DNA from: Chryseobacterium mulctrae
GTDB lineage: Bacteria > Bacteroidota > Bacteroidia > Flavobacteriales > Weeksellaceae
DNA: 64,000 bases
NCBI RefSeq assembly: GCF_006175945.1
Contig: NZ_VAJL01000001.1
Coordinates: 1,178,001 to 1,242,000, forward strand
Reading direction: 5' to 3'
Position 1 is the first letter of the stretch. The number at the start of each line of letters is the position of its first letter. The notes beneath the pieces were generated by a model, which was not told the DNA's origin, made no database searches, and worked only from the letters and a program-made list of their open reading frames with translations. The position numbers and the translations under genes were made by a program. This document shows, piece after piece, positions 1-64,000 of this stretch.

Positions 1-1863
1 GCTTTAGCGATCGGAGTTGGAATGAATTCTCAAAGAATCATGGCAAACTCCGAATATATTAAAGAAACGGTAAGAGGAAAACAAATTCTGAATACCGAGA
101 CCCATACTGCCGGAAATACCGGAATGGACAAAGAAAGTATCTTGATGTGGAGCTACGGTCAGTTGGAAACTTTAAACCTATTTATTCCAAGATTGATGGG
201 AGGCGGAAGCCAAGAACCTGAAGGAAAAGAGATGATGGAAAAAGTACAGCAGCTTGTTCAGGATAATGTAACTTCTCAAGCCGAGTACGACCGAATTTCT
301 AAAGGATTTGGAAGCTTAACGTATTGGGGAGACCAACCGGGAACTTCCGGACCTGCTTATCAAGGTGCCATTGTTTGTTTCTTGGCACTTTTAGGATTCT
401 TTTTTGCCTCAAAAAAATACCGTTACTGGATCTTAGGTGCTACAATCCTCACCATATTATTGGCTTGGGGAAGCAACTTCATGCCGCTTTCAGACTTCTT
501 TATAGAATATGTTCCGTTTTACAGCAAATTCAGAGCGCCATCTTCTATTTTGGTTGTTGTAGAATTGTTATTTCCTTTAATTGCGATTATCGGATTATAT
601 AGATTTTTCAATAGTGAAACTTTAGAAGAAGACTACAAAAAGAAAATCCTTACGTATGTTGGAGGTGGAACTTTAGGTTTAACTTTACTTCTTATTATTT
701 TCGGAAAATCAATTTTAGGCTTTTATACCGACAACGAAAAACTGTACCTGCCTCCTTTCCTACTCGATTATTTGGTTGATGAACGTTTCAGCATGTTCAG
801 AACAGATGCCATCAAAGCATTATTATATGTTGGAATTACGGTAGCCGTTCTATTCTTTGTTTTAAAACAAAAATTAAATCAAAACATCGCTTTGGTTATT
901 ATTGGATTGGTGAGTTTATTTGATCTTTGGACGGTTAATAAGCGTTATTTAAATGACGATAATTATGTAGATAAAATCTTTGCTGAAAACCCTTTCCAAA
1001 CTGAAGGATCAGATTATTTAGCTGAAAAAGTAGGCGATAATGTCAACTTACAATCGATTTTAGCAAGTATTCCTGTGAATAAAACATTGGAAAATATTGC
1101 TGAAAATGATAAAAAACATTACAGAATTTACAATCAGGTTTTAGGAACAACCAGCGAAACCAATACTTCTTATTTCAAAGCTTCTATCGGAGGTTATCAT
1201 GCGGTGAAACTGAGAAGATATGACGATCTATTAAATAAATATATCGTACAACCCGACAGCGTAAAAACTCCAAAAATTCTGAATTTACTCAACACCAAGT
1301 ACATGATCTTTGGAAATCCGGGAGAGCCACAAGTTGTTCCGAATCCTAAAGCCAATGGAAATGCATGGTTTGTAAGTGATTTGAAATTTGTGAATACTCC
1401 AGACGAAGAAATTAAATATATCGGGGAAATCGACAGCAAAAAAACAGCTGTTATCAATGTTTCTGATAAATCATATTTTAATAACAAGCCGGTTCAGGCA
1501 GATTCTACAGCAACGATTAATCTGACAAAATATGAAGCCAATGAATTAGAGTTCAAATCTCAGTCTAAAACACCGCAATTAGCCGTTTTCTCTGAAATTT
1601 ATTATCCTCATGGCTGGAAAGTTTTTGTTGATGAAAAAGAAGTTCCATACATTAAAGCTGATTATTTATTGCGTGCAGTACACGTTCCTGCTGGAAATCA
1701 TCATATCAAAATGATTTTTGAGCCACAAGTCATCGAAACTGGAAAATGGATTTCTCTTCTTTGCTTCGGATTATTCATTGCATTGAGTGCTTTCGGAATT
1801 TATTTTATTTACCGAAAAAGAGATAAAAAACAAGTTGAAATCTCAATTGACAAATCTGTGTAA
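1..1863 (+). CDS. YfhO family membrane protein, 5' end cut by window
   Basis: The reading frame is open from base 1, so only the C-terminal part is present, about 620 codons. The visible protein has an exterior or loop region first, then hydrophobic segments around residues 115-155, 180-205, 215-240 and 270-300, a long soluble stretch, and a last membrane span near 570-595 followed by a basic tail. This layout fits the YfhO family of large multispanning bacterial membrane proteins, related in fold to GT-C glycosyltransferases and thought to act in glycosylation of cell-surface polymers. The family call is from sequence character, without a search. A glycosyltransferase lies about 450 bases downstream in the same direction, which fits a surface-glycan role but proves nothing. 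Confidence 0.75.
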   Translation, partial: ALAIGVGMNSQRIMANSEYIKETVRGKQILNTETHTAGNTGMDKESILMWSYGQLETLNLFIPRLMGGGSQEPEGKEMMEKVQQLVQDNVTSQAEYDRISKGFGSLTYWGDQPGTSGPAYQGAIVCFLALLGFFFASKKYRYWILGATILTILLAWGSNFMPLSDFFIEYVPFYSKFRAPSSILVVVELLFPLIAIIGLYRFFNSETLEEDYKKKILTYVGGGTLGLTLLLIIFGKSILGFYTDNEKLYLPPFLLDYLVDERFSMFRTDAIKALLYVGITVAVLFFVLKQKLNQNIALVIIGLVSLFDLWTVNKRYLNDDNYVDKIFAENPFQTEGSDYLAEKVGDNVNLQSILASIPVNKTLENIAENDKKHYRIYNQVLGTTSETNTSYFKASIGGYHAVKLRRYDDLLNKYIVQPDSVKTPKILNLLNTKYMIFGNPGEPQVVPNPKANGNAWFVSDLKFVNTPDEEIKYIGEIDSKKTAVINVSDKSYFNNKPVQADSTATINLTKYEANELEFKSQSKTPQLAVFSEIYYPHGWKVFVDEKEVPYIKADYLLRAVHVPAGNHHIKMIFEPQVIETGKWISLLCFGLFIALSAFGIYFIYRKRDKKQVEISIDKSV

Positions 1864-1867
1864 GTTT

Positions 1868-1907
1868 CTGTCATTCTGAACGAATCATAGCGGAGTGAAG
1901 AATCTCA
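1868..1907. repeat. Left inverted repeat of GIY-YIG cassette
   Basis: The 40-base element begins CTGTCATTCTGAA and ends GAAGAATCTC. Its reverse complement is found at 2265-2304. Its outer end TGTCATTCTGA also pairs with TCAGAATGACA at 1933-1943, so the left side can by itself form a long imperfect palindrome. Confidence 0.8.
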
Positions 1908-1937
1908 TTTTAAGTAATGATTTTTCCCAACATCAGA

Positions 1938-2264
1938 ATGACAAAAGAAAAACAATCAATGAAAACTCTTGGAACTCATAATTACTATGTCTATATTTTA
2001 ACCAATAAAATAAAGACTGTTTTGTACACAGGAGTTACCAACAATTTGAAATCCCGATTATATTGGCATCAGAATCCGGAAGCAATTGACAAAAGTTTTA
2101 CCACAAAATATAAATGTTTCTATTTAGTTTATTTTGAACAATTTGCTGATGTAGAAACTGCTATCAAAAAAGAAAAGCAGATAAAAGGTTGAACAAGAAT
2201 TAAAAAAGAGAACTTAATTAAAGAATTTAATCCTACTTGGAAATTTTTGAATGATAACGTTTAA
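1938..2264 (+). pseudogene. GIY-YIG nuclease family protein, interrupted by TGA
   Basis: The protein carries the GIY-YIG core: a YYVYIL strand, YTGVTNNL, the arginine of KSRLYWH and the catalytic-type glutamate in IKKEKQIKG. Related small nucleases of Bacteroidota continue with a tryptophan directly after the KG. Here that codon is TGA (2190-2192), one base from TGG. The same frame stays open beyond it, encoding TRIKKENLIKEFNPTW and so on, up to TAA at 2262-2264, and this resembles the normal family C-terminus. So one point change removes about 24 residues while keeping the catalytic residues. Starts are possible at 1917, 1938 or 1959; 1938 lies within the repeat end and 1959 is closest to the domain. 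It may be a dead gene, a truncated active nuclease or a sequence error. Confidence 0.75.
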
Positions 2265-2304
2265 AGAGATTCTTCATTACGCTTCGCTTCATTCAGAATG
2301 ACAG
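2265..2304. repeat. Right inverted repeat of GIY-YIG cassette
   Basis: This is the inverted partner of 1868-1907, starting AGAGATTCTTCA directly after the nuclease frame's TAA and ending CAGAATGACAG. It ends 13 bases before the start codon of the glycosyltransferase, so it forms most of that gene's leader. Confidence 0.8.
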
Positions 2305-2317
2305 TCTGCAAAATTAT

Positions 2318-3607
2318 ATGGAACAAAAGAAAATTCTTATTATCACCTATTATTGGCCACCTGCAGGTGGACCGGGAGTTCAGCGTTGGTTAAAATTCGC
2401 AAAATATCTTCCAGAATTTGGCTGGAAACCGATTATTTATACACCTGAAAACCCAAGCTACCCTTTGTTGGATGAAAGCTTAATGAATGACGTTCCTGAA
2501 GATTTGGAAATCGTAAGAACAAAAATCTGGGAGCCTTATCAATTGGCGGAAAAGCTTAATAAAAGCAATAAAAAATTCAAAGCGGGGCAATTTGATGTCG
2601 GTAACAATCAAAGCTGGAAATCTAAGCTTTCGATTTGGGTGAGAGGAAATTTTTTCATTCCCGATGCACGCATTTTTTGGGTTAATCCTTCGACTCAATT
2701 TCTTGAGCAATATTTGAAGATCAACAATATTGAGACGATCGTTACTTCAGGACCACCCCACTCGATGCATTTGATAGGTTTAAATTTAAAAAAGAAATTT
2801 CCCGATTTAAAATGGATCGCTGATTTCAGAGATCCGTGGACTGAAATTTCGTATTATAAGCATTTAAAATTAACAAAAAAATCAGATAAAAAGCATCGCC
2901 AATTGGAATCTGAAGTGTTCAAAACTGCGGATATCACTTTGGCAACAAGTTATACCGATGCAGAAAACTTCCGTAAAAATGGAGCAAATGCGTTTTGTAT
3001 TACCAATGGGTTTGATGAAACTGATGCTTCGACTTCGCTCAGCATGACAGAGAACGCTTCAAAATTCACTTTAAGCTATATCGGTGTTTTAGAACAGTTA
3101 AGAAATCCTGAAAACCTTTGGAAGGCAATCGATAATTTAGTGAAAACCAATTCAGATCTTGCAGAAAACTTCAACCTTAAATTTGTCGGAAGAATTGATG
3201 ACAAAATTTTAGAAGCTATTGAGAGATCAAGCTTAAAAGATCATATTCAGAATCTTGGTTACGTTTCGCATGATAAAGCGGTTGATGAAATGGCAAAATC
3301 TTCTCTTTTATTGATCACTAATTTTCCAAATGATTCGTCAAAAGGTATTATTCCTGGAAAAATATTTGAATACTTGGCAACAGGAAAACAAATTATTTCT
3401 TTTGGTCCAAACGAAGCTGATGTTGCAAAAATTTTAGATGAAACAAAAGCAGGAAAACATTTTGGATACAATGATTTCAAAGAAATTGAAGATTTTATTT
3501 TAGAAAAATTCGAACTGTGGAAAAATGGAAATCTTTTAGAAAATACTCAAAACATTGAGAAGTTTTCAAGAAAAAATTTAACAAAACAACTTTCTGAAAT
3601 ATTATAA
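2318..3607 (+). CDS. Glycosyltransferase family 4 (GT-B) protein
   Basis: This cytoplasmic enzyme of 429 residues probably transfers a sugar from a nucleotide donor to a surface or secreted glycan. The N-terminal half opens with a Rossmann strand (KILIITYYWPPAGGPGVQRW) typical of GT4-like enzymes. The C-terminal half has the donor-site segment IPGKIFEYLATGKQI, near residues 345-360, whose glutamate belongs to the conserved EX7E-like motif. The ATG at 2318 follows the right repeat of the GIY-YIG cassette. Residues about 235-244 (TDASTSLSMT) are encoded by bases that match an intergenic repeat family and look like an in-frame insertion in a loop after NGFDE. A hairpin terminator follows. The substrate cannot be predicted. 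Confidence 0.85.
   Translation: MEQKKILIITYYWPPAGGPGVQRWLKFAKYLPEFGWKPIIYTPENPSYPLLDESLMNDVPEDLEIVRTKIWEPYQLAEKLNKSNKKFKAGQFDVGNNQSWKSKLSIWVRGNFFIPDARIFWVNPSTQFLEQYLKINNIETIVTSGPPHSMHLIGLNLKKKFPDLKWIADFRDPWTEISYYKHLKLTKKSDKKHRQLESEVFKTADITLATSYTDAENFRKNGANAFCITNGFDETDASTSLSMTENASKFTLSYIGVLEQLRNPENLWKAIDNLVKTNSDLAENFNLKFVGRIDDKILEAIERSSLKDHIQNLGYVSHDKAVDEMAKSSLLLITNFPNDSSKGIIPGKIFEYLATGKQIISFGPNEADVAKILDETKAGKHFGYNDFKEIEDFILEKFELWKNGNLLENTQNIEKFSRKNLTKQLSEIL
3023..3050. repeat. Interspersed-repeat fragment inside a coding frame
   Basis: The bases GATGCTTCGACTTCGCTCAG continuing into CATGACAG have the look of the palindromic intergenic elements seen at 2265-2304 and 22823-22914 (TTCG..CTTCGCT..ATGACA). 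They are translated here as part of the glycosyltransferase without breaking the frame. Confidence 0.5.
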
Positions 3608-3611
3608 AATT

Positions 3612-3638
3612 ATTCCCCATCTAAAAAAGAAGGGGAAT
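3612..3638 (+). terminator. Hairpin terminator between convergent genes
   Basis: The stem ATTCCCC/GGGGAAT encloses an A-rich loop and is followed by TTTTATTT. It lies just after the glycosyltransferase stop and just before the stop of the convergent lipoprotein gene, so it can serve both strands. Confidence 0.7.
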
Positions 3639-3643
3639 TTTAT

Positions 3644-4279
3644 TTAAATCGTCCATTCATCATTGATAACGGCAATTACATAATATTTCCCTTCGAATTC
3701 TTCGAAAACAAATCGAAGCGCCTTCCAATCCATTCCGCCATATTTTTCTGAACCAGAAATGTAATTTTCTGTAAAATTAGTATTGGGATATATTTCTTTT
3801 AAATTATTAAGAGAATTTCCATTACCTAGAAACTTATCAAATGCATACTCGGATTTTGTAAAATCTTTTTTAAATACCCAGTTTTTGAGATATTGCTCAA
3901 GAGTTGCTTTATAAATTTCACCCGATCCGTCTCTGGATCCCCAAGTGAAAATAGTTTTTGTTGGCAAATATTTTTCAAAATCTGTTTTTGAGAAATGCTT
4001 ATCTTCATTTCGGTTAACAAAAGCATACATCGAAAACCTTACGCCTTTTTCAGGATGAATATAGTTGGCAAAAACATCATAATAACCAACTTTCAGTGCC
4101 TGTAAAAGTTCATCATTGGTCTTTTTCAGCGCTACTTCTTTAGAGAATGCTTCCGGCTTTGTTTCGGTTCTTTCATTTGACCTTTTCAGATTATCTGTAG
4201 AAACTGCAGGACTTTTATCTTGCTTTTTCTCACACGACAATGCTGCTAAAAGTATGAATGCTAAAAAAGTCTTTTTCAT
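3644..4279 (-). CDS. Hypothetical lipoprotein
   Basis: The 211-residue protein starts with a short basic and hydrophobic signal ending in the lipobox LAALSC, so it should be lipid-anchored at cysteine 16. A charged linker rich in Lys, Ser and Glu follows, up to about residue 45. The rest is a compact soluble domain containing aromatic segments such as GGMDWKALRFVF and ending with a beta-rich IAVINDEWTI. I do not recognise a named family. The gene is monocistronic and convergent with the glycosyltransferase. Function is unknown. Confidence 0.7.
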   Translation of the reverse strand: MKKTFLAFILLAALSCEKKQDKSPAVSTDNLKRSNERTETKPEAFSKEVALKKTNDELLQALKVGYYDVFANYIHPEKGVRFSMYAFVNRNEDKHFSKTDFEKYLPTKTIFTWGSRDGSGEIYKATLEQYLKNWVFKKDFTKSEYAFDKFLGNGNSLNNLKEIYPNTNFTENYISGSEKYGGMDWKALRFVFEEFEGKYYVIAVINDEWTI

Positions 4280-4422
4280 TATAAAATTTTCGTGAAAAGT
4301 TCAAAAGCAATGCCAGTTTTGAGTTGAAATCTTTCAATGTTATGTTAAATTAAATAGAGTTTAAAAATCAGAACCATAGTTTTTGACTTATTGTTTAGAG
4401 ACTATTGAGCCAAGCTTTTTTG

Positions 4423-4430
4423 TATTTTTG
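4423..4430 (+). promoter_or_regulatory. Candidate -7 promoter element for ypdA
   Basis: TATTTTTG fits the Bacteroidota -7 consensus TAnnTTTG. It ends only four bases before the ATG at 4435, so transcription from it would give an almost leaderless mRNA. I see no TTTG at the expected -33 distance. Confidence 0.35.
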
Positions 4431-4434
4431 TTAA

Positions 4435-5397
4435 ATGGAAATTTTAGATATTCTGATTATCGGAGCTGGACCGATTGGTCTAAACTGCGCACTCGAAGCA
4501 AAGAAAAACAACCTGAATTATTTAATTATAGAAAAAGGAACGATTGTAAACTCACTTTACAATTATCCTTTATACATGAAGTTTTTTTCGACAGCGGAAA
4601 AACTTGAAATTGCAGAAATTCCTTTTATATCGGCTGCTCCAAAACCGGGAAGACAGGAAGCTTTAGAATATTATCAGGGAATTGCGAGACAGAAAGACAT
4701 CAATATTAACCTTTACGAAAAAGTATTAAACGTTTCTAAAAGCGGAAATATTTTTGAGATTGAAACTTCCAAATCAAAATATGCAGCCAAAAATGTGATT
4801 ATCTCGACCGGGTTTTATGACATTCCGAATCTGATGAATATTCCCGGAGAAAATCTTGAGAAAGTAAAGCATTATTATACCGAACCTTATCCTTACGCAA
4901 AACAGAAAATCGTAGTTATCGGATCAAGTAATTCTTCGGTTGATGCCGCTTTGGAAACCTACAGAAAAGGAGCTGAAGTAACGATGATTATTCGAAATTC
5001 TGAGATTTCTGAAAATGTAAAATATTGGGTAAAACCAGATATTGAAAACAGGATTGCAGAAGGAAGTATTAAAGCTCATTTTAATGCTGAATTGATTGAA
5101 ATTAAAGAAAATTCTATTGTATTTAAAGACAAAAACGATGAGATTCAGGAAATTGAAAATGATTTTGTTTTGGCAATGACTGGTTATCTTCCCGATTTTG
5201 ATTTTCTTAAAAATTCCGGAATTGATTTACAAGGTGAATGTTTAAATCCTGTCTACAGTCCTGAAACAATGGAAACCAATATTGAAAATTTATATTTGGC
5301 AGGCGTTGTTTGTGGTGGAAAAGACACTCACCTTTGGTTTATCGAAAATTCAAGAATTCATGCGGAAATGATTATTCGAAACATTCTTTCAACGTAA
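4435..5397 (+). CDS. ypdA: YpdA-type bacillithiol disulfide reductase (putative)
   Basis: This 320-residue flavoprotein belongs to the YpdA/Bdr group, which uses NADPH to reduce bacillithiol disulfide in low-GC Gram-positives and many Bacteroidota. Near residues 6-14 is the FAD-binding motif IIGAGPIGL. A second dinucleotide motif, VVIGSSNSSVDAA near residues 158-171, should bind NADPH. The C-terminal FAD segment reads LYLAGVVCGG. There is no CxxC redox pair of the thioredoxin-reductase type, as expected for YpdA. The start is the first ATG after a possible -7 element. It stands as a single gene upstream of an unrelated peptidase gene. Confidence 0.85.
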   Translation: MEILDILIIGAGPIGLNCALEAKKNNLNYLIIEKGTIVNSLYNYPLYMKFFSTAEKLEIAEIPFISAAPKPGRQEALEYYQGIARQKDININLYEKVLNVSKSGNIFEIETSKSKYAAKNVIISTGFYDIPNLMNIPGENLEKVKHYYTEPYPYAKQKIVVIGSSNSSVDAALETYRKGAEVTMIIRNSEISENVKYWVKPDIENRIAEGSIKAHFNAELIEIKENSIVFKDKNDEIQEIENDFVLAMTGYLPDFDFLKNSGIDLQGECLNPVYSPETMETNIENLYLAGVVCGGKDTHLWFIENSRIHAEMIIRNILST

Positions 5398-5431
5398 TTA
5401 TTTTATTATAAGAAATATAACAATATATTCT

Positions 5432-5439
5432 TACTTTTG
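5432..5439 (+). promoter_or_regulatory. Candidate -7 promoter element for S41 peptidase
   Basis: TACTTTTG, identical to the -7 element of the first tRNA-Phe gene in this window, lies 17 bases upstream of the ATG at 5457. No clear -33 TTTG partner is seen. Confidence 0.45.
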
Positions 5440-5456
5440 AAATATTCAATTTCAAT

Positions 5457-6458
5457 ATGAAAAGAAACATCATCTTCGCCCTTCTTACCACATTTTTTTC
5501 AATTACAATTTCAGCTCAGTCGGATAGCATTCGAGTGTATGTTACCAAAGCGCTGAAAATTATGAAAAATAAATCAGTAAATAAATCAAAACTTAATTGG
5601 GATGAAATATTCGATAAAACTCTTGATGAAGCATCAAAAGCTAAAACGATAAAAGAGACTTATCCCATTATTAAAAATGCTTTAAGTTCATTAAACGATT
5701 CTCATTCTAATTTTTACCCTGAAGATGTTGTAAAAGCCTACACATTAGGATACAAAGCAACGGGTCAGGAGTTTCCGATCATTAAAAGTGAAATGCTGGA
5801 AAACAGCTATGCTTACATCAGTTTACCAGATGTTGGTTCGTTCAATAAAGATGACTGGAACTTATACATCAATACTTTTTATGCAAAAGTTAATGACTTG
5901 CAAAAACGTAAACCTAAAGGTTGGATTATTGACTTGAGAGGAAATTTCGGAGGCATGCTTTATCCGATGTATGCTGCAATTGCTCCTTTTTTAGACGATA
6001 AAAATGTAGTCGGCACAAAAGATGCAGAAGGACAAATTGAATATTACAATTACAAAGACGCTAAGTTCTATGAAGGCTCAACAGCTACACAGATGTTCCA
6101 ATTAACACAAAAACAGCCAAGATCGGTGAAAAAACCTGTAGCAATATTGGTCGATAAAGTAACGGGAAGCTCGGGAGAATTTATTACCGCTACATTTGTC
6201 GGTCAAAAAAATGTAAAAATTATTGGCACAAATACGCAAGGTTTAACTTCCGGAAACCAAGAATATAAATTATCAGACGGATCTTTCCTTGTTCTTACTA
6301 CGGGCAATGTTGTTGACAGAACAGGAAAAGAATATGCTAAAATTGGCGAAGGAATTCCTCCAAATATTATCATTGAAAAATCTACCGATAAAGCAAAAAC
6401 AAACGAAAACTATCTGAAAGAAGCGTTTAAGTATATTGATGGTAAATATAAAAATTAA
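5457..6458 (+). CDS. S41 family peptidase, exported
   Basis: The 333-residue protein has a Sec signal peptide (about residues 1-20, ending SA-Q), so it acts in the periplasm or at the cell surface. The catalytic core resembles the tail-specific protease family S41: the strand GWIIDLRGNFGG at 155-166 and the serine motif VTGSSGEF at 235-242, where the serine attacks the peptide. No PDZ domain is evident, so it is a short S41 form. The stop codon overlaps that of the convergent TonB receptor gene by about 4 bases. The natural substrate is unknown. Confidence 0.85.
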   Translation: MKRNIIFALLTTFFSITISAQSDSIRVYVTKALKIMKNKSVNKSKLNWDEIFDKTLDEASKAKTIKETYPIIKNALSSLNDSHSNFYPEDVVKAYTLGYKATGQEFPIIKSEMLENSYAYISLPDVGSFNKDDWNLYINTFYAKVNDLQKRKPKGWIIDLRGNFGGMLYPMYAAIAPFLDDKNVVGTKDAEGQIEYYNYKDAKFYEGSTATQMFQLTQKQPRSVKKPVAILVDKVTGSSGEFITATFVGQKNVKIIGTNTQGLTSGNQEYKLSDGSFLVLTTGNVVDRTGKEYAKIGEGIPPNIIIEKSTDKAKTNENYLKEAFKYIDGKYKN

Positions 6459-8484
6459 AAATCAACCTTCATCCCCAAAACAAAATTTCTTTTTGCTGCA
6501 GGATTGTAATATCGGTTTCCAAACGCATTGATATCGAAACCAGAAACATAATCTTCATTGTATAAATTCTGAATCTGAAGGTATAAATTCACTCTTGTTT
6601 TTTCAAGATCTATAGGAAATCTAAATTGAATATTTCCAACCAAGCTTGATTCCGACCAAACAGAATTTGCATCATTCAAAGGTATTTTTGAGGTATAAAA
6701 ATGAGAATAATCAACAGAAAGTTTTTTGAAAAAAGTAAAATTCAGCAAACTGTTTATCGTTGTTCTTGGAACTCCTGTTAAATCATTTCCCGAAAAATCA
6801 TTTTGATTCTGTTGATAATTTTTAAATTTAAAATCATAAAAACTTCCTGAAAACCTGAATTTCAACTGACTGAAAAAATCATTTTTAAGATCAAAATTTT
6901 TAGACTCCAACAAAACTTCAAAACCTTTCTGAACGGTTTTTCCTGAATTTACAAAATATTCTTGTCCGGCTTCGTTTTGTCTTCTTACGATTGCATCTTC
7001 GAGTCGGAAATCAAAATAACTTGCTTCTACAAAAAAGAAATTTCCAAATTGTTTTCGAACCCCAATTTCTTTGTTCCAACCAAATTCCGGACTTAGAGTT
7101 ACATTAAATTGTTGATTTGAGGAACGAATTTCTTCATTGGTGGGTGCTGAATTTCCCTTTCCTATTTTACCTCTTGCTGAAAAACCCGGTGCAAAAAGAT
7201 AAGTAAAACCAAAATTTGGAAGCCATTGATTTTTAAAATTTATTTTTCCGTTTTCCGTTCGTGGATAAACCCTTTCCCAATCGTAAGAATTTGAATTTAA
7301 ACTGATTGAAATATCAGTAAAAAGTTTTTCATCAAAATTAAATTTCTGTGAAAGGAAATAAAATCCTGAAGTATTTTTAATTTGATCAAAGTTTTGTGGA
7401 TTACCTTCAAAACCTTTGTTGTTATCATAATTTTTAATCAGAATATCATTCATTCCACCTTCGAAACCCAATCGGTAAGCTAATGAAATCTTATCCCAAT
7501 TTTTCTCATAATTAAAGTGTGTTCTCAAAGCAAAATTCTTTTCAAAACGGTTTTCAAAATTGGTAATAAAAGGATTTTCAAAATCAACATAAGAACCCTG
7601 AACTAAAATAAAATGTGAAAAATTTTGATTCAATTGATATTCGTTTGATAATCCTGCAAGAAACAGTTTATTACGAATTCCCGCATTTTGTTCTTCAGTT
7701 CCTGGAAGCGTCGCGGTCTTTGGTCTGGCTTGTTTTCTATTGATATTCATCTGTTCGAAAGTCAATCCGCCCGGAGTTTGATAATCAAGATCCGAATACA
7801 TCAGCATTCCTTTTAAAATTCCTTTTTCTGAATATTGAAAATTATCTTTTATAAAGATTTGTTTTCTCTTTACCTTCGACTGTTCACGATAAGAATCGGT
7901 TTGATAATAATTTTGAAAAACTTCCAAAAATGTTTCCCGATCTGTTTAGAAAGATCAAAACTCTGATTGAAAGTTCCATAACTTCCGATGGATAAATTTG
8001 CGGATAAATTATCTGAAGATCTTATTTTTAAAAGCAATGTTCCACCAGTTACTGCTCCATAATCGCCACTTTCCGGACCTTTATAAATTTCCATTCTGTC
8101 AATCAATTCAGGAGTGATCACATTAAAATAAGTATTTCCGGAAGCATCTGACAAAATGAAATCATCCAGATAAACTTTCACATTCCGAACTCCAAAAGGT
8201 GAGCGTAAAGTACTTCCACGAAGTGAAATTCTGTAACTTCCGGGAGAGCGTTCTTCCATTCTTGCTCCTGCAATTTGGTTGATCGATTCCAGCATTCTTT
8301 CCGGCGTATTTTGATTGAGTAAATTTTCTGAAACTACCGAAACTGATTTTGTGGAAGTTATAAAAGTCGTCGGTTTTTTATAAGCATCAATTTTTACTTC
8401 TGAAATTAGATTGACAGAATCTTTTTTCTGAGAAAATAAAAAAGTCACGGATAAGGCGGAAAGAAGAAAGTATAGTTTTGTCAT
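6455..8484 (-). pseudogene. TonB-dependent outer membrane receptor, frameshifted
   Basis: Two overlapping frames together encode one receptor of about 676 residues. The upstream part (start ATG at 8484) has a signal peptide, then a plug domain with PERMLESINQIAGARM, SLRGSTLR and RMEIYKGPESGDYGAV. The downstream part is the beta-barrel, ending in the usual aromatic residue (KVDF). The frame breaks at the run of five A's at 7926-7930 (T's on the coding strand); a sixth would join IGKHF to LEVFQNYYQTDSYREQ. The barrel begins with YREQSKVKRKQ and LDYQTPGGLT, typical of FecA-like siderophore receptors. No carboxypeptidase-like N-terminal domain is present. The ligand is unknown. A homopolymer slip, phase variation or sequencing error are all possible causes. 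Confidence 0.85.
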
Positions 8485-8568
8485 TAGACAAGGCACAGCA
8501 AAAATTGTACAGTTTAAGTCTAAACTTAAAAATTGGTATAAATATCCGTTTTCAATCATAATAAAAAA

Positions 8569-8596
8569 TTTTAACGCAAAGAGCGCAAAGATTTTT
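8569..8596. repeat. Interspersed repeat, AACGCAAAG family
   Basis: TTTTAACGCAAAGAGCGCAAAG begins the element, with a T-rich tail after it. Related copies occur at 31133-31150 and 61523-61546, always between genes. Confidence 0.65.
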
Positions 8597-8640
8597 CTAA
8601 TATGACAAAAGCGGACAATCATAAAAATTAGAATAAAAAA

Positions 8641-8675
8641 AAGCCTTGTCAAGTTTTTGAACTTTGACAAGGCTG
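8641..8675. repeat. Repeated hairpin, also terminator-like
   Basis: A stem AGCCTTGTCAA...TTGACAAGGCT with inner pairing AAGTT/AACTT and a 4-base loop is preceded by A's. It lies downstream of the MFS gene on the minus strand, where it could end transcription. An almost identical hairpin occurs at 31292-31324. Confidence 0.7.
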
Positions 8676-8695
8676 GCTTACTATTTAAATTAAAT

Positions 8696-9925
8696 TTAAT
8701 CTACAATTTCTTTTTTATCTTCAATCATCCACGGAACGATAAAGTAAAACGCAATAGCTATGATTGTTGCTAAAACTCCGGTACAGATCCATAAAACAGT
8801 AAATCCTAATTTTTCGGCAATTAAAGTTCCTAAATAGGGAGTTACAATAAATGCGATTGAAAAGGAAATTCCATTCAGACCCATATAAGCACCTTTGTTG
8901 TTTTGCCCTGATCTTAAAGCGGTGATGGTTGACATAAAAGGCAATGCCCAAATCTCACCAACGGATAATAAGGTCATTGAAATCACTAAAGTTATAATGC
9001 TATAATCGAAGCCCAACATTGCATAAGAAAGTCCACAAATAAAGGTTCCTAAAAACATGGTACGAGCAAGGCTCAGATATTTTTCGGCTACCTGAACCAA
9101 TCCCATTTCCAGCAACACAACTATAAATCCGCTGTAACCTAATAAATAACCAATATTTTGCTGACTTAAATGAGCAGTATCTTTATAGAAAATCGTTAAC
9201 GTACTGAATAACTGGAAGAAACAGATTGAAAATAGCATACAGAAAAAACAGTAAATCAAAAACTTACCATCCCGATAAGGCGAATTTTCTTTTTTAATCT
9301 CAATCGCTTCTTTTACTTTTCTTGCTCTCAATTTTGCAAGTTTATTACGTTTTCGAAAGAAAACAATGTATAAAATCCCGGCTAATAAAGCGGCTAAAGC
9401 ATTTGAAAAAAACAAAAACTCATAAGAAATTGCCGACAAAATTCCACCTAAAGCAGGACCGATAGAGAATCCTAAATTGACTGCCATTCGGTTTAATGAA
9501 AATGCTCTTGTGATATTTTCCGGTTTTGCATACTTGGTAATCGCCACTGAGTTTGCAGGACGAAATGAGTCACTTACAATACTTTGAATCAAAATAATTG
9601 CAGCAACTCCCACTTCTGTTTTAAAGATAGGAATTAAGCAAAACAACGGAACACTCAGTAACAAACTCAGGTACTGAACTTTGTATTCCCCAATTTTATC
9701 GGTAATAAATCCACCTAACCAAGAACCAATCACAGAACCGATTCCGAAAAAGCTAAGCACAATTCCTGTATGTTCTATGCTGAATTTTAAATGAGCAGTC
9801 ATATAAACTCCCAAAAACGGGAGCACCATCGAACCCGCACGGTTGATGAGCATTACCAAAGCTAACATCCAGCTTTCCTGAGAAAGCCCTTTGAATGAGT
9901 TGGTATATAATTGTATTATTTTCAC
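8696..9925 (-). CDS. MFS transporter
   Basis: The 409-residue inner membrane protein has about twelve hydrophobic segments in two bundles with a basic central loop near residues 190-215 (RKRNKLAKLRARKVKEA). The loop between segments 2 and 3 holds the MFS signature-like GGFITDKIGEYK around residues 70-81. It therefore belongs to the major facilitator superfamily, probably a drug or metabolite exporter of the DHA1 type. The gene is downstream of no other gene on its strand; a hairpin follows the stop. The substrate cannot be inferred. Confidence 0.85.
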   Translation of the reverse strand: MKIIQLYTNSFKGLSQESWMLALVMLINRAGSMVLPFLGVYMTAHLKFSIEHTGIVLSFFGIGSVIGSWLGGFITDKIGEYKVQYLSLLLSVPLFCLIPIFKTEVGVAAIILIQSIVSDSFRPANSVAITKYAKPENITRAFSLNRMAVNLGFSIGPALGGILSAISYEFLFFSNALAALLAGILYIVFFRKRNKLAKLRARKVKEAIEIKKENSPYRDGKFLIYCFFCMLFSICFFQLFSTLTIFYKDTAHLSQQNIGYLLGYSGFIVVLLEMGLVQVAEKYLSLARTMFLGTFICGLSYAMLGFDYSIITLVISMTLLSVGEIWALPFMSTITALRSGQNNKGAYMGLNGISFSIAFIVTPYLGTLIAEKLGFTVLWICTGVLATIIAIAFYFIVPWMIEDKKEIVD

Positions 9926-10015
9926 AATTTCTAATTTTAATATTGATGATAATTCGTTGATAATTTTATTGATAAGCGTTTTATCTTATTTTTATTTAAA
10001 TCCCATTTTTTAATT

Positions 10016-10059
10016 GATAGGATTTCATCCTATCCTTTATTAAGTCGTCCCTTCGGGAC
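10016..10059. repeat. Two small palindromes in the glnS-MFS spacer
   Basis: GATAGGATTTCATCCTATC at 10016-10034 and GTCCCTTCGGGAC at 10047-10059 are each perfect inverted repeats. They lie in a 288-base spacer (9926-10213) without any gene and look like members of dispersed palindromic families. Confidence 0.5.
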
Positions 10060-10108
10060 TCCTTTAAATACAAATAGCATTCATATTTTTCATTAATAAC
10101 ACAAAAAA

Positions 10109-10130
10109 TATTCGTGTATTCGTGGCATTT
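10109..10130. repeat. Interspersed repeat, GCCACGAATGCACGAAT family (inverted copy)
   Basis: TATTCGTGTATTCGTGGCAT is the reverse-complement form of the element seen at 24273-24297 and 61420-61444. All three copies are intergenic. Confidence 0.65.
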
Positions 10131-10159
10131 ATTATACATTATATGTTTAAAAACAAAAA

Positions 10160-10187
10160 AACAGGACTTAAAAAATTAAGCCCTGTT
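10160..10187 (-). terminator. Hairpin terminator of glnS
   Basis: AACAGGACTTAA pairs with TTAAGCCCTGTT (one mismatch) and is flanked by an A-run, which is a T-run on the minus strand. It lies about 27 bases past the glnS stop. Confidence 0.75.
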
Positions 10188-10213
10188 TCATTTATATTGA
10201 TATAAATAAATTT

Positions 10214-11887
10214 TTACTCTGGCTTATAAGAGTCTTTTAAAGTCACCGTTCTATTGAATACAAAATTTGTATCTGTAGAATCCTGATCCTTCGTAAAATA
10301 GCCAATCCTTTGGAACTGAAGTGGTTCGCCCACTGCAACATCCTTCAAACTAGGCTCAGCAAATCCTTGAATTGTATTGACAGATTCAGGATTAATGAAA
10401 TTTAAGAAATCTACATCTTTCTCAGCATCAGGCTGTTCCACAGTAAATAATTTCTCGTAATTTCTAACTTCCACAGGAATCGCGTGTTTCGCAGAGACCC
10501 AGTGAATGGTACCTTTTACTTTTCTTAAACTTTCCTCAGTTCCGCTTCCCGACTTAGATTTTTCGTCATAAGATGCGTAAATAGTCGTGATTTCACCATT
10601 TTCATCCTTCTCTACCCTTTCACCTTTAATGATGTAAGCAGATTTTAAACGGACTTCTCCACCTAATCTTAATCTAAAGAATTTATTGCCCGCTTCTTCC
10701 TTGAAGTCTTCACGCTCAATATATAATTCTCTTGAGAAAGGAATTTCTCTTGTTCCTGCATCTTCCTGCTCGTTATTATTTTCGGTAACCAGCCATTCTT
10801 CCTGACCTTCAGGATAGTTTTCGATCACTAATTTAATAGGGTCTACCACCGCCATCACACGTTTGGCTACTTTATTTAAATCTTCACGTACACAGAAATC
10901 TAAAAGCTGAATTTCAATTAAATTCTCCCTTTTGGCAACTCCAACTTTATCAATAAAATTCCTTATTGCATTCGCTGTAAAACCTTTTCTCCTCATTCCG
11001 GAAATCGTAGGCATTCTAGGATCATCCCAACCGTTAACTACATTTTCAGCAATCAGCCTTTGTAGTTTTCTTTTGGAAGTTATCATGTAAGAAACATTCA
11101 TCCTTGCAAATTCTCTTTGCTTGTTTTTAACCTTTCCTTCTTCATAAACCTGGTCTAAATACCAGTTGTAAAGCGGTCTGTGGTTTTCAAACTCTAAAGA
11201 GCAAAGCGAGTGCGAAATTTGTTCAATATAATCAGATTCACCATGCGCCCAGTCGTACATTGGATAAATTTTCCAGTCTGTACCTGTTCTGTGGTGAGGT
11301 TTATTCAAAATTCTGTACATCACAGGGTCACGCATATTCATATTTGGTGAAACCATGTCGATTTTTGCACGAAGAGACATCGAACCACTTTCGAATACTC
11401 CGTATTTCATCTTTTCGAACAAATCTAAAGACTCTTCAACAGGACGATTTCTGAACGGAGATTCTATTCCCGGCTCTGCAGGATTTTTTCTTTGCTCAGT
11501 AATAACTTCAGATGGCTGCTCATCAACGTAAGCTTTCCCTTCTTTAATCAACTGAACTGCCCAATCGTAAAGCTGCTGGAAGTAATCGGAGGCGTACAAC
11601 ACTTTATCCCACTTGAAACCTAGCCATTCAACGTCTTTCATAATAGAATCTACAAATTCCTGCTCTTCTTTTTCAGGATTCGTATCGTCGAAACGAAGGT
11701 TTACGGGAGCATTGTATTTCTCACCCAAACCGAAGTTGATGCAGATCGCTTTTGTATGGCCTACATGCAGATAACCGTTTGGTTCAGGCGGAAAACGGAA
11801 ACGGATTTGATCTTGTTTCAAACCGTTTGCCAAATCATCTTCGATAATTTGCTCAATAAAATTGAGTGATTTTTTTTCTTCTTCCAT
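10214..11887 (-). CDS. glnS: Glutamine-tRNA ligase
   Basis: This class I aminoacyl-tRNA synthetase of 557 residues charges tRNA-Gln with glutamine using ATP in the cytoplasm. The first signature is PPEPNGYLHVGHTK (about residues 32-45), with HVGH as the HIGH motif. The second is TSKRKL near 272-277, where many relatives have MSKRKL or LSKRKL. DTNPEKEEQEFV and the C-terminal anticodon-binding beta-barrels (IHWVSAKHAIPVEVR) also fit GlnRS rather than GluRS. The length is close to that of E. coli GlnRS. A -7 element lies about 40 bases upstream and a hairpin terminator follows the stop, so it is a single-gene unit. Confidence 0.96.
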   Translation of the reverse strand: MEEEKKSLNFIEQIIEDDLANGLKQDQIRFRFPPEPNGYLHVGHTKAICINFGLGEKYNAPVNLRFDDTNPEKEEQEFVDSIMKDVEWLGFKWDKVLYASDYFQQLYDWAVQLIKEGKAYVDEQPSEVITEQRKNPAEPGIESPFRNRPVEESLDLFEKMKYGVFESGSMSLRAKIDMVSPNMNMRDPVMYRILNKPHHRTGTDWKIYPMYDWAHGESDYIEQISHSLCSLEFENHRPLYNWYLDQVYEEGKVKNKQREFARMNVSYMITSKRKLQRLIAENVVNGWDDPRMPTISGMRRKGFTANAIRNFIDKVGVAKRENLIEIQLLDFCVREDLNKVAKRVMAVVDPIKLVIENYPEGQEEWLVTENNNEQEDAGTREIPFSRELYIEREDFKEEAGNKFFRLRLGGEVRLKSAYIIKGERVEKDENGEITTIYASYDEKSKSGSGTEESLRKVKGTIHWVSAKHAIPVEVRNYEKLFTVEQPDAEKDVDFLNFINPESVNTIQGFAEPSLKDVAVGEPLQFQRIGYFTKDQDSTDTNFVFNRTVTLKDSYKPE

Positions 11888-11926
11888 TAAAATTCGCTTT
11901 AAGATGTCGTATTATCCGACAATTTG

Positions 11927-11934
11927 CAAATTTA
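11927..11934 (-). promoter_or_regulatory. Candidate -7 promoter element for glnS
   Basis: On the minus strand the bases read TAAATTTG followed by C, matching TAnnTTTG. The distance to the glnS ATG is about 40 bases. Confidence 0.45.
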
Positions 11935-12039
11935 GGAAAATTTAAGGGTTTATGAAAATGATAAATTTTTAAAATAAATTCACTTTAAATTGATTTTTTT
12001 TCGGATATTTACAGTCCTAAATCTTAACATAATATCATC

Positions 12040-12117
12040 ATGAAAAAAATAAGAAAGCATTTTCTTGATATTATTGAATATATCAAGAAAGCAATTTTCG
12101 TAAACGGGGTAATTTAA
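12040..12117 (+). CDS. Candidate 25-residue amphipathic peptide
   Basis: An ATG frame encodes a 25-residue peptide beginning MKKIRKHFLDIIEYIKKAIF, with charged and hydrophobic residues alternating as in an amphipathic helix. It stands alone in the 239-base spacer between the glnS start and the menC end. Its stop codon lies within the loop of a hairpin (12106-12133) that could terminate it. No promoter match is clear. Such a short frame could be chance; only conservation or expression data would decide. Confidence 0.3.
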   Translation: MKKIRKHFLDIIEYIKKAIFVNGVI

Positions 12118-12133
12118 TTAATTCATTTACCCC
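12106..12133. terminator. Hairpin at the end of menC
   Basis: GGGGTAA and TTACCCC pair around a 14-base AT loop. The right arm overlaps the menC stop codon. It can act for menC on the minus strand and for the small frame on the plus strand. Confidence 0.5.
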
Positions 12134-13131
12134 TTAAAGAATAACCTTTCTCCGTTTAGTTCTAAGTTAGTTTCAAAGTTATTCGTAAACAAACTTCCTG
12201 TTCCTAAACCTTGAGGCATTTCGTTTGCTTTTGTAAAAGTATATTGTGCAATTGCATTCAAACCAATATTACTTTCTAAAGCAGAAGTAATCCACCATCC
12301 GATATTTTGACACACAGCTAGAGATACCCACTCATCAGATCCTGAAAATCCACCTACCAAAGCTGGTTTCAAGATGATGTATTGAGGTTTTATTTTTTCT
12401 AAAAGCTTTTTCTTTTCATTGAAATCTATTATTCCAATTAGCTCTTCATCAAGCGCAATCGGAGTTGGGGTTTCGGCGCATAAATCTGCCATATCTTCCC
12501 AATTTCCAGCTTTTATAGGTTGCTCGATAGAATGAATATGTAAATCTGAAAGTTGTTGCAATACAATTTTAGCTTCATCTTTAGAAAATCCTCCATTGGC
12601 ATCAACTCGCAACTCTAACTTTTCTTTTGAGAATTTCTGTCTTAATTTTTGAAGAATTTCATGTTCTGATTTCCAGTTGACACCTATTTTTAATTTAATA
12701 CAATGAAAGCCTTGTTCAAGTTTTTCCCGAATCTGTTCTTCCATAAAATCGACATCACCCATCCAGATTAAACCATTGATCATCATTGAGCTTTGCCCTT
12801 TTGTAAATTCACTCGGAAAGTAAAGTTTGCCTCCGTACTTTAAATTTAATAAAGCCTGTTCATAACCAAACCAGATCGATGGAAATTCTTTTAACTCTTC
12901 TTTTAAAAATTCAAAATCCTGGTTAATATTTTCACAAAGCCATATTATTTTTTTTTCATAATCCGGTTTGTCATCGTAACTCAGTCCTCTGAATATGGCA
13001 CACTCTCCTATTCCTTTATTTTCTTTTTCAAAAATTTCAAGAATATAAGTCTCTTTTTCAAGCAAAACGCCGCGAGATGTTCCACTCGGGCGTTTAAATT
13101 CTAATAAATATTTGTAATATTTTGCTGTCAT
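12127..13131 (-). CDS. menC: o-Succinylbenzoate synthase, enolase superfamily
   Basis: The 334-residue enzyme should dehydrate SHCHC to o-succinylbenzoate in menaquinone synthesis. The enolase-superfamily barrel shows the KxK catalytic pair in CIKLKIG (about 145-151), the metal ligands in RVDANGG (about 174-180), IEQP (about 198-201) and ALDEE (about 222-226), and the second lysine in ILKPALVGG (about 253-261). The N-terminal capping domain contains GIGECAIFRGLS. The dipeptide epimerases are an alternative within the superfamily, but the pattern fits the short MenC of Bacteroidota better. Its start codon immediately follows the fbp stop, so the two are probably co-transcribed. Confidence 0.85.
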   Translation of the reverse strand: MTAKYYKYLLEFKRPSGTSRGVLLEKETYILEIFEKENKGIGECAIFRGLSYDDKPDYEKKIIWLCENINQDFEFLKEELKEFPSIWFGYEQALLNLKYGGKLYFPSEFTKGQSSMMINGLIWMGDVDFMEEQIREKLEQGFHCIKLKIGVNWKSEHEILQKLRQKFSKEKLELRVDANGGFSKDEAKIVLQQLSDLHIHSIEQPIKAGNWEDMADLCAETPTPIALDEELIGIIDFNEKKKLLEKIKPQYIILKPALVGGFSGSDEWVSLAVCQNIGWWITSALESNIGLNAIAQYTFTKANEMPQGLGTGSLFTNNFETNLELNGERLFFKG

Positions 13132-14148
13132 TTATTTTACGCTGTCAATTCGCATAAACTCTTCTGCTTTTTCTACCATATCAATGCTTCCTGCAAAAAA
13201 CGGTATTCTTTGGTGAAGCTCAGTCGGCTCAACTTCCATGATTCTTCTAAAGCCGTCTGTTGCCTTTCCACCAGCTTGTTCTGCTAAAAATGCCATTGGA
13301 TTACATTCGTATAATAATCTCAACTTTCCGTTTGGTGATTGACCGTATGATGGATAGATGTAAATTCCACCTTTCAACATATTTCTATGAAAATCAGCAA
13401 CTAATGAACCAATATACCTTGAAGTATAAGGACGATCACCTTCCTCCATCTGGCAATATTTAAGATAATTTTTAACTCCCTGAGGAAATTTGATATAATT
13501 TCCTTCGTTGATTGAATAAATTTTACCCGTTCTTGGAAATGTCATATTTGGATGAGAAAGATAATAAGTTCCCAGAGAAGGATCTAATGTAAATCCGTTC
13601 ACGCCATTACCTGTCGTGTAAACAATCATTGTAGAAGAGCCGTAAATAACATATCCTGCTGCAATCTGATTAATGCCTTTCTGTAAAAAGTCTTCTAACT
13701 GTACCGGAGTTCCAGGCTCTGTAACTCTTCTGTAAATTGAAAAGATAGTTCCTACAGAAACATTCACATCAATGTTTGAAGAACCATCTAAAGGATCAAT
13801 TAAAACTACATATTTGCTTAAATGACCGTTTTCGCCACATTTAATATCGATAAAATCATCATTTTCTTCAGAAGCAATTCCGCAAACAACTTCTCTTTGA
13901 GAAAGTGCGGTGATGAAAATATCGTTGGCAATTACATCAAGTTTTTGCTGTTCTTCACCCTGAATATTCTGATTTCCGGCAGCTCCTGCAATATCTACAA
14001 TCCCTGCTTTATTTACTTCTCTGTTTACGACTTTGGACGCCAGTCTTATAGCACTTAGAAGACGTGAAAATTCCCCAGTGGAATACTGAAAATCTTCCTG
14101 TTTATCAATTAAAAATTCTCCTAGGGTCTGTAATGGTTGATCTGACAT
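13132..14148 (-). CDS. fbp: Class 1 fructose-1,6-bisphosphatase
   Basis: This 338-residue cytoplasmic enzyme hydrolyses fructose 1,6-bisphosphate in gluconeogenesis. The metal and phosphate site is seen as ASEENDDF (about 93-100), the signature [13 protein letters not shown] (about 117-129) and, near the C-terminus, the substrate-binding [15 protein letters not shown]. The length matches class 1 enzymes of 330-340 residues. It is directly followed by menC with no spacer. The 320 bases upstream hold no gene on this strand. Confidence 0.96.
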
Positions 14149-14404
14149 TTTTATGTTTTTTTACTTTAGTCCCAAATTTCGTAAATTTTATCACATTAAA
14201 AAACATTTTCGCACAAAATACCTTACACCCTATTAATCAACATTATACCAATCAAATATTTTAACATCCATACTCAATTGATGAAGATAATTATCCCCAA
14301 ATCATACCCTTAAAGAGCAAATATTTCTTATACTTTACATCAATTTTAATTAAATCTTAATTCAATCCTAGCTCATCGCTATTTCATATCTCATCGTAAT
14401 TCCA

Positions 14405-14412
14405 TAATTTTG
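14405..14412 (+). promoter_or_regulatory. Candidate -7 promoter element for aspartate kinase
   Basis: TAATTTTG followed by A matches TAnnTTTG, and TTTC lies 20 bases upstream at the -33 position. The ATG of the kinase gene is about 57 bases downstream. The rest of the 14149-14468 spacer is AT-rich and shows nothing else. Confidence 0.45.
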
Positions 14413-14468
14413 ACATCCGAAAAAAAATTCAATGTTTTATATCTAACAATTTTATTCTTAACAATTTA

Positions 14469-15707
14469 ATGAAAATTTTCAAGTTTGGAGGCGCATCAGT
14501 GAAAGATGCCGAAAGTGTAAAAAATGTATCTATGGTTCTTAGCAGCCAAGGTTTTGAAAAATGTCTACTTGTAATTTCAGCAATGGGGAAAACCACCAAT
14601 GAGCTGGAAAAAGTAGTAGAATTGTATTTCAAAAAAGACAACTATCAAACTGAAATAGAGAATATAAAACAGAAACACATTGAAATAGCTAAGGGGCTTT
14701 TCTCGGACGATCATGCAGTTTTTGCAGAAATCAATTTGTTTTTTGATGATATTGTTTCTTTTTTAAGAAGAAATAAATCTCCCAATTATAATTTTGTTTA
14801 TGACCAAGTTGTAAGTTGTGGAGAAATGATTTCCACAAAAATTGTAAGCGAATATCTGAATGATATACAATTTACCAATCAGTGGCTTGATGCAAGAGAC
14901 TACATAAAAACAGATGATTCTTACAGAGACGGTAACGTCAACTGGCAAAAAACTGAGGAATTCATCTCAAATTTAAATCCTGACATCTGCTATGTAACAC
15001 AGGGTTTCATTGGTTCTGATGATAATAATTTTACTGTAACTTTAGGAAGAGAAGGTTCAGATTACTCAGGAGCAATTTTTGCATACTGCCTTAATGCAAC
15101 CGCAATGACTATTTGGAAAGACGTTCCGGGAGTAATGACAGGTGACCCGAGAATCTTTAAAAACGTTACGCTTTTATCTAATATCTCATACGAAGAAGCA
15201 ATAGAAATGGCTTATTTTGGAGCGAGTGTAATCCACCCAAAAACATTGCAACCGCTTCAGCAAAAAAACATTCCTTTTTATGTAAAATCTTTTGTAGACC
15301 CTACAAAAGAAGGAACGAAAGTGGGTGTTTCTGAAAAAAACCAAAGCGAAGAATCTTATATTTTAAAAGATAATCAGACATTGCTTAAAATTTCTACAAG
15401 AGACTTCTCTTTCATCGCAGAAGACCACATGAGCTTAATTTTCAATAATTTATCTAAATACAAAATCAAAGTTTCTTTGATGCAGAATTCTGCAATTTCA
15501 TTGGCATTGTGTCTTGAAGATAAATTTCTTAAAATTGAGGAACTGAATAATGAACTTCAGAAAATTTTCAAAACAGATGTTATAAAAAATGTATCTTTAT
15601 TTACTGTAAGAAATGCAAAAATGGAGAACATTGATAAATTTTACCAAGAAAAAAGTGTATTATTGGAACAGATTTCTAAGAATACGCTTCAAATGGTAAC
15701 ACTATAA
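14469..15707 (+). CDS. lysC: Aspartate kinase
   Basis: This monofunctional 412-residue kinase phosphorylates aspartate with ATP, the first step toward lysine, threonine and methionine. It starts with the family signature KIFKFGGASVKDAES. The active-site loop TLGREGSDYSGA lies at about 195-206 and the nucleotide segment WKDVPGVMTGDP at about 217-228. The last 120 residues have the character of two ACT regulatory domains. It ends well short of the length needed for a homoserine dehydrogenase fusion. The next gene begins 23 bases later on the same strand, which suggests an operon with an aminolipid acyltransferase. Confidence 0.92.
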   Translation: MKIFKFGGASVKDAESVKNVSMVLSSQGFEKCLLVISAMGKTTNELEKVVELYFKKDNYQTEIENIKQKHIEIAKGLFSDDHAVFAEINLFFDDIVSFLRRNKSPNYNFVYDQVVSCGEMISTKIVSEYLNDIQFTNQWLDARDYIKTDDSYRDGNVNWQKTEEFISNLNPDICYVTQGFIGSDDNNFTVTLGREGSDYSGAIFAYCLNATAMTIWKDVPGVMTGDPRIFKNVTLLSNISYEEAIEMAYFGASVIHPKTLQPLQQKNIPFYVKSFVDPTKEGTKVGVSEKNQSEESYILKDNQTLLKISTRDFSFIAEDHMSLIFNNLSKYKIKVSLMQNSAISLALCLEDKFLKIEELNNELQKIFKTDVIKNVSLFTVRNAKMENIDKFYQEKSVLLEQISKNTLQMVTL

Positions 15708-15730
15708 AAACTAACTCGGACTAAACACAC

Positions 15731-17572
15731 ATGAGCTTAATATCGAAAAATGATTTAATCAAAGCTTCCGGCTTGCATAAAATAGGGTTCCTAAAAAATC
15801 CTGTGGCATCTGCTGTTATGAGCATTGCAAAAATAAATGAAGTCAACAGACTTTATGATAAGCTGAAAGACAAAGAAGGTAAAGATTTTTTCGATTCTTT
15901 CGTGAGAGAGAGAAATTTGAGCTATGTAGCTTTTGAAGAAGACTTAGCAAAAATACCGAAAACGGGTCCTTTTATATTGGTTTCTAACCATCCTATGGGT
16001 GCAATTGACGGAATTTTAATGTGTAAAATTCTCTCAGAAGTCCGCCCGGATTTTAAAGTAATGGGAAATTTTCTTTTAGAAAAAATAAAACCCATGGAAC
16101 CGTTTGTGATTGCTGTAAATCCTTTTGAAGGAAGAAAGGAAATCAGAAACAGTGCAACCGGAATGCGGGAAACACTGAAGCATCTTGAAAATGGAGGCTG
16201 TATAGGAATTTTTCCTGCAGGAGAAGTTTCAAATAAAAATAATCCCTATGGAGAAATTCTCGACAGAGAATGGGAAAAACCGGCTTTAAAGCTTATAAAA
16301 ATGGCAAAAGTACCGGTTGTTCCTATGTATTTTCATGCTAAAAACAGTACTCTTTTTTATCAGGTAGCCAAGATTCACCCGAACTTGCAGACCATTATGC
16401 TGCCTGCGGAAATGATGAATGACCGTGAAAAACCAATCCGTATCAGAATAGGAAAACCTATCACGGTAAAGGTGATGGATGAGATGGAAAATATCGAGGA
16501 ATTGGGAGAGTTTCTGAAACGTAAGGTTTATATGATGAAATCTTATTATGAAAAACGAAAATCTCTTGCGCAGGCTATTAATCTTAAGAATTTATATGTA
16601 AAATTCCCTTTATTAAGAGAAGAAAACATTGTACAGAATATCATTGATGAAACTCCGAAAGAAGATATTATAAAAGACATCAATAAACTGAGAGGTACCG
16701 ACAAAATGCTTTTCAGCAATGGTAATTATGAAATATATTTCACCCCTTATGAGCAGATTCCTTCTGTAATGAGGGAAATCGGAAGACAGAGAGAGCTTAC
16801 CTTCCGTGCAGTGGGTGAAGGAAGTAACCTTCCGTTTGATCTTGATGAGTACGACAAACATTATCATCACTTGTTTTTATGGGATAATGCCGCAGAAAAA
16901 CTTGCAGGAGCCTATAGAATGGCTTTAGGAAGAGATGTGATGAAAAAATTTGGAATCAAAGGCTTTTACACGAGTTCTCTTTTTGAGTTTGAGCAGGACA
17001 TTCATCCATTTTTCAAGAAAGTAATTGAAATGGGACGTGCTTATATCTGTGAAGAATATCAGCAAAAACCACTTCCTCTATTCCTTTTGTGGCGTGGAAT
17101 TGTACATGTTTGCTTAAGAAATCCTGATCATAAATTCCTGATGGGAGGAGTAAGTATTTCTAATAAATTTTCAGAATTTTCTAAATCTTTGATGATTGAG
17201 TTTATGCGTTCAAACTATTATGACTCTGCTGTAGCTCAATACATTACCCCAAGAAATGATTTTAAAGTAAAACTCAGAGATCGTGATAAACATCTTTTTT
17301 TAGATGAAATGGAATCTGATTTAAATAAATTAGATAAAATAATTGACGATCTTGAACCTGAATTGAGAATGCCGGTTTTGATAAAAAAATACATCAAGCA
17401 AAATGCAAAAGTAATTGCCTTTAATGTTGACCCCAACTTTAATGATGCGATTGACGGATTAATGTATATCAGAATAAGTGATCTTCCTGAAAGCACGATT
17501 AAGCCTGTTTTAGAGGAAATGAGTGAACAAATAAGAAAAGAACAGGAAAATAATCAGACTGAAAATCAATAG
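15731..17572 (+). CDS. olsF: OlsF-type bifunctional acyltransferase (aminolipid synthesis)
   Basis: The 613-residue protein joins two acyltransferases. The N-terminal half is PlsC-like: SNHPMGAIDG holds the catalytic His87 and Asp93, and GIFPAGEVS lies near residue 160. The C-terminal half, from about 330, resembles the N-acyltransferase (OlsB/GNAT-like) domain, with FRAVGEGS, LAGAYRMALGRDV, SSLFEFE and EMGRAYI. This arrangement is known in OlsF of Flavobacterium and Serratia, which makes ornithine lipid from an amino acid and two acyl groups; related Bacteroidota enzymes make glycine lipids. The amino acid used here is not predictable. The protein should act at the inner membrane. Co-transcription with lysC is likely. 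Confidence 0.85.
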   Translation: MSLISKNDLIKASGLHKIGFLKNPVASAVMSIAKINEVNRLYDKLKDKEGKDFFDSFVRERNLSYVAFEEDLAKIPKTGPFILVSNHPMGAIDGILMCKILSEVRPDFKVMGNFLLEKIKPMEPFVIAVNPFEGRKEIRNSATGMRETLKHLENGGCIGIFPAGEVSNKNNPYGEILDREWEKPALKLIKMAKVPVVPMYFHAKNSTLFYQVAKIHPNLQTIMLPAEMMNDREKPIRIRIGKPITVKVMDEMENIEELGEFLKRKVYMMKSYYEKRKSLAQAINLKNLYVKFPLLREENIVQNIIDETPKEDIIKDINKLRGTDKMLFSNGNYEIYFTPYEQIPSVMREIGRQRELTFRAVGEGSNLPFDLDEYDKHYHHLFLWDNAAEKLAGAYRMALGRDVMKKFGIKGFYTSSLFEFEQDIHPFFKKVIEMGRAYICEEYQQKPLPLFLLWRGIVHVCLRNPDHKFLMGGVSISNKFSEFSKSLMIEFMRSNYYDSAVAQYITPRNDFKVKLRDRDKHLFLDEMESDLNKLDKIIDDLEPELRMPVLIKKYIKQNAKVIAFNVDPNFNDAIDGLMYIRISDLPESTIKPVLEEMSEQIRKEQENNQTENQ

Positions 17573-17606
17573 GTTTTAATTTATTAGCAAAAAAGTTTAA
17601 TTAATA

Positions 17607-17638
17607 TTTGCTTCATATACCAAAACTTCCTACTTTTG
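17607..17638 (+). promoter_or_regulatory. Promoter of tRNA-Phe copy 1
   Basis: TTTG at 17607-17610 is followed after exactly 20 bases by TACTTTTG at 17631-17638. This matches the Bacteroidota sigma factor pattern (-33 TTTG, -7 TAnnTTTG). The mature tRNA starts 27 bases downstream. Confidence 0.8.
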
Positions 17639-17664
17639 CATCACTTTAAAACAACGAAGTAATT

Positions 17665-17737
17665 GGTTTCTTAGCTCAGTTGGTAGAGCAATGGATTGAA
17701 AATCCATGTGTCCCTGGTTCGATTCCTGGAGAAACCA
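17665..17737 (+). tRNA. tRNA-Phe (GAA), copy 1
   Basis: The 73-base gene folds as a standard cloverleaf: acceptor GGTTTCT/AGAAACC, D-arm GCTC..GAGC, anticodon stem ATGGA/TCCAT with loop TTGAAAA and anticodon GAA, variable GTGTC, T-arm CCTGG-TTCGATT-CCTGG, discriminator A. The 3' CCA is not encoded. A promoter and a terminator hairpin flank it closely. Confidence 0.97.
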
Positions 17738-17739
17738 CT

Positions 17740-17768
17740 TAAACCGCCTTTCATTAGGCGGTTTTCTT
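17740..17768 (+). terminator. Terminator of tRNA-Phe copy 1
   Basis: AAACCGCC and GGCGGTTTT pair around TTTCATTA and are followed by a T-rich tract directly after the tRNA. Confidence 0.85.
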
Positions 17769-17789
17769 TTCAAAACTGTTTAAAGTAAA

Positions 17790-17821
17790 TTTGCAGATTA
17801 TAATATTTATTATTACATTTG
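17790..17821 (+). promoter_or_regulatory. Promoter of tRNA-Phe copy 2
   Basis: TTTG at 17790-17793 and TACATTTG at 17814-17821 are separated by exactly 20 bases, the same geometry as in copy 1. The bases following both -7 elements are also alike (GCA-CACTT with A's), so the promoter was part of the duplicated unit. Confidence 0.8.
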
Positions 17822-17852
17822 CACCACTTCAAAACGAAATATAAAACCAAAT

Positions 17853-17925
17853 GGTTTCTTAGCTCAGTTGGTAGAGCAATGGATTGAAAATCCATGTGTC
17901 CCTGGTTCGATTCCTGGAGAAACCA
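17853..17925 (+). tRNA. tRNA-Phe (GAA), copy 2
   Basis: The sequence is identical to copy 1 over all 73 bases, 188 bases downstream. It has its own promoter and terminator. The anticodon is GAA and the 3' CCA is not encoded. Confidence 0.97.
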
Positions 17926-17927
17926 CT

Positions 17928-17957
17928 TAAACCGCCTTTTTTAGGGCGGTTTTTTTG
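17928..17957 (+). terminator. Terminator of tRNA-Phe copy 2
   Basis: AAACCGCC and GGGCGGTTT pair around a short T-rich loop, then TTTTTTG follows. The stem repeats that of the copy 1 terminator. Confidence 0.85.
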
Positions 17958-18036
17958 TTTACTCTATTTTGGAAAGTTTCGTTATTCATATAAAATCAAA
18001 ATTAAGTATCTTCGCTTCTTTAAATTTATAATTAGA

Positions 18037-19215
18037 ATGAAAAATATTATCTCCGGATTATTTATTTTTATCAATATTTTTATTTTGGCTCAGGAAGAAG
18101 GAATTAAATTTGACCAGAGTAATTTCAAAGATCTTATTGCTAAAGCAAAAAAAGAGAAAAAGCTTGTTTTTATTGATGCTTATGCAGTTTGGTGTGGTCC
18201 GTGCAAAATGATGGACAAAAATGTTTTCACCCAAAAATCGGTAGGAGATTATTTCAATAAAAACTTTGTGAGCTCAAGAATCGACATGGAAAAAGGTGAA
18301 GGAAGAGAAATTGCCCAAAAATTTTCGGTGCGCTCCTATCCCACTTTTCTTTTTTTAAATGGTGACGGAGACTTGGTCTCTCAAAATTATGGCTATATGG
18401 AACCAAGCCTTTTTCTTTCTATGGCACAAGATGTAAATGCCGTAAATTCTAAAGAAGGTTCATCTAAAGAAAGATTTGCTAAAGGTGAAAAGAGCCCGGA
18501 ATTTCTAATTAATATAATAAAACTTCATTCAAATTCAGATTATGAGTTTGCCAGAAAAGCTTCTGAAAGATATTTTGAAAATAAGCCCAAAAATGAAGAG
18601 TTCACAAAAGATGATGCAGGATTTTTATTCTATTTCCTTAAATCTTCTGAAGACCCGAATTACAAAACTTTTGTTGCAAGAAAAACTGAAATTCTAAAGT
18701 TTTTACCTGAAGAAAATTATAATGAATTTAACAACCAACTTGTATTAGGAAAAGTGGTTGAAGAATCTATTGACGAGAAAAGTAAAAAAATCAACGATGC
18801 CTATTTTCTGAAAACTGCAGAACCTTTGGTTGGAAAAGAAGCAGCTTTGACAAAACTTAACCAGACTAAACTGGCTTACTACGAGCAAAATTCCAATTTC
18901 CCTGAGTATGAAAAAGTGGCTTTAGATTATTATAAAAATTCCGATACATTTGAACCGAATGAGCTTTTAAAAGCAGCATGGATATTTTCAGATCATGTAA
19001 AGACACCCTCTTCTTTAAAAAAAGCTGCAGAATGGACTGAAAAATCGGTTATGCGTGGCGAAACATCGGAGAACACTTATATTTTAGCTAAAATTTACTT
19101 TAGTTTAGGAAGTAAAGATTTAGCTAAAAACTTTGCCGAGCAATCTAAAAATATTGCCAGTCAATCTGGTAAAGACGCAAGTTTAGCACAAGCATTATTA
19201 AATCAAATTAAATAA
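18037..19215 (+). CDS. Exported thioredoxin-family protein
   Basis: The 392-residue protein has a signal peptide (MKNIISGLFIFINIFILAQ). A thioredoxin domain spans about residues 25-135 with the redox motif VWCGPC at 51-56 and the cis-proline segment VRSYPTFLFL. The long C-terminal part, 160-390, is helical with TPR-like spacing and is unlike plain thioredoxins. The in-frame region upstream of 18037 overlaps the second tRNA-Phe, so the ATG at 18037 before the signal peptide is the sensible start. It probably works on disulfides in the periplasm. Two envelope genes follow closely on the same strand. Confidence 0.88.
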   Translation: MKNIISGLFIFINIFILAQEEGIKFDQSNFKDLIAKAKKEKKLVFIDAYAVWCGPCKMMDKNVFTQKSVGDYFNKNFVSSRIDMEKGEGREIAQKFSVRSYPTFLFLNGDGDLVSQNYGYMEPSLFLSMAQDVNAVNSKEGSSKERFAKGEKSPEFLINIIKLHSNSDYEFARKASERYFENKPKNEEFTKDDAGFLFYFLKSSEDPNYKTFVARKTEILKFLPEENYNEFNNQLVLGKVVEESIDEKSKKINDAYFLKTAEPLVGKEAALTKLNQTKLAYYEQNSNFPEYEKVALDYYKNSDTFEPNELLKAAWIFSDHVKTPSSLKKAAEWTEKSVMRGETSENTYILAKIYFSLGSKDLAKNFAEQSKNIASQSGKDASLAQALLNQIK

Positions 19216-19225
19216 AATATACATT

Positions 19226-19876
19226 TTGAAGTATAAAATTTTTATGGCTGCATTAAGTTTATTTTCAGTAATAAATATTAATGCACAGGAAAATCAAACA
19301 GAAGAAATAAAATCTGAATCTGAGAAAAAAGTGTACCTAAAAGGAAATGCTTTATTTGTTCCTATCGGAATTATTAACTTAGGTTTAGAGCATCAAATAA
19401 ATAAAAAAATAACAGTACAAGGAGATGTTTTTATTTCTCCCTGGAAGTCATTTTCTGGTCATGAGCTACAATATTATTCTGCATCGATAGAAGGAAGATA
19501 CTATTTCAAAGAAGCATTTGACGGATGGTATTTAGGTGCAAACATTGGGGTATCCTCTTTTGTTTTACAGAAATGGAATTACTGGAATGATGATCCATAC
19601 CCAAGTAAAAATGAAGAAAATGTAACTTTCACAAAATCAAACCTATATCAAAAGGGATATTCTTTTTTAGCAGGAATTACAACTGGTTATCAGTTTAGGT
19701 TATCTGATAATTGGAGGATGGATTTATATGGTACAATAGGAACTTCACAGGATTTTTACAAAGGATATGACAGAGTATCCGGAAAAAGATATGATGAAAA
19801 ACCCGATGGCTACAACAGAAGCGGCGAAATAATTCCTTACAGAGGAGGAGTAATGATTTCTTACAGATTAAAATAA
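19226..19876 (+). CDS. DUF3575-type outer membrane beta-barrel protein
   Basis: This 216-residue protein has a signal peptide ending INA-Q and then alternating beta-strand sequence with LGLEHQINKKITVQGD, SIEGRYYF, YLGANIGVS and a last strand GGVMISYRLK. This fits small outer membrane barrels of the DUF3575 type. The start is TTG at 19226, because it gives a normal KYK signal-peptide start; an in-frame ATG at 19244 would remove that basic end. It begins 10 bases after the thioredoxin-family gene. Function is unknown. Confidence 0.75.
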   Translation: MKYKIFMAALSLFSVININAQENQTEEIKSESEKKVYLKGNALFVPIGIINLGLEHQINKKITVQGDVFISPWKSFSGHELQYYSASIEGRYYFKEAFDGWYLGANIGVSSFVLQKWNYWNDDPYPSKNEENVTFTKSNLYQKGYSFLAGITTGYQFRLSDNWRMDLYGTIGTSQDFYKGYDRVSGKRYDEKPDGYNRSGEIIPYRGGVMISYRLK

Positions 19877-19877
19877 A

Positions 19878-20084
19878 ATGAAACTACTAGGAAGAAACCA
19901 TATCATTATATCGGTTATTACATTTGCGATATTATTCCTGATGAATTATCTGGGAAATCATGAAGCTGATAAGCTTGAACGTGCTTTGATGACAGCGTTT
20001 GCAGGCGTTATCGGTTTATCCATCGGACTTTTTATTCTGAATAAAGGAAAGGATGATAAAAATCCGCCACAGAATTTTGATTGA
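19878..20084 (+). CDS. Small two-span membrane protein
   Basis: The 68-residue protein has two hydrophobic segments (about residues 8-26 and 40-55) joined by a charged turn HEADKLERAL, and a hydrophilic tail rich in Lys and Asp. It starts one base after the stop of the preceding barrel gene, so it is likely translated from the same mRNA. I do not recognise a family. Confidence 0.65.
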   Translation: MKLLGRNHIIISVITFAILFLMNYLGNHEADKLERALMTAFAGVIGLSIGLFILNKGKDDKNPPQNFD

Positions 20085-20189
20085 AAAATAATGAATGGTC
20101 AAAGGTCAATCCGCTACTCTTGTGAATTTTAAAATGTATTTAAGATTGATTAGCTAAGCTAAATTCACAATTATAAATAAAGAATACAA

Positions 20190-20225
20190 AAAAAGTCAAC
20201 TGTAAAATTTACAGTTGACTTTTTT
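20190..20225. terminator. Bidirectional hairpin terminator
   Basis: A near-perfect 12-base stem, GTCAACTGTAAA/TTTACAGTTGAC, is flanked by A's on the left and T's on the right. It lies between the small membrane protein and the convergent namZ gene and can end both transcripts. Confidence 0.85.
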
Positions 20226-21483
20226 AATCTTGATAAACAATATATTTCTTTCTTATTTTTTCAAATTTCTCTAAATCTGATTTCCAGAAAGATTTAATTT
20301 CTCTTTCAGATTTGCCCGAAACAATTTGTTTCCTCAGCTCATCGCTTCCTGCTAAAGTATCAAAGAAAAGATTTTTAAGGAAGAAATCCTGTTGAGGATT
20401 TTTATAATTTTTATACGCTTTAATTAACCATTCTAGATTAATTTCTCGCAAGTCTTTAGAATATTCAGAAAGGTTTTCACCATAACACAATTTACCATTC
20501 AGGAAAGGATCTTTTGCTCCGAAATTGGGTTTTGGCGTAAATTGGTAAGGCAAATCTTTTGTCCATGGTGAACCATACACCTGAAACGGAAGATCAGTTC
20601 CTCGTCCTACAGAAACCTGTGTTCCTTCAAAAAAACATAAGCTTGGGTATAGGTTGATCGATTGATCATTCGGAAGATTGGGCGAAGGTTTATCTAAAAT
20701 TGCATAACGCTTTTTCTTATGGTAATTCTTCATTTCTACCAAAGTATATTTTGCCTGAACCCCGTTTTTTAGCCATTTTTCACCGTTTACCATTTTTCCG
20801 TATTCACCGATGGTTAAACCGTACACAACAGGAACTTCGTGCATCCCGACAAAGCTTTCCCATTTTTTCTTTAAAACTGGTCCGTCAATATATCCATCAT
20901 GCGGATTTGGTCGATCCAGAACCATGATTTCCACATTATTTTCGGCTGCGGCTTCCATCAAATACGTCAAAGTTGAGATGTACGTATAAAATCTCACCCC
21001 GACATCCTGAATGTCGAAAACAACAATATCAATTCCTTTTAATTGTTCCGGTTTTGGTTTTTTATTATTTCCGTAAAGAGATACAATAGGAATTCCGGTC
21101 TTTACATCTAATCCGTTTTTTACTTTTTCTCCTGCATCAGCATCGCCTCTGAAACCATGTTCGGGGGCAAAAATAGATTTGACATTGATTTTATTTTCAA
21201 CTAAAAAATCTACGATACTTAAAGTATCTATCTTCATTGCTTTTGCACAACCTGTCGAAGGATCTTTTGCTGCATTATAATATTTCACTCTTGTTACAAG
21301 CCCAGTCTGGTTGGTTACTACCGCAACTTTTTTATTTTTTAGAAGTCCAAGATATTTTTCCGGTTGGTCTGCACCGGTTTTAAAATCCTCTTTATTTGAT
21401 GTCTGAGAATAATATTGACTGAATACTCCTAAAAAAATTAGGCAAATAAGAACTAATGTTTTAATTTTGAAATTTAAATTCAT
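20224..21483 (-). CDS. namZ: NamZ-type (DUF1343) exo-muramidase, exported
   Basis: The 419-residue protein has a signal peptide near residues 1-25. The DUF1343 domain is recognisable from KKVAVVTNQTGL, FAPEHGFRGDADAGEKV, VFDIQDVGVRFYTY and VLDRPNPHDG. The family founder NamZ of Bacillus removes terminal N-acetylmuramic acid from muropeptides, and relatives occur in MurNAc-using Bacteroidota such as Tannerella. The role here, peptidoglycan recycling in the periplasm, is by family. The ATG at 21483 was chosen because it precedes the signal peptide. The start codon lies 4 bases from that of the divergent permease gene. Confidence 0.87.
   Translation of the reverse strand: MNLNFKIKTLVLICLIFLGVFSQYYSQTSNKEDFKTGADQPEKYLGLLKNKKVAVVTNQTGLVTRVKYYNAAKDPSTGCAKAMKIDTLSIVDFLVENKINVKSIFAPEHGFRGDADAGEKVKNGLDVKTGIPIVSLYGNNKKPKPEQLKGIDIVVFDIQDVGVRFYTYISTLTYLMEAAAENNVEIMVLDRPNPHDGYIDGPVLKKKWESFVGMHEVPVVYGLTIGEYGKMVNGEKWLKNGVQAKYTLVEMKNYHKKKRYAILDKPSPNLPNDQSINLYPSLCFFEGTQVSVGRGTDLPFQVYGSPWTKDLPYQFTPKPNFGAKDPFLNGKLCYGENLSEYSKDLREINLEWLIKAYKNYKNPQQDFFLKNLFFDTLAGSDELRKQIVSGKSEREIKSFWKSDLEKFEKIRKKYIVYQD
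21462..21469 (+). promoter_or_regulatory. Candidate -7 element for the permease gene, inside namZ
   Basis: TAATTTTG on the plus strand lies within the first codons of namZ. Transcription would begin near 21475, which supports a permease start at 21488 and not at 21467. Confidence 0.4.
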
Positions 21484-21487
21484 AAGC

Positions 21488-22717
21488 TTGAAATTTCCAT
21501 TATATTTCTCCCGAAAAATAGCGTTTTCCAAAGATAACAAAAATAACCTTTCTCGGGTTATCATCTTCATCGGCAGACTGTCTGTAGCTTTGGGAATCAT
21601 CGTTTCGCTCATCACTGTTTCTACAGGATTGGGTTCAAAAAAAGCGATTAAAGAGAGACTGGGAGATTTCAGCGGGCATATTACGGTACGATCTACCAAA
21701 TCAAATTCGTCTTACAATACTTCAGTTTTAGATAACCAAGGATTAGATATTAAAAGTATTAAGGCATTTCCCGATGTTGCAACAGTTCAGGGATATGTAA
21801 TGGTAACCGGAATTATGCGTAATGAACATAGTTTTGCAGGAATTATTTTCAAAGGTGTCGGTAAAGATTTTGACAGTTTACGATTTAAAAAATTCCTGAC
21901 TGCCGGAAAAACTCCTTTTCTGAATGGCGAAGGTTATAATAACGGCGTTGTTATTTCAGAAAAAATTGCCAATGATCTTCATCTGAAAGTGAATGACAGC
22001 ATCGTTACTGTTTTTTCAAAAGCCGACCAGAAGCCTATTTACAGAAACTTTGAAGTCGTGGGAATCTACAAAACCGACATCAAAATGATTGACGATCAGT
22101 TTGTAGTGGGTGATATCAATCACGTAAGAAGAATTCTTGATATGAAGCCTGATGAAATCGGAGGATTGGATGTGTTTTTTAAAAACATCAATAATATCGA
22201 TAAAGATTTTCCACAGGTTGAAAAATTTATCGGATATAAAAATTACGCAGAAAAAGCTACCGATAAATATCCACAAATCAATGATTGGATAGGGCTTTTC
22301 GACACCAATATCGGGATTATTATTTCAATTATGCTTTTGGTAGTAATCATCAATATCATTATGGTTTTGCTGATTTTGATTATCGAAAGAACCAACTCGA
22401 TTGGTTTGCTAAAAACTTTAGGTGCAACCAACGGACAGATTCGTGCGACTTTCATCAATTACACCCTAATTATCATGGTTCCCGGACTTTTATGTGGAAA
22501 CCTGATTGGTCTTGGACTTTTAATTACCCAAAAATACACTGGAATTATTAAATTAAATCCTGCCAATTACTACGTAAGTGTAGTTCCTGTAGACCTTAAT
22601 CCGTGGATCATTATTTCTATTTCTGTAGGGATTTTAATTATTTCCGGAATGGCTTTGGTGATTCCAAGTTATCTGATCAGTAAAATTTCTCCTGTAAAAG
22701 CAATCAAGTATAATTAG
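21488..22717 (+). CDS. LolC/LolE-like ABC transporter permease
   Basis: The protein of about 409 residues has one N-terminal transmembrane segment, a long periplasmic domain (MacB-like, about 55-260), then three membrane spans with the FtsX motif ERTNSIGLLKTLGATNGQIR. The last span ends with SKISPVKAIKYN, as in lipoprotein-releasing LolCE subunits. It should work with an ATPase encoded elsewhere to send lipoproteins toward the outer membrane or to drive another mechanotransmission task. Both possible starts are TTG (21467 or 21488). I chose 21488, which gives MKFPLYFSRKIAF and lies after a -7 element. Confidence 0.82.
   Translation: MKFPLYFSRKIAFSKDNKNNLSRVIIFIGRLSVALGIIVSLITVSTGLGSKKAIKERLGDFSGHITVRSTKSNSSYNTSVLDNQGLDIKSIKAFPDVATVQGYVMVTGIMRNEHSFAGIIFKGVGKDFDSLRFKKFLTAGKTPFLNGEGYNNGVVISEKIANDLHLKVNDSIVTVFSKADQKPIYRNFEVVGIYKTDIKMIDDQFVVGDINHVRRILDMKPDEIGGLDVFFKNINNIDKDFPQVEKFIGYKNYAEKATDKYPQINDWIGLFDTNIGIIISIMLLVVIINIIMVLLILIIERTNSIGLLKTLGATNGQIRATFINYTLIIMVPGLLCGNLIGLGLLITQKYTGIIKLNPANYYVSVVPVDLNPWIIISISVGILIISGMALVIPSYLISKISPVKAIKYN
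21529..21536 (-). promoter_or_regulatory. Candidate -7 element for namZ, inside the permease gene
   Basis: On the minus strand the bases read TATCTTTG, a full match to TAnnTTTG, about 46 bases upstream of the namZ ATG and within the first codons of the divergent gene. Confidence 0.45.
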
Positions 22718-22730
22718 TGAATTGTCAATT

Positions 22731-23008
22731 TAGCTTCGCTAGTGAATTATTAATTATAAATCTTGCTTTGCATAAAGTTTTTCATTTCTTAGAAATCTAA
22801 GCAAGTATTTTGTAATTCGACTGTTGAGATTCTTGCAGAATGACAAAGTGAGTGAATATTTTATTGTTAAATACTTTTGAGATTGCTTCGTCACTACGCT
22901 TCTCGCAATGACCAATAATTCTGATGGCTACAAATATCTTAGCCTCGATTGCAGTGGAAATCCTTTTTTGAAAAAAAAGATTGCAACGGAAAGTGGGAGA
23001 CAGCTCCT
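22731..23008. repeat. Cluster of dispersed palindromic elements in a 490-base gene-free spacer
   Basis: Between the permease and the CBS-like gene no plausible CDS is seen. The spacer holds TTTAGCTTCGCTAGTG at 22731-22745, GAGATTCTTGCAGAATGACA at 22826-22845, GAGATTGCTTCG followed later by CTCGCAATGACC at 22879-22912, and a structured segment at 22942-23008. In that segment GATTGCAGTGGAAATCC is echoed by GATTGCAACGGAAAGTGGG. Such pieces look like debris of REP-type elements. Confidence 0.6.
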
Positions 23009-23094
23009 AATTAAGTTCGTGTGTCAGAGCGCTGGAGAGTTTCGTCGAAATATTATTAATTCTTCATTTTTAATTATTAATTATCTGAAAACTG

Positions 23095-23102
23095 TATCTT
23101 TG
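23095..23102 (+). promoter_or_regulatory. Candidate -7 promoter element for the CBS-like gene
   Basis: TATCTTTG followed by CC is a full match to TAnnTTTG. The ATG is 108 bases further on, so the mRNA leader would be about 100 bases; no known riboswitch was recognised in it. Confidence 0.45.
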
Positions 23103-23210
23103 CCACGCAGAAAAAACATTTATGAAATCGCTGTGTAGGCTCTCAAATCACAGAAGCTCACGAAAATAAGCGATAACATATGATCTTTAAAAAGACAATA
23201 AAAGCTACAT

Positions 23211-24194
23211 ATGAAATACGCAGAAAATATACTCGAAACCATTGGAAATACCCCTCTTGTAAAGCTTAATAAAGTTTTGGGTGAAGATTTCCCTGCATTG
23301 GTTTTGGCAAAAGTAGAAACTTTCAACCCCGGAAATTCGGTAAAAGACAGAATGGCTCTGAAAATGATCGAAGACGCCGAAAAAGACGGAAGACTAAAAC
23401 CAGGAGGGACCATTATTGAAGGGACTTCAGGAAACACAGGAATGGGATTGGCTTTGGCAGCCATCATCAAAGGGTACAAATGTATTTTTGTGACCAACGC
23501 AAAACAGTCAAAAGAAAAATGTGATATTCTTCGTGCTGTTGGAGCTGAAGTGATCGTTTGTCCCACAGACGTAAAACCTACAGATCCGCGTTCTTATTAT
23601 TCAGTTTCAAAGAGATTGGCAAAAGAAACTGAAAACGGATGGTACGTTAACCAATATGATAATTTATCAAACAGAGCTGCTCACTACGAGTCTACCGCTC
23701 CTGAAATCTGGGAACAAACGGAAGGAAAACTGACTCATTTTGTAGTTGGAGCCGGAACGGGCGGCACCATTACAGGTTGTGGAACTTTCTTTAAGGAGAA
23801 AAATTCTGACATCAAAGTAATCGGTATTGATACATATGGTTCTATCTTAAAAGAGATTCACGAAACGGGAGAAATCAATCTAGGAAACGCTTACAGCTAC
23901 ATTACAGAAGGTATTGGTGAAGATATTCTTCCTGAAAACTACGATATGTCTGTAATCGATCATTTCGAAAAAGTGACCGATAAAGACGGTGCTATTTACG
24001 CAAGAAAACTGGCTAAAGAAGAAGGTATTTTCTGTGGATATTCTGCAGGAAGTGCAATGGCAGCTTTGGTTCAGATGAAAGATCAGTTTACAAAAGATGA
24101 TATCGTTGTGGTACTTCTTCACGATCACGGTTCAAGATACGTTGGGAAGATTTACAACGACGAATGGATGAAGGAAATGGGTTGGTTAGACTAA
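23211..24194 (+). CDS. PLP-dependent cysteine synthase / cystathionine beta-synthase-like enzyme
   Basis: This 327-residue fold-type II PLP enzyme carries the cofactor lysine in NPGNSVKDR (K45). The substrate loop is EGTSGNTGMGLA (about 70-81) and the phosphate-binding glycine loop is VGAGTGGTITG (about 178-188). The segments QSKEKCDILRAVGAEV and YDNLSNRAAHYESTAPEIW resemble cystathionine beta-synthases more than CysK. No regulatory CBS domains are attached. It may make cysteine from O-acetylserine with sulfide, or cystathionine from serine and homocysteine; the sequence alone does not settle this. A hairpin terminator follows. Confidence 0.85.
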   Translation: MKYAENILETIGNTPLVKLNKVLGEDFPALVLAKVETFNPGNSVKDRMALKMIEDAEKDGRLKPGGTIIEGTSGNTGMGLALAAIIKGYKCIFVTNAKQSKEKCDILRAVGAEVIVCPTDVKPTDPRSYYSVSKRLAKETENGWYVNQYDNLSNRAAHYESTAPEIWEQTEGKLTHFVVGAGTGGTITGCGTFFKEKNSDIKVIGIDTYGSILKEIHETGEINLGNAYSYITEGIGEDILPENYDMSVIDHFEKVTDKDGAIYARKLAKEEGIFCGYSAGSAMAALVQMKDQFTKDDIVVVLLHDHGSRYVGKIYNDEWMKEMGWLD

Positions 24195-24214
24195 TCGACT
24201 TTTCATTATAAAAC

Positions 24215-24243
24215 AAAACTCAGAGTGTTTGCTCTGAGTTTTT
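24215..24243 (+). terminator. Hairpin terminator of the CBS-like gene
   Basis: AACTCAGAG and CTCTGAGTT pair around TGTTTG, followed by TTTT. It lies about 20 bases past the stop. Confidence 0.85.
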
Positions 24244-24272
24244 TATTTATTTAAATGTTTAGCATCCTATGT

Positions 24273-24297
24273 TTTGCCACGAATGCACAAATTTTAT
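24273..24297. repeat. Interspersed repeat, GCCACGAATGCACGAAT family
   Basis: TTTGCCACGAATGCACAAAT, with a following TTTAT, is nearly the same as 61420-61444 and the reverse of 10109-10130. Confidence 0.65.
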
Positions 24298-24369
24298 TTC
24301 TGAACAAGATTCTGATGATTTACTTAAAAGCATTAAATTTATTGAGGAAGCAAATAATTTTTCTAAGTT

Positions 24370-24906
24370 CTACTTCAAAACATTAGTCTGCACTGCTTGT
24401 TTCAGCAATTCAAAATCTGCTTCCTGCATTGATTTTTTGGGAAACATATAATTGAATTTTCCTTCTAAACCTATAAATTTATCGCTAATTTCGGCAGCCG
24501 TAAATTCTGTCCAAAGGCTGGTTTCTTTATTGTCGTTAAGGTTTACTTTAAAAACTTTAGCATTAAACTGAATTTGATAAATTTCTGTGTTTTCAAGAGT
24601 TTTAAGGTATTTTACCACTTTTTTTTTCCATTTTGAAACCTTATTGATCGCTAGAGATAAATAGACCGCACAAAGCAGGAAAAGAAAACTCACAAAGTAT
24701 AAAATCCCGAATTTTTCTTTACTTAAATCATCTTTAAAGTAAAATAAAACCAACAAAATAACGGCAACTACGATTGTGGTGATCAGTTTACCTTTTACGG
24801 TAGGTGAGAAAAAAAGACTTCCCTGATCTCCATGAAGGTAAATCTCTTCGAAATCTTTTTTGTTGATCTGTAAATTAATGATTTTATCGTCATTGAGTCT
24901 TGCCAT
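24370..24906 (-). CDS. Hypothetical membrane protein, YcxB-like layout
   Basis: The 178-residue protein has a short cytoplasmic start, two adjacent membrane spans (about 40-60 and 68-88) and a soluble C-terminal domain. The end of that domain, MFPKKSMQEADFELLKQAV, resembles the C-terminal segment of YcxB-type proteins. The resemblance is weak. It is separated by 31 bases from the downstream end of the cbpM gene on the same strand, so it may be the last gene of the cbpA-cbpM operon. Confidence 0.6.
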   Translation of the reverse strand: MARLNDDKIINLQINKKDFEEIYLHGDQGSLFFSPTVKGKLITTIVVAVILLVLFYFKDDLSKEKFGILYFVSFLFLLCAVYLSLAINKVSKWKKKVVKYLKTLENTEIYQIQFNAKVFKVNLNDNKETSLWTEFTAAEISDKFIGLEGKFNYMFPKKSMQEADFELLKQAVQTNVLK

Positions 24907-24937
24907 AGAATGAGTTTTTATAGTTTACAAAACTAAA

Positions 24938-25240
24938 TTAAATATCTTCATATTTCTCATTTATCGCCGAAAGTTTTTGCATTAATTCACGGTTTATCTG
25001 ATTTAAATTTTTCATTTTCTGCAGCATACTGTTGATAACTTCCAAACCGGGAAGATTAATTTCTAAGTCATAATGCCAATTGGCAAATCTCTCAAATGTA
25101 GGAAGATCTTCGTACATCAGATACCGAATTTCATTATCTGTTTCTATATTCAACAAGCCGGAATCTACCAATTCATCAAAAAAAGTAATTTCAATATTAT
25201 AAATCTGTACGAGCTCTTCGCGTGATATTCTTTCACTCAT
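24938..25240 (-). CDS. cbpM: Chaperone modulator CbpM
   Basis: The 100-residue protein has an N-terminal MerR-like helical part (SREELVQIYNIEITFFDELV) followed by YLMYEDLPTFERFANWHYDLEINLPGLEVI and a C-terminal coiled segment, as in CbpM. In E. coli CbpM binds the J-domain of CbpA and blocks its co-chaperone activity. The gene begins 3 bases after the stop of cbpA, the usual arrangement, which supports the name strongly. Confidence 0.85.
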   Translation of the reverse strand: MSERISREELVQIYNIEITFFDELVDSGLLNIETDNEIRYLMYEDLPTFERFANWHYDLEINLPGLEVINSMLQKMKNLNQINRELMQKLSAINEKYEDI

Positions 25241-25243
25241 AGC

Positions 25244-26158
25244 TTAGGAATTTTTAAGTTGTTCAAAAAGTTCTTTCTGCTTGTCTGTAAGATCGGTCGG
25301 TAATTTTACATCATAGGTTGCAAACAGATCACCGAACTGTCCTTCTTTTTTATAGACCGGAAAGCCTTTTCCTTTTAGTCTTACCATTGTTCCGTTTTGA
25401 GTTCCGGATTTTACTTTAAGATTAACACTTCCGTCCAAAGTGTTTACAGTAACTTCACCACCTAAAACAGCGGTGTAAAGATCAATCGTCACTTTAGTTT
25501 TCAAATCATCTCCTACTCTTTCAAAATTAGGATCCGGATTAATATTAAAAGTAATGTACAAATCTCCACTTGGTCCGCCATTAACACCCGGATTTCCGTG
25601 ACCTTTTAATTTTATTTGCTGTCCGTCATACACTCCTGCAGGAATCGTAATTCTTACTTTTTTACCATTAATATCAAAAGTTTGCTGATGAGTTGTTGCG
25701 GCATCTTTTAGGTTTAAATTTAATTCAGCCTGAACATCCTGACCTTTAAACTTTCCGGAAGCACTTCCACGCGAACTTCTTCCGAAATCTCCTCCTGCTC
25801 CGCCAAACATACTTTGGAAAAAATCTGAAAAATCTTCACCTTCCCCAAAATCAGCACCAGAAAATCCGCCGCCGTAATTTCCGCCTTGATATTGCTGTCT
25901 TTGCTGTTGCTGTGCTTTTTCGTATTCTTCACCATGCTTCCAGTTTTCACCGTATTTATCGTATTTGGCACGATTCTCAGGATTACTGAGTACTTCATTA
26001 GCTTCATTCAGCTCTTTAAACTGTTTTTCTGCTTCTTTGTCGTTCGGATTAAGGTCTGGATGCAGTTTTCTTGCCTGCTTTCGGTACGCTTTTTTAATAT
26101 CGTCCTGCGTTGCGCTTTTGTCTACGCCTAAAATTTTATAATAATCTATATAAGCCAT
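25244..26158 (-). CDS. cbpA: CbpA-type DnaJ co-chaperone
   Basis: The 304-residue Hsp40 protein stimulates DnaK ATP hydrolysis and delivers unfolded clients. The J-domain occupies about 1-70 with HPD at 33-35. A Gln- and Gly/Phe-rich linker (80-130) follows, then two C-terminal client-binding beta domains ([16 protein letters not shown] near 175-190 and [17 protein letters not shown] near 227-243). The cysteine-rich zinc region of true DnaJ is missing, so this is a class B protein. cbpM is directly downstream. A -7 element lies about 18 bases upstream of the ATG. Confidence 0.92.
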
Positions 26159-26175
26159 AGAAACGAATGTTTACT

Positions 26176-26183
26176 CAAATTTA
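26176..26183 (-). promoter_or_regulatory. Candidate -7 promoter element for cbpA
   Basis: The minus strand reads TAAATTTG followed by AG, the same string found before thyA. It would give a short leader. Confidence 0.4.
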
Positions 26184-26230
26184 GAAAAATTAAGGCGAAA
26201 ATACCTCTTAGAAATTGTTAAAAATAAATC

Positions 26231-26238
26231 TATCTTTG
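26231..26238 (+). promoter_or_regulatory. Candidate -7 promoter element for the symporter
   Basis: TATCTTTG is a full match to TAnnTTTG, about 98 bases before the ATG at 26337. Confidence 0.4.
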
Positions 26239-26336
26239 ATAAAAATCAGCCATAAAATCGTAATTACTTATTTGAATCTCAAATAGCAATTAAATTAGAC
26301 GATTACATATTGCTTAAAAACAATAAACATCCACCT

Positions 26337-27536
26337 ATGAAAGAAGTTTTAAAAAACTATTCCGGAATTTTGCTTTTACTTGTTGGAATTACCATAGGAA
26401 GCATTATCGGTATTGTGGCACCGCAAATCGTGGAATATATAAAACCTTTGGGTGATATTTTTCTTAATCTTCTTTTTGTAAGTGTGGTTCCGCTCGTGTT
26501 TTTTGCCGTTTCCAATTCTATTGCTTCTCTCGAGCAGGAATCTAAGTTTGGTAAAATTCTTTTAATAATGTCTTTTACATTCTTATTTTTCATACTGATT
26601 GCTGCAGTTTTCACCATTGGTGCAGTCTACCTTTTTCCTGTTTCATCCATATCAGGAAGTACAGAATTAATTGCAGAAGCCACCAAAGAAGAAAACTGGG
26701 GTGATAGAATTGTAAGTTTTTTTACCGTGGGTGAGTTTACCGAATTGTTTTCCCGAAAAAACATGTTGGCTCTTCTTATTTTTGCCTTCCTTACAGGTTT
26801 TGCAGCCAGAAAATCAGGTGAAAGCGGGAAGCCTTTCAGAATTTTTATTGCTTCAGGTTATGAAGTAATGAAGGAACTTCTTTTAATGATTATGAAAATT
26901 GCACCCATCGGTTTGGGAGCGTACTTTGCCTACCAAGTTGCTACATTAGGACCTCAACTTTTTGGTTTTTATGCTAAACCGCTTGGATTATATTACATCG
27001 CAGGAATTATTTACTTCTTTGTATTTTTCACACTTTATGCATTTATGGCAAACGGACAAAACGGAATAAAAAGTTTCTGGAAAAACGCCATTCTTCCGAC
27101 CTTAACTGCGTTGAGTACATGCAGTAGCTTTGCCACCATGCCCACGAATTTGGTAGCCGCATCAAAAATTGGAATTCCAAGTTCGATTGCCAATTTGGTG
27201 ATACCGATTGGAACGACATTGCATAAAAACGGTTCGTCTATGTCTTCGATTATTAAAATATATGTGGCGTTCCAGATCATTGGGAGAGATTTTTTTGAAC
27301 CTTCCAATCTTTTATTGGCTTTAGGGATCACTGTTTTTGTAAGCATCGTTGCCGGAGGAATTCCGAATGGCGGTTATATTGGCGAAATGCTGATGATCTC
27401 TGTGTACAGTTTACCACAGGAAGCCATTCCTGCAGTGATCATTATCGGAACTTTGGTAGATCCTTTGGCAACAGTTTTAAATGCAGTCGGAGATATTGTA
27501 GCGGCAATGTTTGTGAATCGGTTTGTGAAGGTTTGA
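26337..27536 (+). CDS. Dicarboxylate/amino acid:cation symporter (DAACS, SLC1 family)
   Basis: The 399-residue inner membrane protein has the eight-span plus hairpin-loop design of the glutamate transporter family. It shows ILLLLVGITIGSIIGI in span 1, LLFVSVVPLVFFAV in span 2, the serine-rich hairpin ALSTCSSFATMPTN (about 262-275) and VIPIGTTLHKNGSS, followed by the second hairpin and a polar last span VDPLATVLNAVGD. It should import a dicarboxylate or acidic or neutral amino acid with sodium or protons. The start at ATG 26337 is preferred; an upstream in-frame TTG at 26310 adds nine residues with no function I can see. Confidence 0.9.
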   Translation: MKEVLKNYSGILLLLVGITIGSIIGIVAPQIVEYIKPLGDIFLNLLFVSVVPLVFFAVSNSIASLEQESKFGKILLIMSFTFLFFILIAAVFTIGAVYLFPVSSISGSTELIAEATKEENWGDRIVSFFTVGEFTELFSRKNMLALLIFAFLTGFAARKSGESGKPFRIFIASGYEVMKELLLMIMKIAPIGLGAYFAYQVATLGPQLFGFYAKPLGLYYIAGIIYFFVFFTLYAFMANGQNGIKSFWKNAILPTLTALSTCSSFATMPTNLVAASKIGIPSSIANLVIPIGTTLHKNGSSMSSIIKIYVAFQIIGRDFFEPSNLLLALGITVFVSIVAGGIPNGGYIGEMLMISVYSLPQEAIPAVIIIGTLVDPLATVLNAVGDIVAAMFVNRFVKV

Positions 27537-27713
27537 TTTTGTTTAAAACAGATATTTCACACTAGTTCTTACTAATGATTATAGCTTATAATGTGCATAA
27601 AATTCTAAAGAAATGTTAGTTAATTTTATCTCGTAGATTTTGCTGATTCTATTCAATGTAAGACATTGATAAAAATGTTTATTCAAATTTAGAAAATACA
27701 AAATAAAATACTC

Positions 27714-28844
27714 CTAACCCATTTTTTTCCTAATGTAATTGGTTGTAGGAATTTCAAAATATTTGTAAAGTAATATTGATATTACCAATGATAATAGCCA
27801 TGATAAAAAGAAATTAAATAATAGTGCAAATGACCATTTTATATTTAAAGAATAATTTATTTTCGCAATTTCAATTATTTTATCCCAATTTATAAATTCT
27901 TCAATATAATGTATAACAATTGAATTCACTAAATAAAGAGAATATGAAATAAGGCTGATATATGTAATCGGCTTAAAAAGAATATTACTATTTTTCTTTA
28001 GTGATCCTAAATATGGTAAAAATAATAAAACTGTAACTGAAGTCATTGTGAATACAAAATTCCGTACTAAAAAATTTGCCTTAATATCAATTACATAATA
28101 CAATACGAATAGGAATAATGCAATAGCAAGGGCTATTTTTTTATTTTCACTCCAAAATTTAGGATGATAGTAGGATATATAAGCACCTAATAAGCCATAC
28201 ATTAACGAATCAAATCTATATAAAACACTATATATCACATTTTGAAAAGATTCATAATCACTTATAGTTTGTACTTTTTGCAATCTTAAAAAACTAACAC
28301 TAATTATAATTAAAGTAATCATAGATATAAAAGCATGTTTTATTCGGATATTAAATACCCTAATAGCAAAAAATAAAAGAATTGGTACTATTATATAAAA
28401 CCATTCTTCAATACTTAAACTCCAAGAATGGGCATAAAAATCTAACGGTTTATGCGTTAGGTTCTGAGAAAAGAAAAAATAAGGTAAGTAGCTTTTTAGG
28501 TTGAAATTTTGGTTAGTTATATATTCAATTATAATCAATAAAAATAGAAATAGAAAATAATTTGGTAAAGTTCTAGACCATCTCTTCATCCAAAAATGTA
28601 ATAAATTTTTCATATTACATTTATATGTTTCTAATTGCATTATTAAAATTCCACCAATCAAAAAACCACTAAGCACAAAAAAAATCCCTACTCCATCATA
28701 TATCATCTTCGCATAGAAATCGATATTTCGAAGCATAAAATTATTTGTATGAGTTATCATTACAAATAGGATAGCTGCGGCTCTCAGTATATCCAATCCA
28801 AAAATCCTATTCTGATTTATTTCTATTTTTAAAAAATTGATCAT
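27714..28844 (-). CDS. Acyltransferase 3 (OafA/YrhL type) membrane protein
   Basis: The 376-residue protein has ten or so membrane spans. It begins with IFGLDILRAAAILFVMITH, holding the conserved R and H, and has the mid-protein motif HSWSLSIEEWFYIIVP (about 143-158) of the acyltransferase 3 family. These enzymes transfer acetyl or other acyl groups to surface sugars. The gene stands alone, its codons are visibly more AT-rich than those of the neighbours, and a 460-base AT-rich spacer lies upstream. This suggests acquisition from outside, but no mobile-element ends were found. Confidence 0.87.
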   Translation of the reverse strand: MINFLKIEINQNRIFGLDILRAAAILFVMITHTNNFMLRNIDFYAKMIYDGVGIFFVLSGFLIGGILIMQLETYKCNMKNLLHFWMKRWSRTLPNYFLFLFLLIIIEYITNQNFNLKSYLPYFFFSQNLTHKPLDFYAHSWSLSIEEWFYIIVPILLFFAIRVFNIRIKHAFISMITLIIISVSFLRLQKVQTISDYESFQNVIYSVLYRFDSLMYGLLGAYISYYHPKFWSENKKIALAIALFLFVLYYVIDIKANFLVRNFVFTMTSVTVLLFLPYLGSLKKNSNILFKPITYISLISYSLYLVNSIVIHYIEEFINWDKIIEIAKINYSLNIKWSFALLFNFFLSWLLSLVISILLYKYFEIPTTNYIRKKMG

Positions 28845-29308
28845 TATTTTTTCTTTGTGTTTTTTTTAAAAAATTAACACTTTAGAATTTGCATTATTTT
28901 TTTAAATTTTATGTATTCTATTTTTAGAAATCCAAAATTAGGAAAAAGAAATTAAGTTATAAATATATATAAATAACTTGAGTTCGATAAAAAAAGCAAG
29001 TTAATAACCTTTGTTTCTAATTAGTTTATTAAAATATATATATATAAATAATAAATCTAAAAGTGCTAAAAAAAAGAAAGAGTAAAATAATGGAAATGAC
29101 TTGAGAGAAAAAAAACATTGTGTTTTTATCACAGTTTTTATTTTAAAAAAAAAGCGAACTCAAATTATTACTTAAACATAGCTCAAATTTTCATTTTTAG
29201 GAGCTTATTTAAATTTCATAGATTTTAGATAAATTTTCTCTTTTACTTTTGAGAGACGACAAAGCAAGGTTAATATATTCTAAAAAAAGAAAAATAATAT
29301 AGCATAAA
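28845..29308. other. AT-rich gene-free spacer
   Basis: This 464-base stretch is nearly all A and T, with runs such as ATATATATATAAATAA and several poly-A tracts. I see no coding frame, tRNA or clear palindrome. It separates the acyltransferase from the DUF779 gene. Confidence 0.6.
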
Positions 29309-29695
29309 CTATTCACTTCTCTTTATCGCTTCAAGATTTCCAAGTTCTTCAGGCGTGAACAATCTGTAATGAACTTTAAAAGTCTTTCCTAAAGGAGTTT
29401 CCAGAGAAAATCCGCCCGGTCCGAAACCTTCTAAAATATCTAATGTAAAATGAGAATATTTCCAATATTCGAAAAGATCACGGTCGATCCAGAATTCATG
29501 TCCGTTGATGGTTCCTATCATGGCATCGTTCATTCTTGGGAAGTAGCCGCCTTTTTCAAAACATTGTGGCTGTATTCCTTCGCAACAGCCTCCTGCTTGG
29601 TAAAACATCAAATCACCATGTTTTTTTTCTAATTCCCAAATCAACTCAAGGGCTTTTTCTGTTACTGAAAGTCTTGATATTTTTTTTGTTTCCAT
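29309..29695 (-). CDS. DUF779 domain-containing protein
   Basis: The 128-residue cytoplasmic protein contains the DUF779 pattern: TEKALELIWELEKKHG, the cysteine pair AGGCCEG, and GHEFWIDRDLFEYWK. The family is regularly encoded near aldehyde dehydrogenases, as here. Its molecular role is unknown; the adjacent cysteines might bind metal or form a redox site. An in-frame ATG at 29713 would add six residues. It is the last gene of the alcohol/aldehyde unit; a 333-base spacer with a terminator separates it from adhP. Confidence 0.85.
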   Translation of the reverse strand: METKKISRLSVTEKALELIWELEKKHGDLMFYQAGGCCEGIQPQCFEKGGYFPRMNDAMIGTINGHEFWIDRDLFEYWKYSHFTLDILEGFGPGGFSLETPLGKTFKVHYRLFTPEELGNLEAIKRSE

Positions 29696-29894
29696 AATTT
29701 CTTTTTTTGTCATTATAATACATTTAGCTTTCGCTTTTCGTTAAATATTCTTTTGGCTTGATCCAAAAGAATCAAAAAATCAAGACTTGGATCCTTCAGC
29801 TAAAAATTAATTCAATTCACTAAAAATTCTAAAACTTGCGCGATAGTCAATAATGTTCTTCGGTTAAAATTTTGTGTCGCGCTTCGAACAGAAG

Positions 29895-29931
29895 AATTTT
29901 CTTCACGTTCATTGAAATAATTTTCTTCACG
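29895..29931. repeat. Direct repeat in the DUF779-adhP spacer
   Basis: AATTTTCTTCACG occurs at 29895-29907 and again at 29919-29931. The rest of the spacer 29696-30046 shows no coding frame apart from a terminator near its right end. Confidence 0.4.
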
Positions 29932-29997
29932 CTTCAGACTCCTAAGTCAATTAAACCGTGATAAATTGAAGATCTTATAAATTTAATTAAAGTTAAA

Positions 29998-30027
29998 AAA
30001 ACCTGACAACATAAAATTGTCAGGTTT
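29998..30027 (-). terminator. Hairpin terminator of adhP
   Basis: AAACCTGACAA and TTGTCAGGTTT form an 11-base stem with a small loop and a preceding A-run (T-run on the minus strand), 20 bases past the adhP stop. Confidence 0.85.
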
Positions 30028-30046
30028 CACTAAAATTCAATATACT

Positions 30047-31084
30047 CTAATTTGCTGAGCCAGCAATATCTAAGACAATTCTGCCATCAATTTTTCCGGC
30101 CTTCATTTTATCAAACACATCATTAATGTCTTCTAATTTTGCTGCTGTGACAGTTGCTTTTACTAAGCCTTCGTTGGCAAAATCTAATGCTTCCTGCATA
30201 TCTTTTCTCGTTCCTACAATCGAACCTCTTACGGTAATTCTTTTAAGAACAGTCTCAAAGATTGGAAGCTCAAACGAACCAGGAGGAAGACCATTCAAAG
30301 CAATCGTTCCTTTTCTTCTAAGAACATCAATTCCCTGTTTAAAAGCTATAGGCGAAACAGCAGTGATCAATGCGCCATGCATTCCGCCAACTTCCTTATG
30401 TAAATACTCTCCAGGATCTGTGTTTTTTGCATTGACCACTAAGTCTGCTCCTAATTTTTTTGCTAATTCTAATTTATCATCTGCTACATCAATTGCTGCA
30501 ACGTGCATTCCCATTGCTTTTGCATATTGAACCGCAACATGTCCTAAACCACCAATTCCTGAGATGGCAACCCATTCTCCAGGTTTGGTTTCAGTTTCTT
30601 TTAAGCCTTTATAAACAGTCACTCCAGCGCAAAGGATTGGTGCAATTTCTAAGAAATTAGCATCTGATTTTAAATGTCCTACATATCTTGAATCGGCAAT
30701 TACATATTCTGCAAAACCTCCATCTACACTGTACCCGCCATTTTTCTGAGCTTCACACAATGTTTCCCATCCTGTAATGCAGTAATCACAACATCAACAA
30801 GCTGAATACAGCCAAGGAACTCCCACTGCATCTCCTTCTTTTACCTGAGATTCCGGTCCGCAAGCCACTACAACTCCTACTCCTTCATGACCGGGAATTA
30901 ATGGCATTTTTGGTTTTGCAGGCCAATCGCCATCTACAGCGTGTAAATCGGTGTGACAAACACCACAAGCGATTACTTTTACCAATACTTCATATCTTCC
31001 GGGTTCTCTTACCGGAACTTCCATAATTTTTAACGGTTGTCCATAGCCTTGAACTACGGCGGCTTTCATTGTTTTTGGAATCAT
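30047..31084 (-). pseudogene. adhP: Zinc-dependent alcohol dehydrogenase (AdhP type), interrupted by TGA
   Basis: One frame encodes an AdhP-like enzyme of about 345 residues that oxidises primary alcohols to aldehydes with NAD. The first part has the catalytic zinc site [15 protein letters not shown] and [10 protein letters not shown]. The second has [10 protein letters not shown] and the NAD motif [19 protein letters not shown]. Between them, at 30794-30796, a TGA replaces the glycine codon of the structural zinc loop; the frame reads SAC-stop-CCDYC and continues with [12 protein letters not shown] single G-to-T change (GGA to TGA) explains it. The four structural cysteines are intact. The other parts look normal, so the event is recent or an error. 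An in-frame ATG at 31069 is the alternative start. Confidence 0.88.
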
Positions 31085-31132
31085 AGTTTTTACTTTTTTA
31101 TTAGATTTATTTTAATTTGTTAATCGTTGTTC

Positions 31133-31150
31133 TTTTAACGCAAAGATTTA
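31133..31150. repeat. Interspersed repeat, AACGCAAAG family
   Basis: TTTTAACGCAAAGATTTA matches the left part of 8569-8596; a diverged GGAGCAAAGAA follows about 30 bases later. Confidence 0.55.
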
Positions 31151-31291
31151 TTTTGAAGCTGCATATTTAAAGGAGCAAAGAATGGAATCAATGAATTGAT
31201 TCTGATGAAGCTTTTGCTTGTCTGAGATTCTTTCTATTTTACTTTTTATTAGGCTGATTTTATTCTTGTTATTCAATTATCTTTATTAAAA

Positions 31292-31324
31292 AGCCTTGTC
31301 AAGGTTTTGAATCTTGACAAGGCT
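31292..31324. repeat. Repeated hairpin, second copy
   Basis: AGCCTTGTCAAG and CTTGACAAGGCT pair around GTTTTGAAT, with A's before it. This is nearly the hairpin at 8641-8675. It is oriented so that it could also end the downstream side of the aldehyde dehydrogenase transcript. Confidence 0.7.
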
Positions 31325-31384
31325 CATAAGATTCATAAGAATTCCTGCTCATCTAATTTGGGTAAGATAAGTGAGAAATAAGTC

Positions 31385-31525
31385 TGCTTTTGCGTGAGGG
31401 ATAGGAAGGGTCTCGCTGAAAGCGAGAGTGCGGAGCGAAGCGGAGTACCGAAACCAAGTGCAGCCCTGAATAGCCCGACCGTTTTGCCCTGACCAAAGCC
31501 AAGGCAAACGGGCACGCCCCTAGTA
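31385..31525. repeat. GC-rich structured intergenic element
   Basis: About 140 bases, much richer in G and C than the surroundings, contain nested inverted repeats: CTCGCTGAAAGCGAG, GGAGCGAAGCGGAGTACC, and CGTTTTGCC pairing with GGCAAACG. It begins GCGTGAGGGATAGG and ends GGGCACGCCCC. An open frame crosses it on the minus strand but has a composition governed by the palindromes. It lies between adhP and the aldehyde dehydrogenase gene. Confidence 0.6.
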
Positions 31526-31533
31526 TTTAAAAA

Positions 31534-33063
31534 TTAAAAGAATCCTAATTTGTTTTTGTTGTATGAAATCAACATGTTTTTGGTTTGACGGTAATGGTCT
31601 AACATCATTTTGTGGTTTTCTCTACCAATACCCGACTGTTTGTAGCCTCCAAATGGAGCTCCTGCAGGATATGAGTGATATTGATTGACCCAAACTCTAC
31701 CCGCCTGAATCTGACGCGGCACATTATACAACTGGTGCGCATCTCTCGTCCAAACTCCTGCTCCCAATCCGTAAATCGTGTCATTGGCAATTTTGATTCC
31801 TTCTTCTTCGTCTTTGAAGGTGGTGAACGCCAGAACCGGTCCGAAAATTTCTTCCTGGAAGATTCTCATCCTGTTGTTTCCTTTGAAAATGGTCGGCTGA
31901 ATGTAATATCCTTCATCTAAACCTTCTCCAACATGATTTACATCGCCACCAACTAAAACTTCAGCGCCTTCTTCTTTACCCAATTTGATATAAGAAAGAA
32001 TCTTGTCTTTCTGAATTTTTGAAGCCTGAGCTCCCATCATCACCGTTTTATCTAAAGGATTTCCTACTTTGATGGCTTTTACTCTTTCGATAACTTTTGC
32101 AATGAAAGCGTCTGCAATATCTTCCTGTACCAATAATCTTGACGGACAAGTACAAATCTCACCCTGATTTAAAGCGAAAAGCACTGCTCCTTCAATTGCT
32201 TTATCTAAAAATGCGTCGTCTGCATCCATCACTGAACTGAAGAATATATTTGGAGATTTCCCTCCCAATTCTAAAGTCACCGGAATGATATTTTCTGTTG
32301 CATACTGCATTACCAAACGACCTGTTGCTGTAGAACCTGTAAACGCTGCTTTGTTTACTTTTGGATTGGTTACTAAAGCTCTTCCTAATTCTGCACCGAA
32401 ACCATTAACGATATTTACGACTCCCGCCGGAAGCAAATCGCCAATCAATTCCATTAAAACCAAAATAGAGACTGGTGTACTTTCTGCAGGCTTTAAAACT
32501 ACGCAATTTCCCGCTGCCAAAGCTGGAGCTAATTTCCAAACCGCCATAAGGATTGGAAAATTCCAAGGAATAATTTGGGCAATAACCCCTAAAGGTTCAT
32601 GAACGATCAATGAAACGGTATCTTTATCTAATTCGTTGTGAGAACCTTCTTCTGCTCTGATGACCGATGCAAAATACCTGAAATGGTCAACTGCCAAAGG
32701 AATATCTGCCGCTAAAGTTTCTCTTACCGCTTTACCGTTATCAATCGTCTCAACAGTTGCAATGTATTCTAAATTCTGTTCAATTTTATCGGCAATTTTA
32801 TTCAGGATGATACTTCTTTCAGTAGATGAAGTGTTTTTCCATGTTTCGAATGCTTTTTCTGCTGCATTTACTGCTAATTCTAAATCTTCTTTTGAGGAAT
32901 GTGCTGCCTGAGTGAAAACTTTTCCGTCTACCGGCGAAACCACATCAAAATACTGCCCGTTAACCGGTGCTGTAAACCTTCCGTCAATATAATTATTGTA
33001 TTGATTTTTAAACTCCGGCCACTGTAAACTGGTAGATGATTGTTGTTCTGTTGTTGTGCTCAT
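31534..33063 (-). CDS. Aldehyde dehydrogenase family protein (ExaC/AldB-like)
   Basis: The 509-residue enzyme oxidises aldehydes, probably acetaldehyde, to acids with NAD. It shows the cofactor segment [22 protein letters not shown], the general-base glutamate in [10 protein letters not shown] and the nucleophilic cysteine in [12 protein letters not shown]. The EICTCPSR form is typical of ExaC/AldB enzymes paired with alcohol dehydrogenases. An upstream in-frame ATG at 33102 is possible, but the ATG at 33063 gives the usual short polar N-terminus. Neighbours adhP, DUF779 and a divergent AraC regulator fit a small alcohol oxidation unit. Confidence 0.93.
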
Positions 33064-33240
33064 ATTAGTAAGTTTAATTTTATCTAAAGCCAAATTACAC
33101 ACAGATAAGAGAATTGAATAGCAGAATCCTACAAAAGAATACTAAAATCCTACATCATTCTAATTTTATCATTTCATTAACAAAGAATTCCTCAATTAAT
33201 TTCTATATTTGAATATACAGGTCTTGAAAAATGTTTAGAA

Positions 33241-34164
33241 ATGAATGATAACAAGTTTTTATTAAATACTCCTGAATTAAAGAAGGAAAGCCAGCTTTTG
33301 AACTTGGTTGAAAACCAGACATTATTCAATCTAAATAATTGTGAATTCAGTATTTACGAAACCCACAAATCTGCTTACGGCGTAAAACTGCATTTTGACA
33401 ACATTGCATTCACAGCAATGCTTCGCGGTAAAAAGCATATGAAGCTGGAAAATAAGACCAATTATTTTGATTATCATCCCGGAGAAAGCGTTTTGGTCGC
33501 TCCCGGAGAAACCATGGTCATCGATTTTCCCGATGCGGATGAAACTCCTTCTCAATGTATTTCTTTAAGCTTAAACCCGGAATTTATTGAAAATTCTCTG
33601 AATCATCTCAATTATAATCTTCCAAAAGTAGATGAAACCTCAACATGGAATATACAGTTGGATGAATATTTTCTTTTTAATAATCAGTCTTTAGCTTCTG
33701 CCACAAACAATATTATGAGAATTGCCATGGATGATAATTCACAGAAAGATATTATGGCAGATTTTGCTTTAAAAGAATTATTAATCAGGCTGATGCAAAC
33801 TCAGGCAAGAACTATGGTAGAAAAAAATATTGCTAAAAATAAATCAAGAATCGGGTTTGTAGTAGATTATATCAAGAAAAATATTCATCAAAAACTTTCT
33901 ATTGACAGCATTGCGAAATTGGCTTACGTAAGCAAGTCAAATTTCTTTAAAATGTTTAAAGATGAACTGGGAACTTCGCCCAATGATTTTATTCTTCAGG
34001 AACGCATCAACAGGGCAAAAGAACTATTAGCTTTAAATAACAGCATCAAGGAAACTGCCTTTCAAACCGGTTTTTCTGATACCAATTATTTCACAAGGGT
34101 TTTTAAACAATTGGTTGGAGTGACGCCTAAGAGTTATCAAAATGAAATTATGTTTCATATTTAA
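33241..34164 (+). CDS. AraC family transcriptional regulator
   Basis: The 307-residue protein has an N-terminal effector-type domain (AraC_N-like, about 1-190, with YHPGESVLVAPGETMVIDFP) and a C-terminal pair of helix-turn-helix motifs. The first reads SIDSIAKLAYVSKSNFFKMF (about 220-239) and the second NNSIKETAFQTGFSDTNYF (about 268-286). It is transcribed away from the aldehyde dehydrogenase gene, with 177 bases between the starts, so it probably controls that gene and adhP in response to an alcohol or aldehyde. That target is inferred from position. Confidence 0.88.
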   Translation: MNDNKFLLNTPELKKESQLLNLVENQTLFNLNNCEFSIYETHKSAYGVKLHFDNIAFTAMLRGKKHMKLENKTNYFDYHPGESVLVAPGETMVIDFPDADETPSQCISLSLNPEFIENSLNHLNYNLPKVDETSTWNIQLDEYFLFNNQSLASATNNIMRIAMDDNSQKDIMADFALKELLIRLMQTQARTMVEKNIAKNKSRIGFVVDYIKKNIHQKLSIDSIAKLAYVSKSNFFKMFKDELGTSPNDFILQERINRAKELLALNNSIKETAFQTGFSDTNYFTRVFKQLVGVTPKSYQNEIMFHI

Positions 34165-34166
34165 TT

Positions 34167-34610
34167 TTAATGACTATAACTTCTTGTTGAATTAATATCT
34201 GTTTCATAAACATATTTTCCTTTATCTTTTTTAAGTAAATAAATCGTTAGACTTTTATCTGAATCACAATTTTCATCTACAGCTAGAAGTATGCTTTTTC
34301 TATCTTTTGAAAATAATGGTTTCGATATTCTTGTTTTACAAAAAATAGATTTCGAATCGGTATATTTATTTTTTACTAAAGAAGTATCAATCTTATATTT
34401 TTCATTTTTAATAATTTCAAAATTCAAATCTTCGAACTCCTTTTCTTTCCAATATTCCAGTCCTTCTTTTAGATAAACTGGTTCTGAAGAAAGGTTTTTC
34501 ACACTTATTTTATGTTCATCAAAAAAGGTATTTATAATTTCGTAATCATTACTTCTCTCAGCACATGAAGTGAAAGCAAAAATTATAATCAGATAAATTA
34601 AATTTCGCAT
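34167..34610 (-). CDS. Hypothetical lipoprotein
   Basis: The 147-residue protein has a signal peptide with lipobox FAFTSC, so it should be lipid-anchored at cysteine 16. The mature part is polar and beta-rich (KSILLAVDENCDSDKSLTIYLL) with no recognised domain. It ends two bases from the convergent AraC gene and is not linked to other genes on its strand. An in-frame upstream ATG at 34640 would spoil the signal peptide. Confidence 0.65.
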   Translation of the reverse strand: MRNLIYLIIIFAFTSCAERSNDYEIINTFFDEHKISVKNLSSEPVYLKEGLEYWKEKEFEDLNFEIIKNEKYKIDTSLVKNKYTDSKSIFCKTRISKPLFSKDRKSILLAVDENCDSDKSLTIYLLKKDKGKYVYETDINSTRSYSH

Positions 34611-34628
34611 ATTGTTTATTTTAAAAAC

Positions 34629-34652
34629 AAAGCACCTCAAAAGAGATGCTTT
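34629..34652 (-). terminator. Hairpin terminator of the HMG-CoA synthase gene
   Basis: AAAGCACCTC and GAGATGCTTT pair with one mismatch and a 4-base loop, just past the stop codon. The same stem sequences recur at 36083-36106. Confidence 0.75.
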
Positions 34653-34657
34653 TCTAT

Positions 34658-35986
34658 TTATCCTTTATAACCGTAATACCTCGCTCCTTTCAACACGGGA
34701 TTTTCCAATTCTACAGATTCTAAACCAAATCCGTTGTAATCAGGATTTACAGAATATTCCAATTGTTTTCTATGAAGTTTTTCGTAAGTATCAAAATCAA
34801 TAGCTAAACGATTTTTAAGATTTTCAAATAAATCCCATTTTGCAACCACAGTTTTCCAGTTTTCAGAAACTTTTCCTGCAAAAACTTTAGATTTTGAACC
34901 GCTTCCGTAACCAACAAATCCGATTTCTTCACCAGCTAATTCTTCATTTTCATTAAAAGAAGTCTGTAAACCTGAAAGTAAAGCCATAAAAATCGAAGCA
35001 GTGTACATATTTCCTATTTCCGAAGATGCACGTTGTGTTTTTTCAATTTTATTGTTGATAAATTTGATATAATTTTCAGACTTTGCAACTGCTTTTTGTT
35101 CGTCAGCATTTGAATAAGGAAGTCCATTTTCTAAGCTGTAAATTTCTGTAAAAACTCTTTTCCCATGAAATGCATACGGAAGATGGAAAATAAGATATTT
35201 CCAGTTTTCTGAAGGTTTTGTTTTGCCTGAAACTTCCTCATAATGCTGATAAGCTTCCCTAATCCTATCCTGATAACATTGGTTGGAATATTGCCCGTCA
35301 AAAACAGGTTCATCTGTGAAAATTTCTATTTTGTCAGGAAAAGATTCAGTAGCATTTTTTAAATCTTCTTTTTTGAAATGTCTTCTTGGTTTAAAAAAAT
35401 CAAAAACAGATTCTGTAGCCACTCCCCAATTATTTTCAATCTCAATTAAATCAGGTTTTGCAGAAACCAATAAAGCAACTGCACCTCCACCTTGAGTATA
35501 TTCACCGGAAGAAGCCAGCTCATATTTGGCATAATCACTTGCAATAACCACTGCTTTTTTATCAGGATTTACTCTTACAAAGTCTAAAGAATTGTGAAGT
35601 GCATCAACCGCGCCAATGCAAGCAAAAGTCATATCTACTACATCACAGTTTTTGAAACATCTTTCTCCAAACTCTGCTTCCAAAACTTTTTCTACCATCT
35701 GCATTGCATAAGAAGCTGTTGGTTTAGCGGCATCGATTGCGCTCTCTGTTCCTAAATAAATACGGGAAATTTCTTTGGGATTGATTTTGTAGTCTTTTAT
35801 TAATTTTAATAAAGCTTCTGCAGCGAATGTAGCAGCATCTTCATGTACATCGGGGAAACCCATTTTATGTAAGCCTAATCCTTTTTCCAGTTTTGCAGGT
35901 TCAATTCCTCTTTTTTCTGCTAAATCTTTAATTTCCAAATACAAAGAAGGCACATAATATGTTGCTGCCTCAATTCCAAAACTCAT
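34658..35986 (-). CDS. Hydroxymethylglutaryl-CoA synthase family protein
   Basis: The 442-residue thiolase-fold enzyme condenses acetyl-CoA with acetoacetyl-CoA in the mevalonate pathway for isoprenoids. Its catalytic cysteine is in VDMTFACIGAVDAL (about C123). The segments YLGTESAIDAAKP and SGEYTQGGGAVALL, and the histidine in LIFHLPYAFHGKR, match HMG-CoA synthases. The ATG at 35986 is used; an ATG at 35995 adds three residues. Mevalonate genes are usual in Flavobacteriia. It is a single-gene unit between hairpins. Confidence 0.9.
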   Translation of the reverse strand: MSFGIEAATYYVPSLYLEIKDLAEKRGIEPAKLEKGLGLHKMGFPDVHEDAATFAAEALLKLIKDYKINPKEISRIYLGTESAIDAAKPTASYAMQMVEKVLEAEFGERCFKNCDVVDMTFACIGAVDALHNSLDFVRVNPDKKAVVIASDYAKYELASSGEYTQGGGAVALLVSAKPDLIEIENNWGVATESVFDFFKPRRHFKKEDLKNATESFPDKIEIFTDEPVFDGQYSNQCYQDRIREAYQHYEEVSGKTKPSENWKYLIFHLPYAFHGKRVFTEIYSLENGLPYSNADEQKAVAKSENYIKFINNKIEKTQRASSEIGNMYTASIFMALLSGLQTSFNENEELAGEEIGFVGYGSGSKSKVFAGKVSENWKTVVAKWDLFENLKNRLAIDFDTYEKLHRKQLEYSVNPDYNGFGLESVELENPVLKGARYYGYKG

Positions 35987-36082
35987 AATCGTCAAATTTT
36001 AAACTAATTTATGAAAGATGTAATAAAAAATACTGGAGAATCGTCTATTTTTTTGCCGATTACACAAAATTATAGCAATAAA

Positions 36083-36106
36083 AAAGCACCTCATGAGAGA
36101 TGCTTT
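36083..36106 (-). terminator. Hairpin terminator of the M1 peptidase gene
   Basis: The stem AAAGCACCTC/GAGATGCTTT is the same as that after the HMG-CoA synthase gene, and lies about 20 bases past the stop. Confidence 0.75.
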
Positions 36107-36127
36107 AGTTATGATATAGATATTTAT

Positions 36128-38638
36128 CTATTTAAAATTTTCAATCGCTTTATTGATTGCATCAATTTGCGGATTGATGCTTGATGCTTTTTGAGGATTC
36201 TGCTTAAGAAGTTCCATTTTCTTATTCAAACCGTCTTTCAGCATTTGAGTAATCATCATTTTTACCTGCGGATTATCTCCCATTTGTCCTTTTGCCTGAC
36301 CTAAAATTTTTGTAATACTTTCTGTAGCCTTTAAATTATCTGAAGACATGATCCAGTTATAGCCTTCTTCAGCCACCTTTCCCAATTCAGGATCCTGGAA
36401 TTTCACAAAAGGATAAAATGCTGCGATCGAAGCAATATTTGCCATCTGAGAAGTCACTTTATTTTTAACCACGACAGGCAATAGCTGAGTAAGCATTTCT
36501 TCAGAAGCACCATCCAGTTCAATTTTATCAGCTAAACCATTTACTTTTGAAGGGTCAACTGCAATAATTGCTGCCAAAGAGTTTACTTTTACAGAATTGG
36601 AAACCGCATTTACACCTTTTTCAAAAATCGGAACATATTTCTTGTCTTTCGTTTTCGCCAAAGCCGCAATTGCAACACCCTGAACCAAAGTTTTAGGATC
36701 ATTTGACGCCAGCTTTTCAACATCGCTTCCCAAAGCTTTCATCTGCTCAGAATTACTCAGATCCATCAGTTCCAAAGCCTTCATTCTGATTCTAAAGAAA
36801 GGATCTTTTATCGCTGCTGCCAATAATTTTGTTGCAGCAGGGTTTTTACCAACCTGATCTTTTATTGCATTTAAAGCAATGTATTTACTTTTAAATTCTT
36901 TAGAATTGGTAAACTGCAAGAAATTCTGTTCCGGAGTTTTAGATTCAGTAACATCAGCTACCAAAACTCCGTCTGCATTGATGTTAATTAAATCCGGATT
37001 TTTAGACGAATCGAATGTAAATGTATTTTTTGCAGTCGCATTCGCCCAAACATTATATCTTTTTGGTTTACCATTATCATAAACATCAATCGCTAAAGGA
37101 AATTCAAAAGGTAAATCCTGAGATTGATTCAAAGTAACCGTAACTTGTTTTTTTACAGGCTCAAAAGTATAGGTGTAATTTAATTTGGGGTTTCCACTTC
37201 CGAAATACCACTGATTGAAGAACCAGTTTAAATCTTTACCTGAAACTTTTTCAAAAGATAATCTCAACTGATGTGCTTCAGCATTTTTGTATTCATTGGT
37301 TTTCAGATAATCTGTAACTCCTGCGAAAAAGGCATCATCACCAAGATAGTTTCTCAACATATGAAGAATTCCGCCTCCTTTCTGATAGGTTACCAAATCG
37401 AAAACATCTTCACGAGAACTGTAATCAAATCTTACTAAATCTTTTTTGAAATCTGAAGGATTGTGAATATAATGATTCACATCTTCCATTTGATGATAAT
37501 CTGCCTGGTCTTTTCCGTATTTGTACTCGTTCCAAAGATATTCTGAATAGTTCGCGAAAGATTCATTAACCGTAAGATTACTCCAGCTTTCTGCGGTAAC
37601 CAAATCTCCAAACCAGTGGTGAAATAATTCATGTGCGATGGTATCTTCCCATTTGTTCTCATCGATTAACTGTCCCGGTTTTTGAAGAATATCACTTCCG
37701 TGAAGTGTTGCTGTCGTATTTTCCATAGCTCCGGAAACGTAATCTCTACCAGAAATTTGAGCATATTTTGCCCAAGGATAATCGTAACCTAATTTTTTAG
37801 AGAAAAAATCGATCATTTCCGGTGTGTTTCCGTAAATCTGCTTTGCATACGGTTCGTATGCTTTTTCGATATAATAATCTACAGGAATATTTTTCCATTT
37901 GTCTTTTACAACAGCATAATCACCAACTCCCATAAAGAAAAGGTAGGTAGAATGTCTTTTATCCATCACCCAATGATCGGTTCTTAAATCATTGGATTCT
38001 TTTTTTGATTCTTTTAAAATTCCGTTAGAAAGAGTAACGTATTTATCAGGAACCGTCATGAAGATTTCCTGAGTGGTCTTCTGATTCGGTTTATCAATTG
38101 TTGGAAACCAAGCTGAAGAAGATTCAGTTTCACCCTGAGTCCAGATTTGCGTTGGTTTATCAGCTTCTTTACCTTGAGCATTGATGAAATAAAGACCTTT
38201 TGCATCGTTGATTGCTGCACTTCCCTCTTGTTTCACTTCATTCGGACGGGAAGTGTATTTGATGTAAACCGTATAATCCTGATTTCTTGTATACGTTTTA
38301 TCTAAATTTATCTTTAAAACATCATTTTTATAATCATATTTTAAAGGAGATTTTTTGCCGTTATTATCTAAAGCCACTTCATGAATCAACATTCCTTTTG
38401 CATCAAGCGTCAATTCATTAGAAGGATAAAAATACGGAGAAGCTGTTAACCATTCTTCACCATTCATCTGCTCTTTTTGATAATCAAAATTGACTTTAAG
38501 TTTGGTATGTTTAAGCTCTGTAACCTTTGTATGTGTTGCTCTGTAGACTTTTTCTCTTCCCGAAGTTTCTGTTTGTGCAGATACATTTGCGGAGAATAAA
38601 ACTCCCAGTATTGCGATAGATAAAATGGCTTTTCTCAT
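36128..38638 (-). CDS. M1 family aminopeptidase, exported
   Basis: The 836-residue zinc protease has a signal peptide (cleavage after VSA, about residue 21), so it acts in the periplasm or outside. The M1 hallmarks are GAMEN at 303-307, HELFHHW with zinc ligands H336 and H340, and the third ligand E359 in TVNESFANY. An N-terminal beta-saddle domain precedes, and the C-terminal part, from about 575, is a helical repeat domain with KSIALN-like HEAT spacing. It should remove N-terminal residues from peptides for nutrition. A small unrelated gene lies upstream on the same strand. Confidence 0.93.
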   Translation of the reverse strand: MRKAILSIAILGVLFSANVSAQTETSGREKVYRATHTKVTELKHTKLKVNFDYQKEQMNGEEWLTASPYFYPSNELTLDAKGMLIHEVALDNNGKKSPLKYDYKNDVLKINLDKTYTRNQDYTVYIKYTSRPNEVKQEGSAAINDAKGLYFINAQGKEADKPTQIWTQGETESSSAWFPTIDKPNQKTTQEIFMTVPDKYVTLSNGILKESKKESNDLRTDHWVMDKRHSTYLFFMGVGDYAVVKDKWKNIPVDYYIEKAYEPYAKQIYGNTPEMIDFFSKKLGYDYPWAKYAQISGRDYVSGAMENTTATLHGSDILQKPGQLIDENKWEDTIAHELFHHWFGDLVTAESWSNLTVNESFANYSEYLWNEYKYGKDQADYHQMEDVNHYIHNPSDFKKDLVRFDYSSREDVFDLVTYQKGGGILHMLRNYLGDDAFFAGVTDYLKTNEYKNAEAHQLRLSFEKVSGKDLNWFFNQWYFGSGNPKLNYTYTFEPVKKQVTVTLNQSQDLPFEFPLAIDVYDNGKPKRYNVWANATAKNTFTFDSSKNPDLININADGVLVADVTESKTPEQNFLQFTNSKEFKSKYIALNAIKDQVGKNPAATKLLAAAIKDPFFRIRMKALELMDLSNSEQMKALGSDVEKLASNDPKTLVQGVAIAALAKTKDKKYVPIFEKGVNAVSNSVKVNSLAAIIAVDPSKVNGLADKIELDGASEEMLTQLLPVVVKNKVTSQMANIASIAAFYPFVKFQDPELGKVAEEGYNWIMSSDNLKATESITKILGQAKGQMGDNPQVKMMITQMLKDGLNKKMELLKQNPQKASSINPQIDAINKAIENFK

Positions 38639-38667
38639 CCTTTTCTATATTATTATTTTTTTTTGAA

Positions 38668-38886
38668 TTATTTTTTAATCAGAATATCAAAAATATCGTT
38701 GACCAATGTTTCGTAATCACCTTTTTTCAACTGCTCTTTAGTTTTTGCAAACGCTTTTTTCAGTTCACTTTCCGGATTTTCGTCGTCGATAATTTCAATA
38801 TCATTAATTCCTTTCACCTGAAGTAAAAGTTCTTTCAATTTTTCAACATCCGTATTTTCTTCAATGGTGATTTTTAGTGATTTCAT
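38668..38886 (-). CDS. Small protein related to the neighbouring antitoxin
   Basis: This 72-residue acidic protein begins with LKITIEENTDVEKLKELLLQ followed by VKGINDIEI. The pattern is clearly related to the first 35 residues of the 111-residue protein at 39259-39594 (IKISLDEYADIPFIKKLLSQ then IKGINHIEI). Its C-terminal half (KKGDYETLVNDIFDIL) also matches the repeat unit of that protein. It has no toxin gene of its own downstream. It may be a spare or decoy antitoxin. No known family name was recognised. Confidence 0.65.
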   Translation of the reverse strand: MKSLKITIEENTDVEKLKELLLQVKGINDIEIIDDENPESELKKAFAKTKEQLKKGDYETLVNDIFDILIKK

Positions 38887-38926
38887 AAGTAATAAGTAGA
38901 TGTTTTGGCGTGAAAGTTACAAAAAA

Positions 38927-38947
38927 AGTGAAGTTCTGTACTTCACT
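38927..38947 (-). terminator. Hairpin terminator of the toxin gene
   Basis: AGTGAAG and CTTCACT pair around TTCTGTA, next to a run of A's on the plus strand. It lies between the toxin gene end and the 72-residue gene. Confidence 0.65.
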
Positions 38948-39262
38948 CTATCCTTTATTAAGGAGATTTTTTAATAATGAAGGATTCTTTTTATTAGCCC
39001 AAAACAGAAGTATTTTTATTGTCTGCTCAGATTCGAATTCAAAAAAAATAGTTACCTGCTTTTTTCCAATTAAAGCATAATGAATTTTACTGTCAAAAGT
39101 TTTGTAAACACGAGGTTTTATGATTCTATCATCTAACGAAGAAAGAAAAGCATAATAATCTTGAAGAAGAGAATCTAACTCTCTTTGAGTCCATTTATGT
39201 TTAAGAAAATCGGTAATTTCTTGGAGCGTCTCTTCTGCCAATTCGGTCAATAAAACCTTCAT
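38948..39262 (-). CDS. RelE/ParE-type toxin
   Basis: The 104-residue basic protein has the compact helix-hairpin plus beta-sheet layout of the RelE/ParE superfamily. It shows LTELAEETLQEITDFLKHKW at the start, SKIHYALIGKKQVTIFFEFE as central strands and IKILLFWANKKNP at the end. Such toxins cut ribosome-bound mRNA (RelE) or poison gyrase (ParE); which applies cannot be seen. Its ATG overlaps the stop of the upstream antitoxin-like gene by 4 bases (ATGA), the classic coupling of type II modules. Confidence 0.8.
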   Translation of the reverse strand: MKVLLTELAEETLQEITDFLKHKWTQRELDSLLQDYYAFLSSLDDRIIKPRVYKTFDSKIHYALIGKKQVTIFFEFESEQTIKILLFWANKKNPSLLKNLLNKG

Positions 39263-39594
39263 TTTTTGAAATATTGACTTAATAGCTCATCTGTAAGCTC
39301 CTTTACTTTTCCTTCTTTAGCTTGATGCAGACTTTCTTTTAATAATTGGTCAATAATAATTTCTTCTTTTTCTAAAAAAAAATCATCCGTAAGTTCCTGA
39401 TATTTTCCGTTTTTGTAATCATTTTCACTTTGTTCCATAACCTTTCCAAAATTTTCAGAATTTTCAATCTCTTCCCACGAATAAGTTTTATCATTTTCAG
39501 AAATCTCAATATGATTAATTCCTTTTATCTGAGACAAAAGTTTTTTAATGAAAGGAATATCTGCATATTCGTCTAAACTGATTTTAATTTCCAT
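39259..39594 (-). CDS. Putative antitoxin of the RelE/ParE module
   Basis: The 111-residue acidic protein precedes the toxin and overlaps it by 4 bases. The N-terminal third is a beta-alpha unit ending in IKGINHIEI. The C-terminal two thirds contain two similar helical units, NDYKNGKYQELTDDFF and HQAKEGKVKELTDELL, which may be two toxin-binding segments. There is no obvious ribbon-helix-helix or HTH motif, so autoregulation is not evident. The call rests on position and the paralog at 38668-38886. Confidence 0.65.
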   Translation of the reverse strand: MEIKISLDEYADIPFIKKLLSQIKGINHIEISENDKTYSWEEIENSENFGKVMEQSENDYKNGKYQELTDDFFLEKEEIIIDQLLKESLHQAKEGKVKELTDELLSQYFKK

Positions 39595-39639
39595 AATTTC
39601 AGGATTTTAATCAAAGTTAATGATTTTATTACTAAAAAA

Positions 39640-40434
39640 TTATATCGCAACAGGAGCTTTAATTCCCGGATGAGGATCATAATTTTCTAAAGTAAAATCC
39701 TCAAAATTAAAATCAAAAATATCTTTAATTTCAGGATTGAGTTTCATTGTTGGCAAAGGTCGTGTCTCTCTGGAAAGTTGTTTGTTAACCTGTTCAAAAT
39801 GATTATTGTAAATATGTACATCCCCAAAAGTATGTACATAATCACCAACTTCAAGACCTGTAACCTGCGCAACCATCATCAATAAAAGCGCATAACTTGC
39901 AATATTGAAAGGAACACCCAAGAAAACATCTGCACTTCTTTGGTACAATTGAAGCGACAATTTTCCATCTGCTACATAAAACTGAAATAAAGCATGGCAA
40001 GGCGCCAAAGCCATATTCGGAATTTCGGCAGCGTTCCATGCAGAGACAATTAACCTTCTGGAATCAGGATTTTTTTTAATTTGTTCGATGACATCAGAAA
40101 ACTGGTCAACTACTTTTCCGTCGGCTCCGCTCCAACTTCTCCATTGCGCGCCGTAAACAGGACCTAAATCTCCGTTTTCATCGGCCCATTCATTCCAAAT
40201 AGAAACTCCGTTGTCGGTAAGATATTTGATATTGGTATCTCCTTTTATGAACCAAAGCAATTCATAGATAATAGATTTCAAATGAACCTTTTTGGTCGTA
40301 ACCAAAGGAAATCCTTTTGATAAGTCGTAACGCAACTGATATCCAAAAACACTATGTGTTCCTGTTCCTGTTCTGTCGGTTTTATCGGTTCCGTTATCTA
40401 AAATATGCTGAAGTAAATCGAGGTAGTTTTGCAT
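39640..40434 (-). CDS. thyA: Thymidylate synthase
   Basis: This 264-residue enzyme methylates dUMP to dTMP with methylenetetrahydrofolate; the length equals that of E. coli ThyA. The catalytic cysteine is C146 in [24 protein letters not shown] (21-31), GPVYGAQWR (91-99) and [20 protein letters not shown] complete the active site. The C-terminus ends IKAPVAI, the conserved closing segment. A -7 element lies about 18 bases before the ATG. Confidence 0.98.
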
Positions 40435-40451
40435 TGCGAAAAATTATCCCT

Positions 40452-40459
40452 CAAATTTA
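40452..40459 (-). promoter_or_regulatory. Candidate -7 promoter element for thyA
   Basis: The minus strand reads TAAATTTG followed by AG, the same string as upstream of cbpA. Confidence 0.45.
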
Positions 40460-40538
40460 GAAAAAACTAAGTTTAAAATCTTCATTTCAAAACTAAAGTT
40501 ATCCATATCAATACGATTTCAATTTTCTATCAAAAAAA

Positions 40539-40562
40539 AGCATTCACAAAAAATGAATGCTT
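40539..40562 (-). terminator. Hairpin terminator of the SDR gene
   Basis: AAGCATTCA and TGAATGCTT pair around CAAAAAA, with an A-run on the plus strand to the left. It lies about 22 bases past the SDR stop. Confidence 0.8.
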
Positions 40563-40584
40563 CTATAAATTTATTTTTAAGGAA

Positions 40585-41334
40585 TTAAACTGCTGTATAA
40601 CCTCCATCAACCAAATAATAGCCTCCCGTCATAAATGATGATTTATCAGAACTTAAGAAAAGAACCAGTTCTGCAACTTCTTCAGACTTTCCTAATCTTC
40701 CCATCGGATGTTTTGCAATCAATGCTTTTTTATGTTCTTCGTCCAATTGATTCAAAAGAGGAGTATCAATATAACCTGGTCCAACTGCATTACAACGAAT
40801 ATTTTTCTGACCATATTCTGCTCCGATATTTTTTGTCAAACCCACAACAGCATGTTTAGTAGAAGTATAAGCTGATGATAATGGAGCCGCAACTGTTCCG
40901 TGAATCGATGCGATGTTTACAATAACACCACCTCCATTTTTTTCCATTTGCGTCAATTCGTATTTACAACCGTAGAAAACGCCATCGAGATTAATATCAA
41001 TCACTTTTTTCCATCCATCAAGACTGTAATCTCCCGTTTGGTTTGCTTCACCGCCAATTCCGGCATTGTTACAAGCAATATCTAATCTTCCGTAAGTATC
41101 AACGGTTGCTTTTACCAAAGCTTCCACCTGTTCAGGATTTGAAGTATCTGCTTTTACGAAACTTGCTTCACCGCCTTCTGACTTTATCTGTTCAACGGCA
41201 GATTTCCCATGCTCTTCATTGATGTCTGAAACGATAACTTTTGCTCCTTCTTGAGCGTATAATTTTGCGATAGCAAGTCCAATTCCTGAACCTGCGCCAG
41301 TAACCAATGCTACTTTATTATTTAAAATTTTCAT
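40585..41334 (-). CDS. SDR family oxidoreductase
   Basis: The 249-residue classical short-chain dehydrogenase has the NAD(P)-binding TGAGSGIG (about 12-19), CNNAGIGG (about 88-95), the serine of IASIHG and the YTSTK catalytic tyrosine and lysine (about 155-159). An aspartate after the second strand (VSDINE) favours NAD over NADP. Close forms are annotated as glucose 1-dehydrogenases or general alcohol dehydrogenases; the substrate is not certain. It is a single gene with a terminator. Confidence 0.88.
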   Translation of the reverse strand: MKILNNKVALVTGAGSGIGLAIAKLYAQEGAKVIVSDINEEHGKSAVEQIKSEGGEASFVKADTSNPEQVEALVKATVDTYGRLDIACNNAGIGGEANQTGDYSLDGWKKVIDINLDGVFYGCKYELTQMEKNGGGVIVNIASIHGTVAAPLSSAYTSTKHAVVGLTKNIGAEYGQKNIRCNAVGPGYIDTPLLNQLDEEHKKALIAKHPMGRLGKSEEVAELVLFLSSDKSSFMTGGYYLVDGGYTAV

Positions 41335-41452
41335 AATAAATGATATTTAATTATGATAATAAATCAACAAAAATTATGCAAAGAGAGGTTTTTAAAAGTT
41401 AATAAATTCATAAATGTTTCTTTTTGAATCAATGATGTTTTCAAACTTAAAA

Positions 41453-41893
41453 CTACTGAATATCAATAATTTTCTGATTCATCGTATTGAGCGAAAAAGA
41501 ATCGCTTTCCTGTTTTCCATTCATTGCTTTTGCTAAAGGAGATTCCGGAGAAATACAGATAATTTTTTGATTTTCAAAAGTAATTTCACCCAAAGAAACC
41601 GAAATAAAAAACAAACCTTTTTCAGTTTTTACAACCGCTCCTTTTTCTGCTTTTTCAGACTGTTTTGGAAGTATCGTTTTCAGAAAATCCTGTTGCTTCA
41701 AAACTTCATTTAATTGAATCTGAAGATTATTGATTTCCTGCTGAAGCATTTCTCTTCCTGTTTCATATTTATCTCCCATTGAACTTTTCGTATCGTTGCT
41801 TGATGCACGAGTTTCAGAAATCAGCTTCTCGAAGTTGTTGATTTTTTCGGAGAGTTTTAATTTAACAATATTGATAAGTGAAGATTTGTTCAT
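41453..41893 (-). CDS. GreA/GreB-like transcript-cleavage factor homolog
   Basis: The 146-residue protein has an N-terminal helical hairpin (about 1-75, with LISETRASSNDTKSSMGDKY and MLQQEINNLQIQLNEV) and a C-terminal globular domain with the GreA-like end SPESPLAKAMNGKQESDSF. The tip of the coiled coil differs from true GreA, which carries acidic residues there. It may bind the RNA polymerase secondary channel but need not stimulate cleavage. Similar Bacteroidota proteins are sometimes wrongly labelled 3-oxoacyl-ACP synthase. Confidence 0.7.
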   Translation of the reverse strand: MNKSSLINIVKLKLSEKINNFEKLISETRASSNDTKSSMGDKYETGREMLQQEINNLQIQLNEVLKQQDFLKTILPKQSEKAEKGAVVKTEKGLFFISVSLGEITFENQKIICISPESPLAKAMNGKQESDSFSLNTMNQKIIDIQ

Positions 41894-41904
41894 ATTAAAT
41901 TTTG

Positions 41905-41950
41905 GCTAAAGCCTTTTCTTTAATTCATTAAAAAACGGGCTAAAGCCCGC
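41905..41950. repeat. GGCTAAAGCC palindrome pair
   Basis: GGCTAAAGCC at 41905-41914 and CGGGCTAAAGCCCG at 41937-41950 share the same palindromic core. They lie in the spacer between the GH13 and GreA-like genes and look like a dispersed element. Confidence 0.6.
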
Positions 41951-42030
41951 TTCCATTATAATATATTTTTAAAGTTATGTATTTTGATTTAATCTTAAAA
42001 GAAAAACTTACATCATAACTTTATGCCAAT

Positions 42031-43311
42031 TTATTTTTCAAAAACAGCGTAATCAGAAACCTTAAAACTAAAGTTTTTACCGTTGTTGAAATCTCTTTTC
42101 GTACCATCAAAAATATTTTTAAAAGCTCCGGAAACATTTTCATCTTCAATGGTAAATTCTACATTTTCTTTTGAAAAATTAAGCACCACTAAAACTTCAT
42201 TCCATTTATTTTTTCTGATGTAAGCAAAAATTTTATCATTCGCAGAAGTATTTAAAAGATAGGTCACAACATTTGAATCACCACCTCTTAAAGCTGGGTT
42301 TGAAGATTTCAGATTCAATAAAGTTTTATAAAAATCAGCCATTTCGCAATGGTTCGTCCACTCAATTGGATCTTTTTCAAAAAATTCTAATCTTTTCAGA
42401 TTAGGAAGTTCCTGACCAGAATACAATAAAGGAATTCCGTTCCAAGTTGCTGAAAATATTGCCATTGGTTTGGTAATATCTCCATACTTTTCGTATTCTG
42501 TTCCGTTCCAGGAATTTTCATCGTGATTACTTGTAAACCAAGCTCTCATTGAAGAATCTCCGATTTGAGAATATTTTCTAAGCAAATCTACAAGTTCATG
42601 AATCGGTTGATTGTCTTTATAAAATTCGGCAGATTTGTGCATCCATTTCCAAGAATAGCTTGCATCAAAAACTTTTCCGTATTCCGGACTTTCCAATTCA
42701 TCAAACTCACCAATCCAGAAAAGAGGTTTTATTTTTTCTACTTCAGGTCTTGCTTCTTTCCAAAAATCTACCGTTACCCAAGAAGCCAAATCGCATCTGA
42801 AGCCATCAATATCGGTTTCTTCAATCCAGAATTTCATCGCATCAATCATCGCTTTCCTCATTTCCTGATTCTGATGATCAAGCTCAATAATATCATCCAT
42901 TCCGGAAGCCATTTTGAAATCATCATTTTCTTTCAGGTAAAATTCAGGATTCGTTTTTGTCCAAACATGATCCCAACCTGTATGATTGGCAACCCAGTCG
43001 ATAATTACTTTAAAACCTAACCGGTGCGCTTCATTCACCAAATGTTTGAAATCATCCATCGTTCCAAACTCTGGATTGATCGAAGTGTAATCTGACGCTG
43101 CATAAGGACTTCCGAGACTTCCCTTCTTATTTTTTTGAGCAATAGGAGTAATCGGCATGAACCATAAAGTTTTAACGCCCATATTTTTCAGACGTGGCAT
43201 TTCTTTTTCAAACGCTCTGAAAGTGCCTTCTTTAGTATATTGTCTTACGTTAACTTCATATATATTGGTGGTGTGTTTCCATTCCTGAGGTAAATCCATA
43301 TTCGTTTTCAT
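42031..43311 (-). CDS. GH13 alpha-amylase family enzyme, intracellular
   Basis: The 426-residue protein has the GH13 barrel and no signal peptide. It shows VIIDWVANHTG (about 102-112), the nucleophile D174 in GFRCDLASW, the acid/base E202 in WIGEFDE and the transition-state aspartate in SNHDENSW (about 263-270). A C-terminal beta domain follows from about 340. It should hydrolyse or rearrange alpha-1,4-glucans or malto-oligosaccharides in the cytoplasm, for example in glycogen turnover. An in-frame ATG at 43299 is an alternative start. It is a single gene with a -7 element upstream. Confidence 0.9.
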   Translation of the reverse strand: MKTNMDLPQEWKHTTNIYEVNVRQYTKEGTFRAFEKEMPRLKNMGVKTLWFMPITPIAQKNKKGSLGSPYAASDYTSINPEFGTMDDFKHLVNEAHRLGFKVIIDWVANHTGWDHVWTKTNPEFYLKENDDFKMASGMDDIIELDHQNQEMRKAMIDAMKFWIEETDIDGFRCDLASWVTVDFWKEARPEVEKIKPLFWIGEFDELESPEYGKVFDASYSWKWMHKSAEFYKDNQPIHELVDLLRKYSQIGDSSMRAWFTSNHDENSWNGTEYEKYGDITKPMAIFSATWNGIPLLYSGQELPNLKRLEFFEKDPIEWTNHCEMADFYKTLLNLKSSNPALRGGDSNVVTYLLNTSANDKIFAYIRKNKWNEVLVVLNFSKENVEFTIEDENVSGAFKNIFDGTKRDFNNGKNFSFKVSDYAVFEK

Positions 43312-43372
43312 TTTAAAAAATAAAGGAAACAGATGCTGTTTCGTACAATCAGTTTTTGACTGAAATTCTTTG

Positions 43373-43380
43373 CAAAAATA
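43373..43380 (-). promoter_or_regulatory. Candidate -7 promoter element for the GH13 gene
   Basis: The minus strand reads TATTTTTG followed by C, a match to TAnnTTTG about 60 bases before the ATG. Confidence 0.45.
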
Positions 43381-43416
43381 AGAAATTGAGTTTTAAAATT
43401 TATTTGAAACAAAAAA

Positions 43417-43436
43417 CCCTGAATTTTACTTCAGGG
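43417..43436 (-). terminator. Hairpin terminator of the pRiA4b gene
   Basis: CCCTGAA and TTCAGGG pair around TTTTAC, with AAAAAA to the left. It lies about 15 bases beyond the stop of the pRiA4b ORF-3 gene. Confidence 0.75.
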
Positions 43437-43450
43437 CTATATTTTAATTT

Positions 43451-44056
43451 CTATCTTTCGTTGTCATCGTCTTCATCATCGAAAACATCATCATTATAGT
43501 CATCTTCTTCTTCATCATCATCAAAACTATCGTCATCTTCATCTGCAAAGTTATTGCTTCCACCTCCGAAATCATCATCAAAATTAAAATCGTCATCCAT
43601 TAAAGGCATTGCCGATTTTTTATTTTTTGATCCTGCAGCGCTTTTATTTTTGCTTGGAGCTTTTAAAGGAGCGTTTCCGAATCTGTATGCAGTAAGTGGA
43701 TAATTTACACCTTTTGTTTCTTCTACCACTTCTACAAGTTCGCAGAAAAATTCCCAAAGATCAAGTAATCCATACTGGAACTGTGCTTTGTCTCCTGCTG
43801 ACTCAAATGCTTCATCGATGTACACATCTGACATAATCTCGCCATCACCATCATCACTCATATCTTCAAGTGGAACGCTTTTTACAACAGTACCATCTTC
43901 TTCGAGAAGATTAAAAGTAGACAGCTCATCTCCACTAAGATTGAATGCACTTTTAATTCCCAAATGTAAGTTCCAGAGTGTTTGTTTTCCTTTGATTTCT
44001 ACATCGCGGAAAATGTCTTCTTTCGTATCTAATATTACACGGATTTTGTAAACCAT
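43451..44056 (-). CDS. Plasmid pRiA4b ORF-3-like protein with acidic tail
   Basis: The 201-residue protein starts with the pRiA4b ORF-3 domain (about 1-130): KIRVILDTKEDIFRDVEI, LHLGIKSAFNL and FQYGLLDLWEFFCELVEV. After a basic linker (APSKNKSAAGSKNKKSA) the last 50 residues are almost all Asp and Glu with a few Asn and Phe, a disordered tail. The domain is widespread in bacteria, sometimes as transposon passengers, but its action is unknown. The tail may mimic nucleic acid or store charge; this is speculation. The gene stands alone. Confidence 0.78.
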   Translation of the reverse strand: MVYKIRVILDTKEDIFRDVEIKGKQTLWNLHLGIKSAFNLSGDELSTFNLLEEDGTVVKSVPLEDMSDDGDGEIMSDVYIDEAFESAGDKAQFQYGLLDLWEFFCELVEVVEETKGVNYPLTAYRFGNAPLKAPSKNKSAAGSKNKKSAMPLMDDDFNFDDDFGGGSNNFADEDDDSFDDDEEEDDYNDDVFDDEDDDNER

Positions 44057-44188
44057 ATCAGTATTTCAATTACTTTTTGCCTTTATTTATTATGATAAAT
44101 TCTTGATGCAAATATATAATAAATGAGATTTTACAAAAAATATTTAATAATTTTTTAGAAACTTTTTTTTTCTTACATTTCGCCAAAA

Positions 44189-45220
44189 TCATTTACTTTT
44201 CTCGAGCATAAAACTAAATTTTGTGCCTTCCAAGTAAACGCTTTCTACCGTAATATTTTCGTTATGAGCTTCCAGAATGTGCTTTACAATGGCAAGTCCT
44301 AATCCGGAACCACCTTGTCTTCGGCTTCGGCTGGTCTCTACTCTATAAAATCTTTCAAAAATTCTTGGTAAAAGTTCGGCTTTTATTCCCATCCCATTGT
44401 CAATCACTTCGATGAGTACTTTGTTTTTGAGAACACTTGTTTTCACCACTACTCTAGCTTCCTGTCTGTTGGCGTAATGAATAGCATTTGAAATTAAATT
44501 AATAAAAACCTGAGAAATCTTTTGTTTGTCTGCCTCCACAAAAATCTGGCTATGTAAAGTCTGAAGCTGTAAAACGGTATTGTTTTTTTCGGCTTCAAGA
44601 TCTAAAAGGTCAAAAATTTCTTTTATCAGAATATTAACATCAAATTTTGAAACAGTAAGATTGATTTCTCCGGCTTCCAATCTGTTGATCATATCGAGAT
44701 CGTTGACGATAGCGATCAATCTTTCTACAGAGATCCCAATTCTTTCTAAATATTTATCACGAATCGTTAAGTTATCAACTCCCCCGTCAACCAAAGTTTC
44801 TACATAACCTTGAATCGAAAAAAGTGGAGTTTTCAGCTCATGCGAAACATTTCCGATGTATTCTTTACGGTAACTTTCCATTTCCTTCATCATATCCATC
44901 TCGGTGAGCTGTTGTTGATTGAAGTCTGAAAATCTTTCGCCCAACTCTTTCAGTGTAATATTATTCTGATCACTGTAAACAATTTCTTCCGGAAGAATTT
45001 TCGAAATTTTTCTGACCTGTTTTTTTGCGTAATAATTAAACAGAAGTTCTAAGACCACATAATTAATAATAAACATCAAAACGATGCACACAAAAAGACC
45101 AATCTTAAACTGAGAAGTATGGTAATAAATATCTTTCAGTGAATCGAAAATAATCACTAAAACAAACATCACCAATGTAAGCAGACATGATGAAACTAGG
45201 GTAAGTCTGTAAAATTTCAA
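44189..45220 (-). CDS. PhoR-like sensor histidine kinase
   Basis: The 343-residue membrane kinase has two N-terminal spans (about 8-26 and 40-62) with almost no periplasmic loop. The dimerisation helix carries H127 in GNVSHELKTPL. The ATPase domain follows, with the N box NLISNAIHYA, the G1 box VIDNGMGI and the G2 box QGGSGLGLAIVKHILEAH. Short-loop kinases of this PhoR type usually sense through a membrane partner. The response regulator gene is 46 bases upstream on the same strand, so the two form an operon. Confidence 0.9.
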   Translation of the reverse strand: MKFYRLTLVSSCLLTLVMFVLVIIFDSLKDIYYHTSQFKIGLFVCIVLMFIINYVVLELLFNYYAKKQVRKISKILPEEIVYSDQNNITLKELGERFSDFNQQQLTEMDMMKEMESYRKEYIGNVSHELKTPLFSIQGYVETLVDGGVDNLTIRDKYLERIGISVERLIAIVNDLDMINRLEAGEINLTVSKFDVNILIKEIFDLLDLEAEKNNTVLQLQTLHSQIFVEADKQKISQVFINLISNAIHYANRQEARVVVKTSVLKNKVLIEVIDNGMGIKAELLPRIFERFYRVETSRSRRQGGSGLGLAIVKHILEAHNENITVESVYLEGTKFSFMLEKSK

Positions 45221-45266
45221 TTTTACAAAATTTTATAGGTTAAATGTAAAGCTAGGATTTTTTGAG

Positions 45267-45944
45267 TTAAACAATTAATTTATACCCAATACCTTTTAAA
45301 GTCTGAATCGTGTTGATTCCTAATTTTTCTCTCAGTCTACGGATATGTACATCAATTGTTCTTTCACCAACAATCACGTCATTCCCCCAAACTTTTTCGA
45401 GAATTTCTTCTCTTTTAAACACTTTTTCTGTGTTTGAAGCTAAAAGATAAAGCAAATCGAATTCTTTTTTAGGCAATAAAAACTGCTGCCCGCTTTTTGA
45501 AACTCTGAAGTTGTCTTTATCAATGATTAAATCACCAATTTCTATCAGTTTGGCATTATCAGAAACCTGAGAAGTCAGCTGAAGCAATGCATTTACTTTA
45601 GAAATAAGAATTTTCGGTTTGATTAGTTTTACAACATAATCGTTTGCTCCTGCCTGAAAGCCAGCCAACTGAGAAAACTCTTCACTTCTTGCAGAAAGAA
45701 AAACAATAAGCGTTTTTTGCAGCTCTTTTACTTTTCTAAGTTCCTGGCAAGTCTCGATACCGTCTTTTTCGGGCATCATTACATCTAATAATATTAAATC
45801 AGGAATAATTTCTTTGGCTTTATCTATACCTTCGTTACCATTTGTAGCGGTATAAATGTCGTAGCCTTCTTTTTCCAGATTGTAAGACAGAATCTCTAGA
45901 ATATCGAGTTCATCGTCTATTAGAAGAATTTTCTTTTGGTTCAT
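45267..45944 (-). CDS. PhoB/OmpR-like response regulator
   Basis: The 225-residue regulator has a receiver domain with acidic residues at 10-12 and the phosphorylation site D54 in LILLDVMMPEKDG. The C-terminal winged helix (about 130-225) contains KEFDLLYLLASNTEKVFKRE, GERTIDVHIRRLREKLG and TLKGIGYKL. It is the partner of the adjacent kinase. The divergent TonB receptor gene 180 bases away is a natural target, and direct repeats lie in the shared spacer. An in-frame ATG at 45950 adds two residues. Confidence 0.9.
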   Translation of the reverse strand: MNQKKILLIDDELDILEILSYNLEKEGYDIYTATNGNEGIDKAKEIIPDLILLDVMMPEKDGIETCQELRKVKELQKTLIVFLSARSEEFSQLAGFQAGANDYVVKLIKPKILISKVNALLQLTSQVSDNAKLIEIGDLIIDKDNFRVSKSGQQFLLPKKEFDLLYLLASNTEKVFKREEILEKVWGNDVIVGERTIDVHIRRLREKLGINTIQTLKGIGYKLIV

Positions 45945-45961
45945 TTTCAATTTTTACGTTT

Positions 45962-45969
45962 CAAAGTTA
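45962..45969 (-). promoter_or_regulatory. Candidate -7 promoter element for the two-component operon
   Basis: The minus strand reads TAACTTTG followed by A, a match to TAnnTTTG 17 bases before the regulator ATG. Confidence 0.45.
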
Positions 45970-46016
45970 ATCAATTTTGAATGATGGATTAACACAATGG
46001 TTATCGTTCACATAAA

Positions 46017-46061
46017 GTTAACAATAATTTCCTTTTCGTAATGTTTAGTTAAGAAAAATTT
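46017..46061. promoter_or_regulatory. Direct repeats, possible response-regulator sites
   Basis: GTTAACAATAATTT at 46017-46030 is repeated as GTTAAGAAAAATTT at 46048-46061, 31 bases apart start to start, close to three helical turns. OmpR-type regulators usually bind direct repeats. The site lies between the regulator gene and the TonB receptor. Binding is an inference. Confidence 0.35.
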
Positions 46062-46131
46062 AAATTTTACTAAACCATTTACACGAACAATCTTTTCTTC
46101 CTTTGCACCGAAAGTAATTAGTAAAAAAGAA

Positions 46132-48705
46132 ATGAATTTTAGAAAACTGAGTATCGCTGCATTATTCCTTACCACATCTGGTACTTTAATGTACGCTCAA
46201 GAAAAAAATGACACCGTAAAGAACGAAAAAAAGATTGAGGGTGTTATTATTCAGGGAACAACAAAGAAAGGTAGCGAATCTAACATCATCACTGTACAGA
46301 GAAAATCTGTTGAAGTAATTGAACGTGTAGGTTCTGTACAGCTGGAAAAACAAGGTGTAGGCGACGTTTCTGTAGCCGTAACGAAAGCAACAGGATCGCA
46401 AAAACAAGAAGGTAGCGGACAAATTTTCATCCGTGGTCTTGGTGACCGTAACAACTCTACAACCATCAACGGACTTCAGGTTCCTTCAAACGATCCTTTA
46501 TATAAGAACATCGATTTAAGTATCATAAAAACTGATATGATCGATTTTATTGGTTTGGAAAAAGTGTATAACCCAAGACTTTGGGGTGATATGTCTGGAG
46601 CCAATGTTGATATTGTAACAAAAGTTTACACAGGAAAACCTTATTTTAAAGTAAACTTAGGTTCTTCTGTTAATTTTAATGCAGTTCAGAAAAACAATTT
46701 TTTTCTTCAGGACGGACCAAGCTATTTTGGCTTTGCTAAACTGGAGCAGCCTTCTAAAAATGCAGTTGCAAATAGAGGATATGTTTTTAATACGTCTTGG
46801 AAAGATCAGGAAGTAAACAATCCTTTCAACTCTAACTTGAGCTTTGATTTCGGAACTAATTTCAAAGTTGGAAGCCAAGGAAAACTAAGTATTTTCGGAT
46901 ACGGAGGTTTTGATAACAGCTACGAATATTTTAACGGAATCACAGGAGGTACATATAGCGCACAGGACGATGCTCTTAGAATATATACTCAAGCAGAAGA
47001 ATTTAAATATACTACCAATACAACTGGTTTAGTAAATATTAATTACAAAATTAATCCTAATCATAATATTAATCTATCATCAAATTATATCCATACTTCT
47101 GAGCAGAAATTAGGAAATTTTTCAGGATATAACAGAGATTATTATGATAATGATGTTAACCAGACAAGATACACAACTCAGCTGAGAAGAGCCACAACTC
47201 GTATTAACGATTTATTAGTCAACCAATTAAGAGGTGAGCATACATTATCTGAACCATTGAAAATATCTTGGAATATTGGATATAACAGATTAGACAGCAG
47301 AAGACCAGACAGACAACAGAATGTAACTGTTTTAGACAAACAACAAAACTATAGCTTCTTCGCAAGTAGTAATCCTGGAGCAAACAACAGATATTACGAT
47401 CAGCTTTTGGAGAATGATTTTGTAGGTGATATTCATGCAGATTACAAATTGGGAGAAAGCGCAAAAATTACTTTAGGATATAGCGGAAGATATAAAGACA
47501 GTGATTTCAAAGCAACACAGTATAACTTTCGAATTTTGCCGGTACAGGGAAGCTACTTTGTTGATCCTAAAAATTATGACACATTCTTTAATCTTGCTAA
47601 TTATCAGTCGGGAGTTTTCTTTGATGTTGTAACTTTTAGAGGTGATGTGAAATATTCTCCGGAACAAGCATTAATTCCGCAAACATTTACTTCTGAAATG
47701 ACTAATAATGCAGGTTATGTAAATGTAGATTACAAATTCAGCGATAAGTTTACAGCACAGGTTGGAGTAAGATACGAAAATCTAATGCAAAAACTTAAAT
47801 ACAATACTGCAATTCAGGAAGGAAAACAAGACAGAGATTACAATAAAATCTTACCTGCTTTCAACTTAAAATATAGCTTAAATGATAAACATAATTTAAG
47901 ATTAGCGGGATCTAAAACTTACACCTCACCATTGTTACTTGAAATTGCACCTTTCGAATATGAAGATATTGAAGAAAGTACATTGGGTAATCAATCAAAC
48001 TACCTTGCAGACAACTATAATATAGATTTAAAATGGGAATGGTTTCCAAGCAAAAATGAATTAGTGTCATTATCTGCATTTGGAAAATATATCCAAAATC
48101 CTCTTGCAAGAGTAACCATTAATTCATCTTCCAACTCTACTTCTGTAATGAACGTAGGAGACACAGGAAGAGTATATGGAGTGGAAGCAGAAATAAGAAA
48201 AGACATATACAGTGCCGGAAACACAAGATTATACGCATTCTTGAACGGTACTTATTTGAATACTGAACAAGAACTTGACAACGACAAAGTTGCTAAAGAG
48301 AATTCAGGACCTGGACAATCAAATTACTCTACTAACTTCAATGTTACAAAAGATAAAATGCAGGGTGCTTCAGATTTCTTAGCTAATGCCAATATTGGTT
48401 TAGAACAGAAATGGGGTAACAAAAACTCGATGGATTTGGTTGTTTCATACTCTTATATTTCAGATAACATTTACTCTTTAGGTACACAAAACAGAGGAAA
48501 TATGGTAGATAAGGCATTCAGTACTTTAGATGCCACTTTGAAATTTAAATTATCAAATGGAATGGGCTTCTCTTTCACAGGAAGAAACCTAATTAATCCT
48601 TATTTCACAAGAGTTCAAGACAATTTAATAACAGGAAATGAACTTGCATCAAAAAAATATAAAAGAGGAACAGCTGTAGGAGCAAGCATTTCTTATGAAT
48701 TCTAA
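46132..48705 (+). CDS. TonB-dependent outer membrane receptor
   Basis: The intact 857-residue receptor has a signal peptide (cleavage near MYAQ), a plug domain with SVAVTKATG, IFIRGLGDRNNSTTINGLQV and the barrel-entry segment MIDFIGLEKVYNPRLWGDMSGANVDI in two parts. A long beta-barrel follows to the C-terminal SYEF with its terminal aromatic residue. No carboxypeptidase-like domain precedes the plug. A secreted lipoprotein gene follows 27 bases later, so the pair resembles SusCD-like import pairs in organisation, though the lipoprotein is not SusD-like. A PhoBR-like system is divergent, so phosphate or phosphorylated compounds are a possible cargo; this is inference. Confidence 0.9.
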   Translation: MNFRKLSIAALFLTTSGTLMYAQEKNDTVKNEKKIEGVIIQGTTKKGSESNIITVQRKSVEVIERVGSVQLEKQGVGDVSVAVTKATGSQKQEGSGQIFIRGLGDRNNSTTINGLQVPSNDPLYKNIDLSIIKTDMIDFIGLEKVYNPRLWGDMSGANVDIVTKVYTGKPYFKVNLGSSVNFNAVQKNNFFLQDGPSYFGFAKLEQPSKNAVANRGYVFNTSWKDQEVNNPFNSNLSFDFGTNFKVGSQGKLSIFGYGGFDNSYEYFNGITGGTYSAQDDALRIYTQAEEFKYTTNTTGLVNINYKINPNHNINLSSNYIHTSEQKLGNFSGYNRDYYDNDVNQTRYTTQLRRATTRINDLLVNQLRGEHTLSEPLKISWNIGYNRLDSRRPDRQQNVTVLDKQQNYSFFASSNPGANNRYYDQLLENDFVGDIHADYKLGESAKITLGYSGRYKDSDFKATQYNFRILPVQGSYFVDPKNYDTFFNLANYQSGVFFDVVTFRGDVKYSPEQALIPQTFTSEMTNNAGYVNVDYKFSDKFTAQVGVRYENLMQKLKYNTAIQEGKQDRDYNKILPAFNLKYSLNDKHNLRLAGSKTYTSPLLLEIAPFEYEDIEESTLGNQSNYLADNYNIDLKWEWFPSKNELVSLSAFGKYIQNPLARVTINSSSNSTSVMNVGDTGRVYGVEAEIRKDIYSAGNTRLYAFLNGTYLNTEQELDNDKVAKENSGPGQSNYSTNFNVTKDKMQGASDFLANANIGLEQKWGNKNSMDLVVSYSYISDNIYSLGTQNRGNMVDKAFSTLDATLKFKLSNGMGFSFTGRNLINPYFTRVQDNLITGNELASKKYKRGTAVGASISYEF

Positions 48706-48732
48706 TAAAAAATAAATATAAAATATTGTAAA

Positions 48733-49893
48733 ATGAAAAAGAACACTTTAAAATTATTAGCTGCTGCATTCATTATGTCGACAACAGCTGTAGTATTCCA
48801 ATCTTGTAGTAATAATGATGACGAAGAAATCATCGCTACAGGTATCGCTTCTGATCCTAATAACTTTAAGGGAGAAGTAAAATCTGGTGAAACAGTAACT
48901 TTAGATCCAACAAAAGTTTATAAACTTACGGGTGCCGTTGCTGTAAAAGCTGGTGGTACATTAGTAATTCCTGCAGGAACAAGAATTGAAGCTTCAGGTG
49001 GTACTTCTGCTTATATTACAGTTGAGCAAGATGGTAAAATCTTTGCAAACGGTACAGCTTCTTCTCCAATTGTAATGACTTCACCAAACCCTACACCAGG
49101 AAGCTGGGGAGGTTTAGTAATTTGCGGTAAAGCTCCTATCAATAAAGGAACTACTGCAACTGCTGAAGTTGGTAACGCAACATACGGAGGAACTAATGTT
49201 TCTGATAATTCAGGAATCTTAAAATTCGTAAGAATTGAATATGCAGGTGCAATCTTTACAGGTGATAAAGAATTTAACGGTCTTTCTCTTTTCGGAGTTG
49301 GTAACGGAACTACAATTGATAACATTTCATTAATCAACGGATCTGATGATGGTATCGAGTTTTTTGGAGGAACAGTAAACGTATCAAACATCGTTTCTGT
49401 TGCTAACGAAGATGACGCTTTCGACTGGACTGAAGGTTGGAACGGAACTGCAACAAACATTTATACAAAAAGAAGAGCAAACGGTGTTGGTAACAGAGGT
49501 ATCGAAGCCGATAACAACTCTTTAGATAACAACGCAAACCCAAGATCTAACCCTACTATCAAAAATGCTACTTTCATCGGAGGTACAACAGGTGAAGCTG
49601 ATGCATTAAAATTAAGAGTTGGTACTTATGGTACTTTTGATAACTTGGTGTTATCTAACTGGACTACCGGTATCAATGTTGAGCATGATGCTTCTGTAGC
49701 TTATTTCAACGGTGGTAACAGGATTACTAACGTTAAATTTGATACCAATGTTGCTACTAAAGCTTCTGCTAAAAATACAGCAGGTGCAGCCGTAACAATC
49801 TTAGCAAACACTTATTCAGAAAATGCTTCTGCAACTGGGGCTGGAAATGGAATAAACACTCCAACTTGGGCTACAGGTTGGGCTGGATTGTAG
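48733..49893 (+). CDS. Secreted beta-helix-like lipoprotein, paralog 1
   Basis: The 386-residue protein has a signal peptide with lipobox VFQSC. The residues after the cysteine (SNNDDEE) are acidic, as in Bacteroidota lipoproteins sent to the cell surface. The mature chain is rich in Gly, Thr, Asn and Val in short repeated strands (GGTLVIPAGTRIEASGG, NGLSLFGVGNGTTIDNI, DGIEFFGGTVNVSNIVS), which suggests a right-handed beta-helix. It follows the TonB receptor in one operon and ends at a strong terminator. A close paralog lies directly downstream. It may bind or process the receptor's ligand at the surface. Confidence 0.8.
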   Translation: MKKNTLKLLAAAFIMSTTAVVFQSCSNNDDEEIIATGIASDPNNFKGEVKSGETVTLDPTKVYKLTGAVAVKAGGTLVIPAGTRIEASGGTSAYITVEQDGKIFANGTASSPIVMTSPNPTPGSWGGLVICGKAPINKGTTATAEVGNATYGGTNVSDNSGILKFVRIEYAGAIFTGDKEFNGLSLFGVGNGTTIDNISLINGSDDGIEFFGGTVNVSNIVSVANEDDAFDWTEGWNGTATNIYTKRRANGVGNRGIEADNNSLDNNANPRSNPTIKNATFIGGTTGEADALKLRVGTYGTFDNLVLSNWTTGINVEHDASVAYFNGGNRITNVKFDTNVATKASAKNTAGAAVTILANTYSENASATGAGNGINTPTWATGWAGL

Positions 49894-49928
49894 AATTTAA
49901 GTAATTAGTTTCTTCATATCAAATTGAA

Positions 49929-49962
49929 AACCACGCCCGGAATTTATTTTCCGGGCGTGGTT
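49929..49962 (+). terminator. Strong GC-rich hairpin terminator
   Basis: AACCACGCCCGGAA and TTCCGGGCGTGGTT form a perfect 14-base stem with a 6-base loop, followed by ATTTTTT. It ends the receptor-lipoprotein operon before the second paralog. Confidence 0.93.
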
Positions 49963-50119
49963 ATTTTTTACACTCAATTTAAATTTATTTTTTAATATTT
50001 AATCTAAAATCAATTCATTACCGTTTGAATTGGGATAATAAACAGAAAAATGGTAATTTGGTCTTCTCATTCAAAATAGATTGATAAAAATCTCGTTGAA
50101 GAAGAGTAATCTGAGAATT

Positions 50120-51292
50120 ATGAAGAAAAATCACTTAAAAATAATCATCGCTGCCTTTATTATTGGCTCGTCATTTACCATTCATTCGTGCAGTAAAGAT
50201 GAAGATATAACTTCTGCAATTCCAGTTATTGGAATAGCTCAGGATCCTAATAATTTTAAAGGTGATGTTACCAACGGACAAGTTGTAACACTTGATCCGA
50301 TGAAGCTTTATAAACTCACCGGGATTGTTACGGTAAAAAATGGGGGAACTCTCGTTATTCCTGCCGGAACAAGAATTACTGCGACAGCAGGAGCTTCATC
50401 TTACGTAATTGTAGAACAGGGTGGAAGAATTTATGCAAACGGAACTCCGGGTTCACCAATTTTATTTACATCAACAACAGCCGAAGCAGGAAATTGGGGC
50501 GGAATAGTTATTTGTGGTAAAGCTCCGATTAATACAGGAAATACAAGTTCATCAGAAATAGGAAATTTACCTTACGGAGGTACCGAAGCTACAGACAATT
50601 CAGGAGCATTGAATTATGTAAGAATTGAATATGCAGGTGCCGAATTTGCCGCCAATAAAAAATTTAACGGCCTTTCACTTTTCGGAATTGGCAACGAGAC
50701 CAGAGTTGAAAGTGTAGCGCTTTTAAATAATGCAGACGACGGTATTGAAATTTATGGTGGAACGGTAAATGTTTCAAATATTGTTTCAATCGGGAATACG
50801 AATCACGCATTCAGTTACAAAGATGGATGGATTGGTAGTGCTACAAATATTTATACCAAAAGAAAAGCAGACGGCACAGGAAATAATGGAATTAAAGGTA
50901 TCAATAATGCTACAAATCCTACTGCTTCTCCTCAATCAAGCGCAACTATCAAAAACGTGACTGTAATCGGAGGAAATGACACAGGCGAAGCTAATGGTAT
51001 ACTATTATCATCGGGAGCGCAAGCAACGATTGAAAATGCCGTGATTTCAAGTTGGAAAACAGGTATTAATTTACAAGGTGACGCAACCGTTACTTATTTT
51101 AACGGTCAAAGTAAAGTAAAAGACATTCTATTTAATGCCACCAATGTTACGGCTAAGATTTCAGCTACTTCAACAGCGGGTACATCTGTAACAATTTTAG
51201 CCAACACTTATACCGAAAAACCCGATGCAACCGGAGCTGGAAACGGAATTTTAACGCCAGCTTGGGCAGTTGGTTGGTCCGGATTACAATAA
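50120..51292 (+). CDS. Secreted beta-helix-like lipoprotein, paralog 2
   Basis: The 390-residue protein has a signal peptide with lipobox TIHSC, followed by SKDEDI, a lysine-acidic stretch like the surface export signal of Flavobacteriia lipoproteins. The mature chain matches paralog 1 along its whole length: DPNNFKGDVTNGQVVTLDP, GTLVIPAGTRITA, VEQGGRIYANGTPGSP, GGTVNVSNIVSIG and the end VTILANTYTEKPDATGAGNG. An upstream TTG at 50081 is in frame, but the ATG at 50120 gives the right signal peptide. A terminator separates it from paralog 1, so it may have its own promoter or live on read-through. Confidence 0.8.
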   Translation: MKKNHLKIIIAAFIIGSSFTIHSCSKDEDITSAIPVIGIAQDPNNFKGDVTNGQVVTLDPMKLYKLTGIVTVKNGGTLVIPAGTRITATAGASSYVIVEQGGRIYANGTPGSPILFTSTTAEAGNWGGIVICGKAPINTGNTSSSEIGNLPYGGTEATDNSGALNYVRIEYAGAEFAANKKFNGLSLFGIGNETRVESVALLNNADDGIEIYGGTVNVSNIVSIGNTNHAFSYKDGWIGSATNIYTKRKADGTGNNGIKGINNATNPTASPQSSATIKNVTVIGGNDTGEANGILLSSGAQATIENAVISSWKTGINLQGDATVTYFNGQSKVKDILFNATNVTAKISATSTAGTSVTILANTYTEKPDATGAGNGILTPAWAVGWSGLQ

Positions 51293-51314
51293 TGAAATTC
51301 AACATCAATATTAA

Positions 51315-51342
51315 AATTCCTTAGAAATATTTTCTGAGGAAT
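51315..51342 (+). terminator. Hairpin terminator of lipoprotein paralog 2
   Basis: AATTCCTTAGAAA and TTTCTGAGGAATT pair with one mismatch around AT, followed by TTTGTTT, about 20 bases past the stop. Confidence 0.85.
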
Positions 51343-51413
51343 TTTTGTTTAAACAATTAACTTATATCATTTTTCATTTAGAATTTTCCTTATACCAATT
51401 TGTCTCACAATCT

Positions 51414-51490
51414 GGGTAGCTCCGGAGGAGCAATACCTTTGTAGCATAATGGTAGGAACTACAATTAGAACTCCATAGGAGTTCAACCTT
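51414..51490. repeat. Double-palindrome intergenic element
   Basis: GCTCCGGAGGAGC at 51419-51431 and GAACTCCATAGGAGTTC at 51468-51484 are palindromes with a related CTCC..GGAG core, joined by AATACCTTTGTAGCATAATG. The layout suggests one dispersed element. Confidence 0.6.
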
Positions 51491-51499
51491 TTTCAATGA

Positions 51500-52345
51500 T
51501 CATTCTTTGAATTGAGAAGGAGTCATTCCCGTTTGAGATTTGAAAAATTTTGAAAAACTTGCCTGATCATAAAATCCCAAATCAAAAACAATATCTTTCA
51601 CCGATTTTTTTGAAACTTTCAGAAGACGTTTAGCTTCAAGTAAAATTCTATCCTGAATAAGCGATGAAGCTGAAGAATTAATGCTTTTTTTACAGATAAT
51701 ATTTAAATAATTGGGTGAAATATTAAGCTTTTCAGCATAAAAAGAAACCGAACGTTCTTCTTTAAAATACTCATCAATAAGATTTAAAAATTTTGAAAAT
51801 AGAGGATTCGAATGGTATTGCTCATCATTTTTAAAAATATATTCAACCGCTTCACTAATGAGTAATCCGATCATTTCACTTCGCTTCTGAATCATTTCCC
51901 AAAAGATATTCTCATCATTCAACAGTTTTTTGATGGTCTTAAATTCATAAGCTAGAAATTCAAAACTTGTATCTGAAAGATCTATAACAGGGTGATTTTG
52001 GTAAAATGATTGAGAAAACCTCAGAGCAGGAATTAAACTTTCAAACCAAGCTCTGCTGATCATCAGTTGATATCCTACCGTTCCAGCTTCAATATCCCAT
52101 TGATGCACCTGATCAGGGAAAACCAAATGAATCTGATAATCTTTCACTTCATAATCTACAAAATCGATGGTATGATTTCCTTTTGCTTTTTCAAAAATAT
52201 TAATGATAAAAAAATCATGTTTATGCGGATCATCGATAGAACGTTCTCCATAAAGCTCATTAAACAAGAGATGTGTTTCCAAAGAATGATCATCCTTGAA
52301 ATCCTGAATACCTAAAACCGGAAAATGATCTGAACGACGGCTCAT
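51500..52345 (-). CDS. AraC family transcriptional regulator
   Basis: The 281-residue protein has a cupin-like N-terminal sensor (PHKHDFFIINIFEKAKGNHTID and IHLVFPDQVHQW) and C-terminal AraC helix-turn-helix motifs: SFYAEKLNISPNYLNIICKK and SVKDIVFDLGFYDQASFSKF. The end reads FKSQTGMTPSQFKE, the usual AraC tail. ATG 52345 (MSRRSDHFPVL) is preferred over the upstream ATG at 52393. The neighbour upstream on the same strand encodes an ankyrin protein; the target is unknown. Confidence 0.87.
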   Translation of the reverse strand: MSRRSDHFPVLGIQDFKDDHSLETHLLFNELYGERSIDDPHKHDFFIINIFEKAKGNHTIDFVDYEVKDYQIHLVFPDQVHQWDIEAGTVGYQLMISRAWFESLIPALRFSQSFYQNHPVIDLSDTSFEFLAYEFKTIKKLLNDENIFWEMIQKRSEMIGLLISEAVEYIFKNDEQYHSNPLFSKFLNLIDEYFKEERSVSFYAEKLNISPNYLNIICKKSINSSASSLIQDRILLEAKRLLKVSKKSVKDIVFDLGFYDQASFSKFFKSQTGMTPSQFKE

Positions 52346-52417
52346 TCCGAATGATTTTTGCCTAAAATTAGTAAAATTTATGCAGGAAATCATTTTCAGA
52401 ATATAAGTTTGGGCAGT

Positions 52418-53083
52418 TTAAGATTCTAAAATTTTTACAATCTCTTTATAACCTAAAGATTTTGCGTGCTCCAAAGCGGTAATTCCATCTTTATCGGGAA
52501 TATCTTTTGCATCTTTATCTTTAAGGATCTGAACAATTTGCTGATATTTTAAACTTCCGTCACCTAAAATCACCGCTTCCATTAAAGCAGTCCATCCCAA
52601 TCTGTTCACATGATTGATCGGAAAACCTTCCGTATTCGCCAAAACTTTTACCGTTTCTACATGACCTCTTTCGCAGGCAGGAATTAAAGCCGTTCCGTTG
52701 TATCTGTTGAAAACGTCAAAACGAGCTCCGTTTTTCAGAAATAATTTCACCAATTCTGTCTGTCCGTTTGCACCCGCAAACAAAAACGGACTATCTAATT
52801 GTTGGTCCTGCAGATTAACATCCGCTTTATATTCGACAAGGATTTTTGCAATTTTTATCTTTTTTCCTACCGCTGCAAGAAGCAGCAAGGATCTTCCTCT
52901 CGAATCTTTCGTATTCACATCGGCTCCGTTTTCCAAAGCCGTTCTTAATCCTTCTGCATTATTGCTCTTTACAAGCTCAATCACATTTTCACCATTAATC
53001 ATAATTCCTTTTACAGGTTGAGAAAAGCTTTTTTCGCAAGCATTTATACTGATAAAACACAACAGAAAAAACAAAACTTTCAT
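52418..53083 (-). CDS. Exported ankyrin-repeat protein
   Basis: The 221-residue protein has a hydrophobic start (MKVLFFLLCFISINACEKSF) that could be a signal peptide or, with INAC, a weak lipobox. It carries about five ankyrin repeats: EGLRTALENGADVNTKDSRG, KIAKILVEYKADVNLQDQQ, ELVKLFLKNGARFDVFNR, a divergent fourth unit with GTALIPACERGHVETVKVL, and KDGITALEHAKSLGY. Ankyrin repeats bind proteins; the partner may be the amidohydrolase encoded 18 bases upstream on the same strand. That link is inferred from position. Confidence 0.82.
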   Translation of the reverse strand: MKVLFFLLCFISINACEKSFSQPVKGIMINGENVIELVKSNNAEGLRTALENGADVNTKDSRGRSLLLLAAVGKKIKIAKILVEYKADVNLQDQQLDSPFLFAGANGQTELVKLFLKNGARFDVFNRYNGTALIPACERGHVETVKVLANTEGFPINHVNRLGWTALMEAVILGDGSLKYQQIVQILKDKDAKDIPDKDGITALEHAKSLGYKEIVKILES

Positions 53084-53101
53084 CGCCTGATTTTTATTTA
53101 A

Positions 53102-54433
53102 TTAAAATACCACGTTCCCTCTATAAATAAGAGATTCTACGTTTGAAATTCTTGATACCGCTTCTGCAGAACAACTTGCATTGAGCAAAACAAAATCGGC
53201 ATCATCACCTGTTTTCGGCCATTGCTGAACGCCTTTATCATTCAAAGGAGTTAGATTTGCCGTTGCTAATTTTAAACTTCTTGAAAGCAAAAATTCAGTC
53301 GACTGACCGTAAAGCTGAGCATAAAGATTGGCTTTCTCCAAAACACTTCCAGTTCCGTACGTATTCCAATGATCGATGATACTGTCGTTTCCGGTATAAA
53401 CAGTTACATTATGTTTTTGTAAAGTCGGGAGCGGCATAATCAAATTTCCGATAGGAATCGTTGAAGCAATTCCCACTTGAGCATTGCCTAATTTTTCGGC
53501 AATCTCTTCCTGTTTTATTTTATCTAATTTACCCAAAATAAAACAATGACTAAAAAATGTTTTTCCTTTTAGAGAAGGATTTTCATTCACTTTATCGATA
53601 AGGTATTCAACCGTTTTCAAACCTGATTCTCCGGTTTCATGGAGATGAATGTCAATTCCTTTTTGATGATCTAAAGCGAGTTGTACCGTAAAATCAATTG
53701 TCTTTTCAATCGCTCCGTCAATTGTGTATGGATCTACTCCACCGATAAAATCGATATTCATCTGAGCCGCTTCTTTCAAATAAGGAACAGAATTTTTGTA
53801 AAAAACTCCGTGTTGCGGAAAAGCGACAATTTCAGCTCCGAAACTTTTCTTTTTATTATCTAAAGCTTTCTGTAAATTTTTCAAAGAATCGAGCTTGGAA
53901 GTTGGTTCAATATTCACATGACTCCTTGCAAAAGCAGTTCCTTTAGACTGAATCAATTCAATCATTTTTTCTGCTTTGTAAGTAGAATTTTTCAGAATTT
54001 CCGGCATGATTTGTTCTTCCAAAGCAATCATTCCTTTTACTCCGCCTTTTCTTTTTCTTACAGCCTGCCATTTGTCGCCATAAAAAGTTTTATCAAGATG
54101 AATGTGCATATCTTTAAAAGCCGGAAGCATCAAAAATCCTTTTGCATCCACCGCTTTTGCTTTAGGATCATTCGGAGCTATTTTTGTGATTTTACCGTTT
54201 TCTGTTTCCACTAAAAACAAATCTGTCTTTGTAGAAATCACTTCCCCTTCTTCATATTCAAAACCGGTTTCAAGACGGACATTCTTAAGAATTAATTTAC
54301 CATTTACTCCTAAAACTTTATCTTCAGAAAGCGTATTTGCACTCATCACTGTAGGCGTTAACGTAATTCCAGCCATTGCTAAAGCAGAGCTTTTCAAAAA
54401 ATCTTTTCGCGAAATATTATTAGACCTTTCCAT
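53102..54433 (-). CDS. Amidohydrolase family protein, probably exported by Tat
   Basis: The 443-residue metal hydrolase begins with SRKDFLKSSALAMAGITL, a twin-arginine-like leader with RK in place of RR. The catalytic part has MHIHLDKTFYGDKW (first metal histidines, about 108-121), FARSHVNIEP, IHLHETGESG and HNVTVYTGNDSIIDHW with the late aspartate. The HIHLDKTF form is like that of cytosine deaminase-type amidohydrolases, so a cyclic nitrogen compound is a likely substrate. ATG at 54439 would add two residues. The ankyrin gene follows closely and is likely co-transcribed. Confidence 0.83.
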   Translation of the reverse strand: MERSNNISRKDFLKSSALAMAGITLTPTVMSANTLSEDKVLGVNGKLILKNVRLETGFEYEEGEVISTKTDLFLVETENGKITKIAPNDPKAKAVDAKGFLMLPAFKDMHIHLDKTFYGDKWQAVRKRKGGVKGMIALEEQIMPEILKNSTYKAEKMIELIQSKGTAFARSHVNIEPTSKLDSLKNLQKALDNKKKSFGAEIVAFPQHGVFYKNSVPYLKEAAQMNIDFIGGVDPYTIDGAIEKTIDFTVQLALDHQKGIDIHLHETGESGLKTVEYLIDKVNENPSLKGKTFFSHCFILGKLDKIKQEEIAEKLGNAQVGIASTIPIGNLIMPLPTLQKHNVTVYTGNDSIIDHWNTYGTGSVLEKANLYAQLYGQSTEFLLSRSLKLATANLTPLNDKGVQQWPKTGDDADFVLLNASCSAEAVSRISNVESLIYRGNVVF

Positions 54434-54450
54434 ATTCAATTTCTATGATA

Positions 54451-54458
54451 CAAAATTA
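54451..54458 (-). promoter_or_regulatory. Candidate -7 promoter element for the amidohydrolase operon
   Basis: The minus strand reads TAATTTTG followed by T, a match to TAnnTTTG about 17 bases before the start codon. Confidence 0.4.
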
Positions 54459-54517
54459 GTAAGAACTAAGGTCTTAGAATTGTATCATTTATCACATTGC
54501 TTGTATCAATCATTTTT

Positions 54518-54590
54518 CCCACAGATTACACAGATTTTCACATAAGTTTGTGTTTTATTTGTGTAAAAAATTTGTGAAACTTGTGTTTAA
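54518..54590. repeat. ACAGATTACACAGATTT-type dispersed repeat
   Basis: CCCACAGATTACACAGATTT begins the region, and GTTTGTG, GTGTAAAAAATTTGTG and AACTTGTG follow. This simple AT-rich repeat type is common between genes of Bacteroidota to my knowledge. No CDS fits in this spacer. Confidence 0.45.
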
Positions 54591-54600
54591 TTAAAACAAA

Positions 54601-54629
54601 AAAGGATGAAGTTTTAAACCTCATCCTTT
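54601..54629 (-). terminator. Hairpin terminator of hemL
   Basis: AAAGGATGA and TCATCCTTT pair around AGTTTTAAACC, with A's on the left, about 20 bases past the hemL stop. Confidence 0.8.
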
Positions 54630-54649
54630 ATAATTTATGTCTTATAATT

Positions 54650-55933
54650 TTAAGAATACTGAAATTTTCTTACAGCTTCTAAAGTCATATCGATCTCTTT
54701 GTCTTTGATCGCATCACTGATGAAATAGGTTTCATAACCACTTGGCGGAAGATAAATTCCGTTGGTCAACATCTGATGAAAGAAATTATTGAATAATGAA
54801 TGATTTGCATTCTGAGCCTCATCAAAATTAGAAACCGCATTGATGTGGAAGAAAACCGACATCATCGAACCTTTTCTGTTGATTCTGTGTTCGATTCCTT
54901 TTTCATTTAAAATTTTTCCGATTTCAAAGTCTAAAGTTTCTGTTGCTTTAGCTAATCTGTTGAAAAATTCAGGGTCGTTTTTAATGATTTGCAAAGTTTT
55001 TAAACCCGCTCTCATTGCTAAAGGATTTCCACTTAATGTTCCTGCCTGATAAACTCCGCCTTTCGGAGCAAGATGATCCATAATTTCGTTTCTTCCTGCA
55101 AAAGCTCCTACCGGAAGTCCACCTCCGATTACTTTACCGTAAGTTACCAAATCGGCTTTCACATTAAATAATTCCTGAGCTCCACCAAAAGCCAATCTGA
55201 AACCTGTCATTACTTCATCAAAGATCAATAAAGCTCCGTTTTCGTCACAGATCTTTCTTAATTTTTGTAAGAAATCGTTTTCAGGAAGTACACAACCCAT
55301 GTTTCCTGCAACCGGTTCTATAATTACCGCTGCAATTTCACCCTGATTATGTCTGAACAGATCTTCTACCTGCTCAAAATCATTATATCTTGCTAACAAA
55401 GTATCTTTTGCTGTTCCCTGAGTTACACCCGGAGAATTCGGGTTTCCAAAAGTAGCAGCGCCACTTCCTGCTTTTATCAAAAATGAATCTGAATGACCAT
55501 GATAACAGCCTTCAAATTTTATAAATTTATCTCTTCCTGTAAAACCTCTTGCCAATCTGATTGCGCTCATACACGCTTCTGTACCTGAAGAAACCATTCT
55601 AATCTGGTCGATATTCGGAACATTTTCAGTAATGAATTTTGCGATTTCTGTTTCCAATTCAGTTGGTGCCCCAAAAGAGAAGCCTTTTTCTGCCTGAATT
55701 TTTAATTCTTCTAAAACTTCAGGATGAGTGTGCCCTAAAATGGCAGGTCCCCACGAATTGATGTAATCTACATACGTATTATCATCGGCATCTGTAAGGT
55801 AAGCGCCTTTCGCAGTTTTCATAAAAACGGGAACTCCACCCACCGATTTAAACGCACGAACCGGAGAATTTACACCTCCCGGAATATATTTGTAAGCTTC
55901 TTCAAATAAAGCTGAACTTCTTTGGTATTTCAT
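54650..55933 (-). CDS. hemL: Glutamate-1-semialdehyde 2,1-aminomutase
   Basis: This 427-residue PLP enzyme converts glutamate-1-semialdehyde to 5-aminolevulinate in the C5 route to heme. The opening [18 protein letters not shown] (about 16-33) is diagnostic for Hem[16 protein letters not shown] lies at about 116-130, FDEVMTGFR at about 238-246 holds the PLP-nitrogen aspartate, and K267 in [15 protein letters not shown] forms the internal aldimine. The length matches the family. A repeat-rich spacer lies upstream. Confidence 0.96.
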
Positions 55934-55938
55934 TATTA

Positions 55939-56026
55939 TTTAGTTGATAGTTGATGGTAATTAGTTGATAGCGATTAATTATCAGTTCTTAAAACTAACA
56001 ACCATCAACTAAAACCTAACAACTGA
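55939..56026. repeat. GTTGATGGT inverted repeat spacer
   Basis: TTAGTTGATAGTTGATGGT at 55940-55958 faces ACCATCAACTAAAACC at 56001-56016, and TAGTTGATAG recurs between them. The whole spacer between hemL and the glucosaminidase gene is made of this element. Confidence 0.6.
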
Positions 56027-56028
56027 TT

Positions 56029-57087
56029 TTAGTTTCTAGGTTTTTTGTCAATCAGATAAATAAGCTGTCCAGCGGATGGTTTTTGACCTTCATCCATTCT
56101 GTTTTTAGCGTATAATTTATGGAGTTTGATGCCAAATTTCTGTGCGATATCATACATATCTTCGCCAGATTCGGCTTTGTAGATTGCAGTATTTCCTTCA
56201 GAATTTTTAGATTCAAGAAAAACGACTTCATTTTTTGCTAATGCGGTTCCTTCCAGCTCATTCCATTTCATCAGTTTACTTTCACTGATTTTAAATTTCT
56301 TAGCAATATATTGTACATCAGTATCTTCAGGAATTACAATATATTTTAAACCGCCATTCGGATGGCTTTTAATTAAGATTGAATTAAGAATTTCAGCTTT
56401 GGTTTTAATTCTTTCCACTCTCTGTTGCTGTTGCGCATAAGAAGTCGCTTTGTAAGGAACTTTTACAGTAACAGGAGTTGTCGTCTTTTTTGTAGCTTTT
56501 GCAGGCTCCATTCTCGCCATAAAAGTACGGTCGTCTTTCAGATCTGGATATTTTTTTAATACTGCATAAAGAACTTCCTTAGAATTTACGTCATCAAACT
56601 CATATAACTTGTATTTTTCAATTTTTCCTATAAGAATTGATGCATAACGGGGATTAGTAGCGTAACCTGCCTTTTTTAAACCATGCGCCCAAGCTCTGTA
56701 ATCTTTCATATCAAGATCAAAGAGTTTGGTGTAATATTTTCTTGTTGCCAAAAATATAGAGTGGTCTTCGTAAGATTGTTTAGGATCGTCATATACACGG
56801 AAACATTCATTTGGAGCATCATCAGTGTGTTTCATTGTCTTTCCTGTCCAGTCTTCTTTACATTTTATACCGAAATGGTTTTTGCCTTCCTGTGCCAAGC
56901 GACTTTGTCCGCCACCTGTTTCCAAAAGTCCTTGCGCAAGAGTAATTGAAGCCGGAATTTTATATTTTTCCATTTCTTCAACCGCATATTGAGCAAATTT
57001 CTGAATGTATTGATCTTCTGTAGCCCAGGTCTGAGCTGAGAATTTTGATAAAACTAAAAGGCTAATTAGTAAGAAAAGTCTTTTCAT
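56029..57087 (-). CDS. Exported glucosaminidase with LysM domains (GH73)
   Basis: The 352-residue protein has a signal peptide (cleavage near KFSA-Q). The GH73 glucosaminidase domain (about 20-170) shows IPASITLAQGLLETGGGQSRLAQ with the catalytic glutamate, then NHFGIKC and LKKAGYATNPRYA. The C-terminal third has two LysM-like peptidoglycan-binding units, VQYIAKKFKISESKLMKWN and EDMYDIAQKFGIKLHKLYAKN. It should cut N-acetylglucosaminyl bonds in peptidoglycan during growth or division. Single gene; a spacer with a CAAGTAATCACTTG palindrome lies upstream. Confidence 0.9.
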   Translation of the reverse strand: MKRLFLLISLLVLSKFSAQTWATEDQYIQKFAQYAVEEMEKYKIPASITLAQGLLETGGGQSRLAQEGKNHFGIKCKEDWTGKTMKHTDDAPNECFRVYDDPKQSYEDHSIFLATRKYYTKLFDLDMKDYRAWAHGLKKAGYATNPRYASILIGKIEKYKLYEFDDVNSKEVLYAVLKKYPDLKDDRTFMARMEPAKATKKTTTPVTVKVPYKATSYAQQQQRVERIKTKAEILNSILIKSHPNGGLKYIVIPEDTDVQYIAKKFKISESKLMKWNELEGTALAKNEVVFLESKNSEGNTAIYKAESGEDMYDIAQKFGIKLHKLYAKNRMDEGQKPSAGQLIYLIDKKPRN

Positions 57088-57165
57088 GTTTTTTGATTTT
57101 TAAAGCCAGACAAGTAATCACTTGTATTTTAAAATTGCTGCATGAGTACATCATGCTTTTCAGCT

Positions 57166-58074
57166 TTATATTATTAAATTTCTATTTTGTTTTTCTAAAA
57201 GCAAATTGGCACCTTCTATTCCCTGCAAACCTCCGGTATGAAAACACATAATTTTGCTTCCTTCAGGAAAATAATCAGCATCAATCATTTCAAAAACTTT
57301 CTGCATCATTTTTCCTGTATACACTGGCTCTAAAGGAATATCAAATTTCACTTTAAAATCATTGATAAAACGAACATTTTCATCATTTATTTTACCATAA
57401 CCACCAAAAGCAACATCGATTAGATGAAAATTTCTCTTAGAGGTTAATTCTGATATTTTGCTTTCTAAAGAAGAATCTTCAACTACTTTAAAACCTATAA
57501 CTTTCTGATTATCTTCACAAAATTCTGAAATCCCCGCCAAAGTACCTCCGGTTCCAACTGCTGTGCAAAGATAATCAAAATCTTTTGTATCGTTATTGAG
57601 TATCATTTTTATGCCCTGAACAGCGTGTTTATTGGTTCCGCCTTCAGGAATTATTAATGCTTCCGGAAATTCATGTTGTAAAAATTCGGTCAGTTTTTCT
57701 TTATGGCGATATTCTTCACGTGAGACAAATTTTAAATTCATTCCGTTTCTTTTGGCAAAAAGTAAAGTCGGATTATCCCGCCATTTTTGTTCTAATTCTT
57801 CACCTCTTATAATGCCTAAAGTTTTAATTCCAAAAAGATTTCCTGTGGCAGAAACTGCCGAAATATGGTTTGAATAGGCTCCGCCAAATGTTATTATTAA
57901 AGGGTTTTCCGGCAGAGTTTCTAAATAATGATTGATGTTATAAAAAAGTTTCCAGTATTTGTTTCCTGAAATTTGAGGATGAATGAAGTCTTCTCTTTTG
58001 ATAAAAAGTTTTACTTTTTTATTAATTGGAATTTCCTGAATGGGAATAGTTTCTGTAGGAAGTTGTAATAGCAT
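57166..58074 (-). CDS. ACC deaminase / D-cysteine desulfhydrase family PLP enzyme
   Basis: This 302-residue fold-type II PLP enzyme has the cofactor lysine in PQISGNKYWKLF (about 33-44). The segment FGGAYSNHISAVSATGNLFG (about 64-83) and the phosphate loop TAVGTGGTLAG (about 170-180) match the ACC deaminase and D-cysteine desulfhydrase group. The most common activity in such bacterial proteins is D-cysteine breakdown to pyruvate, ammonia and sulfide. True ACC deaminase activity needs residues I cannot judge here. It is a single gene with a -7 element about 30 bases upstream. Confidence 0.83.
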   Translation of the reverse strand: MLLQLPTETIPIQEIPINKKVKLFIKREDFIHPQISGNKYWKLFYNINHYLETLPENPLIITFGGAYSNHISAVSATGNLFGIKTLGIIRGEELEQKWRDNPTLLFAKRNGMNLKFVSREEYRHKEKLTEFLQHEFPEALIIPEGGTNKHAVQGIKMILNNDTKDFDYLCTAVGTGGTLAGISEFCEDNQKVIGFKVVEDSSLESKISELTSKRNFHLIDVAFGGYGKINDENVRFINDFKVKFDIPLEPVYTGKMMQKVFEMIDADYFPEGSKIMCFHTGGLQGIEGANLLLEKQNRNLII

Positions 58075-58102
58075 TTCTTCGTTTAAATGATATTTGATTT
58101 AA

Positions 58103-58110
58103 CAAAATTA
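58103..58110 (-). promoter_or_regulatory. Candidate -7 promoter element for the PLP enzyme gene
   Basis: The minus strand reads TAATTTTG followed by T, a match to TAnnTTTG about 29 bases before the ATG. Confidence 0.4.
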
Positions 58111-58182
58111 GTTTTTTTATTTGAGCTTGTGTAAATAACACGGATTTTTGCTAGTATTGAGGATATTTGTTGCTTCTTTTTA

Positions 58183-58240
58183 CCACCCCGTCAAAAATTC
58201 TTTGAATTTTTGCCACCCCTCCAGAGGAGGGGAATTTTGG
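58183..58240. repeat. Double-palindrome intergenic element
   Basis: CAAAAATTCTTTGAATTTTTG at 58192-58212 (one base over a simple 9-base stem) and CCCCTCCAGAGGAGGGG at 58216-58232 are perfect palindromes, flanked by CCACCCCG and GGAATTTT. It resembles the layout at 51414-51490. Confidence 0.65.
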
Positions 58241-58252
58241 AGCGCTAATCTT

Positions 58253-58582
58253 TTAATTAAAATATTTTCTGAATGCCCAGAATTTTCTTTTTTTAAGATA
58301 ATTTAAATCATGTTCCATTGAGTAAGCTTCTCTTTCAAAAGAAATTGCGTGATAGGCTGCGTGTGCATTTTTAAGTCTGAAGAAATGATAATAATATTCT
58401 GCAACATATAAAATGTAAAAGAAAACAATCAATAACTCTAATTGCTGTCTGATATGAATTTTTTCATGATTAATCAGGACTCTATTCTTCTTATCTTCAG
58501 GATTTTTAATGAAAATAAAAGGATAGAGCGTAATGCCGTTTATTTTTGTATTTTTGAGGAGCTTTTGGCACACAATTATCAT
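58253..58582 (-). CDS. Small membrane protein with HEKIH motif
   Basis: The 109-residue protein has the zinc-protease-like motif HEKIHIRQQ near residues 40-48, a membrane span (LLIVFFYILYVAEYYYHF, about 51-68) and a later glutamate in FEREAYSME. This order, HExxH then span then E, recalls M56/BlaR1-type membrane peptidases reduced to a core. Whether it cuts peptides is unknown. It is divergent from the DUF5522 gene, and possible -7 elements for that gene lie within its first codons. Confidence 0.65.
   Translation of the reverse strand: MIIVCQKLLKNTKINGITLYPFIFIKNPEDKKNRVLINHEKIHIRQQLELLIVFFYILYVAEYYYHFFRLKNAHAAYHAISFEREAYSMEHDLNYLKKRKFWAFRKYFN
58541..58556 (+). promoter_or_regulatory. Tandem -7-like elements upstream of the DUF5522 gene
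   Basis: TATTTTTG occurs twice in a row at 58541-58548 and 58549-58556, each matching TAnnTTTG. The DUF5522 start codon is 57 bases downstream. Confidence 0.4.
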
Positions 58583-58610
58583 GATAACAAATATAAAAGT
58601 TTTGATTTAA

Positions 58611-58796
<186 letters not shown>

Positions 58797-58797
58797 A

Positions 58798-59325
58798 ATG
58801 AAGAAATATATTTTTATTTTGCTTGCAGCAAGTTTAGGTTTATCGTCTTGTAGCCCATTTCAGGTACGTTCAGATTATGCTCAAACTGCTAACTTTACGA
58901 CTTACAAAACATATAAAATCAGAATCGATGATTTGAAACTGAATGACATCGATAAAGACAGAGTTTTGAATGAGCTGTCTAAGCAATTGCAGATGAAAGG
59001 ACTTCAACCGGGAGAAAATCCTGATTTGATTGTGAATGTAAAAGCTAACCACAAAAAAATTACCGATATCAACAGCACAAATCCTTACGGAATGTGGGGA
59101 TGGGGCGGTGGTTTCGGTTGGGGAATCGGAATGAACAGAACCTGGACCAGCAATTATAATGAAGGTGCAATTATTGTAGACCTTGTAGACTCTAGATCTC
59201 AAAAATTAGTTTGGCAGGGAATCGGTAGCGGAATTTCTGTAGACCGACCAAAAGCTAAACAAAAACAAATCCCTCAGATTGTAGCCGAAATTATGGCAAA
59301 CTATCCTCCGGGAATGAAAAAATAA
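58798..59325 (+). CDS. DUF4136 lipoprotein
   Basis: The 175-residue protein has a signal peptide with lipobox LGLSSC, so it is anchored at cysteine 18. The mature part shows YAQTANFTTYKTYKI, DPDLIVNV-like strands, a glycine- and tryptophan-rich turn (MWGWGGGFGWGIGMN) and IIVDLVDSRSQKLVWQGIGSG. These match the DUF4136 family of periplasmic or outer membrane lipoproteins. It follows the DUF5522 gene by one base. A perfect palindromic terminator ends the unit. The role is unknown. Confidence 0.85.
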   Translation: MKKYIFILLAASLGLSSCSPFQVRSDYAQTANFTTYKTYKIRIDDLKLNDIDKDRVLNELSKQLQMKGLQPGENPDLIVNVKANHKKITDINSTNPYGMWGWGGGFGWGIGMNRTWTSNYNEGAIIVDLVDSRSQKLVWQGIGSGISVDRPKAKQKQIPQIVAEIMANYPPGMKK

Positions 59326-59347
59326 AATTTTTATTTTAAATTATATT

Positions 59348-59379
59348 AAAAGTCAACACAGAATTCTGTGTTGACTTTT
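59348..59379 (+). terminator. Perfect palindromic terminator
   Basis: GTCAACACAGAA and TTCTGTGTTGAC form a gapless inverted repeat flanked by A's and T's, 22 bases past the DUF4136 stop. The terminator at 20190-20225 has the same GTCAAC start. Confidence 0.85.
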
Positions 59380-59524
59380 TTTATGCGATATTTCTTGAAA
59401 TAAGTGATGTGAAATTTTACAAAAACTTAACCTGTTTGTCGAAAAGATAATTGCTTTTAAATTTAATAATAATGTAATTTTACATTTACCAAATTGTTTT
59501 AATCTTACCAAAAATTTTTTTTTT

Positions 59525-61318
59525 ATGAAAAAACTACTTTTATGTGTAGTATTCTCCCAGCTTGCAAATGCACAGGCTCCTGCAGGATATTACAACTCAG
59601 CGAACGGATTGTCGGGAGCTTCATTAAAAACCGCTTTAAGCAATATCATCACAAACGGACATCAAGACAAAGGTTACAACGGACTTTGGACGGCCTACAA
59701 AACCACAGACATCGATAAAAACTACGAAAACGACGGTTCTATTCTTGATATTTATTCTGAAAAACCAAGCGCTACAGACCCATATAAATTTACTCCGGGA
59801 AATAATCAGTGTGGCACTTACTCTACCGAAGGAAACTGCTACAATCGTGAACACATTGTTCCTCAAAGTCTTTTTAATGAAGGTTCGCCGATGAAAAATG
59901 ACATACATTTCATCAGAGCTACTGATGGAAAAGTAAATGGAATGCGTTCTAATTATCCTTTCGGAAAAGTGGGAAGCGCAAGTTTCACTTCTTTAAATGG
60001 TTCAAAATTGGGAAGTTCGTCATCTTCAGGATTTTCGGGAACTGTTTTTGAACCCATTGATGAGTTTAAAGGTGATGTAGCAAGAATGGTTTTCTATTTT
60101 GTGACAAGATATCAAAGCAAACTCTCAACTTTCTCCACAGGAAATATGATTGGAAATTCTGCATTTCCGGGGCTACAAACCTGGGAGCTGAATGTTCTTT
60201 TAGCTTGGCATAATCAGGATCCTGTTTCGCAGGCAGAAATCAACAGAAATAATGCTTCCTATACTTTTCAGGGAAACAGAAATCCGTTTATAGATAATCC
60301 TAATTATGTAAATCAAATTTGGAGAGGGCAAGCTCCAACAACCGATACTCAAGCTCCGTCAACGGTTACTAATTTAACCGTTTCAGGAAAAACATCAAAC
60401 ACGGTTTCTCTTACATGGAATGCTGCAACTGATAATGTAGCCATAAGTTCTTACGATGTTTATATGAACGGAAGTTTAAAAACGAATGTTTCTTCAACTT
60501 CAACAACTATTACCGGATTAAATCCTTCTACGACTTACAATTTTTATATTAAAGCTAAAGATGCTGCAGGAAATTCTTCAGCAAACAGTTCTACCGCTTC
60601 TGTTACGACGAATGCAGGAACAACCAATCCGAATCCAACGGGTTGTGTGAATGAAACTTTTGAAACAATTCCAACAGCAAGTTCATCATCGTATTCAACA
60701 AAAACATGGACGAGCAACGGAATTACATGGACGGCAACAGATTCAAGAAGTGACCAAACTATTTCTAACAAAGCAATTACTGTAAGAGACGGATCATTAA
60801 AATCGAGCAGCTCTGCAAACGGAATTGGGTCTTTAACGGTTACGACACAGCTTAAATTCAGTGGAAGCAACGGAAATTTTACGGTTCAGGTTAATGGAGT
60901 AAATGTTGGAACAGTTCCTTACAGCACGACGGCTACGACAACGACGATTAATAACATCAACGTTTCAGGTAATGTAGTCGTTACTTTAGTGAATAACTCT
61001 ACAAGTAACAGAGTGGCGATCGATGATCTGAGCTGGACTTGTAATAATTCTTCTTCAAGACAAAGCCAGACAACAAATATCTTTGCTGAGCCTAAAGAAT
61101 TACAGATCTATCCCAACCCTATTACGAATCAAGAAATTTTTGTAAAAGGAGATACGCAAAATATTAAAAAAGCGGAAATCTATAATCTTCAAGGAAAAGT
61201 AATGCAAACGATCAATAATCCTTTTAAAAACGGGAGGTCAATTAAAATAAAAAGCCTTTTGCAGGGAGTTTATATTTTAAAGCTTGATGAATCGAGTCTG
61301 AAGTTTGTAATTAAATAG
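59525..61318 (+). CDS. Secreted endonuclease I with FN3 domain and T9SS sorting tail
   Basis: The 597-residue protein has a signal peptide (cleavage near ANAQ). The endonuclease I domain (about 20-255) contains CYNREHIVPQSLF with the active-site histidine, DIHFIRATDGKVN and RNPFIDNPNYVNQIW. A fibronectin type III domain follows (about 275-362, APSTVTNLTVSGKTSNTVSL). A beta-rich domain with two cysteines spans about 370-510. The last 75 residues form a type A sorting domain of the type IX secretion system (LQIYPNPITNQEIFVKG, LQGVYILKL). So it is exported to the surface or released, probably to digest external DNA or RNA. A terminator follows. Confidence 0.93.
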   Translation: MKKLLLCVVFSQLANAQAPAGYYNSANGLSGASLKTALSNIITNGHQDKGYNGLWTAYKTTDIDKNYENDGSILDIYSEKPSATDPYKFTPGNNQCGTYSTEGNCYNREHIVPQSLFNEGSPMKNDIHFIRATDGKVNGMRSNYPFGKVGSASFTSLNGSKLGSSSSSGFSGTVFEPIDEFKGDVARMVFYFVTRYQSKLSTFSTGNMIGNSAFPGLQTWELNVLLAWHNQDPVSQAEINRNNASYTFQGNRNPFIDNPNYVNQIWRGQAPTTDTQAPSTVTNLTVSGKTSNTVSLTWNAATDNVAISSYDVYMNGSLKTNVSSTSTTITGLNPSTTYNFYIKAKDAAGNSSANSSTASVTTNAGTTNPNPTGCVNETFETIPTASSSSYSTKTWTSNGITWTATDSRSDQTISNKAITVRDGSLKSSSSANGIGSLTVTTQLKFSGSNGNFTVQVNGVNVGTVPYSTTATTTTINNINVSGNVVVTLVNNSTSNRVAIDDLSWTCNNSSSRQSQTTNIFAEPKELQIYPNPITNQEIFVKGDTQNIKKAEIYNLQGKVMQTINNPFKNGRSIKIKSLLQGVYILKLDESSLKFVIK

Positions 61319-61336
61319 GTTTTCAGATAAAATATT

Positions 61337-61372
61337 AAAAGAGACTGTTTCAATTTTGAAGCAGTCTTTTTT
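61337..61372 (+). terminator. Hairpin terminator of the endonuclease gene
   Basis: AAAGAGACTGTTTC pairs imperfectly with GAAGCAGTCTTTTT around AATTTT, with a T-run after it. Confidence 0.8.
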
Positions 61373-61419
61373 TAAATATATATTCTGTGGGTTTTAGAAA
61401 ATAATTGGAAATAAACTGA

Positions 61420-61444
61420 TTTGCCACGAATGCACGAATTTTAT
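61420..61444. repeat. Interspersed repeat, GCCACGAATGCACGAAT family
   Basis: TTTGCCACGAATGCACGAAT is the clearest copy; others lie at 10109-10130 (inverted) and 24273-24297. Confidence 0.7.
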
Positions 61445-61522
61445 GAAAATATTTAAAAATTAAAGTTTTTTCGTATAAAATTATAATAGCTTAAAAATCA
61501 ACCAATTAACACAAAAATTTAA

Positions 61523-61546
61523 TTTAACGCAAAGGGAAACAAAGAA
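61523..61546. repeat. Interspersed repeat, AACGCAAAG family
   Basis: TTTAACGCAAAGGGAAACAAAG matches 8569-8596 in its first half. It and the previous element fill the 320-base spacer 61319-61640, where no gene is seen. Confidence 0.6.
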
Positions 61547-61640
61547 TTGTAAATATGAACAGATTTTAAGTTAAACAACGGCGTAAACTTAATAAAGAAA
61601 TACAATGAGAAATTATAGGCAATTAAAAAAACCGTTTAAT

Positions 61641-62594
61641 TTATATATTTTCAATTGAAAATTCGGTGGTATACAAAACTGAAAATTCGTTGTAAGTATG
61701 GGATAGATTCATCGATTTAATCATTCCGTCGTTTTTAGAAACCGTTATATTTCCTGTGAAATCATTTTGATTTTTTTCTTTACTTTTTAAGGTTTGATGT
61801 AATAAAATTTCTTCTTTGTTGTCCGTTAATTTTGCAGTTTGTTGAATGTTTAATAAGGTTTTATCTAAATACAATTCAAAAAAAGATTTTCCGTTTTCAA
61901 AAGGATTTCGGAAAGATGAAAAGTAGCTTTTCAGAAACAAGTCTTCTTTCATTTTCTGATTAAAAACATCAGGTTTTAAGACAACATACTCAAATTCTTC
62001 AAGATAAATTTTAGCATATTTATCAGGGAAAAAATCTAATAATTTTTCTTTAATCTGATTAAAATTATTTAAAATTTCTTTCTTTAAAGCAGTTCGCAAA
62101 ATTTCCCCTTTAGTATTCACAAAAACTTCAATCGGATATAACGATTTCATGCTTTCAATCGCCAAACTTTCCATTTTTGTGTCATTGCGGTTTGAAAACT
62201 GATCTTTCGTAAAATGAAAAAGATGTTCACCCAATTCATTTTTTTTCCATTCTAAAGATGCGATATAAGAAAAACTTTTGTCAACAGTTTTACCTGCTTC
62301 ATTTGATGTTTCTTTAATTGCAATTTTAAATTTTTCGTTAAAACCAACCGGATCAAAACTGATCTTCGGATTTAATTCCGGACTTTTAAAAGGGGCATCA
62401 TTTTTATCATTATATGCTTTGATCTTTGCAAGATCGGGTAACAACAGTTTTTTTCCGGGAATCAAATCATCAACAATAAAATCTTCTTTCAGGCAATGTT
62501 GATTGTGAAATTCTTTAAGATAAACAGGGTTTTCAAGTCTGATTTTCTCAGCAATATTCTCGAAAGTATCTCCGGGAAGTATAAAATGGATCAT
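61641..62594 (-). CDS. LysM-start protein of unknown function
   Basis: The 317-residue protein opens with a LysM-like unit (LPGDTFENIAEKIRLENPVY, then the closing IPGKKLLLPD near residue 50). It has no signal peptide. The remainder is a mixed alpha-beta domain with SFSYIASLEWKKNELGEHLF and a C-terminal strand region. I do not recognise the domain. It lies 40 bases past a lipoprotein gene and close to an M23 peptidase on the same strand, so the three may form one operon. Leaderless LysM proteins next to lipoproteins and cell-wall hydrolases can be parts of toxin delivery loci, but that is speculation here. Confidence 0.6.
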   Translation of the reverse strand: MIHFILPGDTFENIAEKIRLENPVYLKEFHNQHCLKEDFIVDDLIPGKKLLLPDLAKIKAYNDKNDAPFKSPELNPKISFDPVGFNEKFKIAIKETSNEAGKTVDKSFSYIASLEWKKNELGEHLFHFTKDQFSNRNDTKMESLAIESMKSLYPIEVFVNTKGEILRTALKKEILNNFNQIKEKLLDFFPDKYAKIYLEEFEYVVLKPDVFNQKMKEDLFLKSYFSSFRNPFENGKSFFELYLDKTLLNIQQTAKLTDNKEEILLHQTLKSKEKNQNDFTGNITVSKNDGMIKSMNLSHTYNEFSVLYTTEFSIENI

Positions 62595-62634
62595 CATAGA
62601 TTTCTCATCATTTTGAAAATTATTTTGAACTTAA

Positions 62635-63588
62635 CTATTGTTTTATCAATTCATAGGTTTCATTTTCATCTACTATTTCGTTGATAAAATTACTTTTCAA
62701 AAGGTATTTGTTATTATTTTTTGTGATTATAAAAGTAGAATCTTTTTTGTTTTTTAGGGAAAGAATAATTTCATTTTCGTTTTGATTTAAAACAGTTAAA
62801 TCTTTTTCAAAAATCTCAATATAAGTATCTAAGCCAAATTTTACAGAATCTTTTTTAATTTTTATTCTAATCATTCCCCAACCTCTCGGATCTCCAGATT
62901 CTTCTTTCATCCTCAAAAAATTACAGGAATAATCCCCAAGCCAAGAAAAGTTTTTTGAAGGAGTTTTTGTCTCGATAGTTGATTTAAAATTTTGAACAAA
63001 ATACGATGGAAAATTAGTCTTAAAGTATTTCGATTCTAAAATTCTAGGAAGAACATTTGATAATTCTTGTTTAATTAATATCCATTTATTTTCTTGATTA
63101 TTATAATAATAAATTTCTGCATTTGTTTTATCGTCTAAATACACGCTTTCACTTGAACATCCTGCATTAGATTTCAGAAATTTTAAAGGAACATAGTAGC
63201 AAAAAATTGTATAATCCTTACTACTCTCTCTTATTTTATTTTCAATTTCTTTATTTTCTGTTTCAAAATTTATTTTATCTATATCTTTATTTTTGAAATA
63301 TTGATTTACCCAATAATCTTCCAATTCTCGAGTTTTTGGAATATAATGAATTGTGAAATAACTATCTCTACAATCTAAGAACGTTTTTATAGGATGATCT
63401 GCAGGAGTAGACTCATCAACAATCATTGTGTATTTAGCAGAATATTTTTTATCAAAAAAGTTAATACTCTCAGTGGTAGAAGTTTGTTTAGTTTTTTTGG
63501 ATACTATGTGATTTTCTTGTACATCTCGCTTACACGAAAACAACAAGATTAGAATTATTAAGAAAAATTTATTCAATTGCATTTTCAT
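62635..63588 (-). CDS. Hypothetical lipoprotein
   Basis: The 317-residue protein has a signal peptide with lipobox ILLFSC, followed by KRDVQEN. The mature region is polar with several aromatic strands (YTIFCYYVPLKFLKS, KNFSWLGDYSCNFLRM, RGWGMIRIKIKKDSVKF) and no known motif. Its start at ATG 63588 lies five bases after the stop of the broken M23 gene, so it was built for co-translation with it. It might protect against or anchor the partner hydrolase, an inference from position. ATG 63582 is also possible. Confidence 0.6.
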   Translation of the reverse strand: MKMQLNKFFLIILILLFSCKRDVQENHIVSKKTKQTSTTESINFFDKKYSAKYTMIVDESTPADHPIKTFLDCRDSYFTIHYIPKTRELEDYWVNQYFKNKDIDKINFETENKEIENKIRESSKDYTIFCYYVPLKFLKSNAGCSSESVYLDDKTNAEIYYYNNQENKWILIKQELSNVLPRILESKYFKTNFPSYFVQNFKSTIETKTPSKNFSWLGDYSCNFLRMKEESGDPRGWGMIRIKIKKDSVKFGLDTYIEIFEKDLTVLNQNENEIILSLKNKKDSTFIITKNNNKYLLKSNFINEIVDENETYELIKQ

Positions 63589-63593
63589 TAGTA

Positions 63594-64000
63594 TCAAATT
63601 TTGTTTTCATATAATCTTCTGGCTGTAATCCTGATTTCGAGTTTATTCACACCTATGTCTAACTCTGAAATACTACTGAGTGAATCTATCCGTCCACCAG
63701 TTCTTGCACTCGTTGTGCGTAATTTAAAATGCAAATGTACCTGATTTGCATTGAGCGCTGTAGCCGAAGATCCTGTTTTTCCACTTTTCCTTATAAGACC
63801 ACCAGCTTTAACTTTTGTAGGATTACCACTACTATCTTTTGCGACAATATCTACTGAACTTAAATGGGCCTAGAAAAAACAATATGTAGTACCATACTCA
63901 CCTTTCAGATTAATATATTCTCTATAATTTGCGGAAATATATATTTCATTGACTTCACCATCTACACAAGCATAAATTTGAGTTCCAGTTGGAGCGCATA
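63594..64000 (-). pseudogene. M23-type metallopeptidase, broken by TAG and cut by window edge
   Basis: The minus frame, open to the window end, encodes the M23 core: APTGTQIYACVDGEVNEIYI, then AHLSSVDI, GLIRKSGKTGSSATA and VHLHFKLRT with the zinc-site HLH. At 63870-63872 an in-frame TAG stands where M23 enzymes usually have the tyrosine of YAHLS; one base change (TAC to TAG) explains it. The rest of the domain is intact up to TGA at 63594-63596. M23 enzymes cut peptidoglycan cross-links. The 5' part is outside the window. Either the gene is newly dead or the base is miscalled. Confidence 0.75.

What the first reader, a model, noticed from the sequence alone, without database searches (positions are those of the whole stretch)
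1868..2304. GIY-YIG nuclease gene boxed by inverted palindromic repeats
Seen: a lone nuclease gene lies between two inverted 40-base repeats with 33 matching positions. The right repeat starts at the base after the TAA of the unbroken frame, and a candidate start codon (1938) falls inside the repeat end CAGAATGACA. Known: REP elements of other bacteria are moved by RAYT transposases, and GIY-YIG domains occur in homing endonucleases. Inference: this may be a self-spreading unit in which a GIY-YIG enzyme cuts at, and spreads, a REP-like palindrome. I know of no described system of this kind in Bacteroidota, but I could not search.
Basis: partly seen in the sequence, partly recalled or inferred. 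Interest (0 to 1): 0.8.

Follow-up and report, generated by a model that had tools for sequence, protein, structure and literature searches.

The report
Nuclease gene partnering palindromic DNA repeats
A small GIY-YIG nuclease gene sits between short hairpin repeats that are scattered through the genome, and relatives of the gene in other bacteria often sit between their own matching hairpin family, so this nuclease may be the missing enzyme of a widespread class of bacterial repeats.

Summary
In 87 Chryseobacterium loci, small GIY-YIG genes fall into protein groups, each flanked by its own hairpin family: cognate repeat on both sides in 72 of 87, on at least one in 83 of 87. Inverted flanks score >=36 in 41 of 60 GIY loci versus 0 of 366 nearby genes. 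A repeats track A genes across 118 genomes and C repeats track C genes; cross-associations are weak (not corrected for descent). Of 30 sampled RAYT-like loci none carries these repeats. The arrangement recurs elsewhere in Bacteroidota, in Proteobacteria and in one cyanobacterium, including dRS3-like gonococcal repeats. The repeats resemble the CGTC-tagged REP superfamily, reported in 2013 as apparently lacking a dedicated transposase (PMC3733652). Best reading: a REPtron with a GIY-YIG enzyme; the nuclease recognises the tagged hairpin and helps spread it, while its own gene rarely moves. Cutting and mobility are inferred, not seen. The window's copy has an in-frame TGA and is probably dead. 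Half of the literature searches failed, so prior report is not excluded.

The parts
1869..1942 (+). A-type inverted hairpin pair (REPIN-like), ends TGTCATTCTGA..TCAGAATGACA, second half degenerate
   Evidence: A-type neighbours within 220 bp face each other in 27 of 29 cases, median spacing 65 bp
1870..1905 (+). Hairpin 1: GTC tag, 5-bp stem ATTCT/AGAAT, inner stem with G.A mismatches, triloop apex
   Evidence: covariation in 72 A hairpins, triloops
1917..1942 (-). Hairpin 2 of the left pair, degenerate, outer end TGTCATTCTGA; boundary on the inner side approximate
   Evidence: (I2)
1959..2264 (+). GIY-YIG nuclease gene of group A, 102 codons with the final TAA, interrupted by an in-frame TGA
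   Evidence: PF01541; relatives; start by comparison
2190..2192 (+). In-frame TGA; the part after it still matches the family
2267..2302 (-). Right A-type hairpin, inverted, directly after the stop codon
3026..3049 (-). D-like repeat inside the downstream coding sequence, in a loop of variable length among species
   Evidence: (3039-3048, one mismatch to the A tag)

Best explanation
This is a REPtron whose enzyme is a GIY-YIG nuclease instead of an HuH tyrosine transposase. Shown: small GIY-YIG genes are boxed by (T/C)GTC-tagged hairpins of a family specific to their protein group; hairpins of the same family are dispersed in the genome, often as inverted pairs; the hairpin fold is kept by compensatory changes; repeat number tracks the cognate gene for the two families counted (A and C); the arrangement recurs in several phyla. 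Inferred: the protein, whose predicted fold is closest to UPF0213 and next to Slx1 (a branched-DNA nuclease), recognises the GTC tag plus hairpin when it is extruded or single-stranded, for example on the lagging strand, and nicks at or near the tag. Speculative: since GIY-YIG enzymes hydrolyse DNA without a covalent intermediate (recalled), copies would be joined to new intergenic sites by host replication or repair, so that repeats multiply in trans while the gene stays mostly in place. In this strain the A gene is stopped by TGA, so its A repeats are probably now immobile.
For: Protein group and repeat family agree in the 89-protein tree; no locus is boxed on both sides by another group's repeat. 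Cognate arms on both sides 72/87, any side 83/87; sampled RAYT-like Y1_Tnp loci 0/30. Inverted flanks >=30: 49/60 vs 1.2% of 1500 windows. Against neighbouring genes: >=36 in 41/60 vs 0/366; outward hairpins on both sides 31/60 vs 1/366 in the genus, 8/35 vs 0/62 in the phylum sample, 10/43 vs 0/49 in C relatives. Gene-repeat correlation is class-specific. Y1_Tnp presence does not correlate with A or C repeats (p=0.66, 0.22). Highest mutual information falls on stem partners in A, B, C and D hairpins. Outside the genus: >=30 in 33 of 60 C relatives (52 of all 80, of which 20 are Chryseobacterium) vs 0.8% of 1360 windows; plasmid-collection loci 9/17 vs 0/128 control genes of four of those records. 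[quoted passage not shown]). Fold: pLDDT 96.4; UPF0213 E=4e-4, Slx1 next with E 0.025 or more. Outside group A the domain is nearly always free of stops: 1 of 63 loci with a stop in the last 85 residues of the match.
Against: No cutting, binding or movement was observed. No base-exact empty site or target duplication was resolved. Many repeats occur without the cognate gene: 19 of 95 genomes with >=8 A repeats, one of them with 40 and no match at E<=1e-5 at all; 8 of 84 with >=5 C repeats. The correlations are not corrected for descent, and gene class was assigned partly by E-value and place, not always by flanks. The 87 loci represent about 17 contexts. In the tree the D group is not separated from E. 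The strict hairpin motif finds nothing in group E (0/5). Single hairpins near genes are not rare: 44 of 366, 12 of 62 and 10 of 49 control genes have one on some side. Inverted identity is weaker phylum-wide (21/65 >=30 vs 0.7%). Of 17 plasmid-collection loci, 8 lack outward GTCA hairpins on both sides.
Confidence: 0.72

Rival explanations
1. The GIY-YIG protein is a caretaker that removes cruciforms or hairpins made by the repeats rather than spreading them; repeat-rich genomes keep it.
For: Slx1, a branched-DNA nuclease, is the second-best structural match; gene mostly stays in place and is mostly intact outside group A; explains the gene-repeat correlation.
Against: Does not explain why each gene is boxed by its own group's hairpins, nor patchy presence (29 of 118 genomes without a match at E<=1e-5) and decay in group A (7 of 24 loci with a stop in the domain).
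Confidence: 0.13
2. Classical transposon: the arms are terminal inverted repeats, the GIY-YIG protein moves the whole unit, and solo repeats are internal-deletion derivatives (MITEs).
For: Solo A elements are inverted pairs with the same outer ends; G053 keeps A arms around a C-terminal remnant of the gene (L128).
Against: About 17 contexts for 87 units in the genus; each arm is itself a hairpin under covariation; no target duplication seen, though not resolvable; many solo pairs have one short hairpin unlike either gene arm.
Confidence: 0.09
3. Homing-type spread: the nuclease cuts empty repeats and the gene is copied into them through the arms.
For: The gene lies between arms that also exist without it; GIY-YIG domains occur in homing enzymes (weak TIGR01453 hits below cut-off).
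Against: Up to 40 strict A hairpins per genome but at most three listed A genes; few contexts.
Confidence: 0.04
4. No functional link: hairpins moved by another enzyme gather by chance around a dispensable gene.
For: Intergenic hot spots exist: the site in the window holds different repeat types in different species.
Against: Neighbouring genes are hardly ever boxed (1 of 366); group specificity; the sampled Y1_Tnp genes have other repeats or none.
Confidence: 0.02

Closest known systems
CGTC-tagged REP superfamily (Di Nocera et al. 2013, PMC3733652; abstract, passages and section 16 seen)
   Same: CGTC/TGTC tag at one end of a palindrome with an A-T first pair, paired units, mostly intergenic, several families per genome, Bacteroidetes among its phyla; the paper equates neisserial dRS3 with CGTC-1, and our gonococcal locus has GTCATTCCCGCGCAGGCGGGAATCC-type hairpins on both sides
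   Different: They report no dedicated enzyme and do not mention GIY-YIG (0 occurrences). Chryseobacterium families A, C and D have 5-bp basal stems followed by G.A mismatches and CT or CTC tails, not 8-9-bp stems with CCA tails; D and E do not have AT as the first two stem bases
REPtron / RAYT = TnpAREP (PMC6006769, passages seen)
   Same: Gene flanked by its repeats, subclass-specific repeat types, tetranucleotide tag 5' of a hairpin, unit reported not to transpose as a whole while repeats are dispersed
   Different: Enzyme is GIY-YIG, not HuH Y1; tag is (T/C)GTC, not GT[AG]G; the chemistry should differ (recalled: no covalent intermediate in GIY-YIG enzymes)
UPF0213 single-domain GIY-YIG proteins (PDB 1zg2; YhbQ/YazA by recall)
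   Same: Same fold and size
   Different: The Radiobacillus member lies in a tight operon and has no such hairpins
Slx1 GIY-YIG nuclease
   Same: Next structural matches
   Different: Eukaryotic, Slx4-bound branched-DNA enzyme with further domains (partly recalled)

Membership tests
RAYT / TnpAREP REPtron | HuH tyrosine transposase domain (Y1_Tnp) | tested here: not met
   Pfam gives GIY-YIG PF01541, plus a sub-threshold GIY_YIG_2
RAYT / TnpAREP REPtron | Enzyme gene flanked by repeats of a dispersed family | tested here: met
   72/87 both sides, 83/87 any side; control genes 1/366 for outward pairs; dispersal counted for A and C
RAYT / TnpAREP REPtron | Repeat type specific to the enzyme subclass | tested here: met
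   A, B, C and E are supported clades with their own repeat; the D rows share a repeat but are not resolved from E
RAYT / TnpAREP REPtron | GT[AG]G guide tetranucleotide | tested here: not met
   (T/C)GTC tag followed by A
RAYT / TnpAREP REPtron | Enzyme cleaves and rejoins the repeat | not testable with these tools
   needs purified protein
CGTC REP superfamily | CGTC or TGTC tag at one end of a palindrome whose first stem pair is A-T | tested here: met
   families A-D of the genus (tag partly fixed by the search pattern) and 9/17 plasmid-collection loci; definition
CGTC REP superfamily | HH dimers predominate | tested here: inconclusive
   A 27 of 29 neighbours face each other, B 20 of 50, C 42 of 112, E 16 of 29, D 0 of 4; the paper's definition of H and T was not checked
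CGTC REP superfamily | 8-9-bp stem, CCA tail | tested here: not met
   Chryseobacterium A, C, D have 5-bp basal stems with G.A mismatches; several proteobacterial loci fit, e.g. Shinella, Azospirillum
GIY-YIG nuclease, single domain | GIY-YIG domain with conserved Y, R, H, E, N (roles recalled) | tested here: met
   PF01541; Y8, R29, H33, E67, N86 invariant in 22 sequences; pLDDT 96.4
Insertion sequence / MITE | Target-site duplication at filled versus empty sites | tested here: inconclusive
   presence/absence seen, but intergenic divergence prevents a base-exact comparison
Homing endonuclease | Gene inserted in the cut target, spreading into empty alleles | tested here: inconclusive
   few contexts; allele conversion not testable here

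The most novel reading that the evidence does not exclude
GIY-YIG nucleases are the dedicated mobilisers of the whole (T/C)GTC-tagged REP superfamily across bacterial phyla (including neisserial dRS3 and, by extension, rickettsial RPE-4/RPE-6): a second, chemically independent origin of REP systems that spreads hairpins without a covalent protein-DNA intermediate.
Probability: 0.5. Interest if true: 0.93.

Novelty: new variant of a known kind. Interest (0 to 1): 0.87.

Why it matters
Two superfamilies of REP palindromes were described in 2013. One (GTAG) has the RAYT transposase; the other (CGTC) was published as apparently lacking a dedicated enzyme, with the suggestion that the enzyme had disappeared early (PMC3733652). 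A group-specific GIY-YIG gene boxed by such repeats is a candidate for the missing partner, would explain a common class of bacterial repeats, and makes the question testable with a purified protein and an oligonucleotide. It would also mean that the REP life style arose at least twice with unrelated nuclease chemistries.

Tried and rejected
Empty sites: joining the flanks of paired solo elements (83 paired elements found; those too near a locus end skipped) and searching all fetched loci gave 86 spanning alignments, mostly within tandem arrays or too diverged to read a junction; part of that output was cut. Two own-genome elements compared with four relatives show presence and absence (L025 in G000 and G074, not G018, degenerate in G061; L026 in G000, G074, G059, not G018) but no clean junction. 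RAYT as mobiliser of these repeats: disfavoured. Simple terminator or mRNA hairpins: not favoured, since an RNA role does not explain group-specific flanking; the apex is an [A/G]NA triloop in 69 of 72 A and 44 of 48 C hairpins, a loop that I recall as very stable in DNA, but the search for that work failed. NCBIfam gave nothing over cut-off. A second plasmid query returned mostly the same records. Stop codons: 11 of 25 listed A matches (E<=1e-30) are flagged with a stop, but several lie before the start; a recount finds a stop in the last 85 residues in 7 of 24 A, 1 of 22 B and 0 of 22 C, 14 D, 5 E loci.

Literature: some searches ran; in the listed rows (20 of 30, 15 of 81, 15 of 222, 5 of 5, 1 of 1, 5 of 5; titles and abstract starts only) I saw no paper that links GIY-YIG to REP or REPIN, and the five papers holding GTCATTGCGAGG are on unrelated subjects. 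Some searches failed by time-out and 106 met the cap, so papers citing the 2013 work were not searched; bioRxiv is not held.

Rows dropped: L030 and L057 (contig ends) are in neither tree nor counts; L112 and L113 (no repeat, separate group) are in the tree and in the 60 but not in the 87. Of, 30 loci came with the call and I fetched 60 more of the listed rows; more matches were not listed. Of I examined 65 loci, several from one genome. Of 37 plasmid records I examined 17, covering all 16 genera listed; the control genes come from 4 of the 17. Y1_Tnp: 30 loci, best per genome, from 104 genomes with a match. Alignments A1 and A2 hold chosen C-group members (A2 also the window's frame); L236 and L263 were left out because of stops, and some others were left out of A2 with them.

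Full report
What is in the window. Between a long membrane-protein gene ending at 1863 and a glycosyltransferase-like gene starting at 2318 (names from recall, not searched) lie an inverted hairpin pair (1869-1942), a GIY-YIG frame (conserved start 1959, stop 2264) and one inverted hairpin (2267-2302). PF01541 matches at E=1.7e-13 before and 8.6e-15 across the internal TGA at 2190-2192. The closest relative in the genus sample, 96% identical, has no stop, so this copy is probably inactive. The genome (G000, 4.87 Mb) has five GIY-YIG matches and 22 matches to the hairpin pattern, 18 under a slightly different pattern with the GTC tag; 2 of the 22 lie wholly inside an ORF of 120 aa or more, and one of these has no GTC tag and is probably a chance match.

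A second case led to the rule. Another small GIY-YIG gene of the same genome (L001) is surrounded by a different palindrome, GTCACTTCGAGTA..GTATCGAGAAG. I therefore surveyed the genus, Chryseobacterium by the names of loci that coincide with fetched ones. 89 of 118 genomes carry a relative at E<=1e-5, often several. In the first 30 loci close relatives mostly carry the window's repeat and more distant ones another. Sixty further loci, about 5 kb on each side, gave a best inverted-repeat score of at least 30 in 49 of 60 against 1.2% of 1500 windows of the same geometry in the same contigs, and at least 36 in 42 of 60 against none.

Protein group and repeat. In a tree of 89 proteins (102 columns, so many forks unresolved) group A (window; TGTCATTCTGAAYG..GAAGAATCTC; support 97/87), B (TTTGTCATTCCGTAGGAATC or TTTGTCATCCTGAAAGGATCT; 100/98), C (GTCATTGCGAGGAGCGAAGCGACGAAGCAATCTC; 100/99) and E (GTCACTTCGAG..; 100/100) are clades. 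The D rows (GTCAGGCTGAGCGGAGTCGAAGCC or GTCACCCTGAGCTTGTCGAAG) share an unresolved fork with E (D+E 99/87), so D is not shown to be a clade of its own. In no locus is the gene boxed on both sides by another group's repeat; two D loci (L099, L100) also have one A-like tag near the 3' end. Groups and repeat patterns were set by me. Cognate arms within 250 bp: both sides 72 of 87, any side 83 of 87.

Controls. Flanks of other genes in the same stretches: outward hairpins on both sides 1 of 366 versus 31 of 60 GIY loci; inverted score at least 36, 0 of 366 versus 41 of 60; at least 30, 4 of 366 versus 49 of 60. A hairpin on any side is less rare in controls: 44 of 366 versus 53 of 60. With GACA, TGCA or GCTA in place of GTCA the structural motif falls to or near background at GIY loci (at most 3 of 22 or 24 in a genus group, 3 of 65 and 5 of 60 in the wider sets, in one orientation on one side). 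The most telling control is the HuH family known from classical REPs: Y1_Tnp genes occur in 104 of 118 of these genomes; of 30 fetched Y1_Tnp loci none has an A-E arm within 250 bp, while 11 of 30 have an inverted repeat of their own, in 10 of the 11 a GAGTCCC..GGGAC type. So the method finds RAYT-like REPtrons, and in this sample the GTC-tagged repeats are not theirs.

Numbers across genomes. A repeats: median 14 in 23 genomes with an A gene, 1 in 95 without (p=4e-9; 2e-7 after subtracting two arms). C repeats: median 5 in 34 with a C gene, 0.5 in 84 without (p=5e-10; 2e-4 after subtraction). Cross-tests: C repeats by A gene p=0.15; A repeats by C gene p=0.027, 0.38 after subtraction. Gene class was taken from E-value and place, checked by flanks only where loci were fetched or arms were listed. 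Against the reading: 19 genomes without an A gene have eight or more A repeats, one of them 40, and 8 without a C gene have five or more C repeats. Repeats outliving a lost gene would explain this, but that is not shown. Descent was not corrected for. Y1_Tnp presence does not correlate (p=0.66 for A, 0.22 for C).

The gene stays, the repeats travel. The 87 units fall into about 17 contexts by shared flanks (A 3, B 6, C 2, D 4, E 2; single linkage on either flank). The gene downstream of the window's unit has a match in all 118 genomes. In the 30 loci fetched there, the site upstream of it holds the A unit in G000, G001, G041, G093, G094, G097; A arms around a short C-terminal remnant of the gene in G053; partial A repeats in G110 and G040; C-like repeats in G088 and G060, a B pair in G058, an E-like repeat in G024; 38 bp or less in G046, G055, G079; other sequence or genes in the rest. 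Two solo elements differ in presence between close relatives. Repeats also sit in a variable coding loop of the downstream gene.

The hairpin. In 72 A hairpins at distinct contexts (some from orthologous sites, so not all independent) the three highest mutual-information pairs are stem partners 12-26, 16-22 and 17-21, with CG, TA and AT exchanges. In 134 B hairpins the two highest are 6-14 and 8-12. In 18 D hairpins 5-24 is first and 6-23 fourth. In 48 C hairpins 14-20 is first; 15-19 (0.41) ties with non-partner pairs because four sequences differ together. In A, columns 13.25 and 15.23, not fixed by the pattern, are G.A and A.G in 68 of 72 each; the outer G.A pair is fixed by the pattern and says nothing. 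Apex triloops are [A/G]NA in 69 of 72 A and 44 of 48 C hairpins. Neighbouring hairpins within 220 bp face each other in 27 of 29 A cases (median spacing 65 bp), but only 20 of 50 B, 42 of 112 C, 16 of 29 E and 0 of 4 D.

Beyond the genus. Eighty C-group relatives came from named genomes, 60 of them outside Chryseobacterium (Flavobacterium, Maribacter, Winogradskyella, Bacteroidales, Prolixibacteraceae, Marinifilum, Cyclobacteriaceae, Melioribacteraceae and others); the scan kept the best 80 of 537. Inverted score >=30: 52 of 80 (33 of the 60) against 0.8% of 1360 windows. A phylum sample found relatives in 152 of 296 genomes, 84 of 139 genera; of 65 loci examined 21 reach 30 against 0.7% of 1280; the strict hairpin lies outward 5' in 18 and 3' in 27 of 65 against 3.1% and 5.5%, on both sides in 12 of 65 against 0.7%; against other genes 8 of 35 versus 0 of 62. 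Group E fails the strict motif (0 of 5). In the plasmid collection, which includes chromid- and chromosome-sized records, 9 of 17 loci have outward GTCA hairpins on both sides against 0 of 128 annotated control genes (8 of 128 on at least one side) from four of these records: N. gonorrhoeae, Shinella, Neorhizobium, Rhizobium CIAT894, Azospirillum, Sphingobium, Aeromonas, Planktothrix, Spirosoma. Novosphingobium has GTCG-type arms (inverted score 62). Sinorhizobium has one outward hairpin, Photobacterium and R. tumorigenes none outward, and four more distant proteins (38-42% identity; three Bacillota and Salinivibrio) none.

Structure. A C-group protein folds confidently (pLDDT 96.4); Foldseek ranks UPF0213 1zg2 first (E=4e-4), then Slx1 chains (E 0.025 and up) and, lower, UvrC N-domains. 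Y8, R29, H33, E67 and N86 are invariant in 22 sequences, as expected of an active GIY-YIG enzyme (roles recalled).

Comparison with what is known. Di Nocera and colleagues (PMC3733652; abstract, passages and section 16 seen) sorted REPs into GTAG and CGTC superfamilies. CGTC (or TGTC) repeats have stems that almost always begin with AT, mostly form HH dimers, and include dRS3 of Neisseria and RPE-4/RPE-6 of Rickettsia conorii; none of the tyrosine transposase genes of CGTC-positive species was flanked by them, and they 'apparently lack a dedicated transposase'. GIY-YIG does not occur in the main text. TnpAREP genes flanked by their REPs are called REPtrons, generally one full-length gene per repeat type, which do not appear to transpose as a unit (PMC6006769, passages). 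The present data put GIY-YIG genes in that position for (T/C)GTC repeats. It works like a REPtron; it is not a RAYT, since the HuH domain and the GT[AG]G tag were tested and not met.

Verdict. The association is, in my judgement, secure (about 0.95); that the enzyme acts on the hairpin is likely (about 0.8); the whole statement, including spread, I put at about 0.7. On checking I corrected the tree statement for D, the dimer and covariation statements and the stop counts; the odds of the main reading did not need to change, those of the caretaker rival rose slightly. Prior publication cannot be excluded, because six of twelve paper searches failed.

Noticed in passing
window 3026-3049: D-like repeat inside the coding sequence of the downstream glycosyltransferase-like gene, in a loop of variable length; one relative (G060, L136) has the peptide RCHPEPVEG there, which looks like a translated repeat of the same kind.
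   Followed up: partly
L353, L355, L357, L359-L361, L371, L372, L374, L377: Y1_Tnp (RAYT-like) genes of Chryseobacterium boxed by their own repeat, AAAGAGTCCCGAAGGGACGATTTAACCC and variants; perhaps the atypical structures reported for TnpAREP subclass 2.6.
   Followed up: partly
L067, L114, L115, L116: Some group B and E genes sit inside arrays of hairpins repeated every 120-180 bp or so on both sides.
   Followed up: no
L121, L126, L129, L142, L145 upstream of the match: At the orthologous intergenic site other species carry a GxxExxY-like gene (name recalled) instead of the GIY-YIG unit; the site looks like an insertion hot spot.
   Followed up: no
L004 and L005 (own genome near 202000 and 4707304): Two copies, seemingly identical, of a longer GIY-YIG protein (172 aa) in opposite orientation, with a reverse-transcriptase-like frame (by eye) beside one of them.
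   Followed up: no
L148:10696-10866: A separate dispersed repeat of about 170 bp, with more than 20 listed copies at about 79-88% identity in the four relatives searched.
   Followed up: no
G038:C1:908547-909008: Four identical A hairpins at a spacing of exactly 142 bp, perhaps a recent tandem amplification.
   Followed up: no
L383 (Azospirillum lipoferum AZO_p3): The GIY-YIG gene with its hairpins lies between sufB and sufC of a suf operon.
   Followed up: no
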